From positions 1-57,053 of IMG/VR virus record IMGVR_UViG_3300015206_000001: a DNA stretch of 57,053 nt; one strand, 5' to 3'. The notes under the pieces are model-generated. The model ran no database searches. It saw only the letters and a list, made by a program, of their open reading frames with translations, and was not told where the DNA came from. This document shows, one piece after another, positions 1 to 57,053 of this stretch (positions within the stretch are counted from its first letter, which is position 1; each line of letters begins with the position of its first letter). The position numbers and the translations under genes are program-made. The DNA comes from a virus.

Positions 1-142
1 TGATGGCGTGGCGCAAGCATCCGCCGCCGATCAGATAGGGTGTCGAATTCTGCAACAGCGTCGTCGGCACCAGGCCAGCGAACGGGTTCTGGCCAGATGT
101 GACTGGCTGGGATGACGCAGGCGTCAAACTATTGAAGAAGTT
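1..142. repeat. Terminal direct overlap, left copy (matches 56912-57053)
   Basis: These 142 bases recur at the right end with substitutions at base 6 (G; C at 56917) and base 129 (C; G at 57040), leaving a 122-bp identical core. Both differences change the encoded outer-membrane protein (Ala/Gly and Ser/Thr). The overlap is what a circular or circularly permuted molecule gives after linear assembly; the two variants suggest mixed templates. Confidence 0.9.
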
Positions 143-523
143 GTAGCCGAGGTGCGCCGTGACTTCGCCAGTTGCATGCGAGCCGGGAGACGCCACGCCT
201 TGACTGACGAACTCATAGCCCCACTGCGTCTGGATACCCGCGAGCAACTGGCCGGACCACACCTGATAACCGAGGCCGCCCTGCAGGCCGAGATCGTTGG
301 ACGCACTATTGCCAATGCCGGGTAAGGAAACGTTCTGGCTATAGTCGGTCAACGTGAACAGGCCGTAGAGGCCCGAGCAATTGCCCGCCGTACAATTCAG
401 AGGCGCGACAGCAGGCGCCTTCATCGCATAGGCGTTGGTCGGGCTGTTGATGTCCCCCGCAAAGGCGGACGCGAGCATTCCGATCGAGGCAGTCAAGGCA
501 AGCATCATCGTTCGCATTTTCAT
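1..523 (-). CDS. Outer-membrane beta-barrel-like protein, N-terminal part (continues at right end)
   Basis: ATG at 523 follows an AGGAGA ribosome site. The first ~22 residues form a signal peptide (KMR, then a hydrophobic stretch ending AFA-GD). The mature part alternates short polar/aromatic strands (GLYGLFTLTDYSQ, GYQVWSGQLLAG) in the style of small porin or Omp31-like barrels of Rhizobiales. The reading frame runs off base 1. Joined through the 142-bp end overlap with 56757-57053 it gives a protein of about 225 residues. It lies downstream of the lysis genes and is not an obvious virion part, so a moron altering the lysogen surface (receptor masking, superinfection exclusion) is plausible; this role is inferred. 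Barrel assignment is from pattern only. Confidence 0.7.
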   Translation of the reverse strand, partial: MKMRTMMLALTASIGMLASAFAGDINSPTNAYAMKAPAVAPLNCTAGNCSGLYGLFTLTDYSQNVSLPGIGNSASNDLGLQGGLGYQVWSGQLLAGIQTQWGYEFVSQGVASPGSHATGEVTAHLGYNFFNSLTPASSQPVTSGQNPFAGLVPTTLLQNSTPYLIGGGCLRHAI

Positions 524-662
524 ACGTCTTCTCCTGGTTGATATTTTAGGAAGGTGGTCCGAGACAATGACCGGCATCGCGCGCGGCGTTACCTGTCAGG
601 TCATCTTCCAGTTTTAGCGCGGCACTGGAAAAGCCGGGGTGACCGTTCCGGTGATTTAAAAT

Positions 663-890
663 TTACTTCGGCGGAGAAATCAGCGGGCCCGGCGAATTCG
701 ACGAAATCGCCGCCTGCCCGGTCATGATCGTGGTGCCGATAAAGGCGAGAAGATTGCACCAGCTCGTAACGTAGGGCGCCCAGTCGGCCGGGATAATCCC
801 CGTCAACGACACCGTGCCGTGGCCGATGGCCTGCTCGATCGTAACCAGCAAGCCGAGATACATGATGTACTTTGGATCGATGCCTTTCAT
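663..890 (-). CDS. Small membrane protein, holin candidate
   Basis: 75 residues from ATG at 890, preceded by an AAGGAAG site; an upstream in-frame ATG at 923 would overlap the previous gene and lacks a site. Two hydrophobic segments (about residues 8-22 and 42-60) are separated by a short loop with Asp and Pro. Small size, two membrane passes and position in the lysis cassette suggest a holin, but several other small membrane proteins nearby compete for that role. No family recognised. Confidence 0.6.
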   Translation of the reverse strand: MKGIDPKYIMYLGLLVTIEQAIGHGTVSLTGIIPADWAPYVTSWCNLLAFIGTTIMTGQAAISSNSPGPLISPPK

Positions 891-906
891 AGTGATGCTT
901 CCTTTT

Positions 907-1395
907 CTAGTGGTCGATTTCAACGTGGGTTGAGAGAACGAGAAGAAGATCGCGCGGAGAGATCAGATGCGCCGGCACCGCCAGCGGCCACTGGAAGAAA
1001 CCACTTTTGCGAAGCGCCAGCGTCATCGCTGCAGAGCAGATCGAATGGCCGAAATCGTGGAAATCGACCGGCAGCACATAATCGAGGATTGACCGGATGT
1101 CATAAGGCTGACCGATCAGCGAACCGACGTAGGCATAGAAAATCGCGGCTTGCGTCTCGGTCGACTGCAGATCGATGAACAGCTCATGCGCAAGGTACGA
1201 TTTGTCGTAGCCGGGATCCCTGACTAGCATTCCACCCTCGGCGTGCTGGCCCGCGTACTTGCCCTCCGGCGTGACGCATTCGACGTGAGACGGCGTGAAC
1301 GGCATGCAAATCTGCGATCGCAGGATGATCGCGAGCGAAATGTCGTCCTTGCCGGCAACGAAGCGGAGACGGAGCACGCTCACGACATCCGCCAC
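907..1395 (-). CDS. Permuted papain-fold (YiiX/NlpC-P60-like) putative hydrolase
   Basis: 162 residues. An N-terminal SHVEC motif supplies a candidate catalytic His, and a downstream HSICSAAM motif supplies the Cys. This His-before-Cys order is that of the permuted NlpC/P60 (YiiX/YaeF-like) papain fold. Such enzymes cleave peptide or amide bonds in cell walls or lipids. It starts inside the end of the 54-residue membrane protein (16-bp overlap) and sits three genes after the endolysin, so a role in lysis or wall processing is reasonable. Assignment is from motif order alone. Confidence 0.5.
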   Translation of the reverse strand: MADVVSVLRLRFVAGKDDISLAIILRSQICMPFTPSHVECVTPEGKYAGQHAEGGMLVRDPGYDKSYLAHELFIDLQSTETQAAIFYAYVGSLIGQPYDIRSILDYVLPVDFHDFGHSICSAAMTLALRKSGFFQWPLAVPAHLISPRDLLLVLSTHVEIDH

Positions 1396-1544
1396 GATAT
1401 GAGCTTGTAGACGTCCAGGATCATCACAATCCCAAAGAACTCGAGATAGAGAGCGAAGACGATCACGGGGATGAGAGGCAGAAGCGCGAGCAGCAGATAG
1501 CCGCCGCCGTGCGCATCGGCCAATTTTGTAAGCCTGTCGCTCAT
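1380..1544 (-). CDS. 54-residue single-pass membrane protein
   Basis: A short gene starting with ATG at 1544 after AGGGGAATAAAG and ending with TGA at 1380, overlapping the start of the papain-fold gene. Residues 16-42 are a long uninterrupted hydrophobic stretch (YLLLALLPLIPVIVFALYL) after a short charged N-terminus. It could be a holin, antiholin or inner-membrane spanin component. There is no homology I recognise; the tight overlap and ribosome site are the case for it being real. Confidence 0.6.
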   Translation of the reverse strand: MSDRLTKLADAHGGGYLLLALLPLIPVIVFALYLEFFGIVMILDVYKLISWRMS

Positions 1545-1549
1545 GAACT

Positions 1550-1765
1550 TTATTCCCCTTCGAGATCGGGATTGTCGGCGATCGCCTTCATGGCCATGCC
1601 GTAAGCCTCGATATTGTTGGCCAACACCCTGCGAAACTTGGCGTCGGCGGCTGGACGATCAGGACGATCCAGCGCCAGGTTGAAGATCAGGACGTTGGTG
1701 TATTCCTGCGTCAGCGAGTTGGCGAAGGCGTCGTCGACCGCCTTCCGTGCATCGGCGCGTTTCAC
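1550..1765 (-). CDS. Hypothetical protein in lysis region
   Basis: 71 residues, GTG start at 1765 only three bases after the stop of the upstream gene and six bases before the start of the next. It is soluble, charged and probably helical (RADARKAVDDAFANSL, MAMKAIADNP). No family recognised. Confidence 0.55.
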   Translation of the reverse strand: MKRADARKAVDDAFANSLTQEYTNVLIFNLALDRPDRPAADAKFRRVLANNIEAYGMAMKAIADNPDLEGE

Positions 1766-1768
1766 GGC

Positions 1769-1999
1769 TCAACCGTTGACAATGAAGAACATCGCCGCCT
1801 CGAGCAGCGACGGCACAAGCAGGCAAATCCAGCCGAACAGCCAGCGGCCGCGGCGCTGCCACAACAGCGCCAGCATCACGCCGACGTAGATGTGCGCGGC
1901 TGCGATGAAGACCATCGGCCAGGAATGGCCGACCGTCGGCACGTAAAGCCGGACAACAGTGAACGCGGCCGCGATCAGCAGCAAAAGCAGATTTTGCAT
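1769..1999 (-). CDS. Two- to three-pass small membrane protein, holin candidate
   Basis: 76 residues from ATG at 1999 preceded by GAGGACG; the longer open frame upstream overlaps the endolysin end and is unlikely to be used. Hydrophobic segments at about residues 2-18, 24-45 and 55-75 suggest two or three passes. It is the first gene after the endolysin, the usual holin position, and is the best holin candidate in the cassette. Confidence 0.6.
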   Translation of the reverse strand: MQNLLLLLIAAAFTVVRLYVPTVGHSWPMVFIAAAHIYVGVMLALLWQRRGRWLFGWICLLVPSLLEAAMFFIVNG

Positions 2000-2040
2000 G
2001 ACGTCCTCGTAGGGTTTAGGGAAATAGATTCGCGAGCCGG

Positions 2041-2718
2041 TTACGCAACACCGAGCATGTGTTTCCACATCTTGATCGAGGCCTCGCGCTGTGCGAGCCC
2101 GATCAGGCCGCCGTTGAGATGGCGCGTTTCGTTGACCTCATCGTCGCGCGCAGCCCAGGTCAGGCATTTGCAGATCGCGACGAAGTCGACGAGGCCGCAG
2201 GCGAGGAAATATCGGTTGTCGTTGATGAGCTCCGGATGGTTGAGCAGATCGAGCTTCATCGCTTCGCCGAGGATCCCGTAGGCATCCCGGCCTGTCGTCT
2301 GCGCCGGTCCCCTCCCCCGGTAGTTCCAGCCGTCATTGGTGCCGGGCCGGTTGCCCATCCGGCCGTTATAAGCTTGGTTCGCAATCATCACCGGCTGGTG
2401 CTGCATTTCCAGCGCCTGCTCAAGCGTGAAGTGCAGCGGCCACTGCGCGTGCAGCTGCGCCGCGCGGTAGTTCAGGTTCTCTTCGACCTCGAAACCGCCG
2501 CCGCATTCTTCGGTGAACTCGCCCATCATGTTGGCGATTTCCAACTCGGTGCCGACGCCGGACTTGGAGAACAGCGCCGGCGCCTGCTCGATCATGGCTT
2601 CCGCAAGACCCTTGATGTGCATGTCGGCATGCGGCCACAGCTTGCGCAGTGCCGGACCAAATTTCGGCAACGCGGTAGCGGCCGCGGAAGCGGCCGCGGA
2701 AGCGGTTGGGTCGGTCAT
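2041..2718 (-). CDS. Endolysin, GH19 chitinase/lysozyme-like
   Basis: 225 residues, ATG after GGAGACATCCC. The fold signature of GH19-type phage lysozymes is clear: an early NMMGEFTEECGGG segment carrying the general-acid Glu region, NLNYRAAQL, then YNGRMGN and NYRGRGPAQTTGRDAY, the substrate-groove region. The first 20 residues are an Ala-rich extension. It would cut the peptidoglycan glycan backbone at the end of infection, released by one of the small membrane proteins just downstream. No signal peptide is visible, so a holin is expected to be needed. Confidence 0.85.
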   Translation of the reverse strand: MTDPTASAAASAAATALPKFGPALRKLWPHADMHIKGLAEAMIEQAPALFSKSGVGTELEIANMMGEFTEECGGGFEVEENLNYRAAQLHAQWPLHFTLEQALEMQHQPVMIANQAYNGRMGNRPGTNDGWNYRGRGPAQTTGRDAYGILGEAMKLDLLNHPELINDNRYFLACGLVDFVAICKCLTWAARDDEVNETRHLNGGLIGLAQREASIKMWKHMLGVA

Positions 2719-2742
2719 GGGATGTCTCCGAACGATTATTTT

Positions 2743-3093
2743 TTAGGAGGCGAACAGGCTTCGCTGCACCTCGATGGTGCCGGTCCACATCGTGTCGACG
2801 TCGGATGATGACGTCGTGGCGCGCATCTGATCGTTATAGCGGCCAACCGGGAGAGCCCCGGATTGGGCCGAAGTCACCGCGATCAAACAGAGGCCGCCCG
2901 GCGCATCGATGATGCTGATGCCGTTTCCAATCGTCAGATCGAAAATCACATTGCCGGCGCAGTCAACCATCTTCCATTCCAGTGCCGCGGTGGTCAGGTC
3001 GAAGGCGCTGCCGTCGGCATTATAAAGCGTGCCCGCAATCTTCCAGGTGTCGCCACGATAAAAAGCAGCCGGCGGATGCAGCGAGGCCGTCAT
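2743..3093 (-). CDS. Tail/baseplate-associated beta-sandwich protein
   Basis: 116 residues. The pattern (FYRGDTWKIAGTLYNADGS, then VIFDLTIGNGI and GRYNDQMRA near the end) resembles the small Ig-like domain of baseplate-upper or fibre-assembly proteins that often follows fibre genes. It lies between the repeat-built tail protein and the endolysin. A structural role at the tail tip is inferred from position and fold pattern. Confidence 0.5.
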   Translation of the reverse strand: MTASLHPPAAFYRGDTWKIAGTLYNADGSAFDLTTAALEWKMVDCAGNVIFDLTIGNGISIIDAPGGLCLIAVTSAQSGALPVGRYNDQMRATTSSSDVDTMWTGTIEVQRSLFAS

Positions 3094-3114
3094 TCACATC
3101 TCCCCGAAATTCTT

Positions 3115-5196
3115 TCAGGCGCGACCCCTGAAAGAGGCCTCGCGCGCAGCACCCACAAAATTACCCTGCCGCACCACACCGGTAAAAAAGATCGCGTCGG
3201 TCAGATCCATACTGATCAACACCGTCAGGATACCAGCCGATATCTGCGCGGATGCTCCGGAAAGACCCACGTTGCCCGGCGTGACGGGCGAGATGAATCC
3301 AGCGAGCGCCGCAATCGATGCGCCCGACAGCGCGATTGTGACCCCTTCCCCGAATCCGCCGGCATTCACCTGGACGCCGATGCCGGGCAGAACGATCGAA
3401 CTTTGAAGCGCGAGGCCGCCGGCCGCGATCGTGGCGGGCGCGCCTGGCAGATGGACTGCCTCGGAGCGGGCAAAGTTGCCGGGGTTGGCATTGGCGGCCG
3501 CGCCCGCGAGAGCCAATGCCAGTCCGCTGAAAGCGGTAATGGAGCCGGCCGCAGCGCTTGCCGAGACACCTGTCAGCGCCGCGGTCGCAGCGTCCGCGAA
3601 CGATCCTACCCCACTCGATGCCGCGGCGCCCACAAGCGAAACATTGCCGCCGCTGCTGGTCGACGGCGAGAGCGTTCCGGCGGCGCTGGCGAGTGACGCG
3701 CCGCTCAGCGCCTTTGCGATCGCCTCAGCAAGTGTACCGGCAGCGCTCGATGCCGCAGCACCTGGCAGCGCAACGCTGTCGGTCTCGGAGAAGGAGCCGG
3801 CCGAGCCAGACACTCCGGCGCCGGAAAGTGCCTTGACGATGGCGTCGACGAAGATGCCGCTTGCCATATTCGCCCCTGCGCCCGGAAGCGCGAGGCCATC
3901 CGCCTCGGAGAAGACGCCCGCTGCGATGGACGCCGAGACTCCACTGAGACCTAGCACCAGGGCGTCGGCCAGCGTTCCAGCCGAAGCCGCCACGCCGGCG
4001 CCGGTTAGAACCGTTGCGATCGCATCCGCCAAGGTGCCGGCCGAAGCTGAAACTCCCGCGCCCGACAGATTGACGTTATCGTTGCTGCCCGTGGTAACCG
4101 TGAATGCGCCGGCGGCCGAAACGAGACCAGTGCCGCCACTCGCCAGGATGACGACGGTATCGTCTACCCCGGCAGCTGCTGCGGTCATGCCCGCGCCGAC
4201 CAGAGCGTCGCTGATCGCTTTCGCCAGAGATCCCGCCGAGATGGACGCGCCCGCGCCTGGTAGTGTCACGCTGGCATTGTTGCCGGCGCTTAGCGTTCCC
4301 GCCGCCGACGTCGCGCCGGCGCCAGGTAATACCTTGGCCTCGGCGATCGCGAGCGATCCCGCGGCGCTTGAAAGCCCAATTCCAAACAGAGCGACGGTTC
4401 CGGGCGTTCCCAGCGCCCCGGCCGACGATGATATGCCGGCGCCGGTCAGCGCCTTCGCAACCGTATCGCCGAATGAACCTGCCGCGCTGGTGACGCCAGC
4501 GCCGGTCAGGTTGACGTTGGTTCCACCGCTCGCCGCCTTAAGCGCTAAGACAAGAGCGTCAGCAACACCGGCGACACTCTGCGTCCAAGTTCCCGCGACT
4601 GAGCCTGCGGTGGATTGAATCTTGTATTGATGACCGAATGGAAACGTGCCGCTCGACGGATTGATGTCGAGCGCCGTAAATCCGGTGCCTTGCGTGAATG
4701 GCGCGCCGCTGACGTTCTCGTCGTAAAACGCCGAATATATCAGATCGCCGTTGGTAGTCGTCGTGATACTACCGGACGTGACCGCGTCCGTGCTTGTGCT
4801 GCCACCGGTAACCTGGCTGGTTGAGCCATCAATCGCTGACGTCGTCGCGACGCCGGAAAACTCGGCAATTGCGATAGCTCGAAATGCAATGCTGCCGCTC
4901 CCACTGAAGTTAGCGGTAACTGTCGTCGGCCCGTTAGTAATGTTTTCAAGATGAAACAACGCCACAAATTGTGTGGCACCAGAGTCAAACAGCTTGGCGA
5001 CGACGTTGTAAAGGTTTCCCTTGTTATCGGTTACATTGGTAAGATCATCGACACCGCCGCCGCCTTCAGCATACGTCAGCGTCCCGGCAACGGCACCGCC
5101 CGATGTGACGGCAGAGCCAAACGGGACTGCTACAGTACTTCCACCTACGTTTTCGCCGTCTGCGCTAATCGCATGTTGAACAAGTGCAATACTCAT
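3115..5196 (-). CDS. Large tail protein built of ~20-residue tandem repeats
   Basis: 693 residues starting in an ATGA overlap with the upstream glycoside hydrolase gene. Residues 1-220 are a beta-rich domain (VQHAISADGEN, LFHLENITNGPTTVTANFSG, IAIAEFSGVATTSAIDG). From about residue 225 to 665 come some twenty copies of a degenerate unit, L-x-G-A-x-x-x-x-x-A-G-x-L/F-x-x-A-x-x-x-A, almost without charge or Cys. The tail end (VVRQGNFVGAAREASFRGRA) is basic. Similar Gly/Ala repeats occur in other phage tail proteins. It probably forms an extended beta-structured fibre or spike stalk. Confidence 0.7.
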   Translation of the reverse strand: MSIALVQHAISADGENVGGSTVAVPFGSAVTSGGAVAGTLTYAEGGGGVDDLTNVTDNKGNLYNVVAKLFDSGATQFVALFHLENITNGPTTVTANFSGSGSIAFRAIAIAEFSGVATTSAIDGSTSQVTGGSTSTDAVTSGSITTTTNGDLIYSAFYDENVSGAPFTQGTGFTALDINPSSGTFPFGHQYKIQSTAGSVAGTWTQSVAGVADALVLALKAASGGTNVNLTGAGVTSAAGSFGDTVAKALTGAGISSSAGALGTPGTVALFGIGLSSAAGSLAIAEAKVLPGAGATSAAGTLSAGNNASVTLPGAGASISAGSLAKAISDALVGAGMTAAAAGVDDTVVILASGGTGLVSAAGAFTVTTGSNDNVNLSGAGVSASAGTLADAIATVLTGAGVAASAGTLADALVLGLSGVSASIAAGVFSEADGLALPGAGANMASGIFVDAIVKALSGAGVSGSAGSFSETDSVALPGAAASSAAGTLAEAIAKALSGASLASAAGTLSPSTSSGGNVSLVGAAASSGVGSFADAATAALTGVSASAAAGSITAFSGLALALAGAAANANPGNFARSEAVHLPGAPATIAAGGLALQSSIVLPGIGVQVNAGGFGEGVTIALSGASIAALAGFISPVTPGNVGLSGASAQISAGILTVLISMDLTDAIFFTGVVRQGNFVGAAREASFRGRA

Positions 5197-6569
5197 GTGC
5201 CCGGCGTCCTAAACGCAGCCGCAGCGCTGTCAATCACCAAAACCCAATCGTTCGAATCCGGGGACGTGAAGTTATGCGTCCCTGTGTTGGCGATATTTCC
5301 GATCGCCGTTACCGCTCCCGTCATTGGATTGAACCAATTGCAATTCGCAAAGCCGCTGGCATCCGTGATCTTGGTCATATCGATAGTCACCGTCTGGTTA
5401 GACGGCAAATAGGCGATGATCGTCTGACCATCATTCGTGCGCGCGCATACCGAGCCGTTGGTCGATCCGGTCGTCATCACGGCATTCGAGATGTCGGGGA
5501 CGAGAAGATTATGCCGCCGAGAGCGAAACAGTTTCCCCATCCGTTGCAGATCGGTCGATCCTTGCGACGAGAGTTGTCCCTGCCATGGCGACAGGGTGGC
5601 CGTGGCCGTGTCCTGTGAATTAGCCGAACCAAAGGGCCAGATTGCGGCGTTGCCGAACATATAGCCAAGCGTGCAGCCGCCAAGGATCGAATTATAAGCC
5701 TCTCCCCTTAGCTGCGCAGCGGTGACAGAATCTCCCTCGTAATCTGTCTCCCCCATGAAGCACGGGAAACCTTCGGGGTAACAGCGCTGTGCACCTGCAA
5801 GCACGGCGGCCTGATGCTGATAAACCCAATTCACGCTTAGCCATGACGGCACAGAGCCCAAACCCGCCGTCAATCCCTCGGAGCTTGAATACCCTCCATT
5901 TGGCGCGGCGCCGATCACATCGCTGAACCTACACGCTTCCAGCATGAACAAATGATTGCCAGTGTCTGCGGATTTCAGCGCCGTCGCAAATATGTTGATT
6001 TGAGAATAGAGCCCCGAAATGTTCGGGTCGGCGTCACCGCCGATCAGCCAAATAAGATTTGGAAATCCGCCGTAACGAGCCCCAAGAAAATTTGCATAGC
6101 CCTGCAAGGTTGCCGTGCTAGCGGCTTGCACGGAAGTTAGATAACCGCTGGTCCCGTTGAGACCAACAAACATGGGATTGAACACAACGGTCATTCCCCA
6201 CGCAAGGCATCGCTGCATCACATGATCGACGTAATTCCAGTAGGCCGTCTGCGACGACATGCCGAGAAAGTCGCCGCCGCTGAAAGGCGCGTCGCCATTG
6301 GCGTTGTTCGGCGGACTGGAGGAATAGATGTTATCGACCGGATACCACCAGATGATGTTGATGCCTCGCGAAGCCCGGTCCGATAGGTACTGTTCGACCT
6401 GGGCGGCAACGAGCTGCACCACCATGCCTTGTGGCGCATCGCCTAACCCAAAACACGGATTGCCGTTCTGATCTTCGAAATATTTCTTCGTCGCGTCAAG
6501 CCCGACGGGAAAGAGGCGCGCCGTGGGATCGCGCGCTCCGCTCGACGCACTTTTAACTCCGAACGACAC
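5193..6569 (-). CDS. Apiosidase-like (DUF4038) glycoside hydrolase, putative tail depolymerase
   Basis: 458 residues, GTG start at 6569 with GAGGT upstream. Residues ~28-50 match the DUF4038 opening (KYFEDQNGNPCFGLGDAPQG). Further family-like blocks are NIIWWYPVDN, FPNLIWLIGGDADP and CFMGETDYEG, whose Glu is a likely catalytic residue. The last ~90 residues (ICARTNDGQTIIAYLP, NWFNPMTGAV) match the beta-sandwich that usually follows this domain. Family members hydrolyse plant or microbial polysaccharides. It overlaps the repeat-protein gene and follows another tail protein, so a virion-borne enzyme against capsule or exopolysaccharide is the natural reading; substrate unknown. Confidence 0.75.
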   Translation of the reverse strand: MSFGVKSASSGARDPTARLFPVGLDATKKYFEDQNGNPCFGLGDAPQGMVVQLVAAQVEQYLSDRASRGINIIWWYPVDNIYSSSPPNNANGDAPFSGGDFLGMSSQTAYWNYVDHVMQRCLAWGMTVVFNPMFVGLNGTSGYLTSVQAASTATLQGYANFLGARYGGFPNLIWLIGGDADPNISGLYSQINIFATALKSADTGNHLFMLEACRFSDVIGAAPNGGYSSSEGLTAGLGSVPSWLSVNWVYQHQAAVLAGAQRCYPEGFPCFMGETDYEGDSVTAAQLRGEAYNSILGGCTLGYMFGNAAIWPFGSANSQDTATATLSPWQGQLSSQGSTDLQRMGKLFRSRRHNLLVPDISNAVMTTGSTNGSVCARTNDGQTIIAYLPSNQTVTIDMTKITDASGFANCNWFNPMTGAVTAIGNIANTGTHNFTSPDSNDWVLVIDSAAAAFRTPGT

Positions 6570-6591
6570 GAACTGTACCTCACCGATCCGA

Positions 6592-7437
6592 TCAGTTGAT
6601 GCGGATCAAGCCCGTGGTGCCATCCTGCGTCGGCGGGGTCAGCGTCAGCGTGCCGGCCGTGACCGACTGCGTACCGCCGAGGTCGTGCACTGAAACCACG
6701 CGGTTGATGGCGCTGCCGGAGGCATTCGGGGTGATGCCGTTGGCCGCTGCACCAAGACGCACGGTCTTGTTGTAGATGACGAAGTCGACAACGGAGATCG
6801 TGGCGCCGGTCCACTGGATGGTGTTGGTGAAGGATACCGCCGCCGACGTTGTCGGGTTGGTCGCAACCGGGCTCGCGTTCGTCAGCGCCAGGCCGCCGGA
6901 GGTGTAGCCGGTGCCGGTGACTTCGTCGGTGCCGACGTTGGTCGTGCTTGGCGTGCCGGTGCCAGGCGTGCCGACGTTTTTCAAGGTGGTGTCATAGGTT
7001 CCAGAAGGCGATGCCGACTTGATCAGCAGCCCCATGAACGAGTCGCCGGTAAACGTGACCGTGGTGTTGACGGTGCCGGTATGTGCTTTGGAAACCGTGA
7101 CCTGGGTTTGGGAATCGATCGAGGCAACGATCGCGCCCGCGGCGATGTTGGTGCCCGATACCGGCATGCCGAGGGCAATGCCAGCGACCGACGATACGGT
7201 CAGCGGGAACGCACCCGACGTGCCGGTCGTCGAAGCCAGCGCGAGAGTCACCAGGAAGTTGTGGCCGGATTCGAAAATTTCCGACTTGAATGTCGTCGCG
7301 ATAGCGGTCGTCCCCGCAATGCTGAACAGAACAATGTGCGACGAGTCCAAAACACTGACGTCGAAGCCCAGGACCGCGATCGCTGCGATCAAGGTCAGTA
7401 CCACCATGCACGCAGCAAGATTGCCATATTTCTTCAT
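6592..7437 (-). CDS. Minor structural protein with N-terminal hydrophobic segment
   Basis: 281 residues. The segment from FKSEIFESGHNF, continued at SFMGLLIKSASPSGTYDTTL, TGTGYTSGGLAL, ATISVVDFVIYN and TLTLTPP, follows a pattern common in phage minor structural proteins. A beta module (LGMPVSGTNIAAGAIVASI) is inserted in it. The first 25 residues (MKKYGNLAACMVVLTLIAAI) look like a signal or membrane anchor, unusual for a virion protein and possibly an acquired leader. It lies between the tail-fibre region and the glycoside hydrolase gene. Confidence 0.6.
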   Translation of the reverse strand: MKKYGNLAACMVVLTLIAAIAVLGFDVSVLDSSHIVLFSIAGTTAIATTFKSEIFESGHNFLVTLALASTTGTSGAFPLTVSSVAGIALGMPVSGTNIAAGAIVASIDSQTQVTVSKAHTGTVNTTVTFTGDSFMGLLIKSASPSGTYDTTLKNVGTPGTGTPSTTNVGTDEVTGTGYTSGGLALTNASPVATNPTTSAAVSFTNTIQWTGATISVVDFVIYNKTVRLGAAANGITPNASGSAINRVVSVHDLGGTQSVTAGTLTLTPPTQDGTTGLIRIN

Positions 7438-7492
7438 GACTTTATTCCTTGAGAAAGATTGAAGGGGGAACTCTGACCGTGCGCTTCGGACA

Positions 7493-7993
7493 TCAGGAGG
7501 CGGCGATCCATGCCTTGACGTGCTCGCTGTCGGGATCGTGCTTGTCGGAGGGTTTCAGATCTGTGCCGTGGCCGATCTTGCCCCAGCGCGCGAACCAGTC
7601 GCGATGCATATGGTGGCCGATCTTCAGCCACTTTTCGACCGAGGCGTTGACGTAGCTCTCGATCTGAGCTGCCGTGAACCAGGAGGCAAAGGGCGAGGCT
7701 CCGATCGCGAGAATGATCTCGTGCTGCGCTTCGTTGAGGATCTCCGGATTGGCCACCTGCTCGGACGACAGGTGCGCGGTGCCATTGGCTTCGATCTCGC
7801 CATGCTCGAAGTCGGCGAGCTTGGCGAAGAACGCCTCCATGATCTCGGCGAGCTTGTTCTCGAGCTTGCGCCCGTCCATCGCCTGCTGGCTGGATGCATT
7901 GGCGCCGATATTGACGATGTCGGTCGCAACCGCGACCGCCAGCTTCTCGTTGGAATGCTTGCCGTGATTGGTGATCAAGACGCCGAGTTGCAT
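7493..7993 (-). CDS. Hypothetical protein in tail-fibre region
   Basis: 166 residues from ATG at 7993 after a strong AAGGAGATTTTC site. It is charged and mostly helical, with a His/Trp-rich C-terminal third (KWLKIGHHMHRDWFARWGKI). I do not recognise the family. Position between the fibre gene and minor structural gene suggests a virion component or fibre-assembly helper. Confidence 0.6.
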   Translation of the reverse strand: MQLGVLITNHGKHSNEKLAVAVATDIVNIGANASSQQAMDGRKLENKLAEIMEAFFAKLADFEHGEIEANGTAHLSSEQVANPEILNEAQHEIILAIGASPFASWFTAAQIESYVNASVEKWLKIGHHMHRDWFARWGKIGHGTDLKPSDKHDPDSEHVKAWIAAS

Positions 7994-8051
7994 GACGAAA
8001 ATCTCCTTGGTTTGAGGATTTTTTAAAAAGGGGGAAAGGTTGCGCGCTGGA

Positions 8052-9596
8052 TCAGAACAGGCGGCGCCGCGGGTCGCGCCAGCCCAGCGTGGTCCAGTTG
8101 AAGGAACAACCGGTCTGCGGCGCGACCGTCACCGATCGCGCGGTGTTGACGCGAATACGCGAGACAGTGCCGCTCTGCATGTTTCCGCCGGCGCCTGAAA
8201 CGGTGAGAAAACCGAGGGTTTGTGTGGGACCTCCCCCCGTCGGCCCCGCAACAATCGAGCCGCCGCCGGACGGCACCAGGACCGACACTCCGAAGATGGC
8301 CTCCACGGCAATCCCGTTCGGCACCGAGAGGGTGACCGGTCCGGTCGCCGAGATCGTCCCAGTGCTAATCCCGGTGGCAAGCTCGAACTGGTCGCCGAAC
8401 TGCTTCATCGCGATGACGTTGGCGCTCGCATCCGTCAGGAATGAGCCAAGGCATTGCTTGGTGGTCCAGCCCGAAGGCATCGCAGGCGACGGATAACTCT
8501 GCGAGGCCAGGATGTCGAAGCCGTCGGCTGTCGCGGTGCAGCTGGTGGTACCGACATTGGCACCGCCATTGTTGTAACTGACGCTGGTGGACGTCACCGC
8601 CGTGATCACCGCGATGCCGTCAAAACCGCCGCCGACCCCGATCACGCGGACCGTGCCGCCGACACCGAGGTTGTGCCCGGTCGGCAGTGTCAGCGAAGCC
8701 ACATTGCTCGATCGCGAAAACGCGCTGACCGAAATCGCGAGCTTTCCGATCAGATAGGCGTGCCAGGTCTGCGAGTTGCCCTTGGTCCCTGTGTCGCAGG
8801 CGCCCTGGCTCGTCCCCCCTATTCCGCCGCCTGGCGCCCATGCGGTATCGAGCCGCTTGGCCATTGCGCCGGCCAGCTGCAGGTTCGTGACATCGCTGTC
8901 GTCGCGCACGCGGCCGATCGATATGTCGATATCGCGCGTGGCGTTGGTGGCATCGTTCGAAAGCTGCAGATTGTCGGCCGGCTGGGTCCCGACGGCACCC
9001 AGAGGCGCAGCGCCAGCGGCCAGCATCGGCGCCGTGATCGATCCGGCTCCCGGCTGAAGGCTGCGGCCGATCTGGAATTCCGTGCCATCGAAGCGAAGGT
9101 CGAGCATCTGGCCGACCACATAATCGTTCGGCACCAATATGGTCGCATCGTTGTGGGTGACGTTGAAGGTGCCGACGCCGCTGATGGCGATCGTGGTCGC
9201 ACCGCCCGGACAAGGCTGCGCGATCTTGACGTAGATATTATCGCCATCATTCAGGCTCGGAAACGCCGGTGACAACGCGACGATGATCTGGCCCGGCGTC
9301 GTCGATGAATCGACACCGAAGGGCGGGTTTTTGCCGGCCAGTTGAATCGCGTTCAAAAGCATATTCGGATTGGCGTTGCTGAGTGCCGTTCCGAGCAGGT
9401 TCATCCCGCGGATGGCATTGCGGACCTGCTGCAGCATCCGGTTGAACCACAGCGCCGACATGAACGTTCCGCCGGACGTGGTGCCGGGCGGACAGTCCTG
9501 GAACCAGGTGTCGGTCGCGCCAAACGACACGCTGTCGGTCGGCTCGACCGTGGTCGAATTCGGCGCGTTGCCGGGTCCTAGCAGGTCGATGGACAT
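8052..9596 (-). CDS. Tail fibre / collar-type tail protein
   Basis: 514 residues. The N-terminus (SFGATDTWFQDCPPGTTSGG, MSALWFNRMLQQVRNAIRG) is the attachment-end pattern of tail fibre proteins that follow gp48 in Mu-like tails. The middle is Gly/Thr/Ser-rich beta material (GATTIAISGVGTFNVTHND, GHNLGVGGTVRVIGVGG). The C-terminus ends FNWTTLGWRDPRRRLF. It directly follows the gp48-like gene, as expected for the main host-recognition fibre. Confidence 0.7.
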   Translation of the reverse strand: MSIDLLGPGNAPNSTTVEPTDSVSFGATDTWFQDCPPGTTSGGTFMSALWFNRMLQQVRNAIRGMNLLGTALSNANPNMLLNAIQLAGKNPPFGVDSSTTPGQIIVALSPAFPSLNDGDNIYVKIAQPCPGGATTIAISGVGTFNVTHNDATILVPNDYVVGQMLDLRFDGTEFQIGRSLQPGAGSITAPMLAAGAAPLGAVGTQPADNLQLSNDATNATRDIDISIGRVRDDSDVTNLQLAGAMAKRLDTAWAPGGGIGGTSQGACDTGTKGNSQTWHAYLIGKLAISVSAFSRSSNVASLTLPTGHNLGVGGTVRVIGVGGGFDGIAVITAVTSTSVSYNNGGANVGTTSCTATADGFDILASQSYPSPAMPSGWTTKQCLGSFLTDASANVIAMKQFGDQFELATGISTGTISATGPVTLSVPNGIAVEAIFGVSVLVPSGGGSIVAGPTGGGPTQTLGFLTVSGAGGNMQSGTVSRIRVNTARSVTVAPQTGCSFNWTTLGWRDPRRRLF

Positions 9597-9608
9597 AAAT
9601 TAAATCCT

Positions 9609-10331
9609 TCAGATCGTGACGTAGGTCGCCGGCACATGTGCCGGCAGGATGCGTTCCAGAAGGCACTGCAGCGCGCCGATCGACGGCGGACAGTTCAGCG
9701 TCATGCCGGCGAGCAAGAGACCAGCAAGCGGCTGGATGGCCTCGGCGCCGCCCGCAAAGGCCGGGCTGTTTTCGAGCGAGACCGTGATCGTTAATCCGAG
9801 CGAGACCTCGCCGCCGCCGGCGGTAAACCCTCCGGCAAATACCGAGCCCGCCTGCGAGCCGCAAAAGCCGGCGTCGTTTGCGATCATCACCGACCAGCCG
9901 GCCTGCGCTGCGACCGATTCGAAATACGAAGGTTGCGAACCGCCGACTGCCGAGACCCTTGTGCAAAGGTCGGCGCCGGGATCACACGGATCCGGCAGCC
10001 CATATTCCTCGTTCCAGAGGTCGAGCGTCTTTGAGGCCGTGGCGCAAAAGAACTCTTCCTTCAACGCGCAAATATCGGCCTCGACCGCGTTCTTCACCGC
10101 GGCCAGTGCCACATAAAATCCGGCCTGGACGTAACCGGGCAGCCATTCCGAGATCGCCGGAACGCTGCCGTTGAGCGCCTGCAGCCATGCGAGAAACCGC
10201 GCGATCGTTCCGCCGCCGTCATTGACGGGCCACGCGGCGCCGCGTGGCAGATTGGCGCAAAGAGCAACAGCCGTTTGCTCCAGCGTCGGGCAGACGAACG
10301 GCGCCGAGACGGTTTGCGGACAGGATGTCAT
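9609..10331 (-). CDS. Mu gp48-like (DUF2313/YmfQ) baseplate protein
   Basis: 240 residues. LCANLPRGAAWPV near the N-terminus and TLDLWNEEYGLPDPCDPGA in the middle are family signatures, and a Cys-rich C-terminal part (LNCPPSIGALQCLLERILPAH) closes the protein. In Mu this protein sits at the baseplate wedge where the fibre attaches. It lies between the baseplate J-like gene and the fibre gene, exactly the Mu order. Confidence 0.8.
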   Translation of the reverse strand: MTSCPQTVSAPFVCPTLEQTAVALCANLPRGAAWPVNDGGGTIARFLAWLQALNGSVPAISEWLPGYVQAGFYVALAAVKNAVEADICALKEEFFCATASKTLDLWNEEYGLPDPCDPGADLCTRVSAVGGSQPSYFESVAAQAGWSVMIANDAGFCGSQAGSVFAGGFTAGGGEVSLGLTITVSLENSPAFAGGAEAIQPLAGLLLAGMTLNCPPSIGALQCLLERILPAHVPATYVTI

Positions 10332-10338
10332 GACGCGG

Positions 10339-11478
10339 CTATTCGAACGTCAGCGTGCCGAGCACGGGGATCTGACCGACGGCCTGCGATACGTCAGCTG
10401 TCGGCGAGACCACCTTGCCGCGCGACACGCCGGTCGCGTCCGCCACCGCGCGCTCCAGCCATTCCAGGGCAAAGGTGCTTGGCGTCGCCAGGAACGGCAT
10501 TGCCGGATTGCCGGGATCGTTGCCGGCCACCACCGCCTGGCGCTCGAACGCCGACAGCAGCTCGGCCTGCACGGCGCTTTGCGTGGTGCTGTTGGAGGGC
10601 GACAATCCCTGCACCGTGACGTTCACGGCCAACGCCAGCGGCGCATAGACCGTGACCACGGCGCCCGCCGGCGCCACGGTCGCCAGATAGTTCGCGATGT
10701 TGGTGATGTCGCCGGCCTCGGGAATCCCGTTCGGCCGGGTGTTGTCCATCAGCGGAAAAATTCTGACGGTGCCGGGCCCGGCCCATTGCCGCTCGACGAA
10801 TACTCGCGTGACGCCGGGGATCTGCATCGCCCAGGTCACATAATCCGCTGGCGCGCCCGCTTGCGGCGGATTGCGCTTCTTGAACAGGATCCGGTAGCGA
10901 TAGGTCCCCGGCGGCGGGGTGAAATAGTCGCCGTCCTGTTCGACATCGGCACCGCCGCCGAGACCGCCGGTTCCGACAGCCGCCGTGGCATTGGCATCGC
11001 CGTGAACGTCGGTCACGCCGGAAATGATCTGCATCGTGGTGCCGGCAATGGTGTTCGATGCGCCTGCCGGAACGGATGCCTGTACCGGCACATTGAGCGT
11101 GCCGGCGATGTTCAGCGAGACCGCCTGGGTCGCGGTGAACTGCACGCCATCGCTGCGCTGGAACACGGCGCCGAACGCGACATTCACCGCGTCGGCGATT
11201 GTCAGCACGATCGACCCGTTCGACGGCGTCGCCGGATTGCGGCCGAGATTGATTTCGGCGCCATGGCGATCGAGGTTATCGCCGTCGGCCGTGATCGCGA
11301 ACTTCTGCCGCTGCGTATAATCCAGGAAGCCGTACAGCTCCTGCGACATCGCGCCGACGACCTTCGCGGTCGGATTTACGTTGTTCGGCCACAGCCACGC
11401 ATCGGTGCCGGGCAGATAGGTCCGGAATGCGGCGCGCGCCTTTTGCACGGACTGCAGGAATGTCGGGATCGGAAACAT
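10339..11478 (-). CDS. Baseplate J-like protein (Mu gp47 type)
   Basis: 379 residues. The N-terminus (FPIPTFLQSVQKARAAFRT) and the later ADYVTWAMQIPGVTRVFVE, GTVRIFPLMDN and VTVYAPLALAVNVTVQGL segments are typical of the baseplate J wedge family. The protein forms the ring that triggers sheath contraction on host contact. Its neighbours are gp46- and gp48-like proteins in the Mu order. Confidence 0.88.
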   Translation of the reverse strand: MFPIPTFLQSVQKARAAFRTYLPGTDAWLWPNNVNPTAKVVGAMSQELYGFLDYTQRQKFAITADGDNLDRHGAEINLGRNPATPSNGSIVLTIADAVNVAFGAVFQRSDGVQFTATQAVSLNIAGTLNVPVQASVPAGASNTIAGTTMQIISGVTDVHGDANATAAVGTGGLGGGADVEQDGDYFTPPPGTYRYRILFKKRNPPQAGAPADYVTWAMQIPGVTRVFVERQWAGPGTVRIFPLMDNTRPNGIPEAGDITNIANYLATVAPAGAVVTVYAPLALAVNVTVQGLSPSNSTTQSAVQAELLSAFERQAVVAGNDPGNPAMPFLATPSTFALEWLERAVADATGVSRGKVVSPTADVSQAVGQIPVLGTLTFE

Positions 11479-11481
11479 TCT

Positions 11482-12027
11482 TTAAGCCGAGGCCTGCAGT
11501 TGCGACCAGATGATATCGAAGGCGCGGTCATAGACCTTCGAGCCGTCGCGACCGAACATCTCGATCGCGAGCAGAAGCGTGTTGCGGTTGGCAATGGTTG
11601 CGACCGCGTTGATGGTGACGACCGCGCCTTGGGTTTGAAGCGGCGCGAGCGCCTGCAGCGCGAAGCTCTGCGCCCAGAACGCGGTCCGCGATGTCAGCGG
11701 CGCCCGCTTCAACACCCAGAGAAACGATCCGAGCACTGTCTCGCCGAGATCCGCGCGAACGTCGATGCCATCGCCCCACCAGCCGCGAAAATCGCCGTCA
11801 CTTACCAGATAGGCCAGCGGATGGTTCGACGGCAGCTGTGCGTCGGTGAACAGACACAGCACCACCCCCGTCTCGAGCGCGGCCTCGGCCTGCAGTCCGC
11901 CGGAGTTGAGCGGCGCGTTGCCTGCCAGGACAAAGTCGGCAATGCCGGCTTCCTGGTCGAAGATGGAATCCCACAATAGGAACGGATCGGGCTGACAGGC
12001 TTCGTCCGATCGAATGAGGATTTCCAT
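11482..12027 (-). CDS. Phage GP46 family baseplate protein
   Basis: 181 residues. The core (DSIFDQEAGIADFVL, GVVLCLFTDAQLPSNHPL, DFRGWWGD) is the GP46 signature; the later ITINAVAT-like strand and MFGRDGSKVYD segment fit. It contributes to the baseplate wedge next to the J-like protein, four bases downstream. Confidence 0.85.
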   Translation of the reverse strand: MEILIRSDEACQPDPFLLWDSIFDQEAGIADFVLAGNAPLNSGGLQAEAALETGVVLCLFTDAQLPSNHPLAYLVSDGDFRGWWGDGIDVRADLGETVLGSFLWVLKRAPLTSRTAFWAQSFALQALAPLQTQGAVVTINAVATIANRNTLLLAIEMFGRDGSKVYDRAFDIIWSQLQASA

Positions 12028-12039
12028 GGCCTGCCTGAT

Positions 12040-12507
12040 TTACTGTGCAAACAGCGTGGTCGAGGAAGCGCCGCCGGCGAGAGCGACCGGCGTGTTGGCT
12101 GAAGCCGACCCGACATGCATCGGCCCGACCACCACCACCTTGGTCGCCGTGATCGTCAGCGTGCCGCAGACCAGTTCGACATTCTGTTCGATGAATTTCA
12201 GCACCTGGCCGAAGGCGTCATAGAGCGCGACGCCGCCGATCGGCAGGTTCTTGACGCGTGACTTCTGATCCTCGCCGCCGACAAACACCGCGCGATCGGA
12301 ACGGCCGCCCAGGCAGGCGAGAAGCCCGTCGGCGCCGACCGGCATGTTCGATGTCAGACCGAACTGCTGGATACGCAGCACCTTCGAGAGCTGCTCGGAG
12401 GCCAAGCCCGTCAGGGTCAAGAGCTGTCTCGATCCGGTATCGTCGCTCGAGACCACCTGCGCCCGGCGCAGCATGGTCCGGACGGCATGGCGATCGTCGT
12501 GACTCAT
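12040..12507 (-). CDS. Mu gp45-like baseplate spike protein
   Basis: 155 residues. The N-terminus (DRHAVRTMLRRAQVV) and central GLTSNMPVGADGLLACLGG and RVKNLPIGGVALYD motifs are typical of gp45-like spikes. The C-terminal repetitive beta part (CGTLTITATKVVVVGPMHVG) fits a trimeric piercing needle. It is expected to be pushed through the outer membrane at contraction. Confidence 0.8.
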   Translation of the reverse strand: MSHDDRHAVRTMLRRAQVVSSDDTGSRQLLTLTGLASEQLSKVLRIQQFGLTSNMPVGADGLLACLGGRSDRAVFVGGEDQKSRVKNLPIGGVALYDAFGQVLKFIEQNVELVCGTLTITATKVVVVGPMHVGSASANTPVALAGGASSTTLFAQ

Positions 12508-12513
12508 TGCGCG

Positions 12514-13566
12514 TTAGTCCTGATCGTCGATCGACCAATCGCTACCGGCCGATCCGCCCTTCCCGGCTTTGCCGCCGAAAGCCCGTGGATCCACCAGGGT
12601 CAAATCGGCAAACGAACCTTTGCGGTTTTGCCGCAGCTTGCGATGCTTGATCATCATCAGCTGCGCGATGTTCAAAAACGTGCTCTCGGTCCAGACCAGG
12701 TTTCCAGGCGTCCAGAGCGTGCCGGTGTCATCGCGAAAGCCCTGCACTGTAACCGAGGCTTTCAGACTTTCGCCGGCTTCGCGGTCGCGCCTGGTGTCGG
12801 CCCGTTCTTGGGCTTCATCCGCCGTCAGATCACCATCTTCGATCAGCACCAGCGGGCGATTGCGGTTGACCGCGGTGTCTTGCGACGTCGCCTCGATCTG
12901 CAGCGCGGTCGCGCCCGAATTGTCAGGCTGCTGCCCGCGCACGATGATCTTGGAATGCCGATGTGCCCAGTTGAAGTCGCCGTCGGCGTCAATAATATTG
13001 ACGCCTTCGAAAAGACCGCCGGAGTGGCGCGTGGTGCCCGCCTTCGTGATCTTGATCGTGCCGTCGGGCTGGCCCGCCAGCGTCAGACCTTGTTTGCGCG
13101 AAAGGCGTTCGATGGCGGCGAAGGCGGTTTCCCCCGGCGTGATCTGATACTCCGCGACCGCGCTTAGATCCTGATCGGTCGAAAACCCGCAGCTAAACTC
13201 GTCGAGCTGCTGCGCGATCTGCATCAGGTTCTGGTTTTCGAAACGGCCCGTCGAATGCATCGCGGCGCTGTCGACAAAATCCTGCGATTTGCCGCGGCCG
13301 GCGATACCGATGGTCGAAGGCGAGCGGCCTTTGATCGATGGCTGATAGCGATCGACAAATCCCGTGAAAGCCAGGTCATCGTTGCAAAAAATCGTCAGCG
13401 GCATCCCGGCAGAGAACGTGGCGGCTGTGGCCGCAGATCCGATGAACGCAGGCGTCACCATCGAGAACTTGTCGGTGCCATGGTCGAAGGCGCTCTCCAG
13501 TTCGATCGAAGTGAACCCAGTCCAGGAATTACCGCCGACCCGGACGGTGACAATCTCTTTTCCCAT
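12514..13566 (-). CDS. Baseplate hub protein (Mu gp44 / late control D-like)
   Basis: 350 residues. N-terminal VTVRVGGNSWTGFTSIELES and SMVTPAF strands, PLTIFCNDDLAFTGFVD, and YQITPGETAFAAIERLSRKQ are characteristic of the hub that joins tube to spike. The C-terminal 35 residues are Gly/Lys/Asp-rich and probably disordered. It ends just ahead of the spike gene and starts in an overlap with the gp43-like gene. Confidence 0.85.
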   Translation of the reverse strand: MGKEIVTVRVGGNSWTGFTSIELESAFDHGTDKFSMVTPAFIGSAATAATFSAGMPLTIFCNDDLAFTGFVDRYQPSIKGRSPSTIGIAGRGKSQDFVDSAAMHSTGRFENQNLMQIAQQLDEFSCGFSTDQDLSAVAEYQITPGETAFAAIERLSRKQGLTLAGQPDGTIKITKAGTTRHSGGLFEGVNIIDADGDFNWAHRHSKIIVRGQQPDNSGATALQIEATSQDTAVNRNRPLVLIEDGDLTADEAQERADTRRDREAGESLKASVTVQGFRDDTGTLWTPGNLVWTESTFLNIAQLMMIKHRKLRQNRKGSFADLTLVDPRAFGGKAGKGGSAGSDWSIDDQD

Positions 13567-14906
13567 CAGGGAGCGGGCCAGCTGGTTGGTAGCGAGCTGG
13601 GCGCCGGCGAGTTCGGCGCCAGCGCCATGAACTCGGTCGGCATGAACGACGGATGCACCACGTCATTGCGCAGCACCAGGTCGAACGCCCGCGTCGGGTC
13701 ACCATAGAGCCGCCAGGCCCACCAGAACGCCGGCATCGACTGCGGCGCGGACACGGTCACGACCGGCGCCAGATTGGCGATCAGCTGGGTCAGGAACTGC
13801 ACGGTCGACCCCTGCAGATCCTCGATCGCGGAAAACACTTCAGCCCCCGCAAGGCCGCTCCAGTTGTCGAGTTCAAACTCCAGCCGTTCGGCGACCGCTG
13901 CGCGCGCCGCGACGCCATCGGGGCGGCTGTTATAGGTTTTCCGCTGCAGCGCCTCGCACCAGGCCGTAAACGCCGCCAGCCGCGCCAGCGCGGCGATGGA
14001 AGCGGTATTCGCCGCCGCAGCCGTCGCATTGACCGACAGCGCCGTGGTGACGGTCACCGGCGCAAAATCCAGCGCGAGGCCGAGCATGGCGCCAGCGCCG
14101 GCATCCGCGTTGCCTTGCAGTCCCTCGGCCAGCAATCGGATGGTGGCGACGATGCTGGCGGCAAGAACCGACGACGGATCGGTCGGCACGTTGTCGATGT
14201 CCGGCACAGCGCTCAAGAGATTGGCGACGTCGATCGGGTCGGCCGGATCCTCGAAAGCCAGCAGCAAGGGTGCTGCTTGCGTAATCGCGGCATCGGCCGC
14301 GGCAACCTGCGCCGAAATGGTCGCATCGCAAGGATTCGATGTCCGCACCAGCTCGATCGAGGTCGCAATGCCCTGCACCGCATCGATCGCGGCCGCCAGC
14401 ACATAGTCGGCGACGTTGTTCAGCACCAGCGCGCCCGGAAACAGGTCGGCAATCGAGGACGCCATTTCATCAGCGGAATCGAACACGCCCTGGCCGAGCA
14501 TAGCTGTCGAGGTCAGAGCCTGTGGCGCGCCATCGATGACGAACTTCAGCGAAAAGGCGATGAAGCCGAACTTGTCCTTGTCGGCGGTGCGGCGGAAGGA
14601 CTCGCAGTGCACCTGCACCGGGCCCTGGATCGGCACCACCAGCGTGCCAGGTCCTTCGGTCTCGAAAATGGACTCGAGGTTCAGCGCCTGGGTGTCGGCG
14701 TCATCACCATGCACATAGCCGGTGCCTTCGTAGGTCCGCGTCTTGCGGCCCATGTCCTCGACAAAGGACTGTTCGGCATGCGGCGGTTCATGGATGCCGA
14801 GATCGCGGCCGCCGGAGGATTCGTCCCGATCGAAAAAGAACGGCACGCCCATATAGGACGCAGGCCACAGCGTCGTGGTCCAGTCGCGGCATTCGATAGT
14901 CGTCAT
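13566..14906 (-). CDS. DNA-circularisation N-terminal domain protein (Mu gp43 type)
   Basis: 446 residues. Residues 1-110 (WPASYMGVPFFFDRDE, GRKTRTYEGTGYVHGDD, QALNLESIFETEGPGTLVVP) are the DNA_circ_N domain, now understood as a distal tail/baseplate connector despite its name. The rest is a long Ala-rich helical part. It starts within the end of the tape-measure gene by an ATGA-type overlap. Confidence 0.85.
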   Translation of the reverse strand: MTTIECRDWTTTLWPASYMGVPFFFDRDESSGGRDLGIHEPPHAEQSFVEDMGRKTRTYEGTGYVHGDDADTQALNLESIFETEGPGTLVVPIQGPVQVHCESFRRTADKDKFGFIAFSLKFVIDGAPQALTSTAMLGQGVFDSADEMASSIADLFPGALVLNNVADYVLAAAIDAVQGIATSIELVRTSNPCDATISAQVAAADAAITQAAPLLLAFEDPADPIDVANLLSAVPDIDNVPTDPSSVLAASIVATIRLLAEGLQGNADAGAGAMLGLALDFAPVTVTTALSVNATAAAANTASIAALARLAAFTAWCEALQRKTYNSRPDGVAARAAVAERLEFELDNWSGLAGAEVFSAIEDLQGSTVQFLTQLIANLAPVVTVSAPQSMPAFWWAWRLYGDPTRAFDLVLRNDVVHPSFMPTEFMALAPNSPAPSSLPTSWPAP

Positions 14907-16975
14907 GGTTGAGGCCCGTCAAACGACATCGCTTCCGGCATCGACTTTCCGACCGATCCGGTCGAGGTCACCGTGCGTTCTTCACCGTTCGGGTTGCGGA
15001 AGATCGACGTCACCCGCGCCCAGAAACCTTCGGAAGCACCCACTTCGACCTTGACCCTGACCTCCTGCGGCTCGGGATGCATGATCGCCTGCGCCAGCGC
15101 ATAGTCGCCACCCATCGCGCCCGACATCGGATTGTCGACCAGAGACTGAAACGCCTCCGGATTGTCGCGCACCGTGCTCGCTGCGACGTATGCCGCAGCA
15201 GCGCCGCCGGCGCCAACACCGGCGACAACGCCGAATGGCGAACCGATAATAGATCCCACGCCCCAGCGCGCCGCGGTTTCGGGCGAAATTATCTTAAAGA
15301 ATTTCATGGCCGACAGCGCGCTCTGATAAGAGACGGCACCGCCCGCTGCGAGCGTTCCCAGCAAACCTCCGGAGGCTGCGACCGGATGCTCGCGCGCAGC
15401 TTCCGTCAAGGCGTTCAAACCGCCGGCAATGTGGTTGAGCGCCGCTGCGGCCGGCTCTGCCAACGGCGAGCCCGCCGCCTGCAACAGATTTCCGAACTGC
15501 TCGGTGACGCTCTTGAACGCCACATACGGGTCGCGCTGCTGGAACAGCTCCGCTGCCTCCGAACCTTTCGCGCCTTTGATCAATGCGCGATCTTTTTCGA
15601 TCCGGGACTGCTGGGTCGCCAGCACGCTGACCATTTGCGCCGCGGTCGAGTCCTTGAACAGGGCGGCGATCTGATCCTGAATTTCCTTCGGGTCGGTGAT
15701 GCCATGGGCTGCCAGTGCCGGAAGCAGGACCTGGTTGACCCAGGCATAGGGATTTTCCGCTGCCAGGCGCCCGGTGGCGATGCCGTTCGGCATCAGACCT
15801 TTCACAGCGCCAGTCTTGGTGCGCAGTATTTTCGAGGGATCGGCCAGGCCAAGCTCGACGAATCTCTTCGCCGCAACATCCTTCATCTTGCCGCCGATCA
15901 GCGTGCCATAGAACGTCGACATCGCCTTGCCGGCGCTGGAGCCGCCCATTTCCTGCGCGAAGGTCGGCGCGACCTCGAGCATGAATTCATCGCTCAGTGC
16001 ATTGGTGGCGGCGCGGCCATACTTGAACGTCTCGTAATAATCCGTCGGCCGCAGCGTATCGCCGAACACGTTCAGCGCCTTCGACATGTTGTCGAGGTAA
16101 TGCTTGAACTTCGGCATGTCCTGGGTGACGCCCTTGATCTCCATGCCTTTCACGAGCTTGTCGAAGTCCGCTTCCAGTTCCTCGGAGCGCTCCGGATGGG
16201 CGCCCTGCGCCACCACATAGGTTTGCAACAGCGGCTCGATGATCTGGCTGGCTTCTTCGAAATTACCGACGATCGAGCGCGCGTTGCGCAACAGATGCAG
16301 GATCTTGGTCTGCCCGACGGATCGGTATTTGCCGCTCATTTCGGCGGATAGTTTTTCGGCTTCCGCGATTTCTGCCGGCGTCATGCCGGACGCTTCCATA
16401 CGCACCCGTTCGTGCTCGCCTTGCGCCGTCGCCTTGATGGTCTCGCGCGCGCCCTCACGTGCCGCGTGTCCGACGACCAGGGCGCCGCCGGCGGCCACAA
16501 CGCCCCCCGCCGCCGTCCGCAACCGCTGCGCCCGCTCTGCCTGGCGTCCTTGGCGCGCCAGCGCGTTCGTTGCGTGGTCGGACTCGGTCCTTAGGCGCGC
16601 CTGCTCGGCCGCGAGCCGCGACACCGAGATGCCGTAGCCTTCCAGCTCGTGCTTGGCGCCGATCGCCGCGGACTTTTGCGCCTCGAACGACCTGGAGGCC
16701 TGCTGAACGGCGCGCACCGCTGATCGGTAAGTCGCCTCCATCGCCTTGGTCTTTGGACCGATCGCCGACATCGCCTTGCCGGCGTCCTCGACGGCCTTTT
16801 GCGCCTGGTTGAATTTGCCGCGCGCGCCGGCAAATTTTTCCTGGGCTTTGCGGAAATTATCGACGCTCTTTGCCGCGCTCTCGACCCGCTTGGCGACATC
16901 CTCCAGCGCCTTGGTCGACGAGCCATCGGCGCGGCCGCGAATGACCAGCTCGGCATCGAGTACCCTGGTGGTCAT
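14903..16975 (-). CDS. Tail tape measure protein
   Basis: 690 residues. Residues ~15-180 are a coiled-coil rich in Ala, Lys and Gln (VAKRVESAAKSVDNFRKAQE). A Gly/Ala-rich segment follows (AAGGVVAAGGALVVGHAA), then helical repeats, and near residue 560-610 a glycine-rich hydrophobic stretch that may enter the host membrane. It fits between the chaperone and gp43-like genes. By the usual ~1.5 angstrom per residue rule the tail would be about 100 nm long; that is an estimate. Confidence 0.88.
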   Translation of the reverse strand: MTTRVLDAELVIRGRADGSSTKALEDVAKRVESAAKSVDNFRKAQEKFAGARGKFNQAQKAVEDAGKAMSAIGPKTKAMEATYRSAVRAVQQASRSFEAQKSAAIGAKHELEGYGISVSRLAAEQARLRTESDHATNALARQGRQAERAQRLRTAAGGVVAAGGALVVGHAAREGARETIKATAQGEHERVRMEASGMTPAEIAEAEKLSAEMSGKYRSVGQTKILHLLRNARSIVGNFEEASQIIEPLLQTYVVAQGAHPERSEELEADFDKLVKGMEIKGVTQDMPKFKHYLDNMSKALNVFGDTLRPTDYYETFKYGRAATNALSDEFMLEVAPTFAQEMGGSSAGKAMSTFYGTLIGGKMKDVAAKRFVELGLADPSKILRTKTGAVKGLMPNGIATGRLAAENPYAWVNQVLLPALAAHGITDPKEIQDQIAALFKDSTAAQMVSVLATQQSRIEKDRALIKGAKGSEAAELFQQRDPYVAFKSVTEQFGNLLQAAGSPLAEPAAAALNHIAGGLNALTEAAREHPVAASGGLLGTLAAGGAVSYQSALSAMKFFKIISPETAARWGVGSIIGSPFGVVAGVGAGGAAAAYVAASTVRDNPEAFQSLVDNPMSGAMGGDYALAQAIMHPEPQEVRVKVEVGASEGFWARVTSIFRNPNGEERTVTSTGSVGKSMPEAMSFDGPQP

Positions 16976-16976
16976 G

Positions 16977-17434
16977 CTATCTGCGCCGCTTTTGCTTGTT
17001 CAACCAGGAGACCATTCGCCTGTGCCAATAGACCAGTTCGTGAAGACTCAAGCGGCCGATCGCATCGAGGCTGAAATTGCCGACGCCGCCGAAGGCCAGC
17101 TCGTCGGCTAGGTCTTCAAGCCCTCTTTGGGAGCCTCGGCGTCGGCCAGGAAAAAACCCATGATGGCGCCCTTGACCTTTTGCGCCAGCAGGAAGTCGTC
17201 TTTCGGCATCAAGAGCTCGGATGGCTCGACGATCAGCACCTTCGCGTAAGCGCGGATGACATCCATGTTCTCGGCGGCAAAGCACTGGTTGCCGACACCG
17301 GTCGGGACCCAGATGTAAGGATCGCCATAGGCCATATATTCATCGAAGGTCGGCGGACGCAGCACCACCTCGTTGATCGGTCCTTTATGGCCGATGACTG
17401 GCTTCGAAAGCGGAATTCGGACTTCATTCGCCAT
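16977..17434 (-). CDS. Tail assembly chaperone, -1 frameshift long product (152 aa)
   Basis: Frame 0 supplies residues 1-95, then a -1 slip on TTTTTTC (17150-17156) gives 57 more residues beginning PGRRRGSQRGLEDLADELAF and ending WLNKQKRRR, stopping at 16977. The downstream extension has no start of its own and lies between the short chaperone and the tape measure gene, the classic G/GT-type arrangement. The long form would bind the tape measure while the short extension-free form covers it. The frameshift is inferred from the heptamer and frame relation. Confidence 0.7.
17108..17434 (-). CDS. Tail assembly chaperone, short form (Mu gp41-like)
   Basis: 108 residues. SKPVIGHKGPINEVVLRPPT and FDEYMAYGDP are typical of gp41/gpE-type chaperones that coat the tape measure during tail assembly. 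It ends with TAG at 17108 and lies directly downstream of the tail tube gene. It is the frame-0 product of the frameshift pair described for 16977-17434. Confidence 0.8.
   Translation of the reverse strand: MANEVRIPLSKPVIGHKGPINEVVLRPPTFDEYMAYGDPYIWVPTGVGNQCFAAENMDVIRAYAKVLIVEPSELLMPKDDFLLAQKVKGAIMGFFLADAEAPKEGLKT
17150..17156 (-). other. Programmed -1 frameshift slippery heptamer TTTTTTC
   Basis: Read on the minus strand, the frame-0 codons are GGT TTT TTC CTG, so the heptamer is T TTT TTC. After a -1 slip both tRNAs still pair (TTT with TTT; the Phe TTC anticodon with TTT). The shift enters the frame that stays open to 16977. Confidence 0.75.
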
Positions 17435-17437
17435 CGA

Positions 17438-17833
17438 TTACAGCCGCGTATAGGCGTTAGCACCGGCCTCAAGCGCCACGCCGCTGATCTCGCCGGTCGC
17501 CGTGTTGTAGACCGGGCTGCCGGTGAAGGTGGCGCCGGTCAACAGGTGCGTGCGGCCGTTGTCCTGCTCGGCTGCCGTGGCATCGATCGAGCAGGCGCTC
17601 ATATTGGTCTGCCAAACGATGCCACTTCGCTCGCGGAAAGTGATCTCCCACTTGAACGGCATCAGCTTGATCTTCCGGCATAACGTGCCGTCAGAATTCA
17701 GTTCGGACGAAACATCCAGGTTTGAGACCGTCATCTTGATATCGCCATCGGAGGCCGGAAACTGCTGACCGCCGATGGTGAGCTGGATGCGACCGCCGAA
17801 TTGGGTATCGCAGCCGGACGTCTGATTGGCCAT
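17438..17833 (-). CDS. Tail tube protein (Mu gpM type)
   Basis: 131 residues. GGRIQLTIGGQQFPASDGDI and LMPFKWEITFRERSGI with a final ISGVALEAGANAYTRL match the Mu-like tail tube family. Hexameric rings of this protein form the inner tube surrounded by the sheath. It lies between sheath and chaperone genes as in Mu. Confidence 0.85.
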   Translation of the reverse strand: MANQTSGCDTQFGGRIQLTIGGQQFPASDGDIKMTVSNLDVSSELNSDGTLCRKIKLMPFKWEITFRERSGIVWQTNMSACSIDATAAEQDNGRTHLLTGATFTGSPVYNTATGEISGVALEAGANAYTRL

Positions 17834-17884
17834 TGAAGTGGTCTCCGAATGTCAGGTGTTAGCGGGTTGCTGCGCTTTCGCAAA

Positions 17885-19402
17885 TTACGCGGTCGCGAGC
17901 GGTGCGGAGGATCCGTTGGTGGTCGACTGCGACTGTAGGAACGCGGTGACGTTGGCCGCGAAGATGATGAGCTGATCGACCAGGAACAGCGGCAGATAGG
18001 TATCGCAGCGCTTGGGGTTGGTCGCATTGGCCTGCACCACCAGGTTGGCGGCGAACGCCGCAGCGTTCTGCGCCACACCAAAGTTCACCAGATCGTTATA
18101 GGCGTGGATCAACGTCGCCTGGATATCGGTCGGCGTCACGATGGTCGACACCGCACCGGGATTGTCGGCGGCAAAAGCCTTGCGGCCGTGCTGGGCCTGC
18201 ACCTGGGTACGAAGATAACGCAGCGCGAACATGCCCTGCGCCATCGCGTTGATTTCCATGAAGGTCTGATCGAGCGCGCCTTCGGGATCGGTCTTGTAGG
18301 TCGTGACCATGCGGTCGATCACTACGTTGCCGGAGGTATTGACCGTGAACGCGGCAATGCCGGCGGAATACAGCGCCTGGCGATCCGAGGTCTGCCACCA
18401 TTTGGTGCGATCGAACGGCGGCAGCACGTTCTGCAGCACGATCGTCTGCATCGGCAAAGATAGATTCGGCGTGGCCGACAGATTGGCGACTTCGGCGCCG
18501 CCGAGTGCGGCGGCCCATTCCCAGGGGGGCGTCCGGAAGAACTGCACGCCCATGATGGTTTCGTGCTGGTTGTTCCGCGTGGCGCCTAGCGTGGTCTGCG
18601 TCGACAGATTGCCGGCATTGACCGTGGTGTGATGGCCATAGATCTGTTCGGCCGACGACCAGCGGCCGTTCTGATCATTCAACAGCGTCTGGAACGCGCC
18701 CAGCGACGTCGCGTCGCCATAGGGCGAAGCGATCCAGTCGAACGCCACACTGCCGAGATTGGCCAGCGGCGTGGTCAGGGCCGGCACGCCGGTGCCGCCG
18801 GTCAAGGCAACGATGGTGGCGTTCGCTGCGGCCAGCGCGTTCGGCTGGTTGGTGACCAGTGATACCGCGATGTTGTTGCCGAGCGTGCCGAGATGCTTCG
18901 CCACAAGGTCCATCTTGGCAGCCGTGGTGCCGTCGACCGTTGCAACGATCGGCAGGTTGGCCGCATTCACGGCCGCAACCGCATTGGCGCAGATGGCAGT
19001 CGCCGCGTCGGACGCGTTGACCTGCCAGGTGATGAGGCGCCCCATCACCTCCAGCAGCGCGGTGCCTGTCACGCCAGGCGCTGTGAAAAGGACGCTGCCC
19101 GCCGCCGCCGCGCCGGACGGATCCGCAATCGGGAGCGCCCAGATCTCGTCGCCGACGCTCGCATTGGCCAGGGCGACGTCGTACATGCCGACCAGCATCG
19201 AATTGGCGCCGAACTGCTTGATCGCATCAGCTTCCGATTGAATCGGACCGTAAGGCACGCCGGCCGCGGCAACGCCCGACGACGTCATCTGGCCGACCAG
19301 CAGACACACGCTCGGTGAATTCGACGGCGTGCCGCCCGAGTTGAACTCGAACCAGGTAAAGGGAACGAGCGTGTTCGGCGGCACGTTGTTGAACTGGACC
19401 AT
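17885..19402 (-). CDS. Contractile tail sheath protein
   Basis: 505 residues. The opening (VQFNNVPPNTLVPFTWFEFN, VCLLVGQMTSSG, ADAIKQFGANSMLVGMYDVA) and later RTPPWEWAAALGGAEVAN, VIDRMVTTYKTDPEGA and FMEINAMAQGMFALRYLR belong to the Mu gpL-type sheath family. This identifies the phage as a myovirus. The final ~20 residues are a Ser/Thr-rich tail. Confidence 0.92.
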   Translation of the reverse strand: MVQFNNVPPNTLVPFTWFEFNSGGTPSNSPSVCLLVGQMTSSGVAAAGVPYGPIQSEADAIKQFGANSMLVGMYDVALANASVGDEIWALPIADPSGAAAAGSVLFTAPGVTGTALLEVMGRLITWQVNASDAATAICANAVAAVNAANLPIVATVDGTTAAKMDLVAKHLGTLGNNIAVSLVTNQPNALAAANATIVALTGGTGVPALTTPLANLGSVAFDWIASPYGDATSLGAFQTLLNDQNGRWSSAEQIYGHHTTVNAGNLSTQTTLGATRNNQHETIMGVQFFRTPPWEWAAALGGAEVANLSATPNLSLPMQTIVLQNVLPPFDRTKWWQTSDRQALYSAGIAAFTVNTSGNVVIDRMVTTYKTDPEGALDQTFMEINAMAQGMFALRYLRTQVQAQHGRKAFAADNPGAVSTIVTPTDIQATLIHAYNDLVNFGVAQNAAAFAANLVVQANATNPKRCDTYLPLFLVDQLIIFAANVTAFLQSQSTTNGSSAPLATA

Positions 19403-19440
19403 GGGATCGATCTCCGGTCAGGAAATGGGTGAAAGCGATA

Positions 19441-19680
19441 TCAGGATTTGGAAGCGCGCGATCGCGGCGCGGGCGCCTCTTCCGCGATCGAGGCCTCGGC
19501 GATTTCTTTCCGCTCGACAGGTCCCGTCGCTTCGACCACGTCGCCGTCGCGAAGCCGGCGTACCCAATACATGGTCTCGGGTTTCCATTCGCCTTCCGCC
19601 TTCAACGACCTGTGCGTATCGGGATCCGGCACTACCAAGCCATCGGCTGCAGGCTTGACGAAGATATTCTTGACGATCAT
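19441..19680 (-). CDS. DUF2635 family protein (Mu gp38-like)
   Basis: 79 residues. IFVKPAADGLVVPDPDT and EWKPETMYWVRRLRDGDVVE are the DUF2635 signature; the last 25 residues are Ala/Glu/Arg-rich. In Mu-like phages this small gene always sits just before the sheath, as here; its function is unknown. The domain occurs a second time in this genome, fused to a ParA-type ATPase at 54571-55548. Confidence 0.85.
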   Translation of the reverse strand: MIVKNIFVKPAADGLVVPDPDTHRSLKAEGEWKPETMYWVRRLRDGDVVEATGPVERKEIAEASIAEEAPAPRSRASKS

Positions 19681-19684
19681 TCGA

Positions 19685-20479
19685 TCATTCCTGTTGCGGA
19701 TTCAGATTGTCGACTTCGGCCAGTAAATTCGGCGCCGAAGGCAGCGTGCCGTCGGGCGCCGCGGCGCTGACATTCAAGGTCACGGTTTCCAGCGGCGTGG
19801 CGATCGGGGCGCCGGGGAAGGAAGGCTCGGCAGCCAATCCCTTCAATACGCCGTACGCATAGCTGTCGGTTGGGAGCGCCTCGGCGAAGCCGCGCAACGG
19901 CTGCGGAAACAGATCAAAGCCGGTTGCTTGCGAGAAAGGTGCAAAATCATATTGGTCTTCATTGACCTCGACCTTCCAGGTCAGGGTGCGATTGGCGAGC
20001 CTGATGCCCTCTTCCGAGGTCCGATGCACCATCGAATGCGGCTCGTGAATCCGGCTCTTGGAGACATTGCGCCAGATCAGGCCGGTCGGTCCGTAGTTCA
20101 GCACGAAGCCGATCTGAGCGGCCATCAAGTCCAGCGAGGCTTCCAGCTCCGCGTCGGTCTGCGGCAGCATCACGTCGAAAACAGACGGGTCGGCCTCGCG
20201 CGCGATCTTCACGACGACCGACAGTTCGAAACACAGATCCACGGTCAGAAAATAAGGCGCCCCGCCGCGCTTCTGTCCGGCAATCGCGGAGTCGTTTTCG
20301 GTGTAGACCGCGATGATCGGCCGCGCTTCGTCCGCTCTGAAGTCATCGATCGGGTCGATGCGCGAATCCAGCACATGGGTACCGGCGATGGTCGGAAAGT
20401 TGTTCTTGATGCGCACTGCCGCGGTCGGTCGCAATGCCTCGATCGTGGCTAGACGCAGCGCCAGGCGCGCCAGCGACAT
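19685..20479 (-). CDS. Putative tail terminator / tail completion protein
   Basis: 264 residues. It lies between the head-tail connector and DUF2635 genes, where Mu has gp37 and lambda has its tail terminator. The pattern of an N-terminal helix (RLALRLATIEAL), strands (ARPIIAVYTEND, FLTVDLCFELSVVV) and a closing ANRTLTWKVEVNEDQYD strand fits a terminator fold. Ends just upstream of the DUF2635 start. Family assignment is by position and fold pattern. Confidence 0.55.
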   Translation of the reverse strand: MSLARLALRLATIEALRPTAAVRIKNNFPTIAGTHVLDSRIDPIDDFRADEARPIIAVYTENDSAIAGQKRGGAPYFLTVDLCFELSVVVKIAREADPSVFDVMLPQTDAELEASLDLMAAQIGFVLNYGPTGLIWRNVSKSRIHEPHSMVHRTSEEGIRLANRTLTWKVEVNEDQYDFAPFSQATGFDLFPQPLRGFAEALPTDSYAYGVLKGLAAEPSFPGAPIATPLETVTLNVSAAAPDGTLPSAPNLLAEVDNLNPQQE

Positions 20480-20895
20480 TAGAAACGGCCCTTGGAAAGA
20501 CGATTAAGGTCACAGCGGGTTCGAACGTTGATGCCGTCGGGCCGCACTTCGGCAATGGTCCAAAGCGTCCGGTCTCGCTGCCGTTCCACCCGATCGCCTT
20601 CGCGAATGGCATAAGGCATCTGGCAGTTCTCAACGTCGAACTGCGGCCGCGACGAAGCATGTCCAGGCGTCTCGGCCTTCACGCCCTGCTTGAGGGTCAC
20701 GCCGGAAAAGGCCCTGGCGTAGGGATCAAGAAACACCGCAAAGACCGTTGTCGGTGCACGCTCCGGATCGGGTACCTTCCGTGCGTTCGTATCATCCGAC
20801 GCCATCGGAATGTATTCCCAGCATTCCGCGAATACCTGGTCGATGCCTTGGGAGGCAACGGCAAACGATTCCTGGAAAAGGCTTTCACCGCTCAT
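20479..20895 (-). CDS. Head-tail connector, lambda FII-like
   Basis: 138 residues from ATG at 20895, which overlaps the stop of the upstream gene (ATGA). The second half (RPQFDVENCQMPYAIREGD, LWTIAEVRPDGINVRTRCDL) resembles the small beta-barrel of FII-type head-completion proteins. Such proteins close the portal and provide the tail docking surface. A longer frame to 21117 is open but overlaps the upstream gene out of frame and is not coding-like. Confidence 0.6.
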   Translation of the reverse strand: MSGESLFQESFAVASQGIDQVFAECWEYIPMASDDTNARKVPDPERAPTTVFAVFLDPYARAFSGVTLKQGVKAETPGHASSRPQFDVENCQMPYAIREGDRVERQRDRTLWTIAEVRPDGINVRTRCDLNRLSKGRF

Positions 20896-21176
20896 GCGAT
20901 CGGTGGCCACGCCCACGCACTCGACGCGAATCCCGCCGGTGTTTTGGTGACGCCTTCCCGATAGACATTCCGCCGCGGCAACGGCATTCCCCCATCGGGA
21001 AACACGATCAGATTCACGACGTCGCGCGAAACCACCCCGGTGATGATCGCGGCGTGTTCGGACCGACCTTCCCACTGCTCGTCGGGATGGCTGGTGCGGT
21101 ACAGCACCGCGCGGCACAGCGACGGCCGCGGAAACGGCGACTTGTTCGGTTCAGGCTTGGACATCTCAATTCCCAA
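20892..21176 (-). CDS. Small head-tail region protein, unknown
   Basis: 94 residues with a TTG start at 21176, six bases after a GGATGGAG site; ATG at 21164 (90 residues) is the alternative. AVLYRTSHPDEQWEGRSEHA and VNLIVFPDGGMPLPRRNVY suggest a small beta protein. It lies between the capsid and FII-like genes and is probably a virion assembly protein. No family recognised. Confidence 0.6.
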   Translation of the reverse strand: MGIEMSKPEPNKSPFPRPSLCRAVLYRTSHPDEQWEGRSEHAAIITGVVSRDVVNLIVFPDGGMPLPRRNVYREGVTKTPAGFASSAWAWPPIA

Positions 21177-21231
21177 AAATCACTCCATCCTCGCGCCAGC
21201 TCACCTGCGAGCGCTAGGAGGGAATTTAAGA

Positions 21232-22314
21232 TTAGTCCGCCGAGGTGCGCTTGCCGCTGAGCAGTGCGCCCGGCATCGTGCAGACGAACAGCGGATAGCT
21301 GAACATCTCAATGTCGGCCCACATGTCGCGCTTTTCGTCCATCACGATCCAGGAATATTCGTTGAGGCCCGGCGTATTGACGAACTCGAAGCGCGGCGCT
21401 GGCGCATAGGCTTCCTGGAAGATGCCGGCGTTGATCGGGAAGAACTTCGCGCGCGTGGTCGGCACGCCCACTGCTGGCGTTGGATTGGTTGTCGATCCGA
21501 CATTGGAGCCGACAGGCGGCGTCGGATCGGCGTCGTCGGTCGAACGATAATTGATCCAGTTGATGCCGCCGAAGTTGAACATGCCGAACGAATTGCCGGT
21601 GCGCAGCTCGGCTGCCGCGGTCCAGTTGAGGAAGGTCTGCCTGACTTCGATATGTGCGGTAAAAGCGTCGAAGAATTCGTCGCCGCAGAGCGCGCCGATC
21701 TGGATGTTGTTGCCGCCGACGCCGAGCAGCTTGCGTTTGATGTGACGCGCCGTCTGGTTGCACATCTGACGGATAATGCCAGAGGCCGGCGACGCGTTCT
21801 GGAGATCCCAATTCACTTCAGCGGCCTGCGGCTGGTTGAACTCGTTATTCCAGTTGTAGATGGTCGAGCCGTCGGCATCGAGCAGCGCACCCTGCAAGCA
21901 GGTCAGCCGCCAGTTTTCTTTGGTGAGCTCGAAGTCCTTCTTGATCAGGAACTGGCGGCGCGCCACTTCCGTCATCAGTTGCTTCATCTCGGTCTCAGAA
22001 CCGAAGGCGCGAATGCCCTGCAGTTCGTCCGCCATGATGCGCGAACTCTCGCCGAGCGCCTTTGCGATGAATGAACGAGCATCGCGGATTTCAGCGCCAC
22101 GCGGCTTTGGCGGCGCCGAGCGCGGCTGGGTCAGGATCAGCGCGGGCCCATTGGAACGTTCCTCGATCCATATCGCGGTGGTGCGGACCGGCCGCGGGAT
22201 AAAGAGGCCAGGAATCTGGCCAAGCAATTCCGGCGTATAGGCCATTTTGTCGACGGCGGCGGTAAGCGACACGGCTGCAAACGCATCCGCGCGGAAGGCG
22301 TCCATGGTGAGCAT
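21232..22314 (-). CDS. Major capsid protein (lambda gpE family)
   Basis: 360 residues. The opening DAFRADAFAAVSLTAAVDKM and LGQIPGLFIPRPVRTTAIWI, the central helix (RRQFLIKKDFELTKENWRLT) and the late FGGINWINYRS and EVRQTFLNW segments are typical of the HK97-fold gpE family. It follows the decoration gene after a 49-base-plus leader containing a strong hairpin (22332-22352). It forms the icosahedral shell. Confidence 0.92.
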   Translation of the reverse strand: MLTMDAFRADAFAAVSLTAAVDKMAYTPELLGQIPGLFIPRPVRTTAIWIEERSNGPALILTQPRSAPPKPRGAEIRDARSFIAKALGESSRIMADELQGIRAFGSETEMKQLMTEVARRQFLIKKDFELTKENWRLTCLQGALLDADGSTIYNWNNEFNQPQAAEVNWDLQNASPASGIIRQMCNQTARHIKRKLLGVGGNNIQIGALCGDEFFDAFTAHIEVRQTFLNWTAAAELRTGNSFGMFNFGGINWINYRSTDDADPTPPVGSNVGSTTNPTPAVGVPTTRAKFFPINAGIFQEAYAPAPRFEFVNTPGLNEYSWIVMDEKRDMWADIEMFSYPLFVCTMPGALLSGKRTSAD

Positions 22315-22331
22315 GGTGGTTCTCCTGGAAA

Positions 22332-22352
22332 GGCGGGGGTGATGTCCCCGCC
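22332..22352 (-). terminator. GC-rich hairpin upstream of capsid gene
   Basis: GGCGGGG and CCCCGCC arms (7 bp) flank a 7-base loop; on the minus-strand transcript the hairpin is followed by TTTCC. It lies in the 144-bp gap between decoration and capsid genes. It may be an attenuator or an RNA-stabilising 5' structure that boosts capsid expression; the U-tract is short for a strong terminator. Confidence 0.45.
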
Positions 22353-22458
22353 TTCGCGGGGGCTGGTGGGTGAAAGCAGAACAGCGATGCGGAGAAAGAA
22401 AAGCAGCGCGCGATGAACTGAGACGCTCGCGCGCCGCTTGACAGCGAGGAGGCTTTGC

Positions 22459-23397
22459 CTAGCGAACGACGATGCCGAGCGGAGGAGCCAGCAGCGCCGC
22501 GTTGATGGCCGCGATCTGCGCCGCGGTGGCGCCGGCCGGATAGATCAGATCAACGCCGCGGACCTCGGCCTCGCGAACGATCGCCGTTGCGGCAGAGGTC
22601 GCGCCCGACGTCACGGTGTTGACGTTGGACCAATTGATCGCCGCTGGATTCTGCGAACCGTCGGTCGCGGTGAAGGTGATGGTATCGCCGAGGACCACGC
22701 CACCAGCGGCCGCATTGGCAGACATGGTCACGGTGTTGTTGGCGGTATTGACCGACAACACGGTCGTGCCGGGCGGAATGACGCCCGACGTGGTTAGATC
22801 GGCGATTGCCATGCCGGCAATGATCGCAGGCACGCTAACGTTGCCGGGAGCGATTAGCGACGGAATGCCACCAGCGAACGTCAGTACAGCGCTGCTGGAA
22901 GCCGTCGCTGCGGTTGTAACGGCGGAAGAAACGCCGAGCGCCACGAACTGGCTGGCATCGGACGGATCGGTCTCGGAAACGAGGACGGTGAAGGCGTCGC
23001 CAGCGACGAAGGCCGTGCCACCCGCCGTGATTGTGAAGCCGATCTGGCCCGCGAAGGCCGCGGCGTTCTTGGCTTCGCCGATCATGTTGCCGGACGGGTC
23101 GAATACTTCCCATGCGCTGGCTGAGATCGCCTGCAGACGATAGCTGCCAGCCTGGACGCCGACGCCAACCGAGGGCGCCGACACGGTGCCGTTGCCGGTG
23201 TTGCCGGAAACCGCTGCGGCTGCGCCCGCAGCGAAACTACCGGACCCCGCCTTGGCCATGCCGAGGATCTGACCGGCGATCAAATTCTGGTTCGCCGCGA
23301 TCAGGATGCTTTGGCGCGAGTAGCGGCCAGGTGCTTCGGATACCATGAAACCGCCGGCGTGACGGTTTTCCGTGAGAACAATGCCAGTGGTCGTCAT
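22459..23397 (-). CDS. Head decoration protein (lambda gpD type, extended)
   Basis: 312 residues from ATG at 23397 (GGAG six bases upstream; an ATG at 23409 is less well placed). The gpD-like parts are the N-terminus (GIVLTENRHAGGFMVSEAPG, LIAGQILGM) and the C-terminus (AAIVREAEVRGVDLIYPAGA). A beta insertion of ~130 residues (SGVIPPGTTVLSVNTANNT) sits between, making it much longer than lambda gpD. It would stabilise the shell at its three-fold axes and may display the insert. Confidence 0.8.
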   Translation of the reverse strand: MTTTGIVLTENRHAGGFMVSEAPGRYSRQSILIAANQNLIAGQILGMAKAGSGSFAAGAAAAVSGNTGNGTVSAPSVGVGVQAGSYRLQAISASAWEVFDPSGNMIGEAKNAAAFAGQIGFTITAGGTAFVAGDAFTVLVSETDPSDASQFVALGVSSAVTTAATASSSAVLTFAGGIPSLIAPGNVSVPAIIAGMAIADLTTSGVIPPGTTVLSVNTANNTVTMSANAAAGGVVLGDTITFTATDGSQNPAAINWSNVNTVTSGATSAATAIVREAEVRGVDLIYPAGATAAQIAAINAALLAPPLGIVVR

Positions 23398-23455
23398 GTC
23401 AGGCTCCAATCATGGGCAAGGGGTTGAGAGTTTAGAAAATTGAAGAGATGAGGCT

Positions 23456-24022
23456 TCAGCGGCCCCGAGCGCGGGCTTGCTCGGCGTTGACCTTGCCAAC
23501 TACCTCGTCCCATTGCGCGGCAACGGAAGCTTCGGCGGAGCCGCCGGGAGGCGTCGTGGAATCGATATGGTCTGCATCGGCGGCGTCGGAGGCACGCTGC
23601 GCGAGCGTCGAGCGCACCTTCGCGATCGGTGTCTTTGACGCGATGAAGCCGGAGGCGAGCTGCGGCGCCTGCGCGATCTGGCAAAGCTGTGCGGTCTCGG
23701 TGGCGTCCTCGAGCGAATAGACTTTCGCCGGCGCCGGGTTGTGAGCGTGACGCGGCGGGGCGCCCGTTTCCGCAACATATTCTTCCTGGTCGGCGCCATC
23801 TTCGGCACGAGTCTGACCGCACAACTCGCACTTCTCGCCGGGCCCGGGCGCCGACATCGCATGCGGAACGGCCGCTGCGGCAGACTCGGCTGCGGACGCA
23901 GCTTCCGCCGCTGGCTTGGCCGGGGCAGCGTTCGCCGCCGGCGCAAGAGGATCTTTCGGCGCAGCGGCAGCTGCAGCCGGATGTGTGAGCGCGGTCGACG
24001 CTTGAAGTCGTTGGGTGTTCAT
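23456..24022 (-). CDS. Nested scaffold protein (internal start, Nu3-like)
   Basis: 188 residues in the same frame as the protease gene, from ATG at 24022 preceded by AAAGGGAAACAGC. It covers the Ala/Pro-rich, mostly helical C-terminal part (KDPLAPAANAAPAKPAAEAA, later VAAQWDEVVGKVNAEQARAR). The arrangement copies lambda Nu3 inside gene C. A KCELCGQT Cys pair is an unusual addition. Independent translation is inferred from the ribosome site. Confidence 0.65.
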   Translation of the reverse strand: MNTQRLQASTALTHPAAAAAAPKDPLAPAANAAPAKPAAEAASAAESAAAAVPHAMSAPGPGEKCELCGQTRAEDGADQEEYVAETGAPPRHAHNPAPAKVYSLEDATETAQLCQIAQAPQLASGFIASKTPIAKVRSTLAQRASDAADADHIDSTTPPGGSAEASVAAQWDEVVGKVNAEQARARGR

Positions 24023-24943
24023 GCTGTTTCCCTTTGCATTTGGGTTGGCAAAATCCGAAAGCGCCTTCAGCGCCTCGTCGAAGGTCATTACCTCGTCGGC
24101 GAGGCCTGCAGTAACGGCCACGTCGTCGGTGAACATCGCCGCTTCCGTTTCGAGCGCGGCTGCACTCGACATGCGGCCCTGACGGCCGACCAGTGAGGCA
24201 AAGGCGGCGCGGACGTAGTCGACGTCATGCTGCGCCGAGGCGCGCGCGGATTCGGACAACGGCGCATGGCCCCATCCGTCGATCTTGTGCGTGCCGGAAT
24301 AGACGGCGGAATATTTCAGGCCCTGCGATTTGTCCGCGGCCGATTGGTCGACGTGAACGATGACGCAGCCGATCGAGCCGACCTGCGCCAGGCGCGGCAG
24401 CACCAAACGCGATGCGCTTCCGGCGATGCCATAGGCGGCAGACGCGGCGCAGGAATTTGCAACCGACCAGATCGGCTTGATCTGCCGCGCGGCGATAATC
24501 GCATCGGAGATATCAAGCATGCCCGAGGCTTCGCCGCCCGGACTGTCGACGTCGAGCAGGATCGCCGAGACGCGGTAGTCCTCCATCGCTGCTGCGAGCG
24601 TTGCCTTGATGGCATCATATGTGGTCCAGCCGCACAATGCTGCCAGCCAATCGAATTTCTGGGTCAGCACGCCGGCGACGGGAATGATCGCAATACCGTC
24701 GGGCGTCAGCGCATATTGCACCAGGCCGTCGCGACTAGCGATCGTCACGGCATCGGCAAGCACCGCCAGGCGGTCACCGCGGAAGTCGCGCGACTTCTTA
24801 CCTTTGCCCTTGGCCTCGATCGGCTCGCCCGAAAGAATACGGCGTCCCGCCGGGCCCTCGACGATCGCCTGCAACGCGACAGGTTCGATCGCGTGCGGCC
24901 GACCGAACAACCGATCGGCGACATGAGGGAGCGATGCGGACAT
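23456..24943 (-). CDS. S49 family capsid maturation protease with C-terminal scaffold
   Basis: 495 residues from ATG at 24943 (an in-frame TTG at 24961 overlaps the portal stop). The protease half carries SPGGEASGML, the nucleophile Ser168 in CAASAAYG and the paired Lys220 in THKIDGW, the Ser-Lys dyad of SppA/lambda gpC-type enzymes. After ~residue 308 it is Ala/Pro/Glu-rich scaffold with a CELC pair. An internal ATG at 24022 would give the scaffold alone, as in lambda C/Nu3. It processes the portal/scaffold inside the procapsid. Confidence 0.88.
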   Translation of the reverse strand: MSASLPHVADRLFGRPHAIEPVALQAIVEGPAGRRILSGEPIEAKGKGKKSRDFRGDRLAVLADAVTIASRDGLVQYALTPDGIAIIPVAGVLTQKFDWLAALCGWTTYDAIKATLAAAMEDYRVSAILLDVDSPGGEASGMLDISDAIIAARQIKPIWSVANSCAASAAYGIAGSASRLVLPRLAQVGSIGCVIVHVDQSAADKSQGLKYSAVYSGTHKIDGWGHAPLSESARASAQHDVDYVRAAFASLVGRQGRMSSAAALETEAAMFTDDVAVTAGLADEVMTFDEALKALSDFANPNAKGNSMNTQRLQASTALTHPAAAAAAPKDPLAPAANAAPAKPAAEAASAAESAAAAVPHAMSAPGPGEKCELCGQTRAEDGADQEEYVAETGAPPRHAHNPAPAKVYSLEDATETAQLCQIAQAPQLASGFIASKTPIAKVRSTLAQRASDAADADHIDSTTPPGGSAEASVAAQWDEVVGKVNAEQARARGR

Positions 24944-24957
24944 GAATGCTTTCGGTC

Positions 24958-26634
24958 TCAAACCGGATTGACGTGAGGCGGTTGCGGCTTCGGTCCCTTT
25001 TCGGCCGGCGTCGCATCCGCGGTCGGAGTCGTTTCGTCCTGCGTCGGATCCGCAGCAATCTCTGCTTTGAGGCTGTCGGTACCGGCGAACACAAGCCCGA
25101 GCTTGTCGGCGCGATCCTTGTCTTCCTTGATGCGCCGATCGGTTTCAACGGGATCGCGGCCCATCTCCTCGATCACCATGCTGCGCGCCTTGAAGCCCGC
25201 GTTGACCGACAGGATCTCGGCCTGGATGTCCTTCAGCGGATCGACCCAATTCCACTTCGGCGGAATATGCTCGACGTTGTGCCAGGGCGCCGGATCATCG
25301 GCATAGCCCTCGAGGTCGAGCGCACCACCGATATGCGCCGCGGCGAGGAACCAGTAGACGACCGGGCGGCAGAACTGGAAGATCATGCAGCGATCCTGCA
25401 GCGTCTCAAACCTTCGACGCGCGTCGAGTTGCGCGGAGCGTTCGTTGGAATAGTTCGCCTTCTGCTTGTCGCCGGTGACGCCGGAATAAGGCAGACCTAG
25501 AGCAGCACAAATTCGCGTCAGCGTGCGATAGATGAAAGGCTCATAGGATGCACCGGAATCGGCGGGCGCCGCGACCTGAATTTCCTCGCCGGGCATCAAC
25601 ACCTGCGCCGAGCCAGGCTCCAGCTTCACATCGGCCGTTGCCGCGTCGCCACCTTCCGGACCGGATTCCTTCAGGCGCTGTTGTTCCTGGGCAAAGAACT
25701 CGCCATCGGGATCCGCGCGCTTGATGAACAGCGAGAACAGCGCCGCGGTTTTCTTGCGATCGAGCTCGGCGTCGTCATAGAGGTCGAGCATCCACAGCGG
25801 GATGATCGCCGGCGTCAATCGCGATAGCCCGCGGATCTGTCCGGCCTCCATCGGCGCGAAGACGTGAAGGATCTCGGAAGCTGGAATCCGGACGCGCTCG
25901 CCCCATTTCGGAATCACCGTCTGGTCGCCCGGATGGGCCTTCCAGAAGTGATAGGCGATGCGGCGGCCGCGCTTATCGAATTCGATGCCTTGGCGAATGA
26001 CATTGCCGTTCTCAAGCGGCATCGTCAGCCACACCGGCAGCATCTCCGACGGCAATAGCTGCAGCTGCAGCGGTACCGCGAGCGAATCGGTCAGACGGCG
26101 CGGCCTCCTGCGCACGAAAACTTCGCCGGCGACGAACAACTCGGCCGCGACGCGGCTCTGCATACCGTAGAAATCGCCCACTCCTTCCGAATCTGCCTCG
26201 GCGACGAAGCGATTCCAGAGATCCTGGACATCCTTCTTTTGCGCCGCCGCGTCTTCAAGGTTCTCGATCGGCGATTTCCAGTTCAGCAGGATCCCGGTGC
26301 CGACCAGGTTGGCCGTGAAGCACTCGACGGCTGAAGTGGCGTAGGCGTTATTACGCGCTAGAAACCTTGCCCGCGCGAGCGTCGTCAGACCCGACTGTGA
26401 GATCAGGCTGTTGATATGAACGCGCGTCGGCAGCCAGCCGCGCATCCGCCGGCCCATCCGGCCAGCCTCGAGCCCGACACCGTCCGCGACAGTACCTAAA
26501 CCGTCACCCATCATCGCGCGAAGGCCGGAGTATCCGGACGAGATCGCTCCGATAGCGGCGCGGCCGATGCGATCGGTCAGCGTCACGCGCGGCTTCAGAC
26601 CACGCCAGGACGCATCGAGGCCATCACGCATCAC
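24958..26634 (-). CDS. Portal protein (lambda gpB family)
   Basis: 558 residues, start overlapping the gpW stop (ATGA). LARARFLARNNAYATSAVE, VRRRPRRLTDSLAVPLQLQL, ILHVFAPMEAGQIRGLSRLT and LPYSGVTGDKQKANYSNERS are conserved blocks of this family. It forms the dodecameric DNA channel at one capsid vertex and docks the terminase. The Pro/Thr-rich tail (~50 residues) is probably trimmed by the downstream protease. Confidence 0.92.
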   Translation of the reverse strand: MMRDGLDASWRGLKPRVTLTDRIGRAAIGAISSGYSGLRAMMGDGLGTVADGVGLEAGRMGRRMRGWLPTRVHINSLISQSGLTTLARARFLARNNAYATSAVECFTANLVGTGILLNWKSPIENLEDAAAQKKDVQDLWNRFVAEADSEGVGDFYGMQSRVAAELFVAGEVFVRRRPRRLTDSLAVPLQLQLLPSEMLPVWLTMPLENGNVIRQGIEFDKRGRRIAYHFWKAHPGDQTVIPKWGERVRIPASEILHVFAPMEAGQIRGLSRLTPAIIPLWMLDLYDDAELDRKKTAALFSLFIKRADPDGEFFAQEQQRLKESGPEGGDAATADVKLEPGSAQVLMPGEEIQVAAPADSGASYEPFIYRTLTRICAALGLPYSGVTGDKQKANYSNERSAQLDARRRFETLQDRCMIFQFCRPVVYWFLAAAHIGGALDLEGYADDPAPWHNVEHIPPKWNWVDPLKDIQAEILSVNAGFKARSMVIEEMGRDPVETDRRIKEDKDRADKLGLVFAGTDSLKAEIAADPTQDETTPTADATPAEKGPKPQPPHVNPV

Positions 26635-26855
26635 AGCCCCTTCTGGCTGGTGAAGCGATAGTTTCGCGTGATCTTTGTGCCCTGCAGGTCGGCGATGTCG
26701 GTATCGACGTCCTTGATCGCGGCCTGGATGTCGGCCACCGACCGGAAGGTCTGCTTGTAATCGCCGATGGCGACTTCGTGCGCGCCGGTGCCAAGCGCGC
26801 GCTTCAGCGCATCACGCCTAGCGTTCAGGATGGCCAAACTATCGGGCATACTCAA
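26631..26855 (-). CDS. gpW-like head-tail joining protein
   Basis: 74 residues between large terminase and portal, with ATGA overlaps on both sides; this is the lambda gpW place. The sequence (LNARRDALKRALGTGAHEVA, then YKQTFRSVADIQAAIKDVD) matches the helix-hairpin-helix pattern of gpW. gpW plugs the portal after packaging. Confidence 0.75.
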   Translation of the reverse strand: MSMPDSLAILNARRDALKRALGTGAHEVAIGDYKQTFRSVADIQAAIKDVDTDIADLQGTKITRNYRFTSQKGL

Positions 26856-28837
26856 TCCATGTAATCGGAGCGCGAGACACGGCGGGCGTAACGTGATGAC
26901 GGCGCGTCCTTGGCGGGCGTGGTAGCCGGCGCTGACGGCGCTGGCGAAGCGGCAGCCGGCGCGGCTACCGGAAGGGCCGGCGCGCGCAACAGATCCTCAA
27001 GATCACCCTGCGGCGCCGATGCCTGGGTTTCCCGTTCCGCTTCCATGCGGTTCCAGATCGCGTCAGGAAGTCCGCGGACGCCCCATTTGATCGCGGCGGC
27101 TTCCGCCTGCAGATGGGTGTCCAGCGCTTCATTGGCCTGGGCGGGGTCCTTGGTCCAGCGATAGACCACGAAACCCTGGCGATTCTTTTCGGGCGTGCGG
27201 CGCTCGGCAGTGAACTGCCGGAAATATTCGTCATCGAGGCCGCGCGGGAAAGCGACATAGCCGCGGACAAGCGGATCCGGCTTCGCCACGTTGCGATAGA
27301 GCGCCATCTTCAGCACGGAGGTTCCGAAATTGAAGAAGCGGCTCGAATAACGCAGCAACTTTCCGGTGCGCTCGTTGCGTTCTTTCTTGACCTTGGCCAG
27401 CAGCGGCGCGGAGTCCTCGCCCCGGCCGCGGACCATGATCAGCTTCGACGCCGGATGTCGCTTGGCAAAGCTCCAGACTTCCTCTGTCCAGGCGTTGCCG
27501 TCGATCGCCGTCATCTCGATGCCGATGCGGTGACCGAAGGCATTCGGCCATGTCTGTTTCTGGAGCCCGTCGAGCCGATCCTGGCACACCGGCTCGGAGA
27601 TGTGCCCGGGAATGACACCGTAGTCGACAACGAATCGTCGGCGATCTCTTCCGAACGCCACCGCCTGCCATTCCACGCGGTCGATCTGACAGTCGATCCC
27701 GATGAAGATCACCAGCGCACCGGGTGGAAGTGTTCCCCGGGCATAATCGGATTGCGCGGCGCGATCGCGCAAACTCTCCCATGGCGGCGATTCACCCTGG
27801 GTACGATAGGCGCGACCGGCGGTGTCGTTCGAAAACGTCTGTTCGGAGGCGGCATCACCTCTAGCCTTCAGCCACTCGCGGGCGATCCGTTCGAAGCTCT
27901 GCAGGAACGAATAGGCCGACCAGATCCAGAAGGAGCGATGCTGCCGGCGCGCGTTCTCATTCGATGCTCGCCACTGCAACCGCGCCAGCATCTGCGGGCG
28001 GTGATGCTCCTCGATTTCGCATCCGCACGCGGTGCAGGTGAAGTGCGCGAGCTCCGGATGTTCCGGATCGAGCGCCGCCAGCATATTCTCCCATTCCAAC
28101 ACCTGGAATTCATCGCAGTGTGGACACGGAACGAACGGCTTTTCCTGCGAGCCGAGTTCATAGGCCCGCGTAATGCGGCAGCCAGGCATCACCAGCGGAG
28201 TGCCCAGCTTCAGGATCTTCGCGAACTCATGAGCGCGCGACCGGCTATCGGCTTGCGCTTCCGGATCACCCGCGGAATTCATCTCCCATTTCGAGAGATC
28301 ATCCTGCGCCTGGCGGCGCATCGACACCTGAGACAGCGATGACGGCGAGTTCGCTCCCGAAATCAGGATGCAGCCGAGGCCGTCCTTGTGCTCCTTCATC
28401 AGGATTGCGTCGGAGCCGTCGCGCGATTTCTGCGGAAAGATCCGCGCTAGCGCCGTGGTCCCTCGCAGCATCGGCGCCAGCTTCAGCTTCGACCAGCGCC
28501 GCGCGTTGTCCTCAGTTGGATGCGTATACAGAAAATCGCAAGGGTCCAGCGCCAGCGAACCGGCGGTGAAGACGTTGCCCACCACAGTCTTGCCGACCTG
28601 AGCAGAGCCGACCACCGTGACGATGCGGCAGGGATCGTCCGGACCGAGCGCTCGGAAGACTTCGTCGAAGTACGGAAACAGCTTCCGGTTATACGGACCG
28701 GGGAACGGCGATTCCCGATCGGTGAATACGATGTTGCTCTCGGCCCAGGCGATGAAATCAACCGGCGGCGGTGGATCGAGCGCAAGTGCCGCGGCTTCCA
28801 TCGCCAGGCGATCGGCGTTCGTGATCTGGATCGTCAT
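26852..28837 (-). CDS. Terminase large subunit (lambda GpA family)
   Basis: 661 residues. Walker A GSAQVGKT lies at residues 77-84; CPHC and CTACGC pairs in the middle fit a zinc ribbon; GIDCQIDRVEWQAVAFGRD begins the nuclease domain. It powers DNA packaging and cuts the concatemer, which for the GpA family is usually at cos sites. The C-terminal ~50 residues are Ala/Pro-rich. It is flanked by the small subunit and gpW with 4-bp overlaps. Confidence 0.93.
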   Translation of the reverse strand: MTIQITNADRLAMEAAALALDPPPPVDFIAWAESNIVFTDRESPFPGPYNRKLFPYFDEVFRALGPDDPCRIVTVVGSAQVGKTVVGNVFTAGSLALDPCDFLYTHPTEDNARRWSKLKLAPMLRGTTALARIFPQKSRDGSDAILMKEHKDGLGCILISGANSPSSLSQVSMRRQAQDDLSKWEMNSAGDPEAQADSRSRAHEFAKILKLGTPLVMPGCRITRAYELGSQEKPFVPCPHCDEFQVLEWENMLAALDPEHPELAHFTCTACGCEIEEHHRPQMLARLQWRASNENARRQHRSFWIWSAYSFLQSFERIAREWLKARGDAASEQTFSNDTAGRAYRTQGESPPWESLRDRAAQSDYARGTLPPGALVIFIGIDCQIDRVEWQAVAFGRDRRRFVVDYGVIPGHISEPVCQDRLDGLQKQTWPNAFGHRIGIEMTAIDGNAWTEEVWSFAKRHPASKLIMVRGRGEDSAPLLAKVKKERNERTGKLLRYSSRFFNFGTSVLKMALYRNVAKPDPLVRGYVAFPRGLDDEYFRQFTAERRTPEKNRQGFVVYRWTKDPAQANEALDTHLQAEAAAIKWGVRGLPDAIWNRMEAERETQASAPQGDLEDLLRAPALPVAAPAAASPAPSAPATTPAKDAPSSRYARRVSRSDYMD

Positions 28838-29529
28838 TCGTCGCCGTCGGCTTCATCGTCAGCGGCCAGTTCCTGCTCGATCGTCGCCGGCATCTGTTCG
28901 GCGACACGGCGGACCGCCGCAGCGGCGTCTCCCCTCACCTTACGGAAGTCGTTTCGCAGCAGATGCAGCACGTCACGCTGCGGCACCTGGAAGCGCGCGG
29001 CGATCGACGCCGCGAAGCTCGACAGCGCGCCGTCGAAAATCGTGACCAGCTGGACCGCGATCTTGCCGAATTGAGCCTGCGAGGCTTCGGCGTTGACCAG
29101 AAGGCCCGCGCGGGTTGCCTCTTCCTCGGCGTTCTTACGGTTCTGTCGGCGGAGCTGCTCGAGCCGCTCGCGCTTGATCTTCTCTTCGATCGGATCGAGG
29201 CGGACAGCATCAGCTGCAGGTTCGGTCGGCGGCGCAAGCGGCGTTGAAACCGGTTGTGTAGCGGGCGCCGGCGCGAGAGCGTCCAGCCTGGTCATCAAGC
29301 CGTTGCCGGTGCGCTGGACGATGTCCAGTTTCCGGTTCAGCTGTGCGACCGCGATGCTCTCGCGGATCTGCGCGTTACGCCCCTCGCCGACAATCGCAGC
29401 GCCGGAGATTTTCTTTTCCGAAATCCACTGCGACACGCGACCAGGCGAGACGTTGCGGCGTTTAGCGAAGGTGCCCTTCGAAATCACATCAGGATCAGGC
29501 GACGCGGCCAATGCGGCTCCGGACTCCAT
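28834..29529 (-). CDS. Terminase small subunit (Nu1-like)
   Basis: 231 residues. The N-terminus carries a helix-turn-helix (KGTFAKRRNVSPGRVSQWIS), followed by a linker and a coiled coil (PIEEKIKRERLEQLRRQNRK) for assembly, ending acidic. The HTH would recognise the packaging site; three TTTAGGC repeats lie just upstream of its start (29543-29591). Stop overlaps the large subunit start. Confidence 0.82.
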   Translation of the reverse strand: MESGAALAASPDPDVISKGTFAKRRNVSPGRVSQWISEKKISGAAIVGEGRNAQIRESIAVAQLNRKLDIVQRTGNGLMTRLDALAPAPATQPVSTPLAPPTEPAADAVRLDPIEEKIKRERLEQLRRQNRKNAEEEATRAGLLVNAEASQAQFGKIAVQLVTIFDGALSSFAASIAARFQVPQRDVLHLLRNDFRKVRGDAAAAVRRVAEQMPATIEQELAADDEADGDE

Positions 29530-29542
29530 CGGGTTTCTCGAA

Positions 29543-29591
29543 TTTAGGCCGCTCTTTAGCTGTTTAGGCCCCCAAAACTGGTTGTTTAGGC
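29543..29591. promoter_or_regulatory. Three direct repeats TTTAGGC upstream of terminase: candidate cosB/packaging site
   Basis: TTTAGGC occurs at 29543-29549, 29563-29569 and 29585-29591, at 20- and 22-bp spacing, with a partial CTTTAGC between the first two. In lambda the small terminase binds three R repeats (cosB) placed between cosN and the Nu1 gene. Place, number and phasing are similar; binding itself is inferred. The remaining non-coding part to 29710 is GC-rich and may hold cosN. Confidence 0.5.
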
Positions 29592-29710
29592 TGCAAAATC
29601 GCGCTGTGTCTGCCGATAACTCGGGCTGCTGCGGAGTCGCAGGGGGTGGTGGCCGGGGGAGGACCCGCGGCTATATTGCGTTGCGACAGGCGCAGGAGGG
29701 GCGGAGGGCC

Positions 29711-30256
29711 TCAGCCCCGGGGGGCATGCCCGGCCAGGAGCGCCGCGACCTCGTGTTCGACCCGCGCCGGCAGCTCGGTGGCAACGGTGGCGAGAAACAT
29801 CGCAGCCGTCTCGCCCTTGACCATCTCGGCAGGCAGCGCCGGTCCCCACATCTTGCGGATGGGATTGCGGCCCTTCCCCATCCGGATGAAGGCCTGACCA
29901 CCCAATGACGGCGCGATGAATGAATGAGGGAAGACGCGACGCTTGCCCCATACGTTGGCCGAGACGCCGCGGTTGGTCTGTCGCGCACTGAATTCCTTCA
30001 GCGGGATATATCCACCGCGCGCCGCGATACGAAAGCTGCCCTGGTCGTAGCTCGCGCGCTGCACAAGAAGTGCTTTCTTCGCCGTGCTGTATTTGACACT
30101 GGTTTGCTTGGCCAGCGACCGCGCAACCAGCGTGACCATCTTGTCGCCGGTGTGGTTCACCGCGCGGCGGATCGCATGCGGCATCTGATTGCCGAGCTGG
30201 CGCAAAACCTTTTCGACGCTGATCAGCGACGAAACGTCGGCCGAGATCTCAAACAT
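29711..30256 (-). CDS. Prophage minor tail protein Z-like
   Basis: 181 residues. MFEISADVSSLISVEKVLRQ, AIRRAVNHTGDKMVTLVARS and the closing VATELPARVEHEVAALL are typical of minor tail protein Z/tail completion proteins. Unlike in lambda, where Z follows FII, it lies upstream of the terminase genes. It would act at tail completion or head-tail joining. Confidence 0.75.
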   Translation of the reverse strand: MFEISADVSSLISVEKVLRQLGNQMPHAIRRAVNHTGDKMVTLVARSLAKQTSVKYSTAKKALLVQRASYDQGSFRIAARGGYIPLKEFSARQTNRGVSANVWGKRRVFPHSFIAPSLGGQAFIRMGKGRNPIRKMWGPALPAEMVKGETAAMFLATVATELPARVEHEVAALLAGHAPRG

Positions 30257-30435
30257 CAGCGACGCGTCCGCAACTTCGTCAGCATTTCGCGGCGAGTTTG
30301 CGCGGAACGTGCATCTTGCGCAAAGCTTTGCGCCGATCGGGCCAGCTCGTTCATGGCCGAGCGAACCTGACCATTTCCGGCATTCACAACGGCGCGCCGC
30401 AGCGATTGCTTACGTTCATTGCAGCGGCAGCCCAT
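30256..30435 (-). CDS. Small basic protein, unknown
   Basis: 59 residues from ATG at 30435 after GGAGAGCTTC. Begins MGCRCNERKQ and is otherwise helical and Arg-rich, ending KLRTRR; its stop overlaps the Z-like start. The N-terminal CRC pair could bind metal. No family recognised. Confidence 0.55.
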   Translation of the reverse strand: MGCRCNERKQSLRRAVVNAGNGQVRSAMNELARSAQSFAQDARSAQTRREMLTKLRTRR

Positions 30436-30545
30436 GAAGCTCTCCAAAAGCGGCTGCGCCCGCCGCGGGGTTTCCGGGGCGGGCGCTGGACGTAGTTCCG
30501 ATGGTTGGCATCATGTCAATGAGTCGCCCCCAAAACGCAAGCCCC

Positions 30546-31451
30546 CTACTTCGCGGTTTCCACGGCCGGCTCAATCCCACGTCGCGGGGGAGGGCCAGCT
30601 CGCGGGCGATCCGGCTTCAGAGGCAGCGTTCGCATCGGGCCGACATAGCCAAACTTGACTGGGATGATGCGCGAAATCCATTCGTCGCTGTCTATCCAAG
30701 GCGCGGATGCGGCCTTAGGCGGCAATGCTTCGAACTTTTCTAGCGCCAATTCTGCCGCCAGCTTTACGAGAGCCTGGTGCCAGGCGAAATAGTCGGCACG
30801 GACCATCAGGACGGAAAGCGGCGACGGCGACCAGGTCACCGGGCAATGCGATCCCAGCGAGTAAAGGTTTTTGCCGCGGCATTCACCCACGATTGCAGCG
30901 TGTTGCGGCTTGAACTGCGACGGGGTCATTTCAGGAAGGGGCACATCGTTCCAGTCGGGTCGCGTACCCTTGATCGCATGTGCCGTGACCAACACGCCGG
31001 TCTTGACGCTACCGACCATCAGCACATCGCGCGGACGGTCAACGAAGAGAGTGGCGCCCTTGTCGCCAAAGAACGCTTTCAGGGCTTTATTGCCGGCGTT
31101 GCCCCACCCCACTTCCGTCGTCCTACCCCCTCGCTTGTGCACCGGCACAACATCGTTGATCGAGATCAAACCTGTGAGATCGCCGGCTATCGCGTCGAAA
31201 TGCACTTTCCAGTCGATCACGGTCTCGCCGAGCGCTGAGACCGCGACTTCAATTCGCTCCGCGTCTTTGTCAGGCAAACCGAAATGCGAATAGCGTTGCG
31301 CGGCGCCATGCCCACTGTCGACGCCGCCATGGTTCGAATAGTCCTGAATTTTATCCCAGATGCCTTCCGCAGCGGAACACTGCCGCTTCGATAGTTCGTC
31401 GACGTATACCCATCGCAGCAGGAGCTCGATGTCCATCTTCACTTTTTCCAT
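30546..31451 (-). CDS. Conserved-looking phage protein of unknown function
   Basis: 301 residues, between the iteron region and the packaging module. The N-terminal ~60 residues (LLLRWVYVDELSKRQCSAAE, IWDKIQDYSNHG) look helical and might bind DNA. The middle contains LFVDRPRDVLMVGSVKTGVL and TPSQFKPQHAAIVGECRGKN. Pro/Arg-rich C-terminus. Similar genes sit at this boundary in other alphaproteobacterial phages as far as I recall, so a late-gene regulator is conceivable; not shown. Confidence 0.6.
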   Translation of the reverse strand: MEKVKMDIELLLRWVYVDELSKRQCSAAEGIWDKIQDYSNHGGVDSGHGAAQRYSHFGLPDKDAERIEVAVSALGETVIDWKVHFDAIAGDLTGLISINDVVPVHKRGGRTTEVGWGNAGNKALKAFFGDKGATLFVDRPRDVLMVGSVKTGVLVTAHAIKGTRPDWNDVPLPEMTPSQFKPQHAAIVGECRGKNLYSLGSHCPVTWSPSPLSVLMVRADYFAWHQALVKLAAELALEKFEALPPKAASAPWIDSDEWISRIIPVKFGYVGPMRTLPLKPDRPRAGPPPRRGIEPAVETAK

Positions 31452-31502
31452 TTTCGTGATGCTCCAACATTGCCGAATGCCCTCCGATTTGCTGGCCGTC
31501 AG

Positions 31503-31527
31503 AAACCCTTCCGATCTGGAAGGGTTT
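31503..31527 (+). terminator. Strong hairpin with T-tract between primase and 301-aa gene
   Basis: AAACCCTTCC and GGAAGGGTTT arms (10 bp) enclose a 5-base loop. On the plus strand the T-tract continues (TTTTTC), so it is a better terminator for rightward RNA; on the minus strand only TTT follows. It could block antisense transcription into the iteron region or separate early and late leftward transcripts. Confidence 0.6.
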
Positions 31528-31593
31528 TTCGCTTGAGAAACTGTTCTGCCCAGGAACCGTTTTAATGAAACTCACATCGATAGAACTTTCTTT

Positions 31594-31913
31594 GCGAGGG
31601 TTTGCGAGGGTTAGAGAGAGTTTAAGAAAGCAAGTGCGAGGGTTTTTGTCTTTCTTCTTCAATTTGTTAGTAAGAAAACGCGAGGGTAGAGAGGGTTTTC
31701 CCATGTGATGCCTGAGTCAGTTTACTGATGCGCTTCGCTCTCTCCTCCGCCCTCCCCGTGCGGCCCCGCGCCCCTCCTCGCATGTGTATGCGCGCGCGAG
31801 ACCCTCGCAACCCTCGCACAAAACGCGGAAACGCTTGTGTTGTAGGCATATTTCGACGCGCGAGGGTTTTTAGCAAACCCTCGACGGACCCTCGCAATGA
31901 CGCCAACCCTCGG
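31594..31913. repeat. Iteron-like GCGAGGG repeat cluster, candidate replication origin
   Basis: Exact GCGAGGG occurs at 31594, 31604, 31636, 31680 and 31860 on the plus strand. Its complement CCCTCGC occurs at 31802, 31811 and 31889, with near-copies CCCTCGA at 31878 and CCCTCGG at 31907. A further GCGAGGG lies inside the primase gene at 33658. The stretch is non-coding (31452-31934), beside the primase/helicase gene, and partly T-rich. Repeats of this kind usually bind an initiator or act as a single-strand origin. Confidence 0.6.
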
Positions 31914-31934
31914 TGGCGTTTTCGCAACAGATGA

Positions 31935-34900
31935 TCAGAACGGCTCACGTTCCATCCCTTCGTTCGGCGGTTGTTCGTGCGGTGGTGGTTGGCCTCGGCC
32001 TTCGGTCTGAGGCAGATCGTGCAGCGCGACGTCGACATAGACGTGCACCCGCTTGGTGTCGTCGCGTGTCAGTTTCTTTTTCATGGTGAGGCCGAAACGG
32101 GTCTCGAACATCTTCGCCATGCCGTTGACCTCGCACCAGGCCTTGTAGGCCACGTACATCGCGCGACCGGTCACACCTGCTCCACCGACATCCGGACGCA
32201 CGTGCGCGGCTATAAACTGCCCGCAAGGGTCCATCTCAGCGAAGTGGTCGGCTGTCGTCTTCAAGACGTCGTCTGAGAGGATGAAGCCATTGTTGAGGAA
32301 ATCCAGTGCTCCTTCGATCAGCCAGTTGAGAATGCCCGATCCGCCCGCAACGATCTCGGTGACGACGTCCTCGAAGTCACGATGCTTTTCGGTTGGAAGC
32401 GTTACCGACCATTCGACGATCGCCAGGCGACGCTGCATGCCGCCGTCGGAACCATCGAACTTCGGTTCGCCGTTGCCGCTCATGTGAGGCTTGCCGGTCG
32501 GCTTGAATTCGAAATAACCTTTGTACATCGTGCGCACGGGCCAGCGTTCGCCGCCGGTCAGCTTCTTGATGGTTTCCATCTTCAGCGGCGCGTCTTTCGG
32601 CAATTCGGCGATGCGCATATAGCGCTTGGCATAGCAGCGCGCGATGTCAGGCGTTGGCGCGCTCGGATTGTTCTGCACCTGGCCGGAAACGGATTCCGCG
32701 GGTAACCCGACCGACAGCCCGTCGCCGAACACGCGGGCCAGCACCTCGAGGTAAACGCTCTTACCGTTGCCGCCGGTACCGGTGTGATACATCACCCGCT
32801 GCACCGGTTGCGATGTCAGGCTCATGCCTGAGAACTGCTGGATGGTGCGCCGCTTTTTCGGCTCCGGCTGAAACAGATCGAGGAACACGTTGAATTCGCG
32901 CGCGAACGCCTTTGGATCGTAGGCATAGGGAATGACGGCGGTCAGCATGTCGGCGCGAACGTGGCCGCGTTTTGCCACCAGCCGATATTGCACGCGGCCG
33001 TCGACGACGAGCGAACGCCTGCCATTTGGATCCGGATTGTCAGGATCATCGATCGGCACGAAGGTCAACGTGTGCGTCAACGTCGCGACCTTGAGCGGGT
33101 CGGCATTGAAGGCATCGGGATGCCGGCGCAGGTGCGGCGCGGCTTCTTTCAGCATGTTCGAAATCCGGCCGGCGTTCTTCGAACCGACACCCCATTTTCG
33201 ATGGTTGGTGCGGCGAGAGGATCTGGCCGAGCGAGCTTTCTTTGCGGTCTTGATCAATTCATTCAGCAGAGCGATCGCCGCGCGCGTTTCGGGCTTGTCG
33301 GAATCTGTGTCGATATCCTTCAGCTCTTTCGCGGCCGCCTCTCCCTCTCTGATCGCGCGTTCCTCGGACGGCGTGAATTCGATGAAATCGGCTTCCAGCT
33401 TGATGAGATCGCCGACGCGCTGCGCGACCAGGCGCGCGCCCGCTGTTCCTCCGGACAAGTCCCAGTGCGTTCCGGTCCAGGCAAGCATTTGGCCAGCTTC
33501 GACATCGTCTTCCTGCCGGACCAGAATATCGTTGCCGAAATAAGCCAGTAGACGCTTGCCGTTGTCGACGTCCGAGTGATCGAGGCTCGCGCAATACCGG
33601 AACGTCTCCTCGCTGATCGTTTCATCCGGCGGTTTGTCGTCGCCACCGTCATCGTTTGCGAGGGTTTGAGGGTCGTTTTTTTCCCCTACGGGGGAACGGG
33701 GGGGCGAAGCGGAAGACGAAAAAGAAGTGGAAGGCGAAGGCTCGGAAAAATCACCGTCTACTGCAGGGGAAGGATGTTCGGACGGCCGCTGGTCGCGGCC
33801 GACTTTCAGTGCGGTCGCTTCGCGACGCACATGATCGAGATCCGCGGGCAGCTTTTTGCCGAGCTTCACCGCGTCTGCGATCACCTTCTTGACCGCGCGG
33901 ACACCATCGTCGCGTATCAGGCCGCATCCAGCGGCCGCCTCCTCGAGCGCGGCCCGCGCGAAGCCCTCGTGCAGGGCGCTGGCGGCCGACAGTGATCCAA
34001 TGCGCTGGCTCGAGGCCTGCAGCATCAGCACGCGTGCTTCGCCCTCGGCCGACTTGACCCTTGCGATCGCGCCGTTGAGCTCGGCCAGGCCGAACTTGCG
34101 GATGGCTTCCGCGATCGCGGCGGGATCTATAGACTCGGCGGGCGCTTGCTCCTCGAAGATTGGTGCCGCGTCGACAATGCCGGCGATGCGCTCGAGGGCC
34201 GCTATAGTAGCGATCTCATCCCCGCGCGTCTCACGCAAGAGATCGTCGAAATCGGAGCCGGCCGGCGCCCATGCGATGCGCACGGTGCGCCCCGGCCTGG
34301 CGTAACGGGTCGCGGCGCGCTCCATCGCGAGTTTCGTGGAGAACGGATCCGATGTTGAATCGCCAAGCAGCACCAGATCTGACACGCTGTCGGGGATGTC
34401 GATCGCAGGCGTGGTCAGGTCGGGCGTGCCGCCCGGCACCTTGATAGGCTTACCGCTCTTCTCGCTCTTCAGCATCGGATGAGTCACCGTGCCGGAGGCC
34501 TTACCTGCCAGGTTACCGAGGTCGCATGCGGACCAGACTGCGCTCGTCGAGAGATCGCGTCCCGTCGACTCCAGCGCCATATAAACTGCGATCGTCTTTT
34601 CGATCGCCTCACCTATCACCAGGAACTTCGGCCGCGGCGGACCGCAAAGCGCGATGAAATTGCCCTGTTTTGACCCGCGCGACTTCTTGGCGTCGAGCAG
34701 TTCGCCCTCGTGCTCGAGCTGCAGCTTTCCTTTCGGCCGATCGAGATCGAGATAGGTGAAATGCAGCCCTTGGAATTCACGGCCGGCATTGATGATCGGC
34801 GCCACCATCGCGGGCCCGCGATGCACAATCGTGTCCTTGTCGACGTGGTAGGGCATCGCCTCGACGCACTTGATCGGCTCTGCGCGATAGGCGGCCGGCG

Positions 34901-35435
34901 GAGGAAATGTCAAACCACGGATGCCGGCATAGATCTCCGCCGAGGAGCCGGCGAACGAATGGGCATGCTGATAGATGTCGCGAACGGTCCGGATCTCGCG
35001 CTGCCGATAGATGTTGTCATCCTCAATCCGTCGGCGTTCGCGCTCGGCCGCCTCGGCCTGCAGTTCCTCGCTCTTTTTGCGCGTCTCCTCCGTGATGACA
35101 CTGCCGCGCGCCGGCGGCGGTTCTCCGGTGATCAGCTCGCACGCGGCCAGGAACGGTACGCCGCAGGTGTGCATCACCATGGCGATAACATCACCGCCAA
35201 CGCCTCCGCGGCGGCAATTGAAGACGCCTTTCGCGGGATTGACCGAAAAGCCGTCCGCCTGGCGCCTGGCGCCTTTCGCATCAGATCCACCGCCGCATAG
35301 CGGACACGGTCCGACGTACTCGCGCGACTTCTTTCGCAGCTTCGCGTTAACGATCCCGCTTTGGGCCACGTCGAGTATCTTGGAATCGAGTGCCCGACGA
35401 CGCCAGGCCTCGTATGCGTCGTCGAGTGAAGTCAC
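31935..35435 (-). CDS. Primase-helicase, D5/P4 type (zinc finger + TOPRIM + SF3 helicase)
   Basis: 1166 residues, GTG start overlapping the upstream stop. A primase zinc finger begins at Cys44/Cys47 with Cys74 following. A TOPRIM-like region has KFLVIGEAIEKT and later DLVLLGDSTSDP. A Ser/Pro-rich linker (~residues 555-610) leads to the D5 N-like domain and a Walker A GTGGNGKS near residue 890, with conserved SGNGEPKF downstream. It would prime and unwind phage DNA at an origin, plausibly the iteron cluster just downstream of its stop. Confidence 0.9.
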   Translation of the reverse strand: MTSLDDAYEAWRRRALDSKILDVAQSGIVNAKLRKKSREYVGPCPLCGGGSDAKGARRQADGFSVNPAKGVFNCRRGGVGGDVIAMVMHTCGVPFLAACELITGEPPPARGSVITEETRKKSEELQAEAAERERRRIEDDNIYRQREIRTVRDIYQHAHSFAGSSAEIYAGIRGLTFPPPAAYRAEPIKCVEAMPYHVDKDTIVHRGPAMVAPIINAGREFQGLHFTYLDLDRPKGKLQLEHEGELLDAKKSRGSKQGNFIALCGPPRPKFLVIGEAIEKTIAVYMALESTGRDLSTSAVWSACDLGNLAGKASGTVTHPMLKSEKSGKPIKVPGGTPDLTTPAIDIPDSVSDLVLLGDSTSDPFSTKLAMERAATRYARPGRTVRIAWAPAGSDFDDLLRETRGDEIATIAALERIAGIVDAAPIFEEQAPAESIDPAAIAEAIRKFGLAELNGAIARVKSAEGEARVLMLQASSQRIGSLSAASALHEGFARAALEEAAAGCGLIRDDGVRAVKKVIADAVKLGKKLPADLDHVRREATALKVGRDQRPSEHPSPAVDGDFSEPSPSTSFSSSASPPRSPVGEKNDPQTLANDDGGDDKPPDETISEETFRYCASLDHSDVDNGKRLLAYFGNDILVRQEDDVEAGQMLAWTGTHWDLSGGTAGARLVAQRVGDLIKLEADFIEFTPSEERAIREGEAAAKELKDIDTDSDKPETRAAIALLNELIKTAKKARSARSSRRTNHRKWGVGSKNAGRISNMLKEAAPHLRRHPDAFNADPLKVATLTHTLTFVPIDDPDNPDPNGRRSLVVDGRVQYRLVAKRGHVRADMLTAVIPYAYDPKAFAREFNVFLDLFQPEPKKRRTIQQFSGMSLTSQPVQRVMYHTGTGGNGKSVYLEVLARVFGDGLSVGLPAESVSGQVQNNPSAPTPDIARCYAKRYMRIAELPKDAPLKMETIKKLTGGERWPVRTMYKGYFEFKPTGKPHMSGNGEPKFDGSDGGMQRRLAIVEWSVTLPTEKHRDFEDVVTEIVAGGSGILNWLIEGALDFLNNGFILSDDVLKTTADHFAEMDPCGQFIAAHVRPDVGGAGVTGRAMYVAYKAWCEVNGMAKMFETRFGLTMKKKLTRDDTKRVHVYVDVALHDLPQTEGRGQPPPHEQPPNEGMEREPF

Positions 35436-35785
35436 GCAGCGACCTCGATCTCTTCATCACCGGTAGCGACCGGCGCCGGCGCGGCTGCCTTCTGCGCCCG
35501 CCGACGTTCCTTGATCCGATCGAGCAGGACATGGTCGGAGAGAATGAGGTCGATCAGCTGCACCACGCCGAACAGGTCGTCACGCTTTTGGATCTGCGAC
35601 GGCATAGGCACGTCGATCAACCCTGCAGCAAGCAGCGTCAGCTGGCTGGATTCAACCCGCGAGGCCTCGGCGAATGCGGCATCCCGCATGCGGTCCAGCG
35701 TGGTCGACTTAGCCGGCGGTAGCTTGCGCATCGCCGCTTCGATCGAGATTTGGCAAGTTTGTTTTACGGCGAGGTTTTGTGTCAT
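35432..35785 (-). CDS. Hypothetical protein upstream of primase
   Basis: 117 residues, overlapping both neighbours by 4 bases. Helical (MRKLPPAKSTTLDRMRDAAF, VVQLIDLILSDHVLLDRIKE) with a disordered Ala/Pro/Glu tail. No family recognised; the tight coupling suggests a replication accessory role. Confidence 0.6.
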   Translation of the reverse strand: MTQNLAVKQTCQISIEAAMRKLPPAKSTTLDRMRDAAFAEASRVESSQLTLLAAGLIDVPMPSQIQKRDDLFGVVQLIDLILSDHVLLDRIKERRRAQKAAAPAPVATGDEEIEVAA

Positions 35786-35952
35786 CGGAAGAAGATCTCT
35801 ATTTTGCAGTTTGCGAAGTTTCGCGTGTCGACGTCGACGCTATCGATCCGCTGTGCGGTCTTTTCCTCGAGATCAACGAGAATTTTTTGAATCGCAGTTT
35901 CCGCTTTTTCGCGCTCCCGTTCGGTCATCGCCGTTGTTGGTCCGGTCGCCAT
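35782..35952 (-). CDS. Small hypothetical protein
   Basis: 56 residues from ATG at 35952 (TAATG overlap with the upstream stop, AAGGAGG nearby). Residues 9-40 are a charged helix (TEREREKAETAIQKILVDLE), then a short strand ending CKIEIFFR. No family recognised. Confidence 0.55.
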   Translation of the reverse strand: MATGPTTAMTEREREKAETAIQKILVDLEEKTAQRIDSVDVDTRNFANCKIEIFFR

Positions 35953-36218
35953 TAGATTGCCTCCTTGCAGGCCTGACATGTGACCTTGTCGCTATAGGCA
36001 TCGAGCGTGCAGCAGATCTCAGCGCCATCTTCGCAAATAGCAATGCGCGTCGACATCTGATAGCTCGAAGCGATTATCCCGCAGCCGGTGCGAGCTCGCT
36101 TGGTGGTAACGACCAGCCAGTGCAGGGTCGACGGGGCAACGTCTCCTATGACGATCGGCACCGGCGAAGGCCCACCCGATGCGGCGAAGTCGAACAGGTC
36201 CAGCTCTCTTGGACTCAT
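35952..36218 (-). CDS. Small Cys-rich hypothetical protein
   Basis: 88 residues. The C-terminal part has CEDGAEICCTLDA and VTCQACKEAI, giving two Cys pairs that could bind zinc. The N-terminal LDLFDFAASGG looks like an interaction peptide. Start overlaps the upstream gene. No family recognised. Confidence 0.55.
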   Translation of the reverse strand: MSPRELDLFDFAASGGPSPVPIVIGDVAPSTLHWLVVTTKRARTGCGIIASSYQMSTRIAICEDGAEICCTLDAYSDKVTCQACKEAI

Positions 36219-36478
36219 GAGAATCTTCCCCCGTTCGGCCGCAGATCTGCGGCATTCAGCCAGTCGTTGATTTTGATCAGCACCAGGCGCCGCGCCTCGG
36301 CCATGTCGTCTGCAGGGCGCCAGGCGGTCGCGCTGGCCTCAGGAAGCGTGAGCCGGAAGCAGGTGCGGTTACCGTGCGGCATGATCTCGCCGACTGTGAC
36401 GCGGCCAAGCATCACCGCCTCACGGCCGAGCGTGAGCGGTCGAAACGCCACCACGCCCTCATGCAATTCCCCGCCCAT
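36215..36478 (-). CDS. Small hypothetical protein
   Basis: 87 residues: strands (ELHEGVVAFRPLTLGREAVM, CFRLTLPEASATAWRPA) then a helix (DMAEARRLVLIKINDWLNAA). It is the first of four tightly coupled small genes leading to the primase. No family recognised. Confidence 0.55.
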   Translation of the reverse strand: MGGELHEGVVAFRPLTLGREAVMLGRVTVGEIMPHGNRTCFRLTLPEASATAWRPADDMAEARRLVLIKINDWLNAADLRPNGGRFS

Positions 36479-36508
36479 TGTCCTTAGCCCCTGCCGGTGA
36501 TGCCGTGA

Positions 36509-38398
36509 TCAGGCCGCCTTGCGCTTTTTGGCAGGTGTCTTTTTGGCGGCCTTCTTCGGCGCGGTTTTCTTCGAAACTGGCTTCTTCTTGTGATCCGAGG
36601 GACCTAGCTTTGCTTTGCCTTTCGGAGGACCGTCATAACCCTTGGCGCGCAGCTGAAGCGGAAGCCAACCGGTCGGCGGGACGTTCTCCAAAGCGAATGC
36701 GACGATTTCCGGCTTGGTTTTCTTGGCCTGCTGTCGCGCCAGATCCGGTCCGAGTGATTCCTCGATCGCCTTGAGAGAGAGAAGCTTGCTCACGCCCGCG
36801 AAATAGTCCTTGGCGTCGAAGGCGCCACGTGCAGCAGCGTTGAATGCCTTAGCATCGATCGCATCGACGATCACCATTGCGCCCTCGTGAGGATCGTTGT
36901 GATCGTGAGATGAATGCTGGAAATCGAGCGCATTGGCTGCGAGCTGGGTTAGAAGCGTGATGCGCTCGGCCGGCTTGAGCCTTGTCGCGAGCGGCAATGC
37001 GCGTTTCATGTCTTCAGCGCCAAGCAGACCGCGCCGATCGCCGCGACCGCCGAGACCACTAACATGCACTTTCACCCCGCAATTGCTGTAGCAGCCTGCG
37101 CCGGCGAGCAGAACGGAAAGCGCTAGCTGCTCGTCCATAATCAGCGCGGTCGACGCGGCTTTGGTCAGCTGGATCGAAAGTCGATGCAACAAGGCCTGAG
37201 AGATATCCTCTTCGTCGGCCTCTGCCGGCGTCTCAGGCTTGGCTGGCTTGGCTTTCGACGACGTGGGCGAGGCGTTGGCTTCTGCCGGTCGCTTCACCCC
37301 ATAAAGAACGACCAGACGGCCGTCTTCGATATCGACGATGCAGCCGGTCTGCTTCTTTTTCTTAGTCTCGAAGCTGCGGGGCCGAACGGCGCTCTCGATG
37401 AGATCGAGATCCTTTTCCAGCTTTTCCTTTTTGTAATCCGCTTCAGCACTATAATCTTCACCGTCCTCGAGTTGCTCGATCTCGGCGCGGAGCTTCATGG
37501 CGCGCTCTTGCTCATCATCCTCGTACAAGAGCTCTTTGGGCTGCGATTGCGACCAGAAGCGCGCGCCATGTGGAAGGTCAGATTCGATCTCGGCCCAGCC
37601 CCAGCCGTCGGCTTTGAGTTCCTCGCACTTCACATCGAGCGCCCGACGCGCCATCTGCTTCAATAGCGTTTCATCGCTGATGATATGCGAGTTGCCGAAT
37701 AGATCTTCAGTGACGATCCCGCCGGCGGAACGGTAGGCCTCGGCACCGACATAGCCGAGCAGCTGTGCGACGTCGTCGTCTATGGCATCAGCGCCAAGCT
37801 CTCGCTTGACGTAGCTTTCAAAGATCGCTCCGCCCTTCGAGAGTTTGTCGTAGATCTTGTCCTGCGTTTTGTGGTCAAGACCAAGCGTGAACGCCTTAGC
37901 GACGTCAGCCTTGATCTCTCCGTTGCGCCACGCTGCGCGGATCTTCGGCGATAGCCGGCCGAGTGCGAGCGCTTGGCGCACTTCCTTTTCCGACATGCCG
38001 TATTGCAGCGCGATCTCTTCGGTCGTCTTGCCATGCGCCTCGAGTCGCGCGAAGGCCTCATACTGATCGACGGGATGCAGCTGCTGCGCTGTGATTGCGG
38101 TCGTCAGCGAAAACTCAAAAGCCTTGGTCTCGTCGACCTCATGTAGCGTACAGCCGATCGGTTGTGAGCTGTCCTCGCCGTAGATCATATGGAAGGCCGC
38201 CAGGCGACGGTTGCCGTTGGAGACGGAGAAAAAGAACTCATCGAACCGCTTGATGATCAGATCCTCGATCTGGCCATTGGCGTGCAGGTTCGCGGCAAGC
38301 GCCTCGATCCCGTCCAGCCGGCCGGCAACGCGGGCATTGATGCCGGCGCCGTCATCCTGGCCGAACTTCAGTCGATTCAGTGGAACATCGATATGCAT
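36509..38398 (-). CDS. ParB/RepB/Spo0J-like DNA-binding protein, large
   Basis: 629 residues from ATG at 38398 (GAGGAG seven bases upstream). The N-terminus has a ParB fold (LNRLKFGQDDGAGINARV, QIEDLIIKRFDEFFFSVSNG, NRRLAAFHMI), followed by the HTH region (TTEEIALQYGMSEKEVRQAL, LGRLSPKIRAAWRNGEI). The C-terminal half is longer than usual and ends in a Lys/Ala/Pro-rich basic tail. It could bind a centromere-like site or regulate/spread on phage DNA. The genome also encodes a ParA-type ATPase (54571-55548), but not next to it. Confidence 0.8.
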   Translation of the reverse strand: MHIDVPLNRLKFGQDDGAGINARVAGRLDGIEALAANLHANGQIEDLIIKRFDEFFFSVSNGNRRLAAFHMIYGEDSSQPIGCTLHEVDETKAFEFSLTTAITAQQLHPVDQYEAFARLEAHGKTTEEIALQYGMSEKEVRQALALGRLSPKIRAAWRNGEIKADVAKAFTLGLDHKTQDKIYDKLSKGGAIFESYVKRELGADAIDDDVAQLLGYVGAEAYRSAGGIVTEDLFGNSHIISDETLLKQMARRALDVKCEELKADGWGWAEIESDLPHGARFWSQSQPKELLYEDDEQERAMKLRAEIEQLEDGEDYSAEADYKKEKLEKDLDLIESAVRPRSFETKKKKQTGCIVDIEDGRLVVLYGVKRPAEANASPTSSKAKPAKPETPAEADEEDISQALLHRLSIQLTKAASTALIMDEQLALSVLLAGAGCYSNCGVKVHVSGLGGRGDRRGLLGAEDMKRALPLATRLKPAERITLLTQLAANALDFQHSSHDHNDPHEGAMVIVDAIDAKAFNAAARGAFDAKDYFAGVSKLLSLKAIEESLGPDLARQQAKKTKPEIVAFALENVPPTGWLPLQLRAKGYDGPPKGKAKLGPSDHKKKPVSKKTAPKKAAKKTPAKKRKAA

Positions 38399-38409
38399 GT
38401 TCAATCTCC

Positions 38410-38931
38410 TCAGTTCTTTTGTGGGGGAACCGGTGTGAACACCGGCTGGCCGTTGACGATTTCAAACAGGAAGGATTGCGGGTCGGACCAGTTGGCGAAC
38501 TGGAGCGTGACGCGCGTTTCTGTCTCATCCTCGGCAAAGATCATCTCGCGGACCGAGAATTCCGGATCCTCGGGCGACTTGATGTCCTTGATCAACGCGT
38601 CGAAACTCCCTTGGAGCGTGTCGATATCGCCGTCGACGATGACGACGTTGTGCGAGGGATCGATCTTGCCGTGCAGCTCGTAGCTGCCGTCATGTCGCAG
38701 CGTCGCTTCGACGTCAGGCAAGCGATCGCAGGACACGAACTGGACGACGTCGCCGGCCTTGAGCGGCTGGTTCCACAGCTCGACATCGTCCTGGCCGACG
38801 CCCTTGTCGCTCGGGCGATAGCCGAGCAGACATTCGTCACCATACTGAACGATGAATTCCTGCGGAGATGCCTTCGATGGGGGGCGGGATTCGTCAACCC
38901 AATCGGCCGGATACCATTCGAGCTCGGACAT
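38410..38931 (-). CDS. Hypothetical protein, acidic
   Basis: 173 residues, ATG after AGGGAGG. WYPADWVDESRPPSKASPQE opens it; the rest is acidic and beta-rich (VVIVDGDIDTLQGSFDALIK, ETRVTLQFANWSDPQSFLF). Just upstream of the ParB-like gene in the same operon. No family recognised. Confidence 0.6.
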   Translation of the reverse strand: MSELEWYPADWVDESRPPSKASPQEFIVQYGDECLLGYRPSDKGVGQDDVELWNQPLKAGDVVQFVSCDRLPDVEATLRHDGSYELHGKIDPSHNVVIVDGDIDTLQGSFDALIKDIKSPEDPEFSVREMIFAEDETETRVTLQFANWSDPQSFLFEIVNGQPVFTPVPPQKN

Positions 38932-38933
38932 CG

Positions 38934-39089
38934 TCAGCCTCCCTGTTTTTCGCGGATGAGTTTTGCGGTATCGTGGTAGCGCTGGCGCAAGAGCTCGCGC
39001 GCGCTACCCGCACCCGGCTTGGTGTACGGCACCAACGCCTCAAGAATTGCGATCTGGTTGAGAAGGATCTGGCGCTCGATGTCGGTCAT
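38934..39089 (-). CDS. 51-residue hypothetical protein
   Basis: ATG at 39089 overlaps the upstream stop (ATGA), with AGGTGG upstream; the longer open frame is not coding-like. Two helices (MTDIERQILLNQIAILEALV, SARELLRQRYHDTAKLIREK). No family recognised. Confidence 0.5.
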   Translation of the reverse strand: MTDIERQILLNQIAILEALVPYTKPGAGSARELLRQRYHDTAKLIREKQGG

Positions 39090-39487
39090 ATTCGCCACCT
39101 GGCACAGATGTGACCTAACGCGAGGCAGGCGGTTAGCTCTATCCACGAGCCGCTCTGAATGAAATTCCATGCGGCGACGAAAGCGAACATCTCCAGGAAG
39201 ATGCGCAAGCTGCGCTTTCCGTCAGACACTGCCTTCAGATCGCGGTATCTTTTATCGATCACCTGCGACTGCACTGCGACTGAGATGATGTTCTCCGGTG
39301 AGCGGGAGCCAGTTTCAGCCTGCAACAGCGCCAGTTCTTCAGCCAGCCGAACCACCATGATCTGAAATTCTCGATCGTGAGACGTGCTAGGGCGACGGAC
39401 AATAGGGTCCTCGAGCAGCGTGACGACGCGGCCCATAAGAACTGCCAAGCTATGATCGAAGTTTTCATGCTTATCCGGTTTGGACAC
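39086..39487 (-). CDS. Hypothetical protein with C-terminal hydrophobic region
   Basis: 133 residues. Soluble helical N-terminal two thirds (EFQIMVVRLAEELALLQAET), then two hydrophobic stretches (FLEMFAFVAAWNFIQSGSWI, ELTACLALGHICA) that could be a membrane hairpin. Role unknown. Confidence 0.5.
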   Translation of the reverse strand: MSKPDKHENFDHSLAVLMGRVVTLLEDPIVRRPSTSHDREFQIMVVRLAEELALLQAETGSRSPENIISVAVQSQVIDKRYRDLKAVSDGKRSLRIFLEMFAFVAAWNFIQSGSWIELTACLALGHICARWRI

Positions 39488-39505
39488 ACGGCCCTAGATG
39501 TTGTG

Positions 39506-39961
39506 TCAGTGCCAGCCATGCTCGACCGCCCTCGCGTTGCCGAGCGATGCTTCGAAGGCGAATAGCCCTTTATCGAAGCCGTTAATCTGGCGGTCCATCT
39601 GCCTGACAGCCATCATCATCGCGTCGGCTTGATCCTGCGTGCGGAAGGCCAGCGCCCTGTTATGGTCGACGGTCCACTCGAAATTGTCGGACATTTGAAG
39701 CCGTTGCACAGCAAGATAGCGCGGGCCGGGCGCTTCGATCAGCCATCGGAAATCGTCGCTTCCCTCGACCATGTAGCGCACCATCGCGTCCGCCTGCGTG
39801 GCGTCAAAAAGGTTGGTGCCGGTCGGCTCGTGCCTCATCGGGTGAGCCGTGTGCTCATTGAAGGCCGCCTTGAAGCTGATCCCGGCGTCGGGACTGAAAT
39901 TTTCAGGCAGCTTCCAGCCAAGAAAACGGTTGACCATGTGTTTGATCGCGTCGTCAGTCAT
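39506..39961 (-). CDS. Conserved phage hypothetical protein
   Basis: 151 residues, ATG after GAGGACTAACCG. The opening TDDAIKHMVNRFLGWKLPEN FSPD region is one I recall from many proteobacterial phages without known function. C-terminal FRTQDQADAMMMAVRQMDRQ is a helix. Position in the early accessory block. Confidence 0.65.
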   Translation of the reverse strand: MTDDAIKHMVNRFLGWKLPENFSPDAGISFKAAFNEHTAHPMRHEPTGTNLFDATQADAMVRYMVEGSDDFRWLIEAPGPRYLAVQRLQMSDNFEWTVDHNRALAFRTQDQADAMMMAVRQMDRQINGFDKGLFAFEASLGNARAVEHGWH

Positions 39962-40030
39962 CGGTTAGTCCTCTCAACATCTAGTAGCTCCTAGCGTTTG
40001 TGTGCGTTAACCGGATAAGCATGGAAGTTT

Positions 40031-40354
40031 TTACCCGACATCGTTGCCCCTCTCGATCAGATATGCAGCCGCACGGCCAAGCGGAGACGCCGGCGAGCCG
40101 TCGGGATTGCGCTTCATGGCGTGAGCGATGACTTCAGGCGGACAGCCGTGCTGCAGCAACAGCGACATCAGGATGGCGCCGTCGCCGGCCAAGACATCGA
40201 TTTGCGAATTGACTTGCTGGGCGTTGAGGAAGACTTCGATCACGGGCCCGAATTGACCGTTCCGGAAATCGCGACCCAAGCCGATCTTGTAGCGCTGGCG
40301 ATCGTGCTCGATCGTCTCGTGAGAGCGGCGATTGGCTGGGCGTTGGCGGGTCAT
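40031..40354 (-). CDS. Stand-alone TSCPD domain protein
   Basis: 107 residues. Strands VIEVFLNAQQVNSQIDVLAG, then DGAILMSLLLQHGCPPEVIA and SPLGRAAAYLIE are the signature of the TSCPD domain, found at the C-terminus of B12-dependent ribonucleotide reductases and alone in phages. It contains only one Cys. No reductase catalytic subunit is encoded here, so a regulatory or unrelated role is likely. Confidence 0.7.
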   Translation of the reverse strand: MTRQRPANRRSHETIEHDRQRYKIGLGRDFRNGQFGPVIEVFLNAQQVNSQIDVLAGDGAILMSLLLQHGCPPEVIAHAMKRNPDGSPASPLGRAAAYLIERGNDVG

Positions 40355-40614
40355 GCGGCCTCCCGATCGTTTCGGGCGCCCAAAATTGAACTGATTAGAC
40401 GCCAGCCACTTTCGCTGGGACGGAAGAACGGGCTTCTCGTCATGCCTTCGTCAGGAACGCAACGAAACCAGATTTCGACAAGGCCACGCCGCCATAAAGG
40501 CGCCATCGCTTCGCGCTGGTCGTGCGTCAGCGTGACCTGGCCGCCGTTCGAGCAGCAGACCGCGAGGTGCTTTAACGTCGCGATCTGCCGATTGCTGAGA
40601 CGCTGGTTGGTCAC
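40351..40614 (-). CDS. Small hypothetical protein, winged-helix-like
   Basis: 87 residues from GTG at 40614, which overlaps the upstream TGA (GTGA) with GGGGAG upstream. LSNRQIATLKHLAVCCSNGG and REAMAPLWRRGLVEIWF resemble a small winged helix (helix, helix, wing). No family recognised. Confidence 0.55.
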   Translation of the reverse strand: MTNQRLSNRQIATLKHLAVCCSNGGQVTLTHDQREAMAPLWRRGLVEIWFRCVPDEGMTRSPFFRPSESGWRLISSILGARNDREAA

Positions 40615-41090
40615 AGACACTCCCCGATGACTTCGCGCTGCAGTGCGCCGACCTTGTCCTCATCGGTTTGAACTTCGCCGATGAGAGCGACAATCCACCA
40701 GCGTTCGCCCTTCCACTTCGGCGGCACGAACGTCGCATGCAGGGCGTTCTTGCTGCAGATCTGAAGAGGACCTTTGATGGTCTCGACAGTGCCAGGCGCA
40801 ACGGGATCATTTTTCCCGCCGTTGCTTGCGCAACCGTTCTTGTCCGATCGCCAGAAGGCGATCGTAGCTCCAGCTTCCTGAAGCTCGCGCAAGCGAGCTT
40901 GAGAAGTGTCTGGCCACTTCCGGGCGAAGCACGGAATAGTGGCCAGCCAATATTCTTTGGAGCCATCGCCATAGCCAGAGCCATAGCTATAGCCAGAGCC
41001 ATAGCCAGCGCCATCGCCATAGCCATAGCCAGAGAGTAATGAGTGCGGGACTTCGCCCCGCACGAGTTTTGCTTCCGTGATCACTTCCAT
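40611..41090 (-). CDS. Phage protein with Gly-Tyr repeat N-terminus
   Basis: 159 residues from ATG at 41090. Residues ~18-45 are a Gly/Tyr/Ser repeat (SGYGYGDGAGYGSGYSYG) encoded by hexanucleotide repeats (about 40960-41036). The remaining conserved-looking domain (EYWLATIPCFARKWPD, AGATIAFWRSDKNG, LQICSKNALHATFVPPKWKG, RWWIVALIGEV) is one I recall from many phages, function unknown. It overlaps the DUF6948-like gene by ten bases. Confidence 0.65.
   Translation of the reverse strand: MEVITEAKLVRGEVPHSLLSGYGYGDGAGYGSGYSYGSGYGDGSKEYWLATIPCFARKWPDTSQARLRELQEAGATIAFWRSDKNGCASNGGKNDPVAPGTVETIKGPLQICSKNALHATFVPPKWKGERWWIVALIGEVQTDEDKVGALQREVIGECL
40960..41036. repeat. Hexanucleotide-based tandem repeat (GCCATA-like)
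   Basis: Units of GCCATA, GCCAGA, GCCATC and GCTATA alternate through this stretch, encoding the Gly/Tyr/Ser/Asp segment on the minus strand. Such tracts expand and contract by slippage in 6-bp steps, which keeps the frame. Confidence 0.75.
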
Positions 41091-41386
41091 GGCGCCGATT
41101 CCCACGCCGACACAGCAGCCGTCGTGCACTCGGCAACCGAAGTGATGTCGCGCAATTCGATATCAGCAGCAGGGCCAACGCGAGCGCCCTTGACCGGACC
41201 CATATTGGCCAGGCCCATGAAGCCTTTGTTTTCGGTCGGCCAATAGATGCAATTGCGCGCTGCGCGAAGCTTGATGGTCGCGCCTTCGGTATCGAGCGCA
41301 TATCCGAAGAAAACGCCGCGATGCGTCGTGGTGACGAGCACAGCGCGCTCGACCTGTTGCTTGGATCGGTTCGGGTGGTTAGTCAT
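41081..41386 (-). CDS. DUF6948-like phage protein
   Basis: 101 residues, ATG after GGAGAAGAGAAG. VLVTTTHRGVFFGYALDTEG, NCIYWPTENKGFMGLANMGP and ITSVAECTTAAVSAWESAPW match a small domain seen beside the Gly-Tyr repeat protein in other phages. Function unknown. Confidence 0.65.
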   Translation of the reverse strand: MTNHPNRSKQQVERAVLVTTTHRGVFFGYALDTEGATIKLRAARNCIYWPTENKGFMGLANMGPVKGARVGPAADIELRDITSVAECTTAAVSAWESAPWK

Positions 41387-41431
41387 CTTCTCTTCTCCTG
41401 CCCCTAAAAATCGCCGAGGCGCACGATCACT

Positions 41432-41932
41432 TCAAAACTTTCCCGCCCGGCTAAAGAGATCAGCCGATGGTTGAGCCTGCACCGGTTGTTCGGCGTCGGA
41501 TTTCGGCAACATCCATTTCAGCGGCCGCTCGATCGCGCCGGATTCCTTCCATTCGAAATATCCGAGCGCGCCACTGCAGGGGATCGGTTCGCAGGACTGC
41601 GTATTCGCCAGCACCAGGCCGCGGGGTCCGAAGAACCACCGGCTCGAGCTCCTGGTGACGATGTCGACCACGTCGACGCTGCCGATGATGCCGCCACGGA
41701 TCAGCGCGCCAGGCGGAGGGCAGACCACGTCGATCGACCGCATGAAGTCATAGGCGCTGGCGTATTCCTCTTGCGTCATGCCTTTGGAGGCATGGATCGC
41801 GATGCGGCCGCGCTTCATGCCGCCTTTGGTGATCGCGACGTGGCCGCGATTTTCGATATTCTTGCCAGCGTGGATGATCGCCCAGGCCCAGGGTTGGCGA
41901 ACTGAGAGCGCTAGCGTCGGCAATGCCGTCAT
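41432..41932 (-). CDS. ASCH/PUA-like domain protein
   Basis: 166 residues from ATG at 41932 overlapping the upstream stop (ATGA). LALSVRQPWAWAIIHAGKNI with ENRG, RIAIHASKGM, GGIIGSVDVVDIV and WFFGPRGLVLAN are the ASCH signature. ASCH domains bind RNA or modified nucleosides; in phages the role is unknown but may concern RNA or nucleotide modification. Confidence 0.8.
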   Translation of the reverse strand: MTALPTLALSVRQPWAWAIIHAGKNIENRGHVAITKGGMKRGRIAIHASKGMTQEEYASAYDFMRSIDVVCPPPGALIRGGIIGSVDVVDIVTRSSSRWFFGPRGLVLANTQSCEPIPCSGALGYFEWKESGAIERPLKWMLPKSDAEQPVQAQPSADLFSRAGKF

Positions 41933-42174
41933 ATCATCCCCCGCAGATGCTCGACCGCTGCGGTGACGTCGGCGATCAGCCAATGGCGATAGCCCAGATG
42001 GTTGGTCGTCCCGAGCACTGCGGCGTCTTCCAGGAAGGCAATCAGCAGCGAGGCGCGGTCATAGGAGCACTCCAGCTTTCGCTGGAGTAAGCTGATGCAG
42101 CCGGTCAGGCGTTGCTGCTGGCGCAAAACCCCATGCGCGGCATAGATCTGATCTGAGAGTTTTGGTCCGCTCAT
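41929..42174 (-). CDS. FtsK-gamma-like winged-helix protein
   Basis: 81 residues. ISLLQRKLECSYDRASLLIA with FLEDAAVLG closely follows the DNA-reading winged helix at the C-terminus of FtsK (LQR...RA..L...E..G..G). Alone, it would be a small sequence-specific DNA-binding protein. Overlaps both neighbours by 4 bases. Confidence 0.65.
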   Translation of the reverse strand: MSGPKLSDQIYAAHGVLRQQQRLTGCISLLQRKLECSYDRASLLIAFLEDAAVLGTTNHLGYRHWLIADVTAAVEHLRGMI

Positions 42175-42473
42175 TTGCGATCCTTCTCAAGTTCCGCAAT
42201 CCCGAAATCCTTCTGGCGCTCATCGAGAATGGCGTCGCCGCGCGCGAAGGTCGCCTGCTCGAGGACCTTCATCACCGCGTCGTGGCTTTCGCCGCCAAAC
42301 AGCACCAGCTTGAGGTTGACGCCGAACTTGCTCATGTCGACGTGCGTGGTGTTGCCGTCGCGCATGTGTTCCCAGGCGCCTGCTGGAAGGCCAATGACGA
42401 CAAGCGGAACGCCATCGCCGGTACCGTTCGGCGAATAGGCAAAGACCAGCCGCTGCTCGATGTTGTCAGGCAT
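42171..42473 (-). CDS. Hypothetical protein
   Basis: 100 residues, ATG after GGAGATGGCGG. GDGVPLVVIGLPAGAWEHMR and FGVNLKLVLFGGESHDAVMK suggest an alpha/beta fold. No family recognised with confidence; in the early accessory operon. Confidence 0.6.
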   Translation of the reverse strand: MPDNIEQRLVFAYSPNGTGDGVPLVVIGLPAGAWEHMRDGNTTHVDMSKFGVNLKLVLFGGESHDAVMKVLEQATFARGDAILDERQKDFGIAELEKDRK

Positions 42474-43479
42474 CCGCCATCTCCTCCGTCTCAGCTTCCA
42501 GTCCCCAGCGATCCCAGCCCGATCGCGCGCGCCTCGCGTTCAATTCGATCTTCGGCAGTGTCGGGAAATAGCGCTCAATGATCTCGTAGAAAGCATCTGG
42601 CTTTTGCGAGTGCGCTGCGACTGGTGCAGAGACGAGGCTTGGAAACTGGGTTCCCATCGCCGGCGCCGGGACGTCGCCCTTGGTGCCGACGAGCAGCAGT
42701 TCGTGCTGGTTGCGAAACCAGTAGCCGGTGCCGATCTTATCCTTGGCCCAGATGCAATGGGATTTGTAGGCAAAGCCCCACGCCGCCGTGACGCGCAGCG
42801 CATCGGGCAACATCGGAACAGTCGCCCACAGAAACAGTACGCAATCGGCGGCTGCGATATCCTGCACCGGCCTGGCGCAGATCGCGTCGGTGTCCGACGT
42901 CGGATAATGATTGTCCGCTGCGCGGTCCATGCCGGTTTCGCGGCTATAGACTTCGAAGCGCCACTCAGGGTCTGCGTAAATAACGCCGTAGCGTTTGTCC
43001 GGTAGCGCTTGCTGCTTGGAAGCCAGCTCGCGCTCCCGTGTCGCGCGATGTTCCTTCTTGTCGCCGTGCGCGGCCGCACTGATCGGGTCAACCAAGATGG
43101 CGCCGCCACTGCGGATTTTTTCTCGCGCGCCTTCTGCGAGGTGCTCAAAGGCGTCATCATCTAGTGCGGCAGCCTTCTGGGCTCTGGAAGACAGCTTTTT
43201 GTCGACGCCGATTTCCTTCAGCGTGACCCGCTCGGAATTCTCATCCTTTGGCTTGCGGCCTTCTGCTATCTGGCCGGTTTGCTTGGCGGCCGCTAGTAGA
43301 ATGCCCAACCGGCGCTCGGCGCGCATCTGGAAGATCGTGGCATCAGCGAGCAGCGCCTTGTCCTGGATCTGCCGGGCATAGAGCTTGACGTGCTCGAGCT
43401 CGTCGCGGATCGCCATCACCTGGTCGACGCGGATGGCGTCTGCCAATGCAGTGCGGGCGCGATCGTAGGCGGCGAGCAT
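42466..43479 (-). CDS. MT-A70 family N6-adenine methyltransferase
   Basis: 337 residues from ATG at 43479. The catalytic motif is DPEW (residues 170-173, in GVIYADPEWRFE), a variant of DPPW. SDTDAICARPVQDI, DCVLFLWATVPMLPDALRV, GFAYKSHCIWAKDKIGTGYW and FRNQHELLLVGTKGD are family motifs. The N-terminal 150 residues are helical with an LKEIGVDKKLSSRAQ segment resembling DNA-recognition helices. It would methylate adenines in phage DNA, protecting against restriction or timing early events. Confidence 0.85.
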   Translation of the reverse strand: MLAAYDRARTALADAIRVDQVMAIRDELEHVKLYARQIQDKALLADATIFQMRAERRLGILLAAAKQTGQIAEGRKPKDENSERVTLKEIGVDKKLSSRAQKAAALDDDAFEHLAEGAREKIRSGGAILVDPISAAAHGDKKEHRATRERELASKQQALPDKRYGVIYADPEWRFEVYSRETGMDRAADNHYPTSDTDAICARPVQDIAAADCVLFLWATVPMLPDALRVTAAWGFAYKSHCIWAKDKIGTGYWFRNQHELLLVGTKGDVPAPAMGTQFPSLVSAPVAAHSQKPDAFYEIIERYFPTLPKIELNARRARSGWDRWGLEAETEEMADA

Positions 43480-43481
43480 GG

Positions 43482-43778
43482 TCACTTGGCTGTCTCCAAT
43501 TTGCGAGACAGCTTCTTGATCAGCTTTTGCTGCAGCACCTCGAGTCTGGAGGATCCCTTGATCCGCACAGCCTCGGCAGTGGATTCGCGCCACATGTCTT
43601 CAAGGGCAAAGTGATGGCGGATGTTTTTGCGGCCTAGGCTGGAGATCTCGCGCTGATATTCTGGATCGACGATGAGCGAGCCGATCGACAGCCATTCCAG
43701 TTTCGGAAGCTTGCCGAAGGTCGCCGGCACTGCGAGCTTGGCATAGCCCTTGGTTTCGATCGTGCGCGGTTGCGTCAT
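43482..43778 (-). CDS. Short ParB/Srx-like N-terminal fragment
   Basis: 98 residues. LEWLSIGSLIVDPEYQREIS and LGRKNIRHHFALEDMW resemble the first motif of ParB/sulfiredoxin-like domains, but the usual DGQHR motif that should follow is missing and the rest is a basic helix. It may be a remnant or a shortened DNA-binding version. Start overlaps the upstream gene (ATGA). Confidence 0.5.
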   Translation of the reverse strand: MTQPRTIETKGYAKLAVPATFGKLPKLEWLSIGSLIVDPEYQREISSLGRKNIRHHFALEDMWRESTAEAVRIKGSSRLEVLQQKLIKKLSRKLETAK

Positions 43779-44797
43779 GACGCTAACCTCGGGGGAAAGC
43801 CATTATGCTCGACGCCATCGAGCTTTCTGCCGGCTGTCTTTTTGCCGACGTTCACCAGCGCGTAGTCTTCAATCTGATGGAAGCTGAAGCTGCGACCGTC
43901 GAAATAGAAGCGGTCGCGTTTGATCTGGTGGTTATCCTTCAAAGCGACCGGCTGGTGCTGGCCCCATTGCTTGAAGAAGAAGGCAACGCCGGCGGCCGCG
44001 CACTGATCGCGAAGGCCGCGCGCCCAGGCCGGATGCATCGGTCGTGCCGAGGGACCGGATTCGCCGCCGACGATCACCCAATGGATCTGACCGGAATACA
44101 GCGAACGCCGGGCATCGAGTGATCCAAGCAGCGGTTCACACGACAGAAACCGAACTGAAGCGGGCGTGTAGCGCAGATCTTCTTCGCGCTCGTTCAGCTC
44201 CGCCTGGCGCTCAGCCGAGACACCGAGCCAGACATTCGGAAGGGGAAGCATTGGCGTGCAACCGCCAGTAGGAACTTTGCGGACCTGATGTTCGTAGGCA
44301 ATGTGCTGATCGTAGTTCTCGTCATGCGCCGGATAGTGGCTATTCAAGAGCGAAAGCGCCTGACGGTGAACGCGATCCTCTAGCGCCCATCTGTCCTGGC
44401 TGCAGTAATCCCGCATCCGATTCGCGCGCTTCGTCAGCACCTGGAACGTATGCTGCGGGCAAAGTGCCATTGCGGCGAAGATCTGATCGAGCATTTCGTC
44501 GGTAACAAAATCGGCGAACAGATCGGTCATCGAGCAGACGAAAATCATCCGAGACTTTTTCCAGCGCAGCGGCTGGGTCAGCATCTCCTGGTCGACAAAG
44601 ATCTCAATGTCGTCGCGATGGCCGGGCTTGAACGGTAGGCCGGTGCCGAGCCGCTTATTGAAGCCTTCCGCGTAACAATGCTCGCAGCCGGTGGTGGCGT
44701 GCTCGCAATGCCAGCCGACCTTGCCGGTCTTCTTGTTGCGCGCGCGGATCGGATTCCAGGTCGCGTCGGTCCATTCGATGAGGGATTTATCGGCCAT
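43775..44797 (-). CDS. Phage Gp37/Gp68 family (DUF5131) protein
   Basis: 340 residues from ATG at 44797 (TGATG overlap). SLIEWTDATWNPI opens it; Cys31, Cys38 and Cys41 (CEHATTGCEHCYAE) form a radical-SAM-like cluster motif; MIFVCSMTDLFADFV, HTFQVLTKRANRM, PNVWLGVSAE and IHWVIVGGESGPSARPMHPA are family motifs. The family is widespread in phages and mobile elements; function unproven, possibly nucleic-acid modification or repair using an Fe-S cluster. Confidence 0.85.
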   Translation of the reverse strand: MADKSLIEWTDATWNPIRARNKKTGKVGWHCEHATTGCEHCYAEGFNKRLGTGLPFKPGHRDDIEIFVDQEMLTQPLRWKKSRMIFVCSMTDLFADFVTDEMLDQIFAAMALCPQHTFQVLTKRANRMRDYCSQDRWALEDRVHRQALSLLNSHYPAHDENYDQHIAYEHQVRKVPTGGCTPMLPLPNVWLGVSAERQAELNEREEDLRYTPASVRFLSCEPLLGSLDARRSLYSGQIHWVIVGGESGPSARPMHPAWARGLRDQCAAAGVAFFFKQWGQHQPVALKDNHQIKRDRFYFDGRSFSFHQIEDYALVNVGKKTAGRKLDGVEHNGFPPRLAS

Positions 44798-44994
44798 CAG
44801 CGCACCGGTCGCTTGATCTGCGGACGCTCGCCAAACCAGCGGCATTCCATGCAGACCGGGAATTCGAAGCCGTCGTCGACGGCGCAAAACACGTTCATGC
44901 CACAACAGGTGCATACGAACTCGATGCTCCCGTCGGCATTCTTCTGGCGAACCTGAGGCGCTGGAAGGTTGGCGCTGAAAGGGAGCACGCTCAC
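44797..44994 (-). CDS. Small zinc-ribbon-like protein
   Basis: 65 residues from GTG at 44994 overlapping the upstream TGA (GTGA), with GGAGG eight bases before. CTCCGMNVFCAVDDG and FPVCMECRWFGE hold two Cys pairs typical of a zinc ribbon. The longer open frame to 45141 overlaps the upstream gene and is not coding-like. Confidence 0.55.
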   Translation of the reverse strand: MSVLPFSANLPAPQVRQKNADGSIEFVCTCCGMNVFCAVDDGFEFPVCMECRWFGERPQIKRPVR

Positions 44995-45320
44995 CGGCTG
45001 GCCTCCGATTTCAAGCTCTCGCGCTCGTGCTGGAACTGCTGATAGGCATCGGTGCGCAGCAAAGGGAGGATGGTGCCGATCACCATCTGCCAGTGATGGT
45101 CGCCTTTCGGATCGGCGTAGAAATTCTCGATCGCCGGACACATCACCATGGCGGAGCGCGTGGTGCGAAAATTCTCGGCCGGACGCTGATCGGCCAGATC
45201 AATCTCGCCGACCAGGTCGAAGAACGATGCCGGTGGATAGGCCGCCAGCAGCACCGGTCGATGCACGATGTCTTCGGCGCACTTGATCAGGTCGTTCAGT
45301 GCCTGGGAAAGCGGCCTCAT
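44991..45320 (-). CDS. Hypothetical protein
   Basis: 109 residues, mostly helical (RPLSQALNDLIKCAEDIVHR, QMVIGTILPLLRTDAYQQFQ). 4-bp overlaps with both neighbours. No family recognised. Confidence 0.55.
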   Translation of the reverse strand: MRPLSQALNDLIKCAEDIVHRPVLLAAYPPASFFDLVGEIDLADQRPAENFRTTRSAMVMCPAIENFYADPKGDHHWQMVIGTILPLLRTDAYQQFQHERESLKSEASR

Positions 45321-45670
45321 GCGAAATGGCCCTCTTCGGTCAGCGCTATAGATTCCTTGCGCACGTGGTCGGCAAGCGAGGCCACGGCATCGCGCCAGCG
45401 ATCGCCACGCGCATCTGCAGACCCATCGCCAGGTGCCGCAGTTGCCGCTTTGGCCGCGTTGCGCACCGCCATCGTCAGCATGAAGGCAGCGTCGAGGATC
45501 GAGCTCGTCGGCAGATCGGTCTGCATGCCGCGCAGCCGTCGGAGATCTTCATAGAGCAAGCCGACCCGATCGGAGATCAGCGCCACCTCAGTGCGGCCAT
45601 CGAGCAGCGCTTCGGCATGCGCGACCGCTTGTCCAGCGAGCAGATTGGCGGTGCCGACGAAGGGTTTCAT
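45317..45670 (-). CDS. Hypothetical protein
   Basis: 117 residues, helical (GQAVAHAEALLDGRTEVALI, SILDAAFMLTMAVRNAAKAA). 4-bp overlaps with both neighbours. No family recognised. Confidence 0.55.
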   Translation of the reverse strand: MKPFVGTANLLAGQAVAHAEALLDGRTEVALISDRVGLLYEDLRRLRGMQTDLPTSSILDAAFMLTMAVRNAAKAATAAPGDGSADARGDRWRDAVASLADHVRKESIALTEEGHFA

Positions 45671-46092
45671 CGCGCGCCACCATTCACGATTTGGCGCGCA
45701 CGGTGCGCCGAAATATCGCCATTAATTATTGCGTCACGTAGGTCCGAATATTCTTGCATTCGCGACGTCGAAGAGTTGCGGGCAGCAGACACTCCCGAGG
45801 GGCCATCGGAATGCCTGCCGCCCGCGATCCGCCGGAGGGCGGTGGCGGAAGGTGAAATGTCGAGAGAGCGATTCAGGACGTCGCGTTTGGCCCGTTCACG
45901 AGACGAAGCCTCGAACCGATCGAGCTGCGCCCGGGAAAATCCCGGTACGTCGCCGAAGGCGTGATCGAAGGGATCGAACTGCGGGTGTCGCGTCCGCAGT
46001 CCGATCCCAGGCGCGCGGCGAACCGCGTGCCAAACCGCGCACGCCATACAAAGCGCGATGACCACGAGAGCAATCTGGATAAGGACGATCAT
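45667..46092 (-). CDS. Membrane-anchored hypothetical protein
   Basis: 141 residues from ATG at 46092 (ATGA overlap with the upstream 54-residue gene). Residues 1-23 are a membrane segment (MIVLIQIALVVIALCMACAV), the rest is basic and polar, ending with a small helical part (YSDLRDAIINGDISAHRARQ). Probably an inner-membrane protein with cytoplasmic tail. No family recognised. Confidence 0.55.
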   Translation of the reverse strand: MIVLIQIALVVIALCMACAVWHAVRRAPGIGLRTRHPQFDPFDHAFGDVPGFSRAQLDRFEASSRERAKRDVLNRSLDISPSATALRRIAGGRHSDGPSGVSAARNSSTSRMQEYSDLRDAIINGDISAHRARQIVNGGAR

Positions 46093-46253
46093 CGCTGCGC
46101 CACCGTGGCACAACGCGAGAACAGGGCGCCGGCATTGGCCGCGCGGCACCATTTCGGCGCGCGCGCATCGTCGATCGGCGCGCCAAGGCCAAGAATGAAG
46201 AGGCCTGTGACGAAGCCCGCGATGAGCATAATTCCGCTGGTTCTTTCGGACAT
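46089..46253 (-). CDS. 54-residue membrane/exported small protein
   Basis: ATG at 46253 after GGAGCGAGAACCT; TGA at 46089 overlaps the next start. Residues 6-26 are hydrophobic (SGIMLIAGFVTGLFILGLGA), followed by a polar part with two Cys. Could be membrane-inserted or exported. The two-way overlap and coding-like composition support it. Confidence 0.5.
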   Translation of the reverse strand: MSERTSGIMLIAGFVTGLFILGLGAPIDDARAPKWCRAANAGALFSRCATVAQR

Positions 46254-46346
46254 AGGTTCTCGCTCCGCGAAGATGCAAATCTCGCGCGATTGGTTTCGGG
46301 GTGATGTCAGGGTTACGCTGTGATGCTACTGGAACTGGGTCGAAGG

Positions 46347-46472
46347 TTAGCTGGCGCTTTCAGCCAGCCCGGCCTCCGGAATTGTGTTGTCGACGGCACG
46401 CGGGCGCCACCAAGGCAGCCACGCAATGTTAAGGGCGATCCACGAGAGCAAGATGATGCCGGCAATGGTCAT
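46347..46472 (-). CDS. 41-residue single-pass membrane protein
   Basis: ATG at 46472 with GAGG eight bases before, overlapping the upstream stop. Hydrophobic residues 2-22 (TIAGIILLSWIALNIAWLPW) then a short polar tail. Function unknown. Confidence 0.45.
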   Translation of the reverse strand: MTIAGIILLSWIALNIAWLPWWRPRAVDNTIPEAGLAESAS

Positions 46473-46642
46473 GGCAGCCTCACATGAGGCCAGGTGCGAA
46501 CCACCGCGGCGCCGACGATCAGCCAGAACACCCCGAAAGCGACGATCCCGGCCGGAAGCAGCAACGCCGGCGCATAGAACTGGTTGCGGCGGTCGATGAT
46601 CGCCTGGCGCTTTTCGGTGAAGTTGATGATCTGGGCGGTCAT
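46469..46642 (-). CDS. 57-residue single-pass membrane protein
   Basis: ATG at 46642 after GGAGCCGTGC; stop overlaps the next start (ATGA). Charged N-terminus (MTAQIINFTEKRQAIIDRRN), hydrophobic residues 22-48 (FYAPALLLPAGIVAFGVFWL). Forms a pair with the 41-residue membrane protein. Function unknown. Confidence 0.5.
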   Translation of the reverse strand: MTAQIINFTEKRQAIIDRRNQFYAPALLLPAGIVAFGVFWLIVGAAVVRTWPHVRLP

Positions 46643-46659
46643 GCACGGCTCCGAAAAGC

Positions 46660-46688
46660 TTGCGGTCCTTCAAGACCTCGTCTTTGAT
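46660..46688 (+). promoter_or_regulatory. Weak candidate promoter for 46717 gene
   Basis: TTGCGG (46660-46665) and TTTGAT (46683-46688) are spaced 17 bp and point right, 29 bases before an ATG with AAGGAGG. Weak match; offered because the gene has no upstream plus-strand neighbour. Confidence 0.3.
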
Positions 46689-46716
46689 CGAGGAACTTCT
46701 TGAAGGAGGAACGAAG

Positions 46717-47004
46717 ATGGTCATCGACGGACGAAGCGTCGGCGAACGGATGGCGATCAACCTGATGGGCGACGTCTTCAGCGCGCTGGCTGTCGATTTC
46801 GCTACCGTCGATCGCGAGGCCGCCTTGAAGGCGCTCGGTCGGATTGAGCTGTCGATCGCGGATGTTTTGACGGATTTCCGCCAGAAGACGTCCGAGGGGA
46901 TCGGAGAGTACGACGCCGCATTCGACGCCATGCTCGAGACGATAAGCGCGCTCGTTGAGAATGCTCGCGACGCGGTGCAGTCGCGCGGCAAGCCATCGAA
47001 ATAA
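46717..47004 (+). CDS. Hypothetical helical protein on the opposite strand
   Basis: 95 residues from ATG at 46717 after a strong AAGGAGG. All-helical and acidic (ERMAINLMGDVFSALAVDFA, AALKALGRIELSIADVLTDF). Third codon positions are strongly G/C, supporting this strand over the overlapping minus frames. It stands alone, pointing away from the early leftward genes. No family recognised. Confidence 0.65.
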   Translation: MVIDGRSVGERMAINLMGDVFSALAVDFATVDREAALKALGRIELSIADVLTDFRQKTSEGIGEYDAAFDAMLETISALVENARDAVQSRGKPSK

Positions 47005-47021
47005 ACGAGCTAAGCGCAGCT

Positions 47022-47327
47022 TCATGCCGCCCTCCGCAAATTGAATCGGGCGACGGCGGGGCATATAGCGCGATCACGCGCCCTTCCCGATCGAGCTGGC
47101 GTCGCTATGCGACCGAAGCCCGATGTATGTGACCCGGGCTGTTGGATGCCAAGGCCGCCGCCCGAACTAAATTCGGACGGCGGCAAAGCCAACGTCACCG
47201 AGGGCTCACTCTCTCCCGAGGGTAGAGAGCTGTATGCTCCGCCATCCGAAACTGAATTGAATTGGCTGACGACCACCGCGACCGGACGATCAGAGAAATT
47301 CGGGGCAGTGGTCGTATCCGCCGCCAT
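47022..47327 (-). CDS. Possible early leftward gene, doubtful
   Basis: 101 residues if started at ATG 47327 (MAADTTTAPNFSDRPVAVVV). Composition is Ser/Pro/Gly-rich (SEPSVTLALPPSEFSSGGGL) and no good ribosome site precedes it. It lies downstream of the HTH gene in the leftward direction, where an early regulator would be expected. Competing frames are Arg/Trp-rich and less likely. Bases 47328-47463 hold nothing else I can support. Confidence 0.3.
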   Translation of the reverse strand: MAADTTTAPNFSDRPVAVVVSQFNSVSDGGAYSSLPSGESEPSVTLALPPSEFSSGGGLGIQQPGSHTSGFGRIATPARSGRARDRAICPAVARFNLRRAA

Positions 47328-47463
47328 TGCTGGCGCCAGCGCGGATTTGAAACTGGCGAGGCGCGCACTGAGTGCCGCGAGGGATTGGTCATCAGCACCG
47401 AAGTGCCTACGGCCTTTCCGGAGGGAGCCTTGCGAGCTGTACCTCGCGCCTCTGGGGTATTCG

Positions 47464-47724
47464 TTATGCTCGCTTGCGCGGACGTATCTCTTGCACGATG
47501 ACCATGACGGCATCGACGGAAGGCTCGCGCTTGCCGGAGAGCCAGAATTTTGCGGCCCGTTCGCTGACGTTGGCGCGATAAGCAAGCTCGGCTGCTGTCT
47601 TGCGAGGCCAGAGAGCGCGCGCCGCGATCGCAAAGCCATTCCGAAATTTTGGTGAACAGTTGGGAACATGTGTTCCCCGTTCGGAACTGGACGGAAGCGC
47701 CGTCCTCCCGCTTGATTCGCCCAT
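47464..47724 (-). CDS. HTH-type regulator, early leftward
   Basis: 86 residues if started at ATG 47724; the frame is open to 47820. The C-terminal half is a helix-turn-helix (KTAAELAYRANVSERAAKFW, LSGKREPSVDAVMVIVQEI), like YdaS/XRE-type early phage regulators. It follows the Cro-like gene on the same strand, the place of a CII-like activator. A palindrome (47843-47857) lies upstream as a candidate site. Confidence 0.6.
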   Translation of the reverse strand: MGESSGRTALPSSSERGTHVPNCSPKFRNGFAIAARALWPRKTAAELAYRANVSERAAKFWLSGKREPSVDAVMVIVQEIRPRKRA

Positions 47725-47842
47725 GAACACAACCCCCACAACGCAACACAACTCCGTGACGATCTCGATTGAGCTGAAATCCAAAATGCAGAACGCCGCG
47801 ATTTTCCTGCAAAATCGCAATGCAGCATCACTCGGCGTGCAA

Positions 47843-47857
47843 AGTTACTGGGTAACT
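47843..47857. promoter_or_regulatory. Operator-like palindrome AGTTACTGGGTAACT
   Basis: A perfect 6-bp inverted repeat (AGTTAC/GTAACT) around TGG, in an AT-richer stretch between the Cro-like gene and the downstream HTH gene. A second palindrome, TGATGTCATCA, lies at 47883-47893. Non-coding 47725-47965 holds these and nothing else recognised. Binding protein unknown; only one copy seen. Confidence 0.45.
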
Positions 47858-47965
47858 GATTTAAATTGTAAGGGAACCGTTGTGATGTCATCATCTTACC
47901 CCACCAGCGCCACAAAACAGCTTGGGGTAGAAGACCATGGGGACGATTGTTCGCCTGCCGCAGCG

Positions 47966-48178
47966 TCATGCGCGCGCCTCGACTTTAAAGCCAAAAACAG
48001 AAGGCTCGGCCTGCTCGCCGATGGCGGCGAGAGCATCGCGAAAGAGCACGAACTTGCCGGCCGATATTTTCCCGCGGCTTTTCCAATTACTGACCGCCGG
48101 CAGCGAGACGCCGGCTAGGGCGGCCGCCGCCGACGGCCCACCAACGGCATCAATGACCGAATCAACTGTTCTAAGCAT
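47966..48178 (-). CDS. YdaS/Cro-like HTH regulator
   Basis: 70 residues. VIDAVGGPSAAAALAGVSLP with AVSNWKSRGKISAGKFVLF is the Cro/YdaS helix-turn-helix; the end (AEPSVFGF) is also typical. It is divergent from the XRE gene at 48267. Its candidate promoter (48185-48213) would start RNA at or next to the ATG, so translation may be leaderless. It would be the first leftward early protein, committing to lysis. Confidence 0.75.
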   Translation of the reverse strand: MLRTVDSVIDAVGGPSAAAALAGVSLPAVSNWKSRGKISAGKFVLFRDALAAIGEQAEPSVFGFKVEARA

Positions 48179-48184
48179 GACTCC

Positions 48185-48213
48185 AGATAGTTCACAGAAC
48201 GTGAATGTGTCAA
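48185..48213 (-). promoter_or_regulatory. Leftward promoter with operator in its spacer
   Basis: On the minus strand a perfect TTGACA (48213-48208) and CTATCT (48190-48185) are 17 bp apart, and the spacer contains the palindrome at 48191-48205. The expected start is about 48178, the first base of the Cro-like ATG. Confidence 0.65.
48191..48205. promoter_or_regulatory. Operator copy 1, TTCACAGAACGTGAA
   Basis: A 15-bp palindrome, TTCAC and GTGAA around AGAAC, identical to the copy at 49063-49077. It occupies the spacer of the leftward promoter and lies 62 bp before the XRE gene start, so the XRE product is the likely ligand. Confidence 0.75.
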
Positions 48214-48223
48214 GCGGTCACAT
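48205..48223. promoter_or_regulatory. Second inverted repeat in the switch region
   Basis: ATGTG and CACAT flank 9 bases, adjoining operator copy 1 and covering the TTGACA. It may be a lower-affinity site or the Cro-like protein's site. A weak rightward promoter (GTCAAG 48209-48214, TAGAAT 48232-48237, 17 bp) overlaps it and could drive the XRE gene. Confidence 0.5.
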
Positions 48224-48266
48224 AACGGCAATAGAATTTCGCCACCCCGTGAGGTTCAATCGGGGC

Positions 48267-48539
48267 ATGGCGGAAACCAACAAGTCATTGGCAGATAGGG
48301 TAAAATTGACGCGGGAGGCGCTGGAAATATCGGCGGCAGACCTGTGCAAAAGGCTAGATATCGACGCCAACCGCTGGTCTCAATACGAGAGCGGCAAGAG
48401 GCGAATCACCATGCCGGTTGCCAACAAGCTATGTGATGAATTTGACCTTTCACTGGACTGGATTTACCGCGCCAATCCTGCCCAGCTGCCGCACGCGCTC
48501 AGGCTGAAGATGCGTCAGGCTACGCCGAAAAAGGCTTAA
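48267..48539 (+). CDS. XRE-family repressor-like protein
   Basis: 90 residues from ATG at 48267. HTH: LADRVKLTREALEISAADLC, KRLDIDANRWSQYESGKRR, then NKLCDEFDLSLDWIYRANPA. Divergent from the Cro-like gene across the operator region and first of the rightward lysogeny genes, so it is the likely CI-equivalent. It has no S24/LexA-like cleavage domain, so induction would not be by RecA-assisted self-cleavage. A longer open frame upstream (from 47937) runs antisense to the Cro-like gene and is rejected. Confidence 0.75.
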   Translation: MAETNKSLADRVKLTREALEISAADLCKRLDIDANRWSQYESGKRRITMPVANKLCDEFDLSLDWIYRANPAQLPHALRLKMRQATPKKA

Positions 48540-48547
48540 AATAAGCC

Positions 48548-49006
48548 GTGATCAAGAAGGTCATTCGTTCAATTTTTTTTATCGCCTGCGGGCTGATGAT
48601 TGTTGCTTATCTGCAGCACCCGACGAACCCGTCTTCCGTTGCAAACTCAGGTCCAGAAGCGCCCGGTAAGCCGTCAGCACCCCAGGTCGCTGCGGCACCA
48701 GAGAAAGTCTCGGAAACCCCGCTGCTCGGTAACGTTGTATTGAGCAAGATCAGCCTCCAGAAGCAGGACGTAACGTTCAGCGCGTCCTTCACCATTGAAA
48801 ACAAGAATCCCTTCGCAATCAAAGACGTTCAGGTTACGTGTCATCATTTCGCGAATAGCGGTACAGAGATCGACCAGAATACCAGGACGGTATTCGAGAT
48901 CGTACCAGCCAATGGCTCGAAACGTATTGCCAGCTTTAGCATGGGATTCATCCATAGCCAGGCAACGAAATCGGCCTGCGCGGCGGTCGCCGCCAAACCA
49001 GCCTAA
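48548..49006 (+). CDS. Membrane-anchored protein co-transcribed with repressor
   Basis: 152 residues, GTG start 8 bases after the repressor stop. Residues 4-22 are a membrane anchor (VIRSIFFIACGLMIVAYL), then a Pro/Ala linker, then a compact beta domain (VTFSASFTIENKNPFAIKDV, HHFANSGTEIDQNTRTVFE) of the type with a conserved strand pair and two Cys (VTC, SAC). Probably periplasmic facing and expressed in the lysogen: a superinfection-exclusion role is plausible but unproven. Confidence 0.6.
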   Translation: MIKKVIRSIFFIACGLMIVAYLQHPTNPSSVANSGPEAPGKPSAPQVAAAPEKVSETPLLGNVVLSKISLQKQDVTFSASFTIENKNPFAIKDVQVTCHHFANSGTEIDQNTRTVFEIVPANGSKRIASFSMGFIHSQATKSACAAVAAKPA

Positions 49007-49031
49007 AAAATCACGCCGCGTGATCTTGATG

Positions 49032-49046
49032 TTCACACAATGTGAT
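49032..49046. promoter_or_regulatory. Operator-like site TTCACACAATGTGAT
   Basis: A near-palindrome with the same half-sites (TTCAC/GTGAt) 31 bp before operator copy 2, three helical turns away, which would allow cooperative binding. Confidence 0.55.
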
Positions 49047-49054
49047 TTTTGCGC

Positions 49055-49083
49055 TTGACGACTTCACAGAACGTGAATAGTTT
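49055..49083 (+). promoter_or_regulatory. Rightward promoter of integrase operon with operator in spacer
   Basis: TTGACG (49055-49060) and TAGTTT (49078-49083) are 17 bp apart and the spacer is filled by operator copy 2. RNA would start near 49090, ahead of the ATG at 49113. A small CCCCA/TGGGG hairpin (49087-49102) overlaps the ribosome site. Confidence 0.65.
49063..49077. promoter_or_regulatory. Operator copy 2, TTCACAGAACGTGAA
   Basis: Identical to 48191-48205 over all 15 bases, 870 bp away. Its location between the -35 and -10 elements predicts direct repression of the operon that ends in excisionase and integrase. Confidence 0.75.
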
Positions 49084-49112
49084 GGCCCCCACAAATCTGG
49101 GGAGCCATCGCC

Positions 49113-49538
49113 ATGTATCTCGTTCGACCCTCCAATCCCGACTGGCAATCGCCAGGCCGGCCTTCGACCTTCTATCGGCGCCGGCCGGTCACGCCCACGT
49201 TCGAGGGGCTGACGGCCCTCGCGCTGGTCGTGCACCACCAGACCGCCAAGGCGCTTCTGGTTTCCGACAGCGGCGATCGCGCCAAGGCCGTGTGGCTGCC
49301 GAAATCCATGGTCTCGATCGAGCAGCCGTGGAGCCTTTGCTTCGTGGTCGCGACCATGACGGCCGGATTTGCCCGGCAAAAGCGGCTGATCCCGCGCTGG
49401 ATCGATCCCGAGATATTCAATGAGGGCGAGCGCGAGCTGCTGCGTGACGCCCAGGCGCGCGCCGCGACCAAGCGCAACATCTATCGCGGACATCACGTTC
49501 CGAACGCCCGCCACATCACCCAGCGCGATTTTTGCTGA
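49113..49538 (+). CDS. Hypothetical protein, first gene of rightward operon
   Basis: 141 residues, ATG after GGGGAG. FEGLTALALVVHHQTAKALL and DRAKAVWLPKSMVSIEQ suggest a small beta domain, followed by a basic helical tail. Controlled by the operator promoter at 49055. No family recognised. Confidence 0.6.
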   Translation: MYLVRPSNPDWQSPGRPSTFYRRRPVTPTFEGLTALALVVHHQTAKALLVSDSGDRAKAVWLPKSMVSIEQPWSLCFVVATMTAGFARQKRLIPRWIDPEIFNEGERELLRDAQARAATKRNIYRGHHVPNARHITQRDFC

Positions 49539-49550
49539 ACCGGAGGTACC

Positions 49551-50036
49551 GTGGCCAAACCGAAGATCGAGAACATCTACGTTCATACAGGCGGCCTGGG
49601 TGGCCAAGCCAGCGTTCATTGGACGATCGGAGATCGTAAGTTTCACGTCTGGATGCGCGGCAAAGACGATCAGCCTGAGGACACAGTCCATTCCAATCCG
49701 GTAACGCGAAAAGAAAATTCGCGGCGCGACGAGCATCGCGGCCTCGATCGCACATGTAAGACGCAGTCTGACATCTGGACGGAGGTCTGGCAGTTCGTCC
49801 AGGCAAATCAGCTTATCGCAAAGTGTCGCGACGCCGATCGCGCCAAACGCGCATTCGAGACGCGCGAACGAGAGATAAAGCTGGCGATCGGTGCTCTCGA
49901 CCAGGAAGCGCTCGAAGAATGGCGCGCGGGGAAATTCAACTCGTCCCTGCCGGCCTGCGCAAAGCTCAACAAGCGCCGTTACCTCGAGCTGCAGCTTCGC
50001 CAGCTCGCTAAAGCAGCCGAGCCGGAGGCTGCATGA
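49551..50036 (+). CDS. Hypothetical protein
   Basis: 161 residues, GTG start after GGAGGTACC. N-terminal strands (ASVHWTIGDRKFHVWMRGKD), a basic stretch and a long C-terminal helical region (DADRAKRAFETREREIKLAI). Could bind nucleic acid. Stop overlaps the next start. Confidence 0.6.
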   Translation: MAKPKIENIYVHTGGLGGQASVHWTIGDRKFHVWMRGKDDQPEDTVHSNPVTRKENSRRDEHRGLDRTCKTQSDIWTEVWQFVQANQLIAKCRDADRAKRAFETREREIKLAIGALDQEALEEWRAGKFNSSLPACAKLNKRRYLELQLRQLAKAAEPEAA

Positions 50037-50296
50037 ACCTCAAGAACCAGCCTCCCGTCTTTGTGCCGGCAGAAGTCGAGGCCGAGCTCGAGAAGCTCTC
50101 CAAGGCCGCGCTAATGGACCTGGTGTGGGATTACGCCGTCCAGATGACGAATGATTTAGCACCGGCGCACCTCGCGACACATGGCGCGAGCGCGACAGGT
50201 GCTGCAGTGGACGCCGCTCTCAACGAATTCCGCGAACGCCGCGAAGTAATCCTCCGCCATCGGCAGCTGGCCAAAGAACAATCGGAGGCCGCATGA
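50033..50296 (+). CDS. Hypothetical helical protein
   Basis: 87 residues, all helical (VEAELEKLSKAALMDLVWDY, ALNEFRERREVILRHRQLAK); ATGA overlaps on both sides. No family recognised. Confidence 0.55.
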   Translation: MNLKNQPPVFVPAEVEAELEKLSKAALMDLVWDYAVQMTNDLAPAHLATHGASATGAAVDAALNEFRERREVILRHRQLAKEQSEAA

Positions 50297-50499
50297 CCGT
50301 CATCCCCTTCCCTGTACCGACGAGCTGCTCCGGCCGCACCATGCCCGGCCTGACCACACCGGAGCTCCGCCAGCGTGCCAGGGATAATTTCTATTCGCTG
50401 CAACGGAGCATCGGCGTCGATGCCGCCACGGCCTACGGCCTGGCCGAGGCGTTTGAAGCGGATCTGGAGCGGATCGCCAACATCATGAGGATCGGATGA
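50293..50499 (+). CDS. Hypothetical protein
   Basis: 68 residues; TTPELRQRARDNFYSLQRSI and AYGLAEAFEADLERIANIM form two helices. 4-bp overlaps with neighbours. No family recognised. Confidence 0.55.
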   Translation: MTVIPFPVPTSCSGRTMPGLTTPELRQRARDNFYSLQRSIGVDAATAYGLAEAFEADLERIANIMRIG

Positions 50500-50753
50500 A
50501 CGATACCCGATCATCGTCGCCGCTGCGCCATCTTGATCTTTCCGACGATGTAGCGGCCGCCGATATGGCGGCGGAGAAGGCGCGAGCGCTTTCCGCTGCT
50601 TACGAGCGCATCGAGGACCTGCAGAGCGCCATCAGGGAATTGCTCGGACTGCTTCGTGCGGTTGCCGGCAACAAGACTGGCGTTTCGGAAATGGTCCGCG
50701 ACGCCATTGAGGCCGATACACGGGTAGTCGACGCGCAGGAGCTGCTGCGATGA
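50496..50753 (+). CDS. Hypothetical helical protein
   Basis: 85 residues, long helix with acidic and basic faces (ARALSAAYERIEDLQSAIRE). 4-bp overlaps. No family recognised. Confidence 0.55.
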   Translation: MNDTRSSSPLRHLDLSDDVAAADMAAEKARALSAAYERIEDLQSAIRELLGLLRAVAGNKTGVSEMVRDAIEADTRVVDAQELLR

Positions 50754-50887
50754 GGCTCGCATTCGTCTTCGCCGGCGCGATCATCCTGGTGGGGATGCTG
50801 TTTGACACCTTGAAGCCGCGGTGCCAGCCGGCGTCGCACCACGGCACGGCGGTCGCCTTCGGTTTACGGCTCGGGAGCTGCCCATGA
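50750..50887 (+). CDS. 45-residue small membrane or exported protein
   Basis: ATGA overlap at the start and at the end. Residues 2-18 are hydrophobic (RLAFVFAGAIILVGMLF), then a short Cys/His-containing tail. The two coupled overlaps are the main support. Function unknown. Confidence 0.5.
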   Translation: MRLAFVFAGAIILVGMLFDTLKPRCQPASHHGTAVAFGLRLGSCP

Positions 50888-51078
50888 GCGGCTGCAATTC
50901 GAATCCCGCCTATCTGCTGCGGCTGCTCGAGCTCAGCCCCTTCGAGCGGCGGCCGGCCGGCGGCTGGCGATTTGGCACCAGGAACGTTCGTGAGCGCGTT
51001 GTACTGGGCCTGGTCGCCAGCGGCCGCGCCAGGATCGAGGGCGATCGGGTTTTTCTCAGCATTCCGGAGGCGACATGA
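50884..51078 (+). CDS. Small winged-helix-like protein
   Basis: 64 residues from ATG at 50884. AYLLRLLELSPFERRPAGGW, then TRNVRERVVLGLVASGRARI and EGDRVFLS read as helix, helix, wing. May be a small DNA-binding regulator. 4-bp overlaps. Confidence 0.55.
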   Translation: MSGCNSNPAYLLRLLELSPFERRPAGGWRFGTRNVRERVVLGLVASGRARIEGDRVFLSIPEAT

Positions 51079-52001
51079 CCGACGACACACCTCGTCTTGC
51101 CCAAGGACAAAGCCTCGTCGTTGAGCGTGTCGTGTTCCGCGATTTCCCCGGCCCACATGCCGATATTCCGAGCGCCTTTGCAATCACCGCAGATGGCAAG
51201 GAATGGAGACTATCCGAGGACGAGATTAAGAATGCTATAAATATGCAGCCAATAGCCGCCCTAGCGCCCGGCAATGGCGCGGTGGAGGCGGATGCACTGG
51301 AACGCGCGGAAAAGGCCGAAACATACCTTTCGGAGGCAATGGACCTTCTTAGAGGGCATCTTGGCGATAACCTAATTTCGAAAATAGAGCGTGTCATCGA
51401 TCTCGCCGATTTGTGGCGAAAGCGCGCTGAAGAACTGCTGGCTGCACAAACTGCCCCTTCCCCCGCCGCGCTGGACCCGGTGACGGTGGAGGCGGAAAAG
51501 ACCTACGACGAAGGCATTACCTTCGCCATAGAACAGCTTGCCCTGATACTTGGCGTCGAAGATCGCTGGTCAATTCAAGATGGTAGTGACGACCACGATC
51601 AGGATGTGCGCGATACAATACGCCACGTTCTTGATCAAAGCCACTACGCGCCGCCAAGCATCGATGAAACGCCCAATGATCTGTTGTCGCGAGCACGCCA
51701 GTTCGTGGCCGATTCCGGATGTGACGAAGACGATCACGAGGTTAATATAGCACGGAACGAATTACTATCCGAGATCGACCGCGCCCTGATCGGCCAGCCC
51801 GCCAGCAATGGGGAGCCTGTGGAGGCGCTGAAGCATGCTCTTGCACGATTTGAATGTCTTGCCGAGCAGTTTGAAGAAACTGGCGATACGGCCTCGTGGG
51901 CAATGTGCAGCGTCGATGCTGACCGAATGCGCCGCGCCCTGATCGGCCAGCCCTCCTGTGCGTCAAAGCCGGACTCATCGACTGACAGGGAACAGTCGTG
52001 A
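51075..52001 (+). CDS. Hypothetical protein with internal duplication
   Basis: 308 residues. N-terminal part has VVERVVFRDFPGPHADIPSA and a coiled coil; the later part carries the motif RALIGQP twice (IDRALIGQPASNGEP and MRRALIGQPSCASKP), each after an acidic helix, indicating a repeated module. Less G/C in third positions around 51230-51420 than neighbours, hinting at a different origin for this segment. No family recognised. Confidence 0.6.
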   Translation: MTDDTPRLAQGQSLVVERVVFRDFPGPHADIPSAFAITADGKEWRLSEDEIKNAINMQPIAALAPGNGAVEADALERAEKAETYLSEAMDLLRGHLGDNLISKIERVIDLADLWRKRAEELLAAQTAPSPAALDPVTVEAEKTYDEGITFAIEQLALILGVEDRWSIQDGSDDHDQDVRDTIRHVLDQSHYAPPSIDETPNDLLSRARQFVADSGCDEDDHEVNIARNELLSEIDRALIGQPASNGEPVEALKHALARFECLAEQFEETGDTASWAMCSVDADRMRRALIGQPSCASKPDSSTDREQS

Positions 52002-52237
52002 ACATCGCGCGCACCAAGAGCGAAGCCCAGCTCCGCGCTGCGATCGCGTCAGCGGAGGCCTCAGCCCTGCAGGAGCTTCAATGGGGTCAGCTTTGCAAAG
52101 ATCCAAAGAACATCGAGTGGCGCCGAAAGACCGCTGAGATCTACCGAGAGGTCGCCGCCGATTATCGCTATGCCCTGGCCGAGCATCTTTTTCTCGACAG
52201 CCTGATCTACCATCCGATGCCGGAGAGGATACAATGA
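51998..52237 (+). CDS. Hypothetical protein
   Basis: 79 residues, GTG start overlapping the previous stop (GTGA). Helical, with a region resembling a scaffold hairpin (RRKTAEIYREVAADYRYALA). No family recognised. Confidence 0.55.
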   Translation: MNIARTKSEAQLRAAIASAEASALQELQWGQLCKDPKNIEWRRKTAEIYREVAADYRYALAEHLFLDSLIYHPMPERIQ

Positions 52238-52407
52238 GCGCGATCATCTTGATGGCCGAAAATCTCCGCGAGGAGCTTAAAGCCCGCGGCATCGAGATCG
52301 ACAGCCTCGCTTGCATCCACGTCGTGCGCAGCATGATCGACCACGCATCGGCGCTGGCTGACAGGACGGCCGAGCGGCAGCAGGCAGAGGTCCAGACGTC
52401 ACCATGA
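52234..52407 (+). CDS. 57-residue hypothetical protein
   Basis: ATGA overlaps on both ends. Helical (ILMAENLREELKARGIEIDS, VVRSMIDHASALADRTAERQ). It lies between a helical protein and the excisionase. Function unknown. Confidence 0.5.
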   Translation: MSAIILMAENLREELKARGIEIDSLACIHVVRSMIDHASALADRTAERQQAEVQTSP

Positions 52408-52772
52408 GCCAACCGCTCACCCTCGCTGAGGCTGCCGGCCGCTTGCACAAAAGCAAGCGCTGGCTGCAGGACTGGCTGGCTCAAAATCCCGTGGACCAGG
52501 ACGGAAGGCCCTTCTGGTGCCAGCTTGGCCGGTCTAGGCTTTTCCGGGAGTGCGACATCGACCGGATCCTGGCAGCGAGTAACACGCCATGCCCCTCAAA
52601 CTCTTCCCGCCCCGTCCCGGTAAAACGCCGAACTGGACGATCCGCGGCAACTACATGCGGATCGCCGTTGACCGATCTTCGGGAACTGCTAAACGATCCG
52701 CAGCTCACCTTGAGCTCAAGCGCATCGAAAGAGCCATCGAACTTGGTGAGTTTCCGCCAAAGCCGCAGGTAA
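52404..52772 (+). CDS. Excisionase-like HTH protein
   Basis: 122 residues. LTLAEAAGRLHKSKRWLQDW and LGRSRLFRECDIDRILAA form the MerR/AlpA-type winged helix seen in excisionases and torA-type directionality factors. The last ~60 residues are read in another frame over the first 184 bp of the integrase gene. Directionality of integration versus excision would depend on it. Under the same operator-controlled promoter as integrase. Confidence 0.7.
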   Translation: MSQPLTLAEAAGRLHKSKRWLQDWLAQNPVDQDGRPFWCQLGRSRLFRECDIDRILAASNTPCPSNSSRPVPVKRRTGRSAATTCGSPLTDLRELLNDPQLTLSSSASKEPSNLVSFRQSRR

Positions 52773-53680
52773 AGGAAACCGAGGCCACCTTCGCTTCCGC
52801 AACCGTCACCTATTTGAGAACCGGCGGATCGCGCCGCGGCATCAAGAAGCTCGTCCGGCATTTCGGCGAGATGCCGCTCGACGATATCGACCAGGCCGCG
52901 ATCGACAGAGCCGCGATCGCGCTTTACCCCGACGTCACGGCCGCGACCCGCAACAGCTACGTCTATACGCCGGTCTCGGCCGTGCTGCATCGCGCCGGCA
53001 TCAACATCACGGTCAAGCGACCCAAGGGCCACAAGGGCAACGCGCGCACGCTCTTCCTTTTGCCGCCGGATGCGTTTGCCATCATCCGCGCGGCGGACGC
53101 GATCGACGCCGAGATGGGGCGGCTGTTGCGATTCCTGCTCTATACCGGTTGCCGGATCGGCGAGGCACTGGCGCTGAAATGGGAACGGGTCAGCCTGACC
53201 GAGCGGCTCGCCTATATCGAAACCTCGAAGAACGGCGACCCGCGAACCGTCAAGCTACGCGAGGAAATATGCGCACTGCTGGAGCCGCACCAGAAGCCCG
53301 CTGGGAAGGTGTTTCGCTTTCACCAGGGCGGACACCGGAATTTCCTGTTCCTCAACGCCAAGGTCACGGCATGCGGTCTGGCGCCCATTCCAAGGCCGAA
53401 GCGCAAAGAGAAGATGGTGATCCCGCCGTATCGCTACGGCTGGGTGACGTTCCACACCTTCTGCCACACATGGGCGACGTGGATGCGGCGCTACGGCGGC
53501 GCCGATACGCTTGGCCTGGTCGCAACCGGCCGCTGGCGCGACGAGCGCTCGGCGCGGCGCTATACCCACACGGCCGCATCGTCCGAATGGGACCGCACGG
53601 ATCTGCTGCCGTCGATGGGAGAGCGTGGGAGCAACGTGGGAGAGACGGCCGAAACGCCGAAAACGAAGGTAAATCAATAG
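52589..53680 (+). CDS. int: Tyrosine-family integrase
   Basis: 363 residues. N-terminal arm/core-binding part (LFPPRPGKTPNWTIRGNYMR) then the catalytic domain: Arg189 (TGCRIGEALAL), Lys214, His289, Trp316 (GRW) and Tyr325 (RRYTH). The box usually reading HxxR has HTFCH, so Cys292 (codon TGC, 53462-53464) stands where Arg II is expected. This establishes an integrating temperate phage. The attachment site is probably in the adjacent non-coding stretch. Confidence 0.85.
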   Translation: MPLKLFPPRPGKTPNWTIRGNYMRIAVDRSSGTAKRSAAHLELKRIERAIELGEFPPKPQVKETEATFASATVTYLRTGGSRRGIKKLVRHFGEMPLDDIDQAAIDRAAIALYPDVTAATRNSYVYTPVSAVLHRAGINITVKRPKGHKGNARTLFLLPPDAFAIIRAADAIDAEMGRLLRFLLYTGCRIGEALALKWERVSLTERLAYIETSKNGDPRTVKLREEICALLEPHQKPAGKVFRFHQGGHRNFLFLNAKVTACGLAPIPRPKRKEKMVIPPYRYGWVTFHTFCHTWATWMRRYGGADTLGLVATGRWRDERSARRYTHTAASSEWDRTDLLPSMGERGSNVGETAETPKTKVNQ

Positions 53681-53871
53681 TGGGGTACAACTCCCCCAAG
53701 GGCTGGCCGCACCTTTTTGGGCCCGTAAATACGCTGATTTTATTGGCCTTTTTACGCAACGATGCCGCAATCGCGCAGAACGATGCATGAATCACACGGG
53801 GGCGTGCGTGGAATAGCCGTGGACTGGCGGGGAATTTGTTCACGGCGCGTTCCAGTGTATGACACCGGGCC
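53681..53871. other. Non-coding stretch after integrase, attP candidate
   Basis: The 190 bases contain a GGGG/CCCC hairpin just after the integrase stop and an AT-richer middle (TTTTATTGGCC near 53737), but no tRNA fragment or repeat that I can identify. attP commonly lies beside int, so this is the first place to look. Confidence 0.35.
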
Positions 53872-54179
53872 ATGCCGGACCTCTACCTTCGCAAAGTCGA
53901 CCACCACCAGGCGCGCGACAATTACCGCGTGATCCTGAAGCTCGACGGGGCCGAATTCGAGATCGGCTCGATCGGCCTGATGACCTTCACCAGTTCGGAC
54001 ACGGCCTGGACATGGGGCATCGATACCGTGCTGCCGTGCGCGACAATGAATCCGAAGGGCGCGGGACCGATCGGCGCGACTGCATGGCCAGGTTCCGATC
54101 TGCTTGGGAACTGCACTGCAAAGAGCCGGGCTGGCTGGATGAGTTTCTGGCAATGAAACGCCGGGCCCGGCGCGCATGA
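53872..54179 (+). pseudogene. Frameshifted conserved hypothetical gene
   Basis: Frame 1 gives MPDLYLRKVDHHQARDNYRV to WTWGIDTVLP, the start of a protein I recall from Bradyrhizobium-type genomes; after ~54036 it turns into low-quality sequence. The expected continuation (RDNESEGRGTDRRDCMARFR, ending DEFLAMKRRARRA) is intact in another frame and ends at 54179, overlapping the next ATG. Restoring one missing base at CTGCCG-TGCGCG joins them. Either a real mutation or a sequencing error. Confidence 0.65.
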
Positions 54180-54457
54180 CCTGGTCGCTCGAATTCGAAG
54201 ATGAGATCAAAACGCCGGATGGAAAGACGCTTACGTCACTACGTGACGCAGCAACCTATATCGCCGCATTGCCATCAAAAACCGCCAAGCAGGACCATTG
54301 GCAGCTCGCGATCGAGACGCTGATCATGGCAGCCGAGAAACGCGGTCCCATCCTGCATGCCCAGATCGCGATGAACCGGGCGCTGAACCACGGCCGCCCG
54401 GCGCCGGAAAAGCCGCCGAGACGCAAGGCGGCCAAGAAATATCGCGTGATCCGATAA
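54176..54457 (+). CDS. Conserved hypothetical protein (Rhizobiales phage type)
   Basis: 93 residues, ATGA overlap with the preceding broken gene. FEDEIKTPDGKTLTSLRDAA and HWQLAIETLIMAAEKRGPIL follow a pattern known from Bradyrhizobium prophages; basic tail (EKPPRRKAAKKYRVIR). Function unknown. Confidence 0.6.
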   Translation: MTWSLEFEDEIKTPDGKTLTSLRDAATYIAALPSKTAKQDHWQLAIETLIMAAEKRGPILHAQIAMNRALNHGRPAPEKPPRRKAAKKYRVIR

Positions 54458-54462
54458 GACAC

Positions 54463-54499
54463 AAAAAAAGCCCGGGACCTTTCGGCCACCGGGTTTTTA
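54463..54499. terminator. Bidirectional terminator
   Basis: CCCGG/CCGGG core with flanking A- and T-runs (AAAAAAAG before, GGGTTTTTAG after) forms a stem of about 10 bp. It has a U-tract for RNA coming from either side and separates the rightward lysogeny arm from the leftward end of the late region. Confidence 0.8.
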
Positions 54500-54570
54500 G
54501 TTTGGGGGACTCTACCAAACTCAACGCAACCTAACGAACTATGGCCGCCGGGGCGCCGGGAAAACCTGCC

Positions 54571-55305
54571 CTATTGGAACGTATCCCTGATCATCTCGCC
54601 CAGGCCGACCTTGTCGAAGCCGGCCGAGCAACGCCCTAGCCATTTCCCAGTCAATCCGCGAAGCGTTTTGCTTCGTCGCTCGCCGGTCACTGGATCAATG
54701 GCGGTCGAGATGAAGTCGACGATCGAGCCCTGCGAGGCCTGTATCGCCTCGCTGGCCGTAGTTTCCAGATGGGGGATTTCGATGGTGATGTTCTGCAGCG
54801 CGCGCAGCGTCGCCGCATATTTGGAGCTATGGTCCCATTCGAAGAACTTGGTTTCGTTGATGTAGTTCTTGACGATGAAATGGCTGACCGATGCTCCGAG
54901 CAGGTTTGTAGCGTCGGCAATCTCGTCCAGCGAAGACAGCGACGGCCCCAGGACATGCAATAGCGCAAGCCGCAGCCGGCCGGCCCGGACATCCTCCAGC
55001 AGCATGGCATCGTCGCAAGCCCGAAGGGTCATGCCGAGCACGCCGGCCGGCAGATCCACGATCGTGACGCCGGCCAGGTTGTCGAACAGCTTCATCTGAT
55101 CGGCAATGTCGGTGACGTTGAGCACCTCGGCCTCGGGATGAAACCGCGCCAAGTCGCCGCGCGGATATTGCCCGTCGACCAGGCGCGCCTTCGGAAAATC
55201 CCGCAGCTCCGGCGATTCCAAGTAGCCCTTGATCGCGCGGCATATTGTGGTCTTGCCGACACCGCCCTTCTCGGCGCCGACGACGATAACGAGTGGCGTA
55301 GTCAT
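54571..55305 (-). CDS. ParA-type ATPase, internal-start product
   Basis: 244 residues from ATG at 55305, 8 bases after AAAAGGA, in frame with the fusion above. It begins TTPLVIVVGAEKGGVGKTT, the natural N-terminus of the ATPase family. It would dimerise on ATP and bind DNA or membrane; target unknown. Confidence 0.5.
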   Translation of the reverse strand: MTTPLVIVVGAEKGGVGKTTICRAIKGYLESPELRDFPKARLVDGQYPRGDLARFHPEAEVLNVTDIADQMKLFDNLAGVTIVDLPAGVLGMTLRACDDAMLLEDVRAGRLRLALLHVLGPSLSSLDEIADATNLLGASVSHFIVKNYINETKFFEWDHSSKYAATLRALQNITIEIPHLETTASEAIQASQGSIVDFISTAIDPVTGERRSKTLRGLTGKWLGRCSAGFDKVGLGEMIRDTFQ

Positions 55306-55548
55306 GGAAGAGTCCTTTTGCGGTGGTTTTGAAAATCGTTGGATCTGTCTTTCGAAGGCGCCAAGCTCGAGCGTCCTCATGACCGGCTCAGGCGCCGTAA
55401 CGTCCCCGTCGCGCAACCGCCGGATCCAATAGTTGGCAAGCGGCTTCCACTCGCCCTCTTCGCGAAGAGGCCGAAGCGACACGGGGTCCGGCACGAGCAA
55501 AGGTTTGAGGTCAGCGCCGACGGCCGGCTTGAGAAAGATGGTCTGCAT
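54571..55548 (-). CDS. Fusion of DUF2635 (Mu gp38-like) domain with ParA/MinD-type ATPase
   Basis: 325 residues. Residues 1-~50 (TIFLKPAVGADLKPLLVPDP, EWKPLANYWIRRLRDGDVTA) are a second DUF2635 copy, clearly related to 19441-19680. From Met82 the sequence is a ParA/MinD-type ATPase: deviant Walker A EKGGVGKTT at residues 93-101, GVTIVDLPAGVLGMTLRACD as the switch/Walker B region, and HFIVKNYINETKFFEWD. An internal ATG at 55305 has its own AAAAGGA site, so a separate 244-residue ATPase may also be made. Last gene before a bidirectional terminator. Confidence 0.75.
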   Translation of the reverse strand: MQTIFLKPAVGADLKPLLVPDPVSLRPLREEGEWKPLANYWIRRLRDGDVTAPEPVMRTLELGAFERQIQRFSKPPQKDSSMTTPLVIVVGAEKGGVGKTTICRAIKGYLESPELRDFPKARLVDGQYPRGDLARFHPEAEVLNVTDIADQMKLFDNLAGVTIVDLPAGVLGMTLRACDDAMLLEDVRAGRLRLALLHVLGPSLSSLDEIADATNLLGASVSHFIVKNYINETKFFEWDHSSKYAATLRALQNITIEIPHLETTASEAIQASQGSIVDFISTAIDPVTGERRSKTLRGLTGKWLGRCSAGFDKVGLGEMIRDTFQ

Positions 55549-55629
55549 GATGCTCAGACGAGCCTGCGGGCTTACAGTCGAGCGTCGGTGGCCGCCGGCA
55601 ACCGGGAGGAAGCCGGCGGGTTTCGAACG

Positions 55630-55875
55630 TCAGCTCGTTGGCGCTGGCGAGATATCGAGGAAGTAGAAGCCGCCGAGTTCAAACGCCGCGATCGCATCAG
55701 GGTTAGTAATGCCGAGTGTCAACTCGCCTTGCGGCGTTGCTTGCGACCACGACTTGTTCTCGCCGTTCTCGCCCGTCCATACCGGCATGAATTTTACTTC
55801 GCAGAAGACGTGCCCCGGCGAAGTGTGGACGTGGTGAATGTCCTTACATTGGAACTTGCAACGGACCTTTGACAT
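55630..55875 (-). CDS. Small conserved phage protein
   Basis: 81 residues from ATG at 55875 after AAGGAGAAGACC. KVRCKFQCKDIHHVHTSPGH, KSWSQATPQGELTLGITNPD and FELGGFYFLDISPAP match a small phage protein family known to me only as hypothetical. Spaced by 80 bases from the fusion gene; a CCGCCGGC/GCCGGCGG hairpin (55592-55619) lies between. Confidence 0.65.
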   Translation of the reverse strand: MSKVRCKFQCKDIHHVHTSPGHVFCEVKFMPVWTGENGENKSWSQATPQGELTLGITNPDAIAAFELGGFYFLDISPAPTS

Positions 55876-55916
55876 GGTCTTCTCCTTGATTTGCCGGAAA
55901 CCGCCGGCGCGGATTT

Positions 55917-56396
55917 CTAAACGCCTCCTGGCGCCACGTAGCAATAAACGTAATCGCCGCGGCTCAAGAAGATGATGCCGTGACCTGTCGGATTGGACTG
56001 GTCGTATTTCAGCTTGTGGTTCGGTACGACGATCTTGGTGCCGATCGGAACATGCTTGCGGCGCAACGGTTCGTCCGGTCGCGGATCCGTGATGATCGCG
56101 ACATACTTGTCGCCGTCGACCTCGAAAGAGTCGGCCCAATAGGCGTCGGCCTCGCCGCAACACGACACGGCCGGATTGTCCGGCTGCATCAGGGCCTGGT
56201 ACCAGGCGCGCACGTCCTGGTCGGTCGCTTCCCATTGGCCGTAATCGCGGGCGCGCGCGGCATGAACACAAAGCGCAAGGATCACAACAGCGGCAAAGAA
56301 GATCAGTGCACGCTGCCAGTATCGCGCGGTAAGTTGAGATGCCAAAACGATCATGATGATTGCCACCAGAACAGCGAAAGCGATCGCGTTCTTCAT
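55917..56396 (-). CDS. Exported or membrane-anchored protein
   Basis: 159 residues from ATG at 56396, overlapping the upstream stop. Two hydrophobic stretches (AIAFAVLVAIIMIVLASQL, ALIFFAAVVILALCVHAARA) lead into a periplasmic-type domain (DYGQWEATDQDVRAWYQALM, SCCGEADAYWADSFEVDGDK, GDYVYCYVAPGGV) with a Cys pair. Related exported proteins occur in Bradyrhizobium. Possibly a surface or lysis accessory moron. Confidence 0.6.
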   Translation of the reverse strand: MKNAIAFAVLVAIIMIVLASQLTARYWQRALIFFAAVVILALCVHAARARDYGQWEATDQDVRAWYQALMQPDNPAVSCCGEADAYWADSFEVDGDKYVAIITDPRPDEPLRRKHVPIGTKIVVPNHKLKYDQSNPTGHGIIFLSRGDYVYCYVAPGGV

Positions 56397-56698
56397 TGGC
56401 CGAGCTTGGCTTTGATGCCGAGCCAGATCAGCCCGCAGACGCCCGTCACCAGGACCATCACCATCGCCTTCCAACCGGCGCTCTCGACCTGCTCGCTAGC
56501 CTTGCGCCAGCGTCGCAAATGCTGAAAGTCAGCGCGGAGCTCGACGCGATCCTCATCCTCGATGCCGAAAGATGTCAGGATGGTCGATATCGTTCGTAGA
56601 ACGACTTCGTCTGCTTCATTGTTGTGAAGCCGCTTCTGCTCGGCGAGGACTTCCACGACCACGCTTTTCGCCAGGTCCTTGACTTCATCTTCGCGCAT
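56393..56698 (-). CDS. Small protein with C-terminal membrane anchor
   Basis: 101 residues. VVLRTISTILTSFGIEDEDR and FQHLRRWRKASEQVESAGWK then a hydrophobic end (AMVMVLVTGVCGLIWLGIKA) match a DUF6127-like phage protein. Topology (N-in, single pass) is compatible with a pinholin or an exclusion protein. Next to the outer-membrane protein gene. Confidence 0.65.
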   Translation of the reverse strand: MREDEVKDLAKSVVVEVLAEQKRLHNNEADEVVLRTISTILTSFGIEDEDRVELRADFQHLRRWRKASEQVESAGWKAMVMVLVTGVCGLIWLGIKAKLGQ

Positions 56699-56756
56699 TC
56701 CAGCCCCGCCAAAAGGAGAGCGGCCCGCCGACTATCGACGGGCCGTCGAATAGCGA

Positions 56757-57053
56757 TCAGAGCGATCCGAGAGTGAAGTGCTTCTTGACCGAGAGCGAGA
56801 ACACGCTGACATCAGGCTGGCCGCGCTGTGTCGGAGCATTCTTATATTCGAACGCCGCCGACCAGCTGGATGCGATCGCGGTCTCGATGCCGATACCCGC
56901 GCACGCTTCCATGATGCCGTGGCGCAAGCATCCGCCGCCGATCAGATAGGGTGTCGAATTCTGCAACAGCGTCGTCGGCACCAGGCCAGCGAACGGGTTC
57001 TGGCCAGATGTGACTGGCTGGGATGACGCAGGCGTCAAAGTATTGAAGAAGTT
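56757..57053 (-). CDS. Outer-membrane beta-barrel-like protein, C-terminal part
   Basis: Continues the gene cut at base 1. Reading GGCLRHGIMEACAGIGIETA and IASSWSAAFEYKNAPTQRG, then FSLSVKKHFTLGSL, it shows alternating strands with a near-terminal aromatic (KHF), the pattern of outer-membrane barrels. Stop at 56757-56759. Confidence 0.7.
   Translation of the reverse strand, partial: NFFNTLTPASSQPVTSGQNPFAGLVPTTLLQNSTPYLIGGGCLRHGIMEACAGIGIETAIASSWSAAFEYKNAPTQRGQPDVSVFSLSVKKHFTLGSL
56912..57053. repeat. Terminal direct overlap, right copy (matches 1-142)
   Basis: Identical to 1-142 except C at 56917 and G at 57040; see left copy. Confidence 0.9.

Follow-up and report, generated by a model that had tools for sequence, protein, structure and literature searches.

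The small DUF2635 proteins are widespread in myophages and, to our knowledge, without a known role; a narrow search of the openly available literature returned no paper on 'DUF2635'. The counterpart in phage Mu, gp38, is given as probably structural but was not resolvable in the virion of that phage (PMC11915804). On the plasmid side, the ATPase StbB is needed to bring copies of R388 to the poles and alters DNA positioning for transfer (PMC3098194). Here we describe a single gene of a Rhizobiales-type phage that joins the tail-region DUF2635 module to a ParA/MinD-like ATPase (Table 1). The window, that is, the whole stretch of DNA analysed, is a contig of 57,053 bases; the fusion is known from one IMG/VR record and one assembly.

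Table 1. Coordinates of the fusion gene, its parts and the related genes in the window
Feature	Position	Strand	Details
Fusion ORF, DUF2635 - linker - ParA/MinD-like ATPase	54571..55548	-	325 aa; ATG start, no internal stop
DUF2635 domain	55396..55548	-	residues 1-51; PF10948, phrog_208, alignment, model
Linker	55306..55395	-	residues 52-81; low-confidence helix in structure model
Internal ATG (55305-55303) and SD-like AAAAGGA (55319-55313)	55303..55319	-	usual start position of the family
ATPase domain	54571..55305	-	residues 82-325 and stop
Deviant Walker A, GAEKGGVGKT	55249..55278	-	residues 91-100
Terminator-like hairpin, GAAA loop and U run	54463..54493	-	3' of fusion gene; z -2.19
Tyrosine integrase	52589..53680	+	convergent with fusion gene
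Small gene directly upstream of fusion	55630..55872	-	phrog_6978-like
Gene upstream of fusion	55917..56474	-	homologue of L091 4976-5398, same slot
Small membrane protein	56393..56698	-	phrog_6420; L095 homologue lies near the L095 ATPase
Tail sheath	17885..19402	-	phrog_165
Second DUF2635 gene	19441..19680	-	between gp37-position gene and sheath; 69.1 bits to PF10948
Gene upstream of second DUF2635	19685..20479	-	Mu gp37 position; phrog_12983

The fusion gene and its two domains

The two ends of the contig (1-142 and 56912-57053) overlap with 140 of 142 bases identical and, once the shared bases are merged, a single gene continues in frame through the join; the genome map is thus probably circular, at about 56.9 kb, although the IMG/VR record is classed as lacking end repeats. 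The product of the join-spanning gene (about 225 aa) looks like a secreted, possibly outer-membrane beta-barrel-like protein, and its first 172 aa gave no Pfam match better than 0.01. Elsewhere in the window, positions 36509-38404 encode a 631-aa protein with a ParB-type HTH (phrog_7783) and no ParB_N match, and genes for an MT-A70 methyltransferase and a DUF5131 protein adjoin each other (42466-43593 and 43775-44914). The fusion gene itself occupies a slot between lysis genes and the integrase, outside the tail operon.

The original prediction of a DUF2635-ParA/MinD fusion was borne out: the frame is open, and alignment and structural model back both domains. The N-terminal region is clearly similar to DUF2635, with a PF10948 score of 41.7 bits over residues 17-51 (gathering threshold 26.6) and a phrog_208 match of 8e-11 across residues 1-52. 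DUF2635 and ATPase sequences were aligned separately; among 26 DUF2635 sequences, the fused copy retains all invariant and near-invariant columns, with the conserved residues K-P, D-P, L, G, W..RR and D-V all present. Modelled alone, it reaches a pLDDT above 90 over residues 1-50, and the codon-position GC of this part (0.65/0.44/0.72) is like that of real genes. No significant match came from a sequence search of the PDB or from Foldseek run with this model.

The second DUF2635 copy that had been proposed is also real and sits in the usual slot just upstream of the sheath gene, a position that is usual for DUF2635 but lies outside the Pfam definition, whereas the fused copy adjoins lysis genes and the integrase. 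A recent duplication of the tail copy as the source of the fused domain was ruled out: the two are about 52% identical, and the copies of other phages score equally close. Considering that all conserved columns are kept at this low identity, the likely source of the fused domain is another Mu-like tail operon or an old duplication, and constraint on it appears to have lasted.

Residues 82-325 are, judging by sequence and model, an ATPase of the ParA/MinD superfamily with the SIMIBI fold. The KGGxxK[ST] P-loop carries the signature lysine, and the predicted deviant Walker A proved intact and, in the alignment, invariant across the family except for E93; all 19 family-invariant residues of a 46-sequence alignment are present. 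In the window protein, Pfam detects no more than the P-loop (CbiA, E 0.059, 13.8 bits, below the cut-off of 25.4), a cut-off that the relatives in loci L004, L102 and L183 pass. In the AlphaFold model of this part, pLDDT exceeds 90 in most blocks; the best PDB match is ParA 3cwq (probability 1.00, E 3e-5), FlhG 4rz2 being another, and the best sequence-profile match is MipZ (4e-4). Foldseek against viral models found nothing significant, and no defence family of PADLOC matches the fusion protein. The ATPase part is mildly acidic and has no clear membrane-targeting helix, so that there is no indication of a track along either nucleoid or membrane.

A second start, at 55305, had been proposed as a source of free ATPase. 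The ATG and its SD-like site are there, with an anti-SD energy of -5.9 kcal/mol versus -2.6 for the outer start; this signal taken alone does not stand out, being equalled by 11% of the in-frame internal ATGs in the genes of the window. The stronger argument is that most ATPases of the family start within a few residues of the position matching Met82, and free ATPase is probably made besides the fusion. Another conserved N-terminal extension, of about 57-117 aa and with a Pro-rich end, is found in the lineage of Bradyrhizobium phage BDU-MI-1 (loci L109, L110, L118, L120, L132-L134, L158 and L004), where 9 of 9 examples have a stronger SD at the internal start than at the outer one; these are related sequences and not nine independent events. 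Extended-plus-free forms of the ATPase may, by this comparison, be a recurrent design.

Distribution of the ATPase family and of DUF2635

Used as single queries, neither the window ATPase nor the whole fusion matched anything in viral contigs, and an alignment query was needed. The alignment-based search identified 72 IMG/VR loci that encode an ATPase of this family; matches on chromosomes numbered several hundred, and the best 80 were retained. Among named phages, the family is represented in Bradyrhizobium phages ppBeUSDA76-1 and BDU-MI-1. From these comparisons, the ATPase is a member of a large and common family of late genes in Hyphomicrobiales-type phages. Its members adjoin terminase, portal, capsid, tail or lysis genes: the upstream neighbour is the terminase large subunit in 14 of the 44 phage loci scanned, with capsid or tail proteins in others, and on the downstream side terminase (4) and portal (3) are among the neighbours. 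A narrow search of the openly available literature returned no paper on ParA-like ATPases of Bradyrhizobium prophages.

L091, a phage contig close to the window in size, has a free ATPase in the corresponding slot, following lysis genes and convergent with a recombinase. In the tree, a chromosomal clade is nested within the phage diversity, and the ATPases of L102 and L183 fall in a phage group near that of the window, some branches being not well supported. Nitrobacteraceae and Xanthobacteraceae chromosomes encode a tandem pair of ParA-like ATPases, one of which is 37-41% identical to the phage protein; the second P-loop paralogue, which comes after it, has SPRPxVGKT in place of KGGVGKT (loci L008-L087). 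By its position in the tree, L008 looks like a prophage copy rather than a chromosomal pair.

A fusion to an ATPase was found in none of the 88 other distinct viral DUF2635 loci (97 rows with duplicates). Nearly all of these lie directly before the sheath gene; in two (L193 and L199) an extra gene stands in between, that of L193 (3343-4182) encoding 279 aa with the motif NPNVFYEAGIAHTLGR and no Pfam match. The other viral records with DUF2635 (53) have one copy apiece. Across the Nitrobacteraceae-type family and its order (789 genomes), 28 DUF2635 matches scored above the cut-off, none of them a fusion: an ATPase is absent from the 24 loci kept, and the remaining four frames are too short. Long open frames around some genomic matches (299, 297 and 295 aa) were rejected as fusions, being just open upstream sequence. 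The fusion, whose recurrence in prophages had been left to be checked, was thus found only in the window and is unique among the loci examined. The two genes are nevertheless neighbours in L102 and L183, where a free ATPase gene directly precedes DUF2635, followed by the sheath; in most phages that have both, the ATPase is free and at least 5 kb (5-7 kb or more) from DUF2635.

Candidate functions of the fusion protein

The late-operon setting points to a role in assembly, packaging, positioning or lysis timing. We favour, with a probability of about 0.38, a late morphogenesis or positioning ATPase that would be tethered through DUF2635 to tail assembly and would also be made in a free form. 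The C-terminal part is an orphan ParA/MinD-type ATPase of a family kept in the virion, packaging and lysis operons of Hyphomicrobiales-type phages; late in infection it would most likely act, through ATP-dependent dimerisation, to assemble or place phage DNA or parts of the virion. DUF2635, derived from a Mu-like tail operon and joined to its N-terminus, would hold the ATPase at the tail terminator/sheath stage of assembly, among whose genes DUF2635 is usually encoded, with additional free ATPase coming from the internal start. That both products are translated, that ATP is hydrolysed, that the tail is bound and that the role is in assembly or positioning are all predictions from sequence.

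This reading is consistent with the intact conserved residues of both domains, the placement of the ATPases beside terminase, capsid, tail and portal genes, the extension with a strong internal SD in the BDU-MI-1 lineage and the presence of a ParB_N protein in only 2 of 29 ATPase-bearing phage records. The gene order ATPase, DUF2635, sheath in L102 and L183 also supports it and lends some independent support to virion positioning, one of the uses proposed originally, which is possible. Counting against it are the single fusion in a single assembly, the lysis-integrase slot, which in the syntenic L091 holds a free ATPase, the distance of 5-7 kb or more between a free ATPase and DUF2635 in most phages with both genes, and the ATPase part itself, for which no nucleoid or membrane track is indicated. 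The further proposal that DUF2635 is a virion-binding tag is unproven, Mu gp38 not being resolved in virions (PMC11915804). On the same grounds, tethering to tail assembly is favoured but hypothetical.

Almost as likely, the fusion is a passenger: recombination would have set a stray DUF2635 in frame upstream of a moron-like ATPase gene, leaving free ATPase from Met82 as the working product and the DUF2635 part idle or a mere leader. The start of most relatives at Met82, with an SD better than the outer one, the free ATPase in the same slot of L091, the nearest relative by synteny, the uniqueness of the fusion and the genes inserted just behind DUF2635 in L193 and L199 would all fit such an origin, which accounts less well for a domain of no recent copying that has nevertheless retained all conserved residues, a normal codon-position GC and a confident fold.

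The tethered reading has a bolder form, which we consider unlikely as a whole: a ParA/MinD positioning ATPase covalently hooked to contractile-tail assembly would have assembling tails as its cargo, with a second, free form from the internal start, and the wider family would be a previously undescribed class of virion-assembly or positioning proteins.

A host-directed or lysogenic-conversion protein is improbable. Its ATPase would compete with the tandem ATPases of the host or with another ParA/MinD-type system, altering the cell cycle or cell organisation, in keeping with the 37-41% identity to one member of the Nitrobacteraceae/Xanthobacteraceae pair and with a slot between lysis genes and integrase, shared with L091, that is typical of cargo genes; many family members, however, reside in head or packaging operons and not in moron slots, and DUF2635 would be left unexplained. 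Still less probable is that DUF2635 serves to pack the ATPase in or on the tail for entry into the next host: nearly all of the 88 other viral loci have DUF2635 within the tail gene cluster, but DUF2635 proteins are only putative virion components (PMC11915804) and no other cargo fusion was found.

It is very doubtful that a sequencing or assembly artefact conceals a stop between two neighbouring genes, a concern raised at the outset. The single record, the disagreement of the contig ends at 2 of 142 overlapping bases and a possible chance adjacency of two genes in one frame speak for it, but the frame is open without any frameshift, and a stop arises from just 12 of the 270 single substitutions that the linker allows; it is these 12, in one assembly, that keep part of the concern alive. 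Finally, plasmid-type partition (ParABS) of a non-integrated prophage, suggested by membership in the ParA superfamily and by the ParB-type HTH protein, is the least probable explanation because neither the window nor 27 of the 29 related records contain ParB_N, the ParB-HTH gene is about 16 kb away and the phage carries an integrase; together with the location of the family in late virion and lysis modules, this weakens the original suggestion of phage DNA partition or lysogen stability.

The fusion and the ATPase-DUF2635-sheath gene order link DUF2635 to the ATPase family and lead to the hypothesis that the ATPase acts at tail or virion assembly; work on virion parts would, if this is true, be unusual for a ParA/MinD ATPase. 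The family of late ATPases merits testing even in the case of a passenger fusion, as a frequent gene of Bradyrhizobium-type phages for which we found no described function.

Comparison with known systems

The N-terminal 51 residues match DUF2635 of the Mu gp38 type in all conserved columns and in a confident fold model, but nearly all other copies examined are small separate genes by the sheath, whereas this one heads an ATPase far from it. The ATPases of ppBeUSDA76-1, BDU-MI-1 and the 72 IMG/VR loci are homologous to that of the window across the whole domain (30-62% identity) and share the late-module site, but lack DUF2635, the BDU-MI-1 type bearing its own extension instead. The chromosomal tandem ATPases, similar as one of them is, differ in being on the chromosome and paired with a second P-loop paralogue. 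With MipZ, ParA, MinD and FlhG, the window ATPase has the SIMIBI fold in common, without a matching partner protein or full-length sequence similarity.

The StbB, MobD and TraL-type ATPases of mobilisable plasmids and VirC1 are likewise ParA/MinD-type P-loop ATPases of mobile elements. In a tblastn search of plasmids, the StbB/MobD/TraL type showed weak similarity to the window ATPase (24-30% identity, E from 1e-6 at best to 1e-2), and very long branches separate them in the tree. These plasmid proteins sit in mobilisation regions with relaxase genes, whereas the neighbours of the window ATPase are lysis, membrane and integrase genes, with no relaxase among the annotated genes (by annotation only). 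StbB serves as an analogy for the window ATPase, not as a family assignment.
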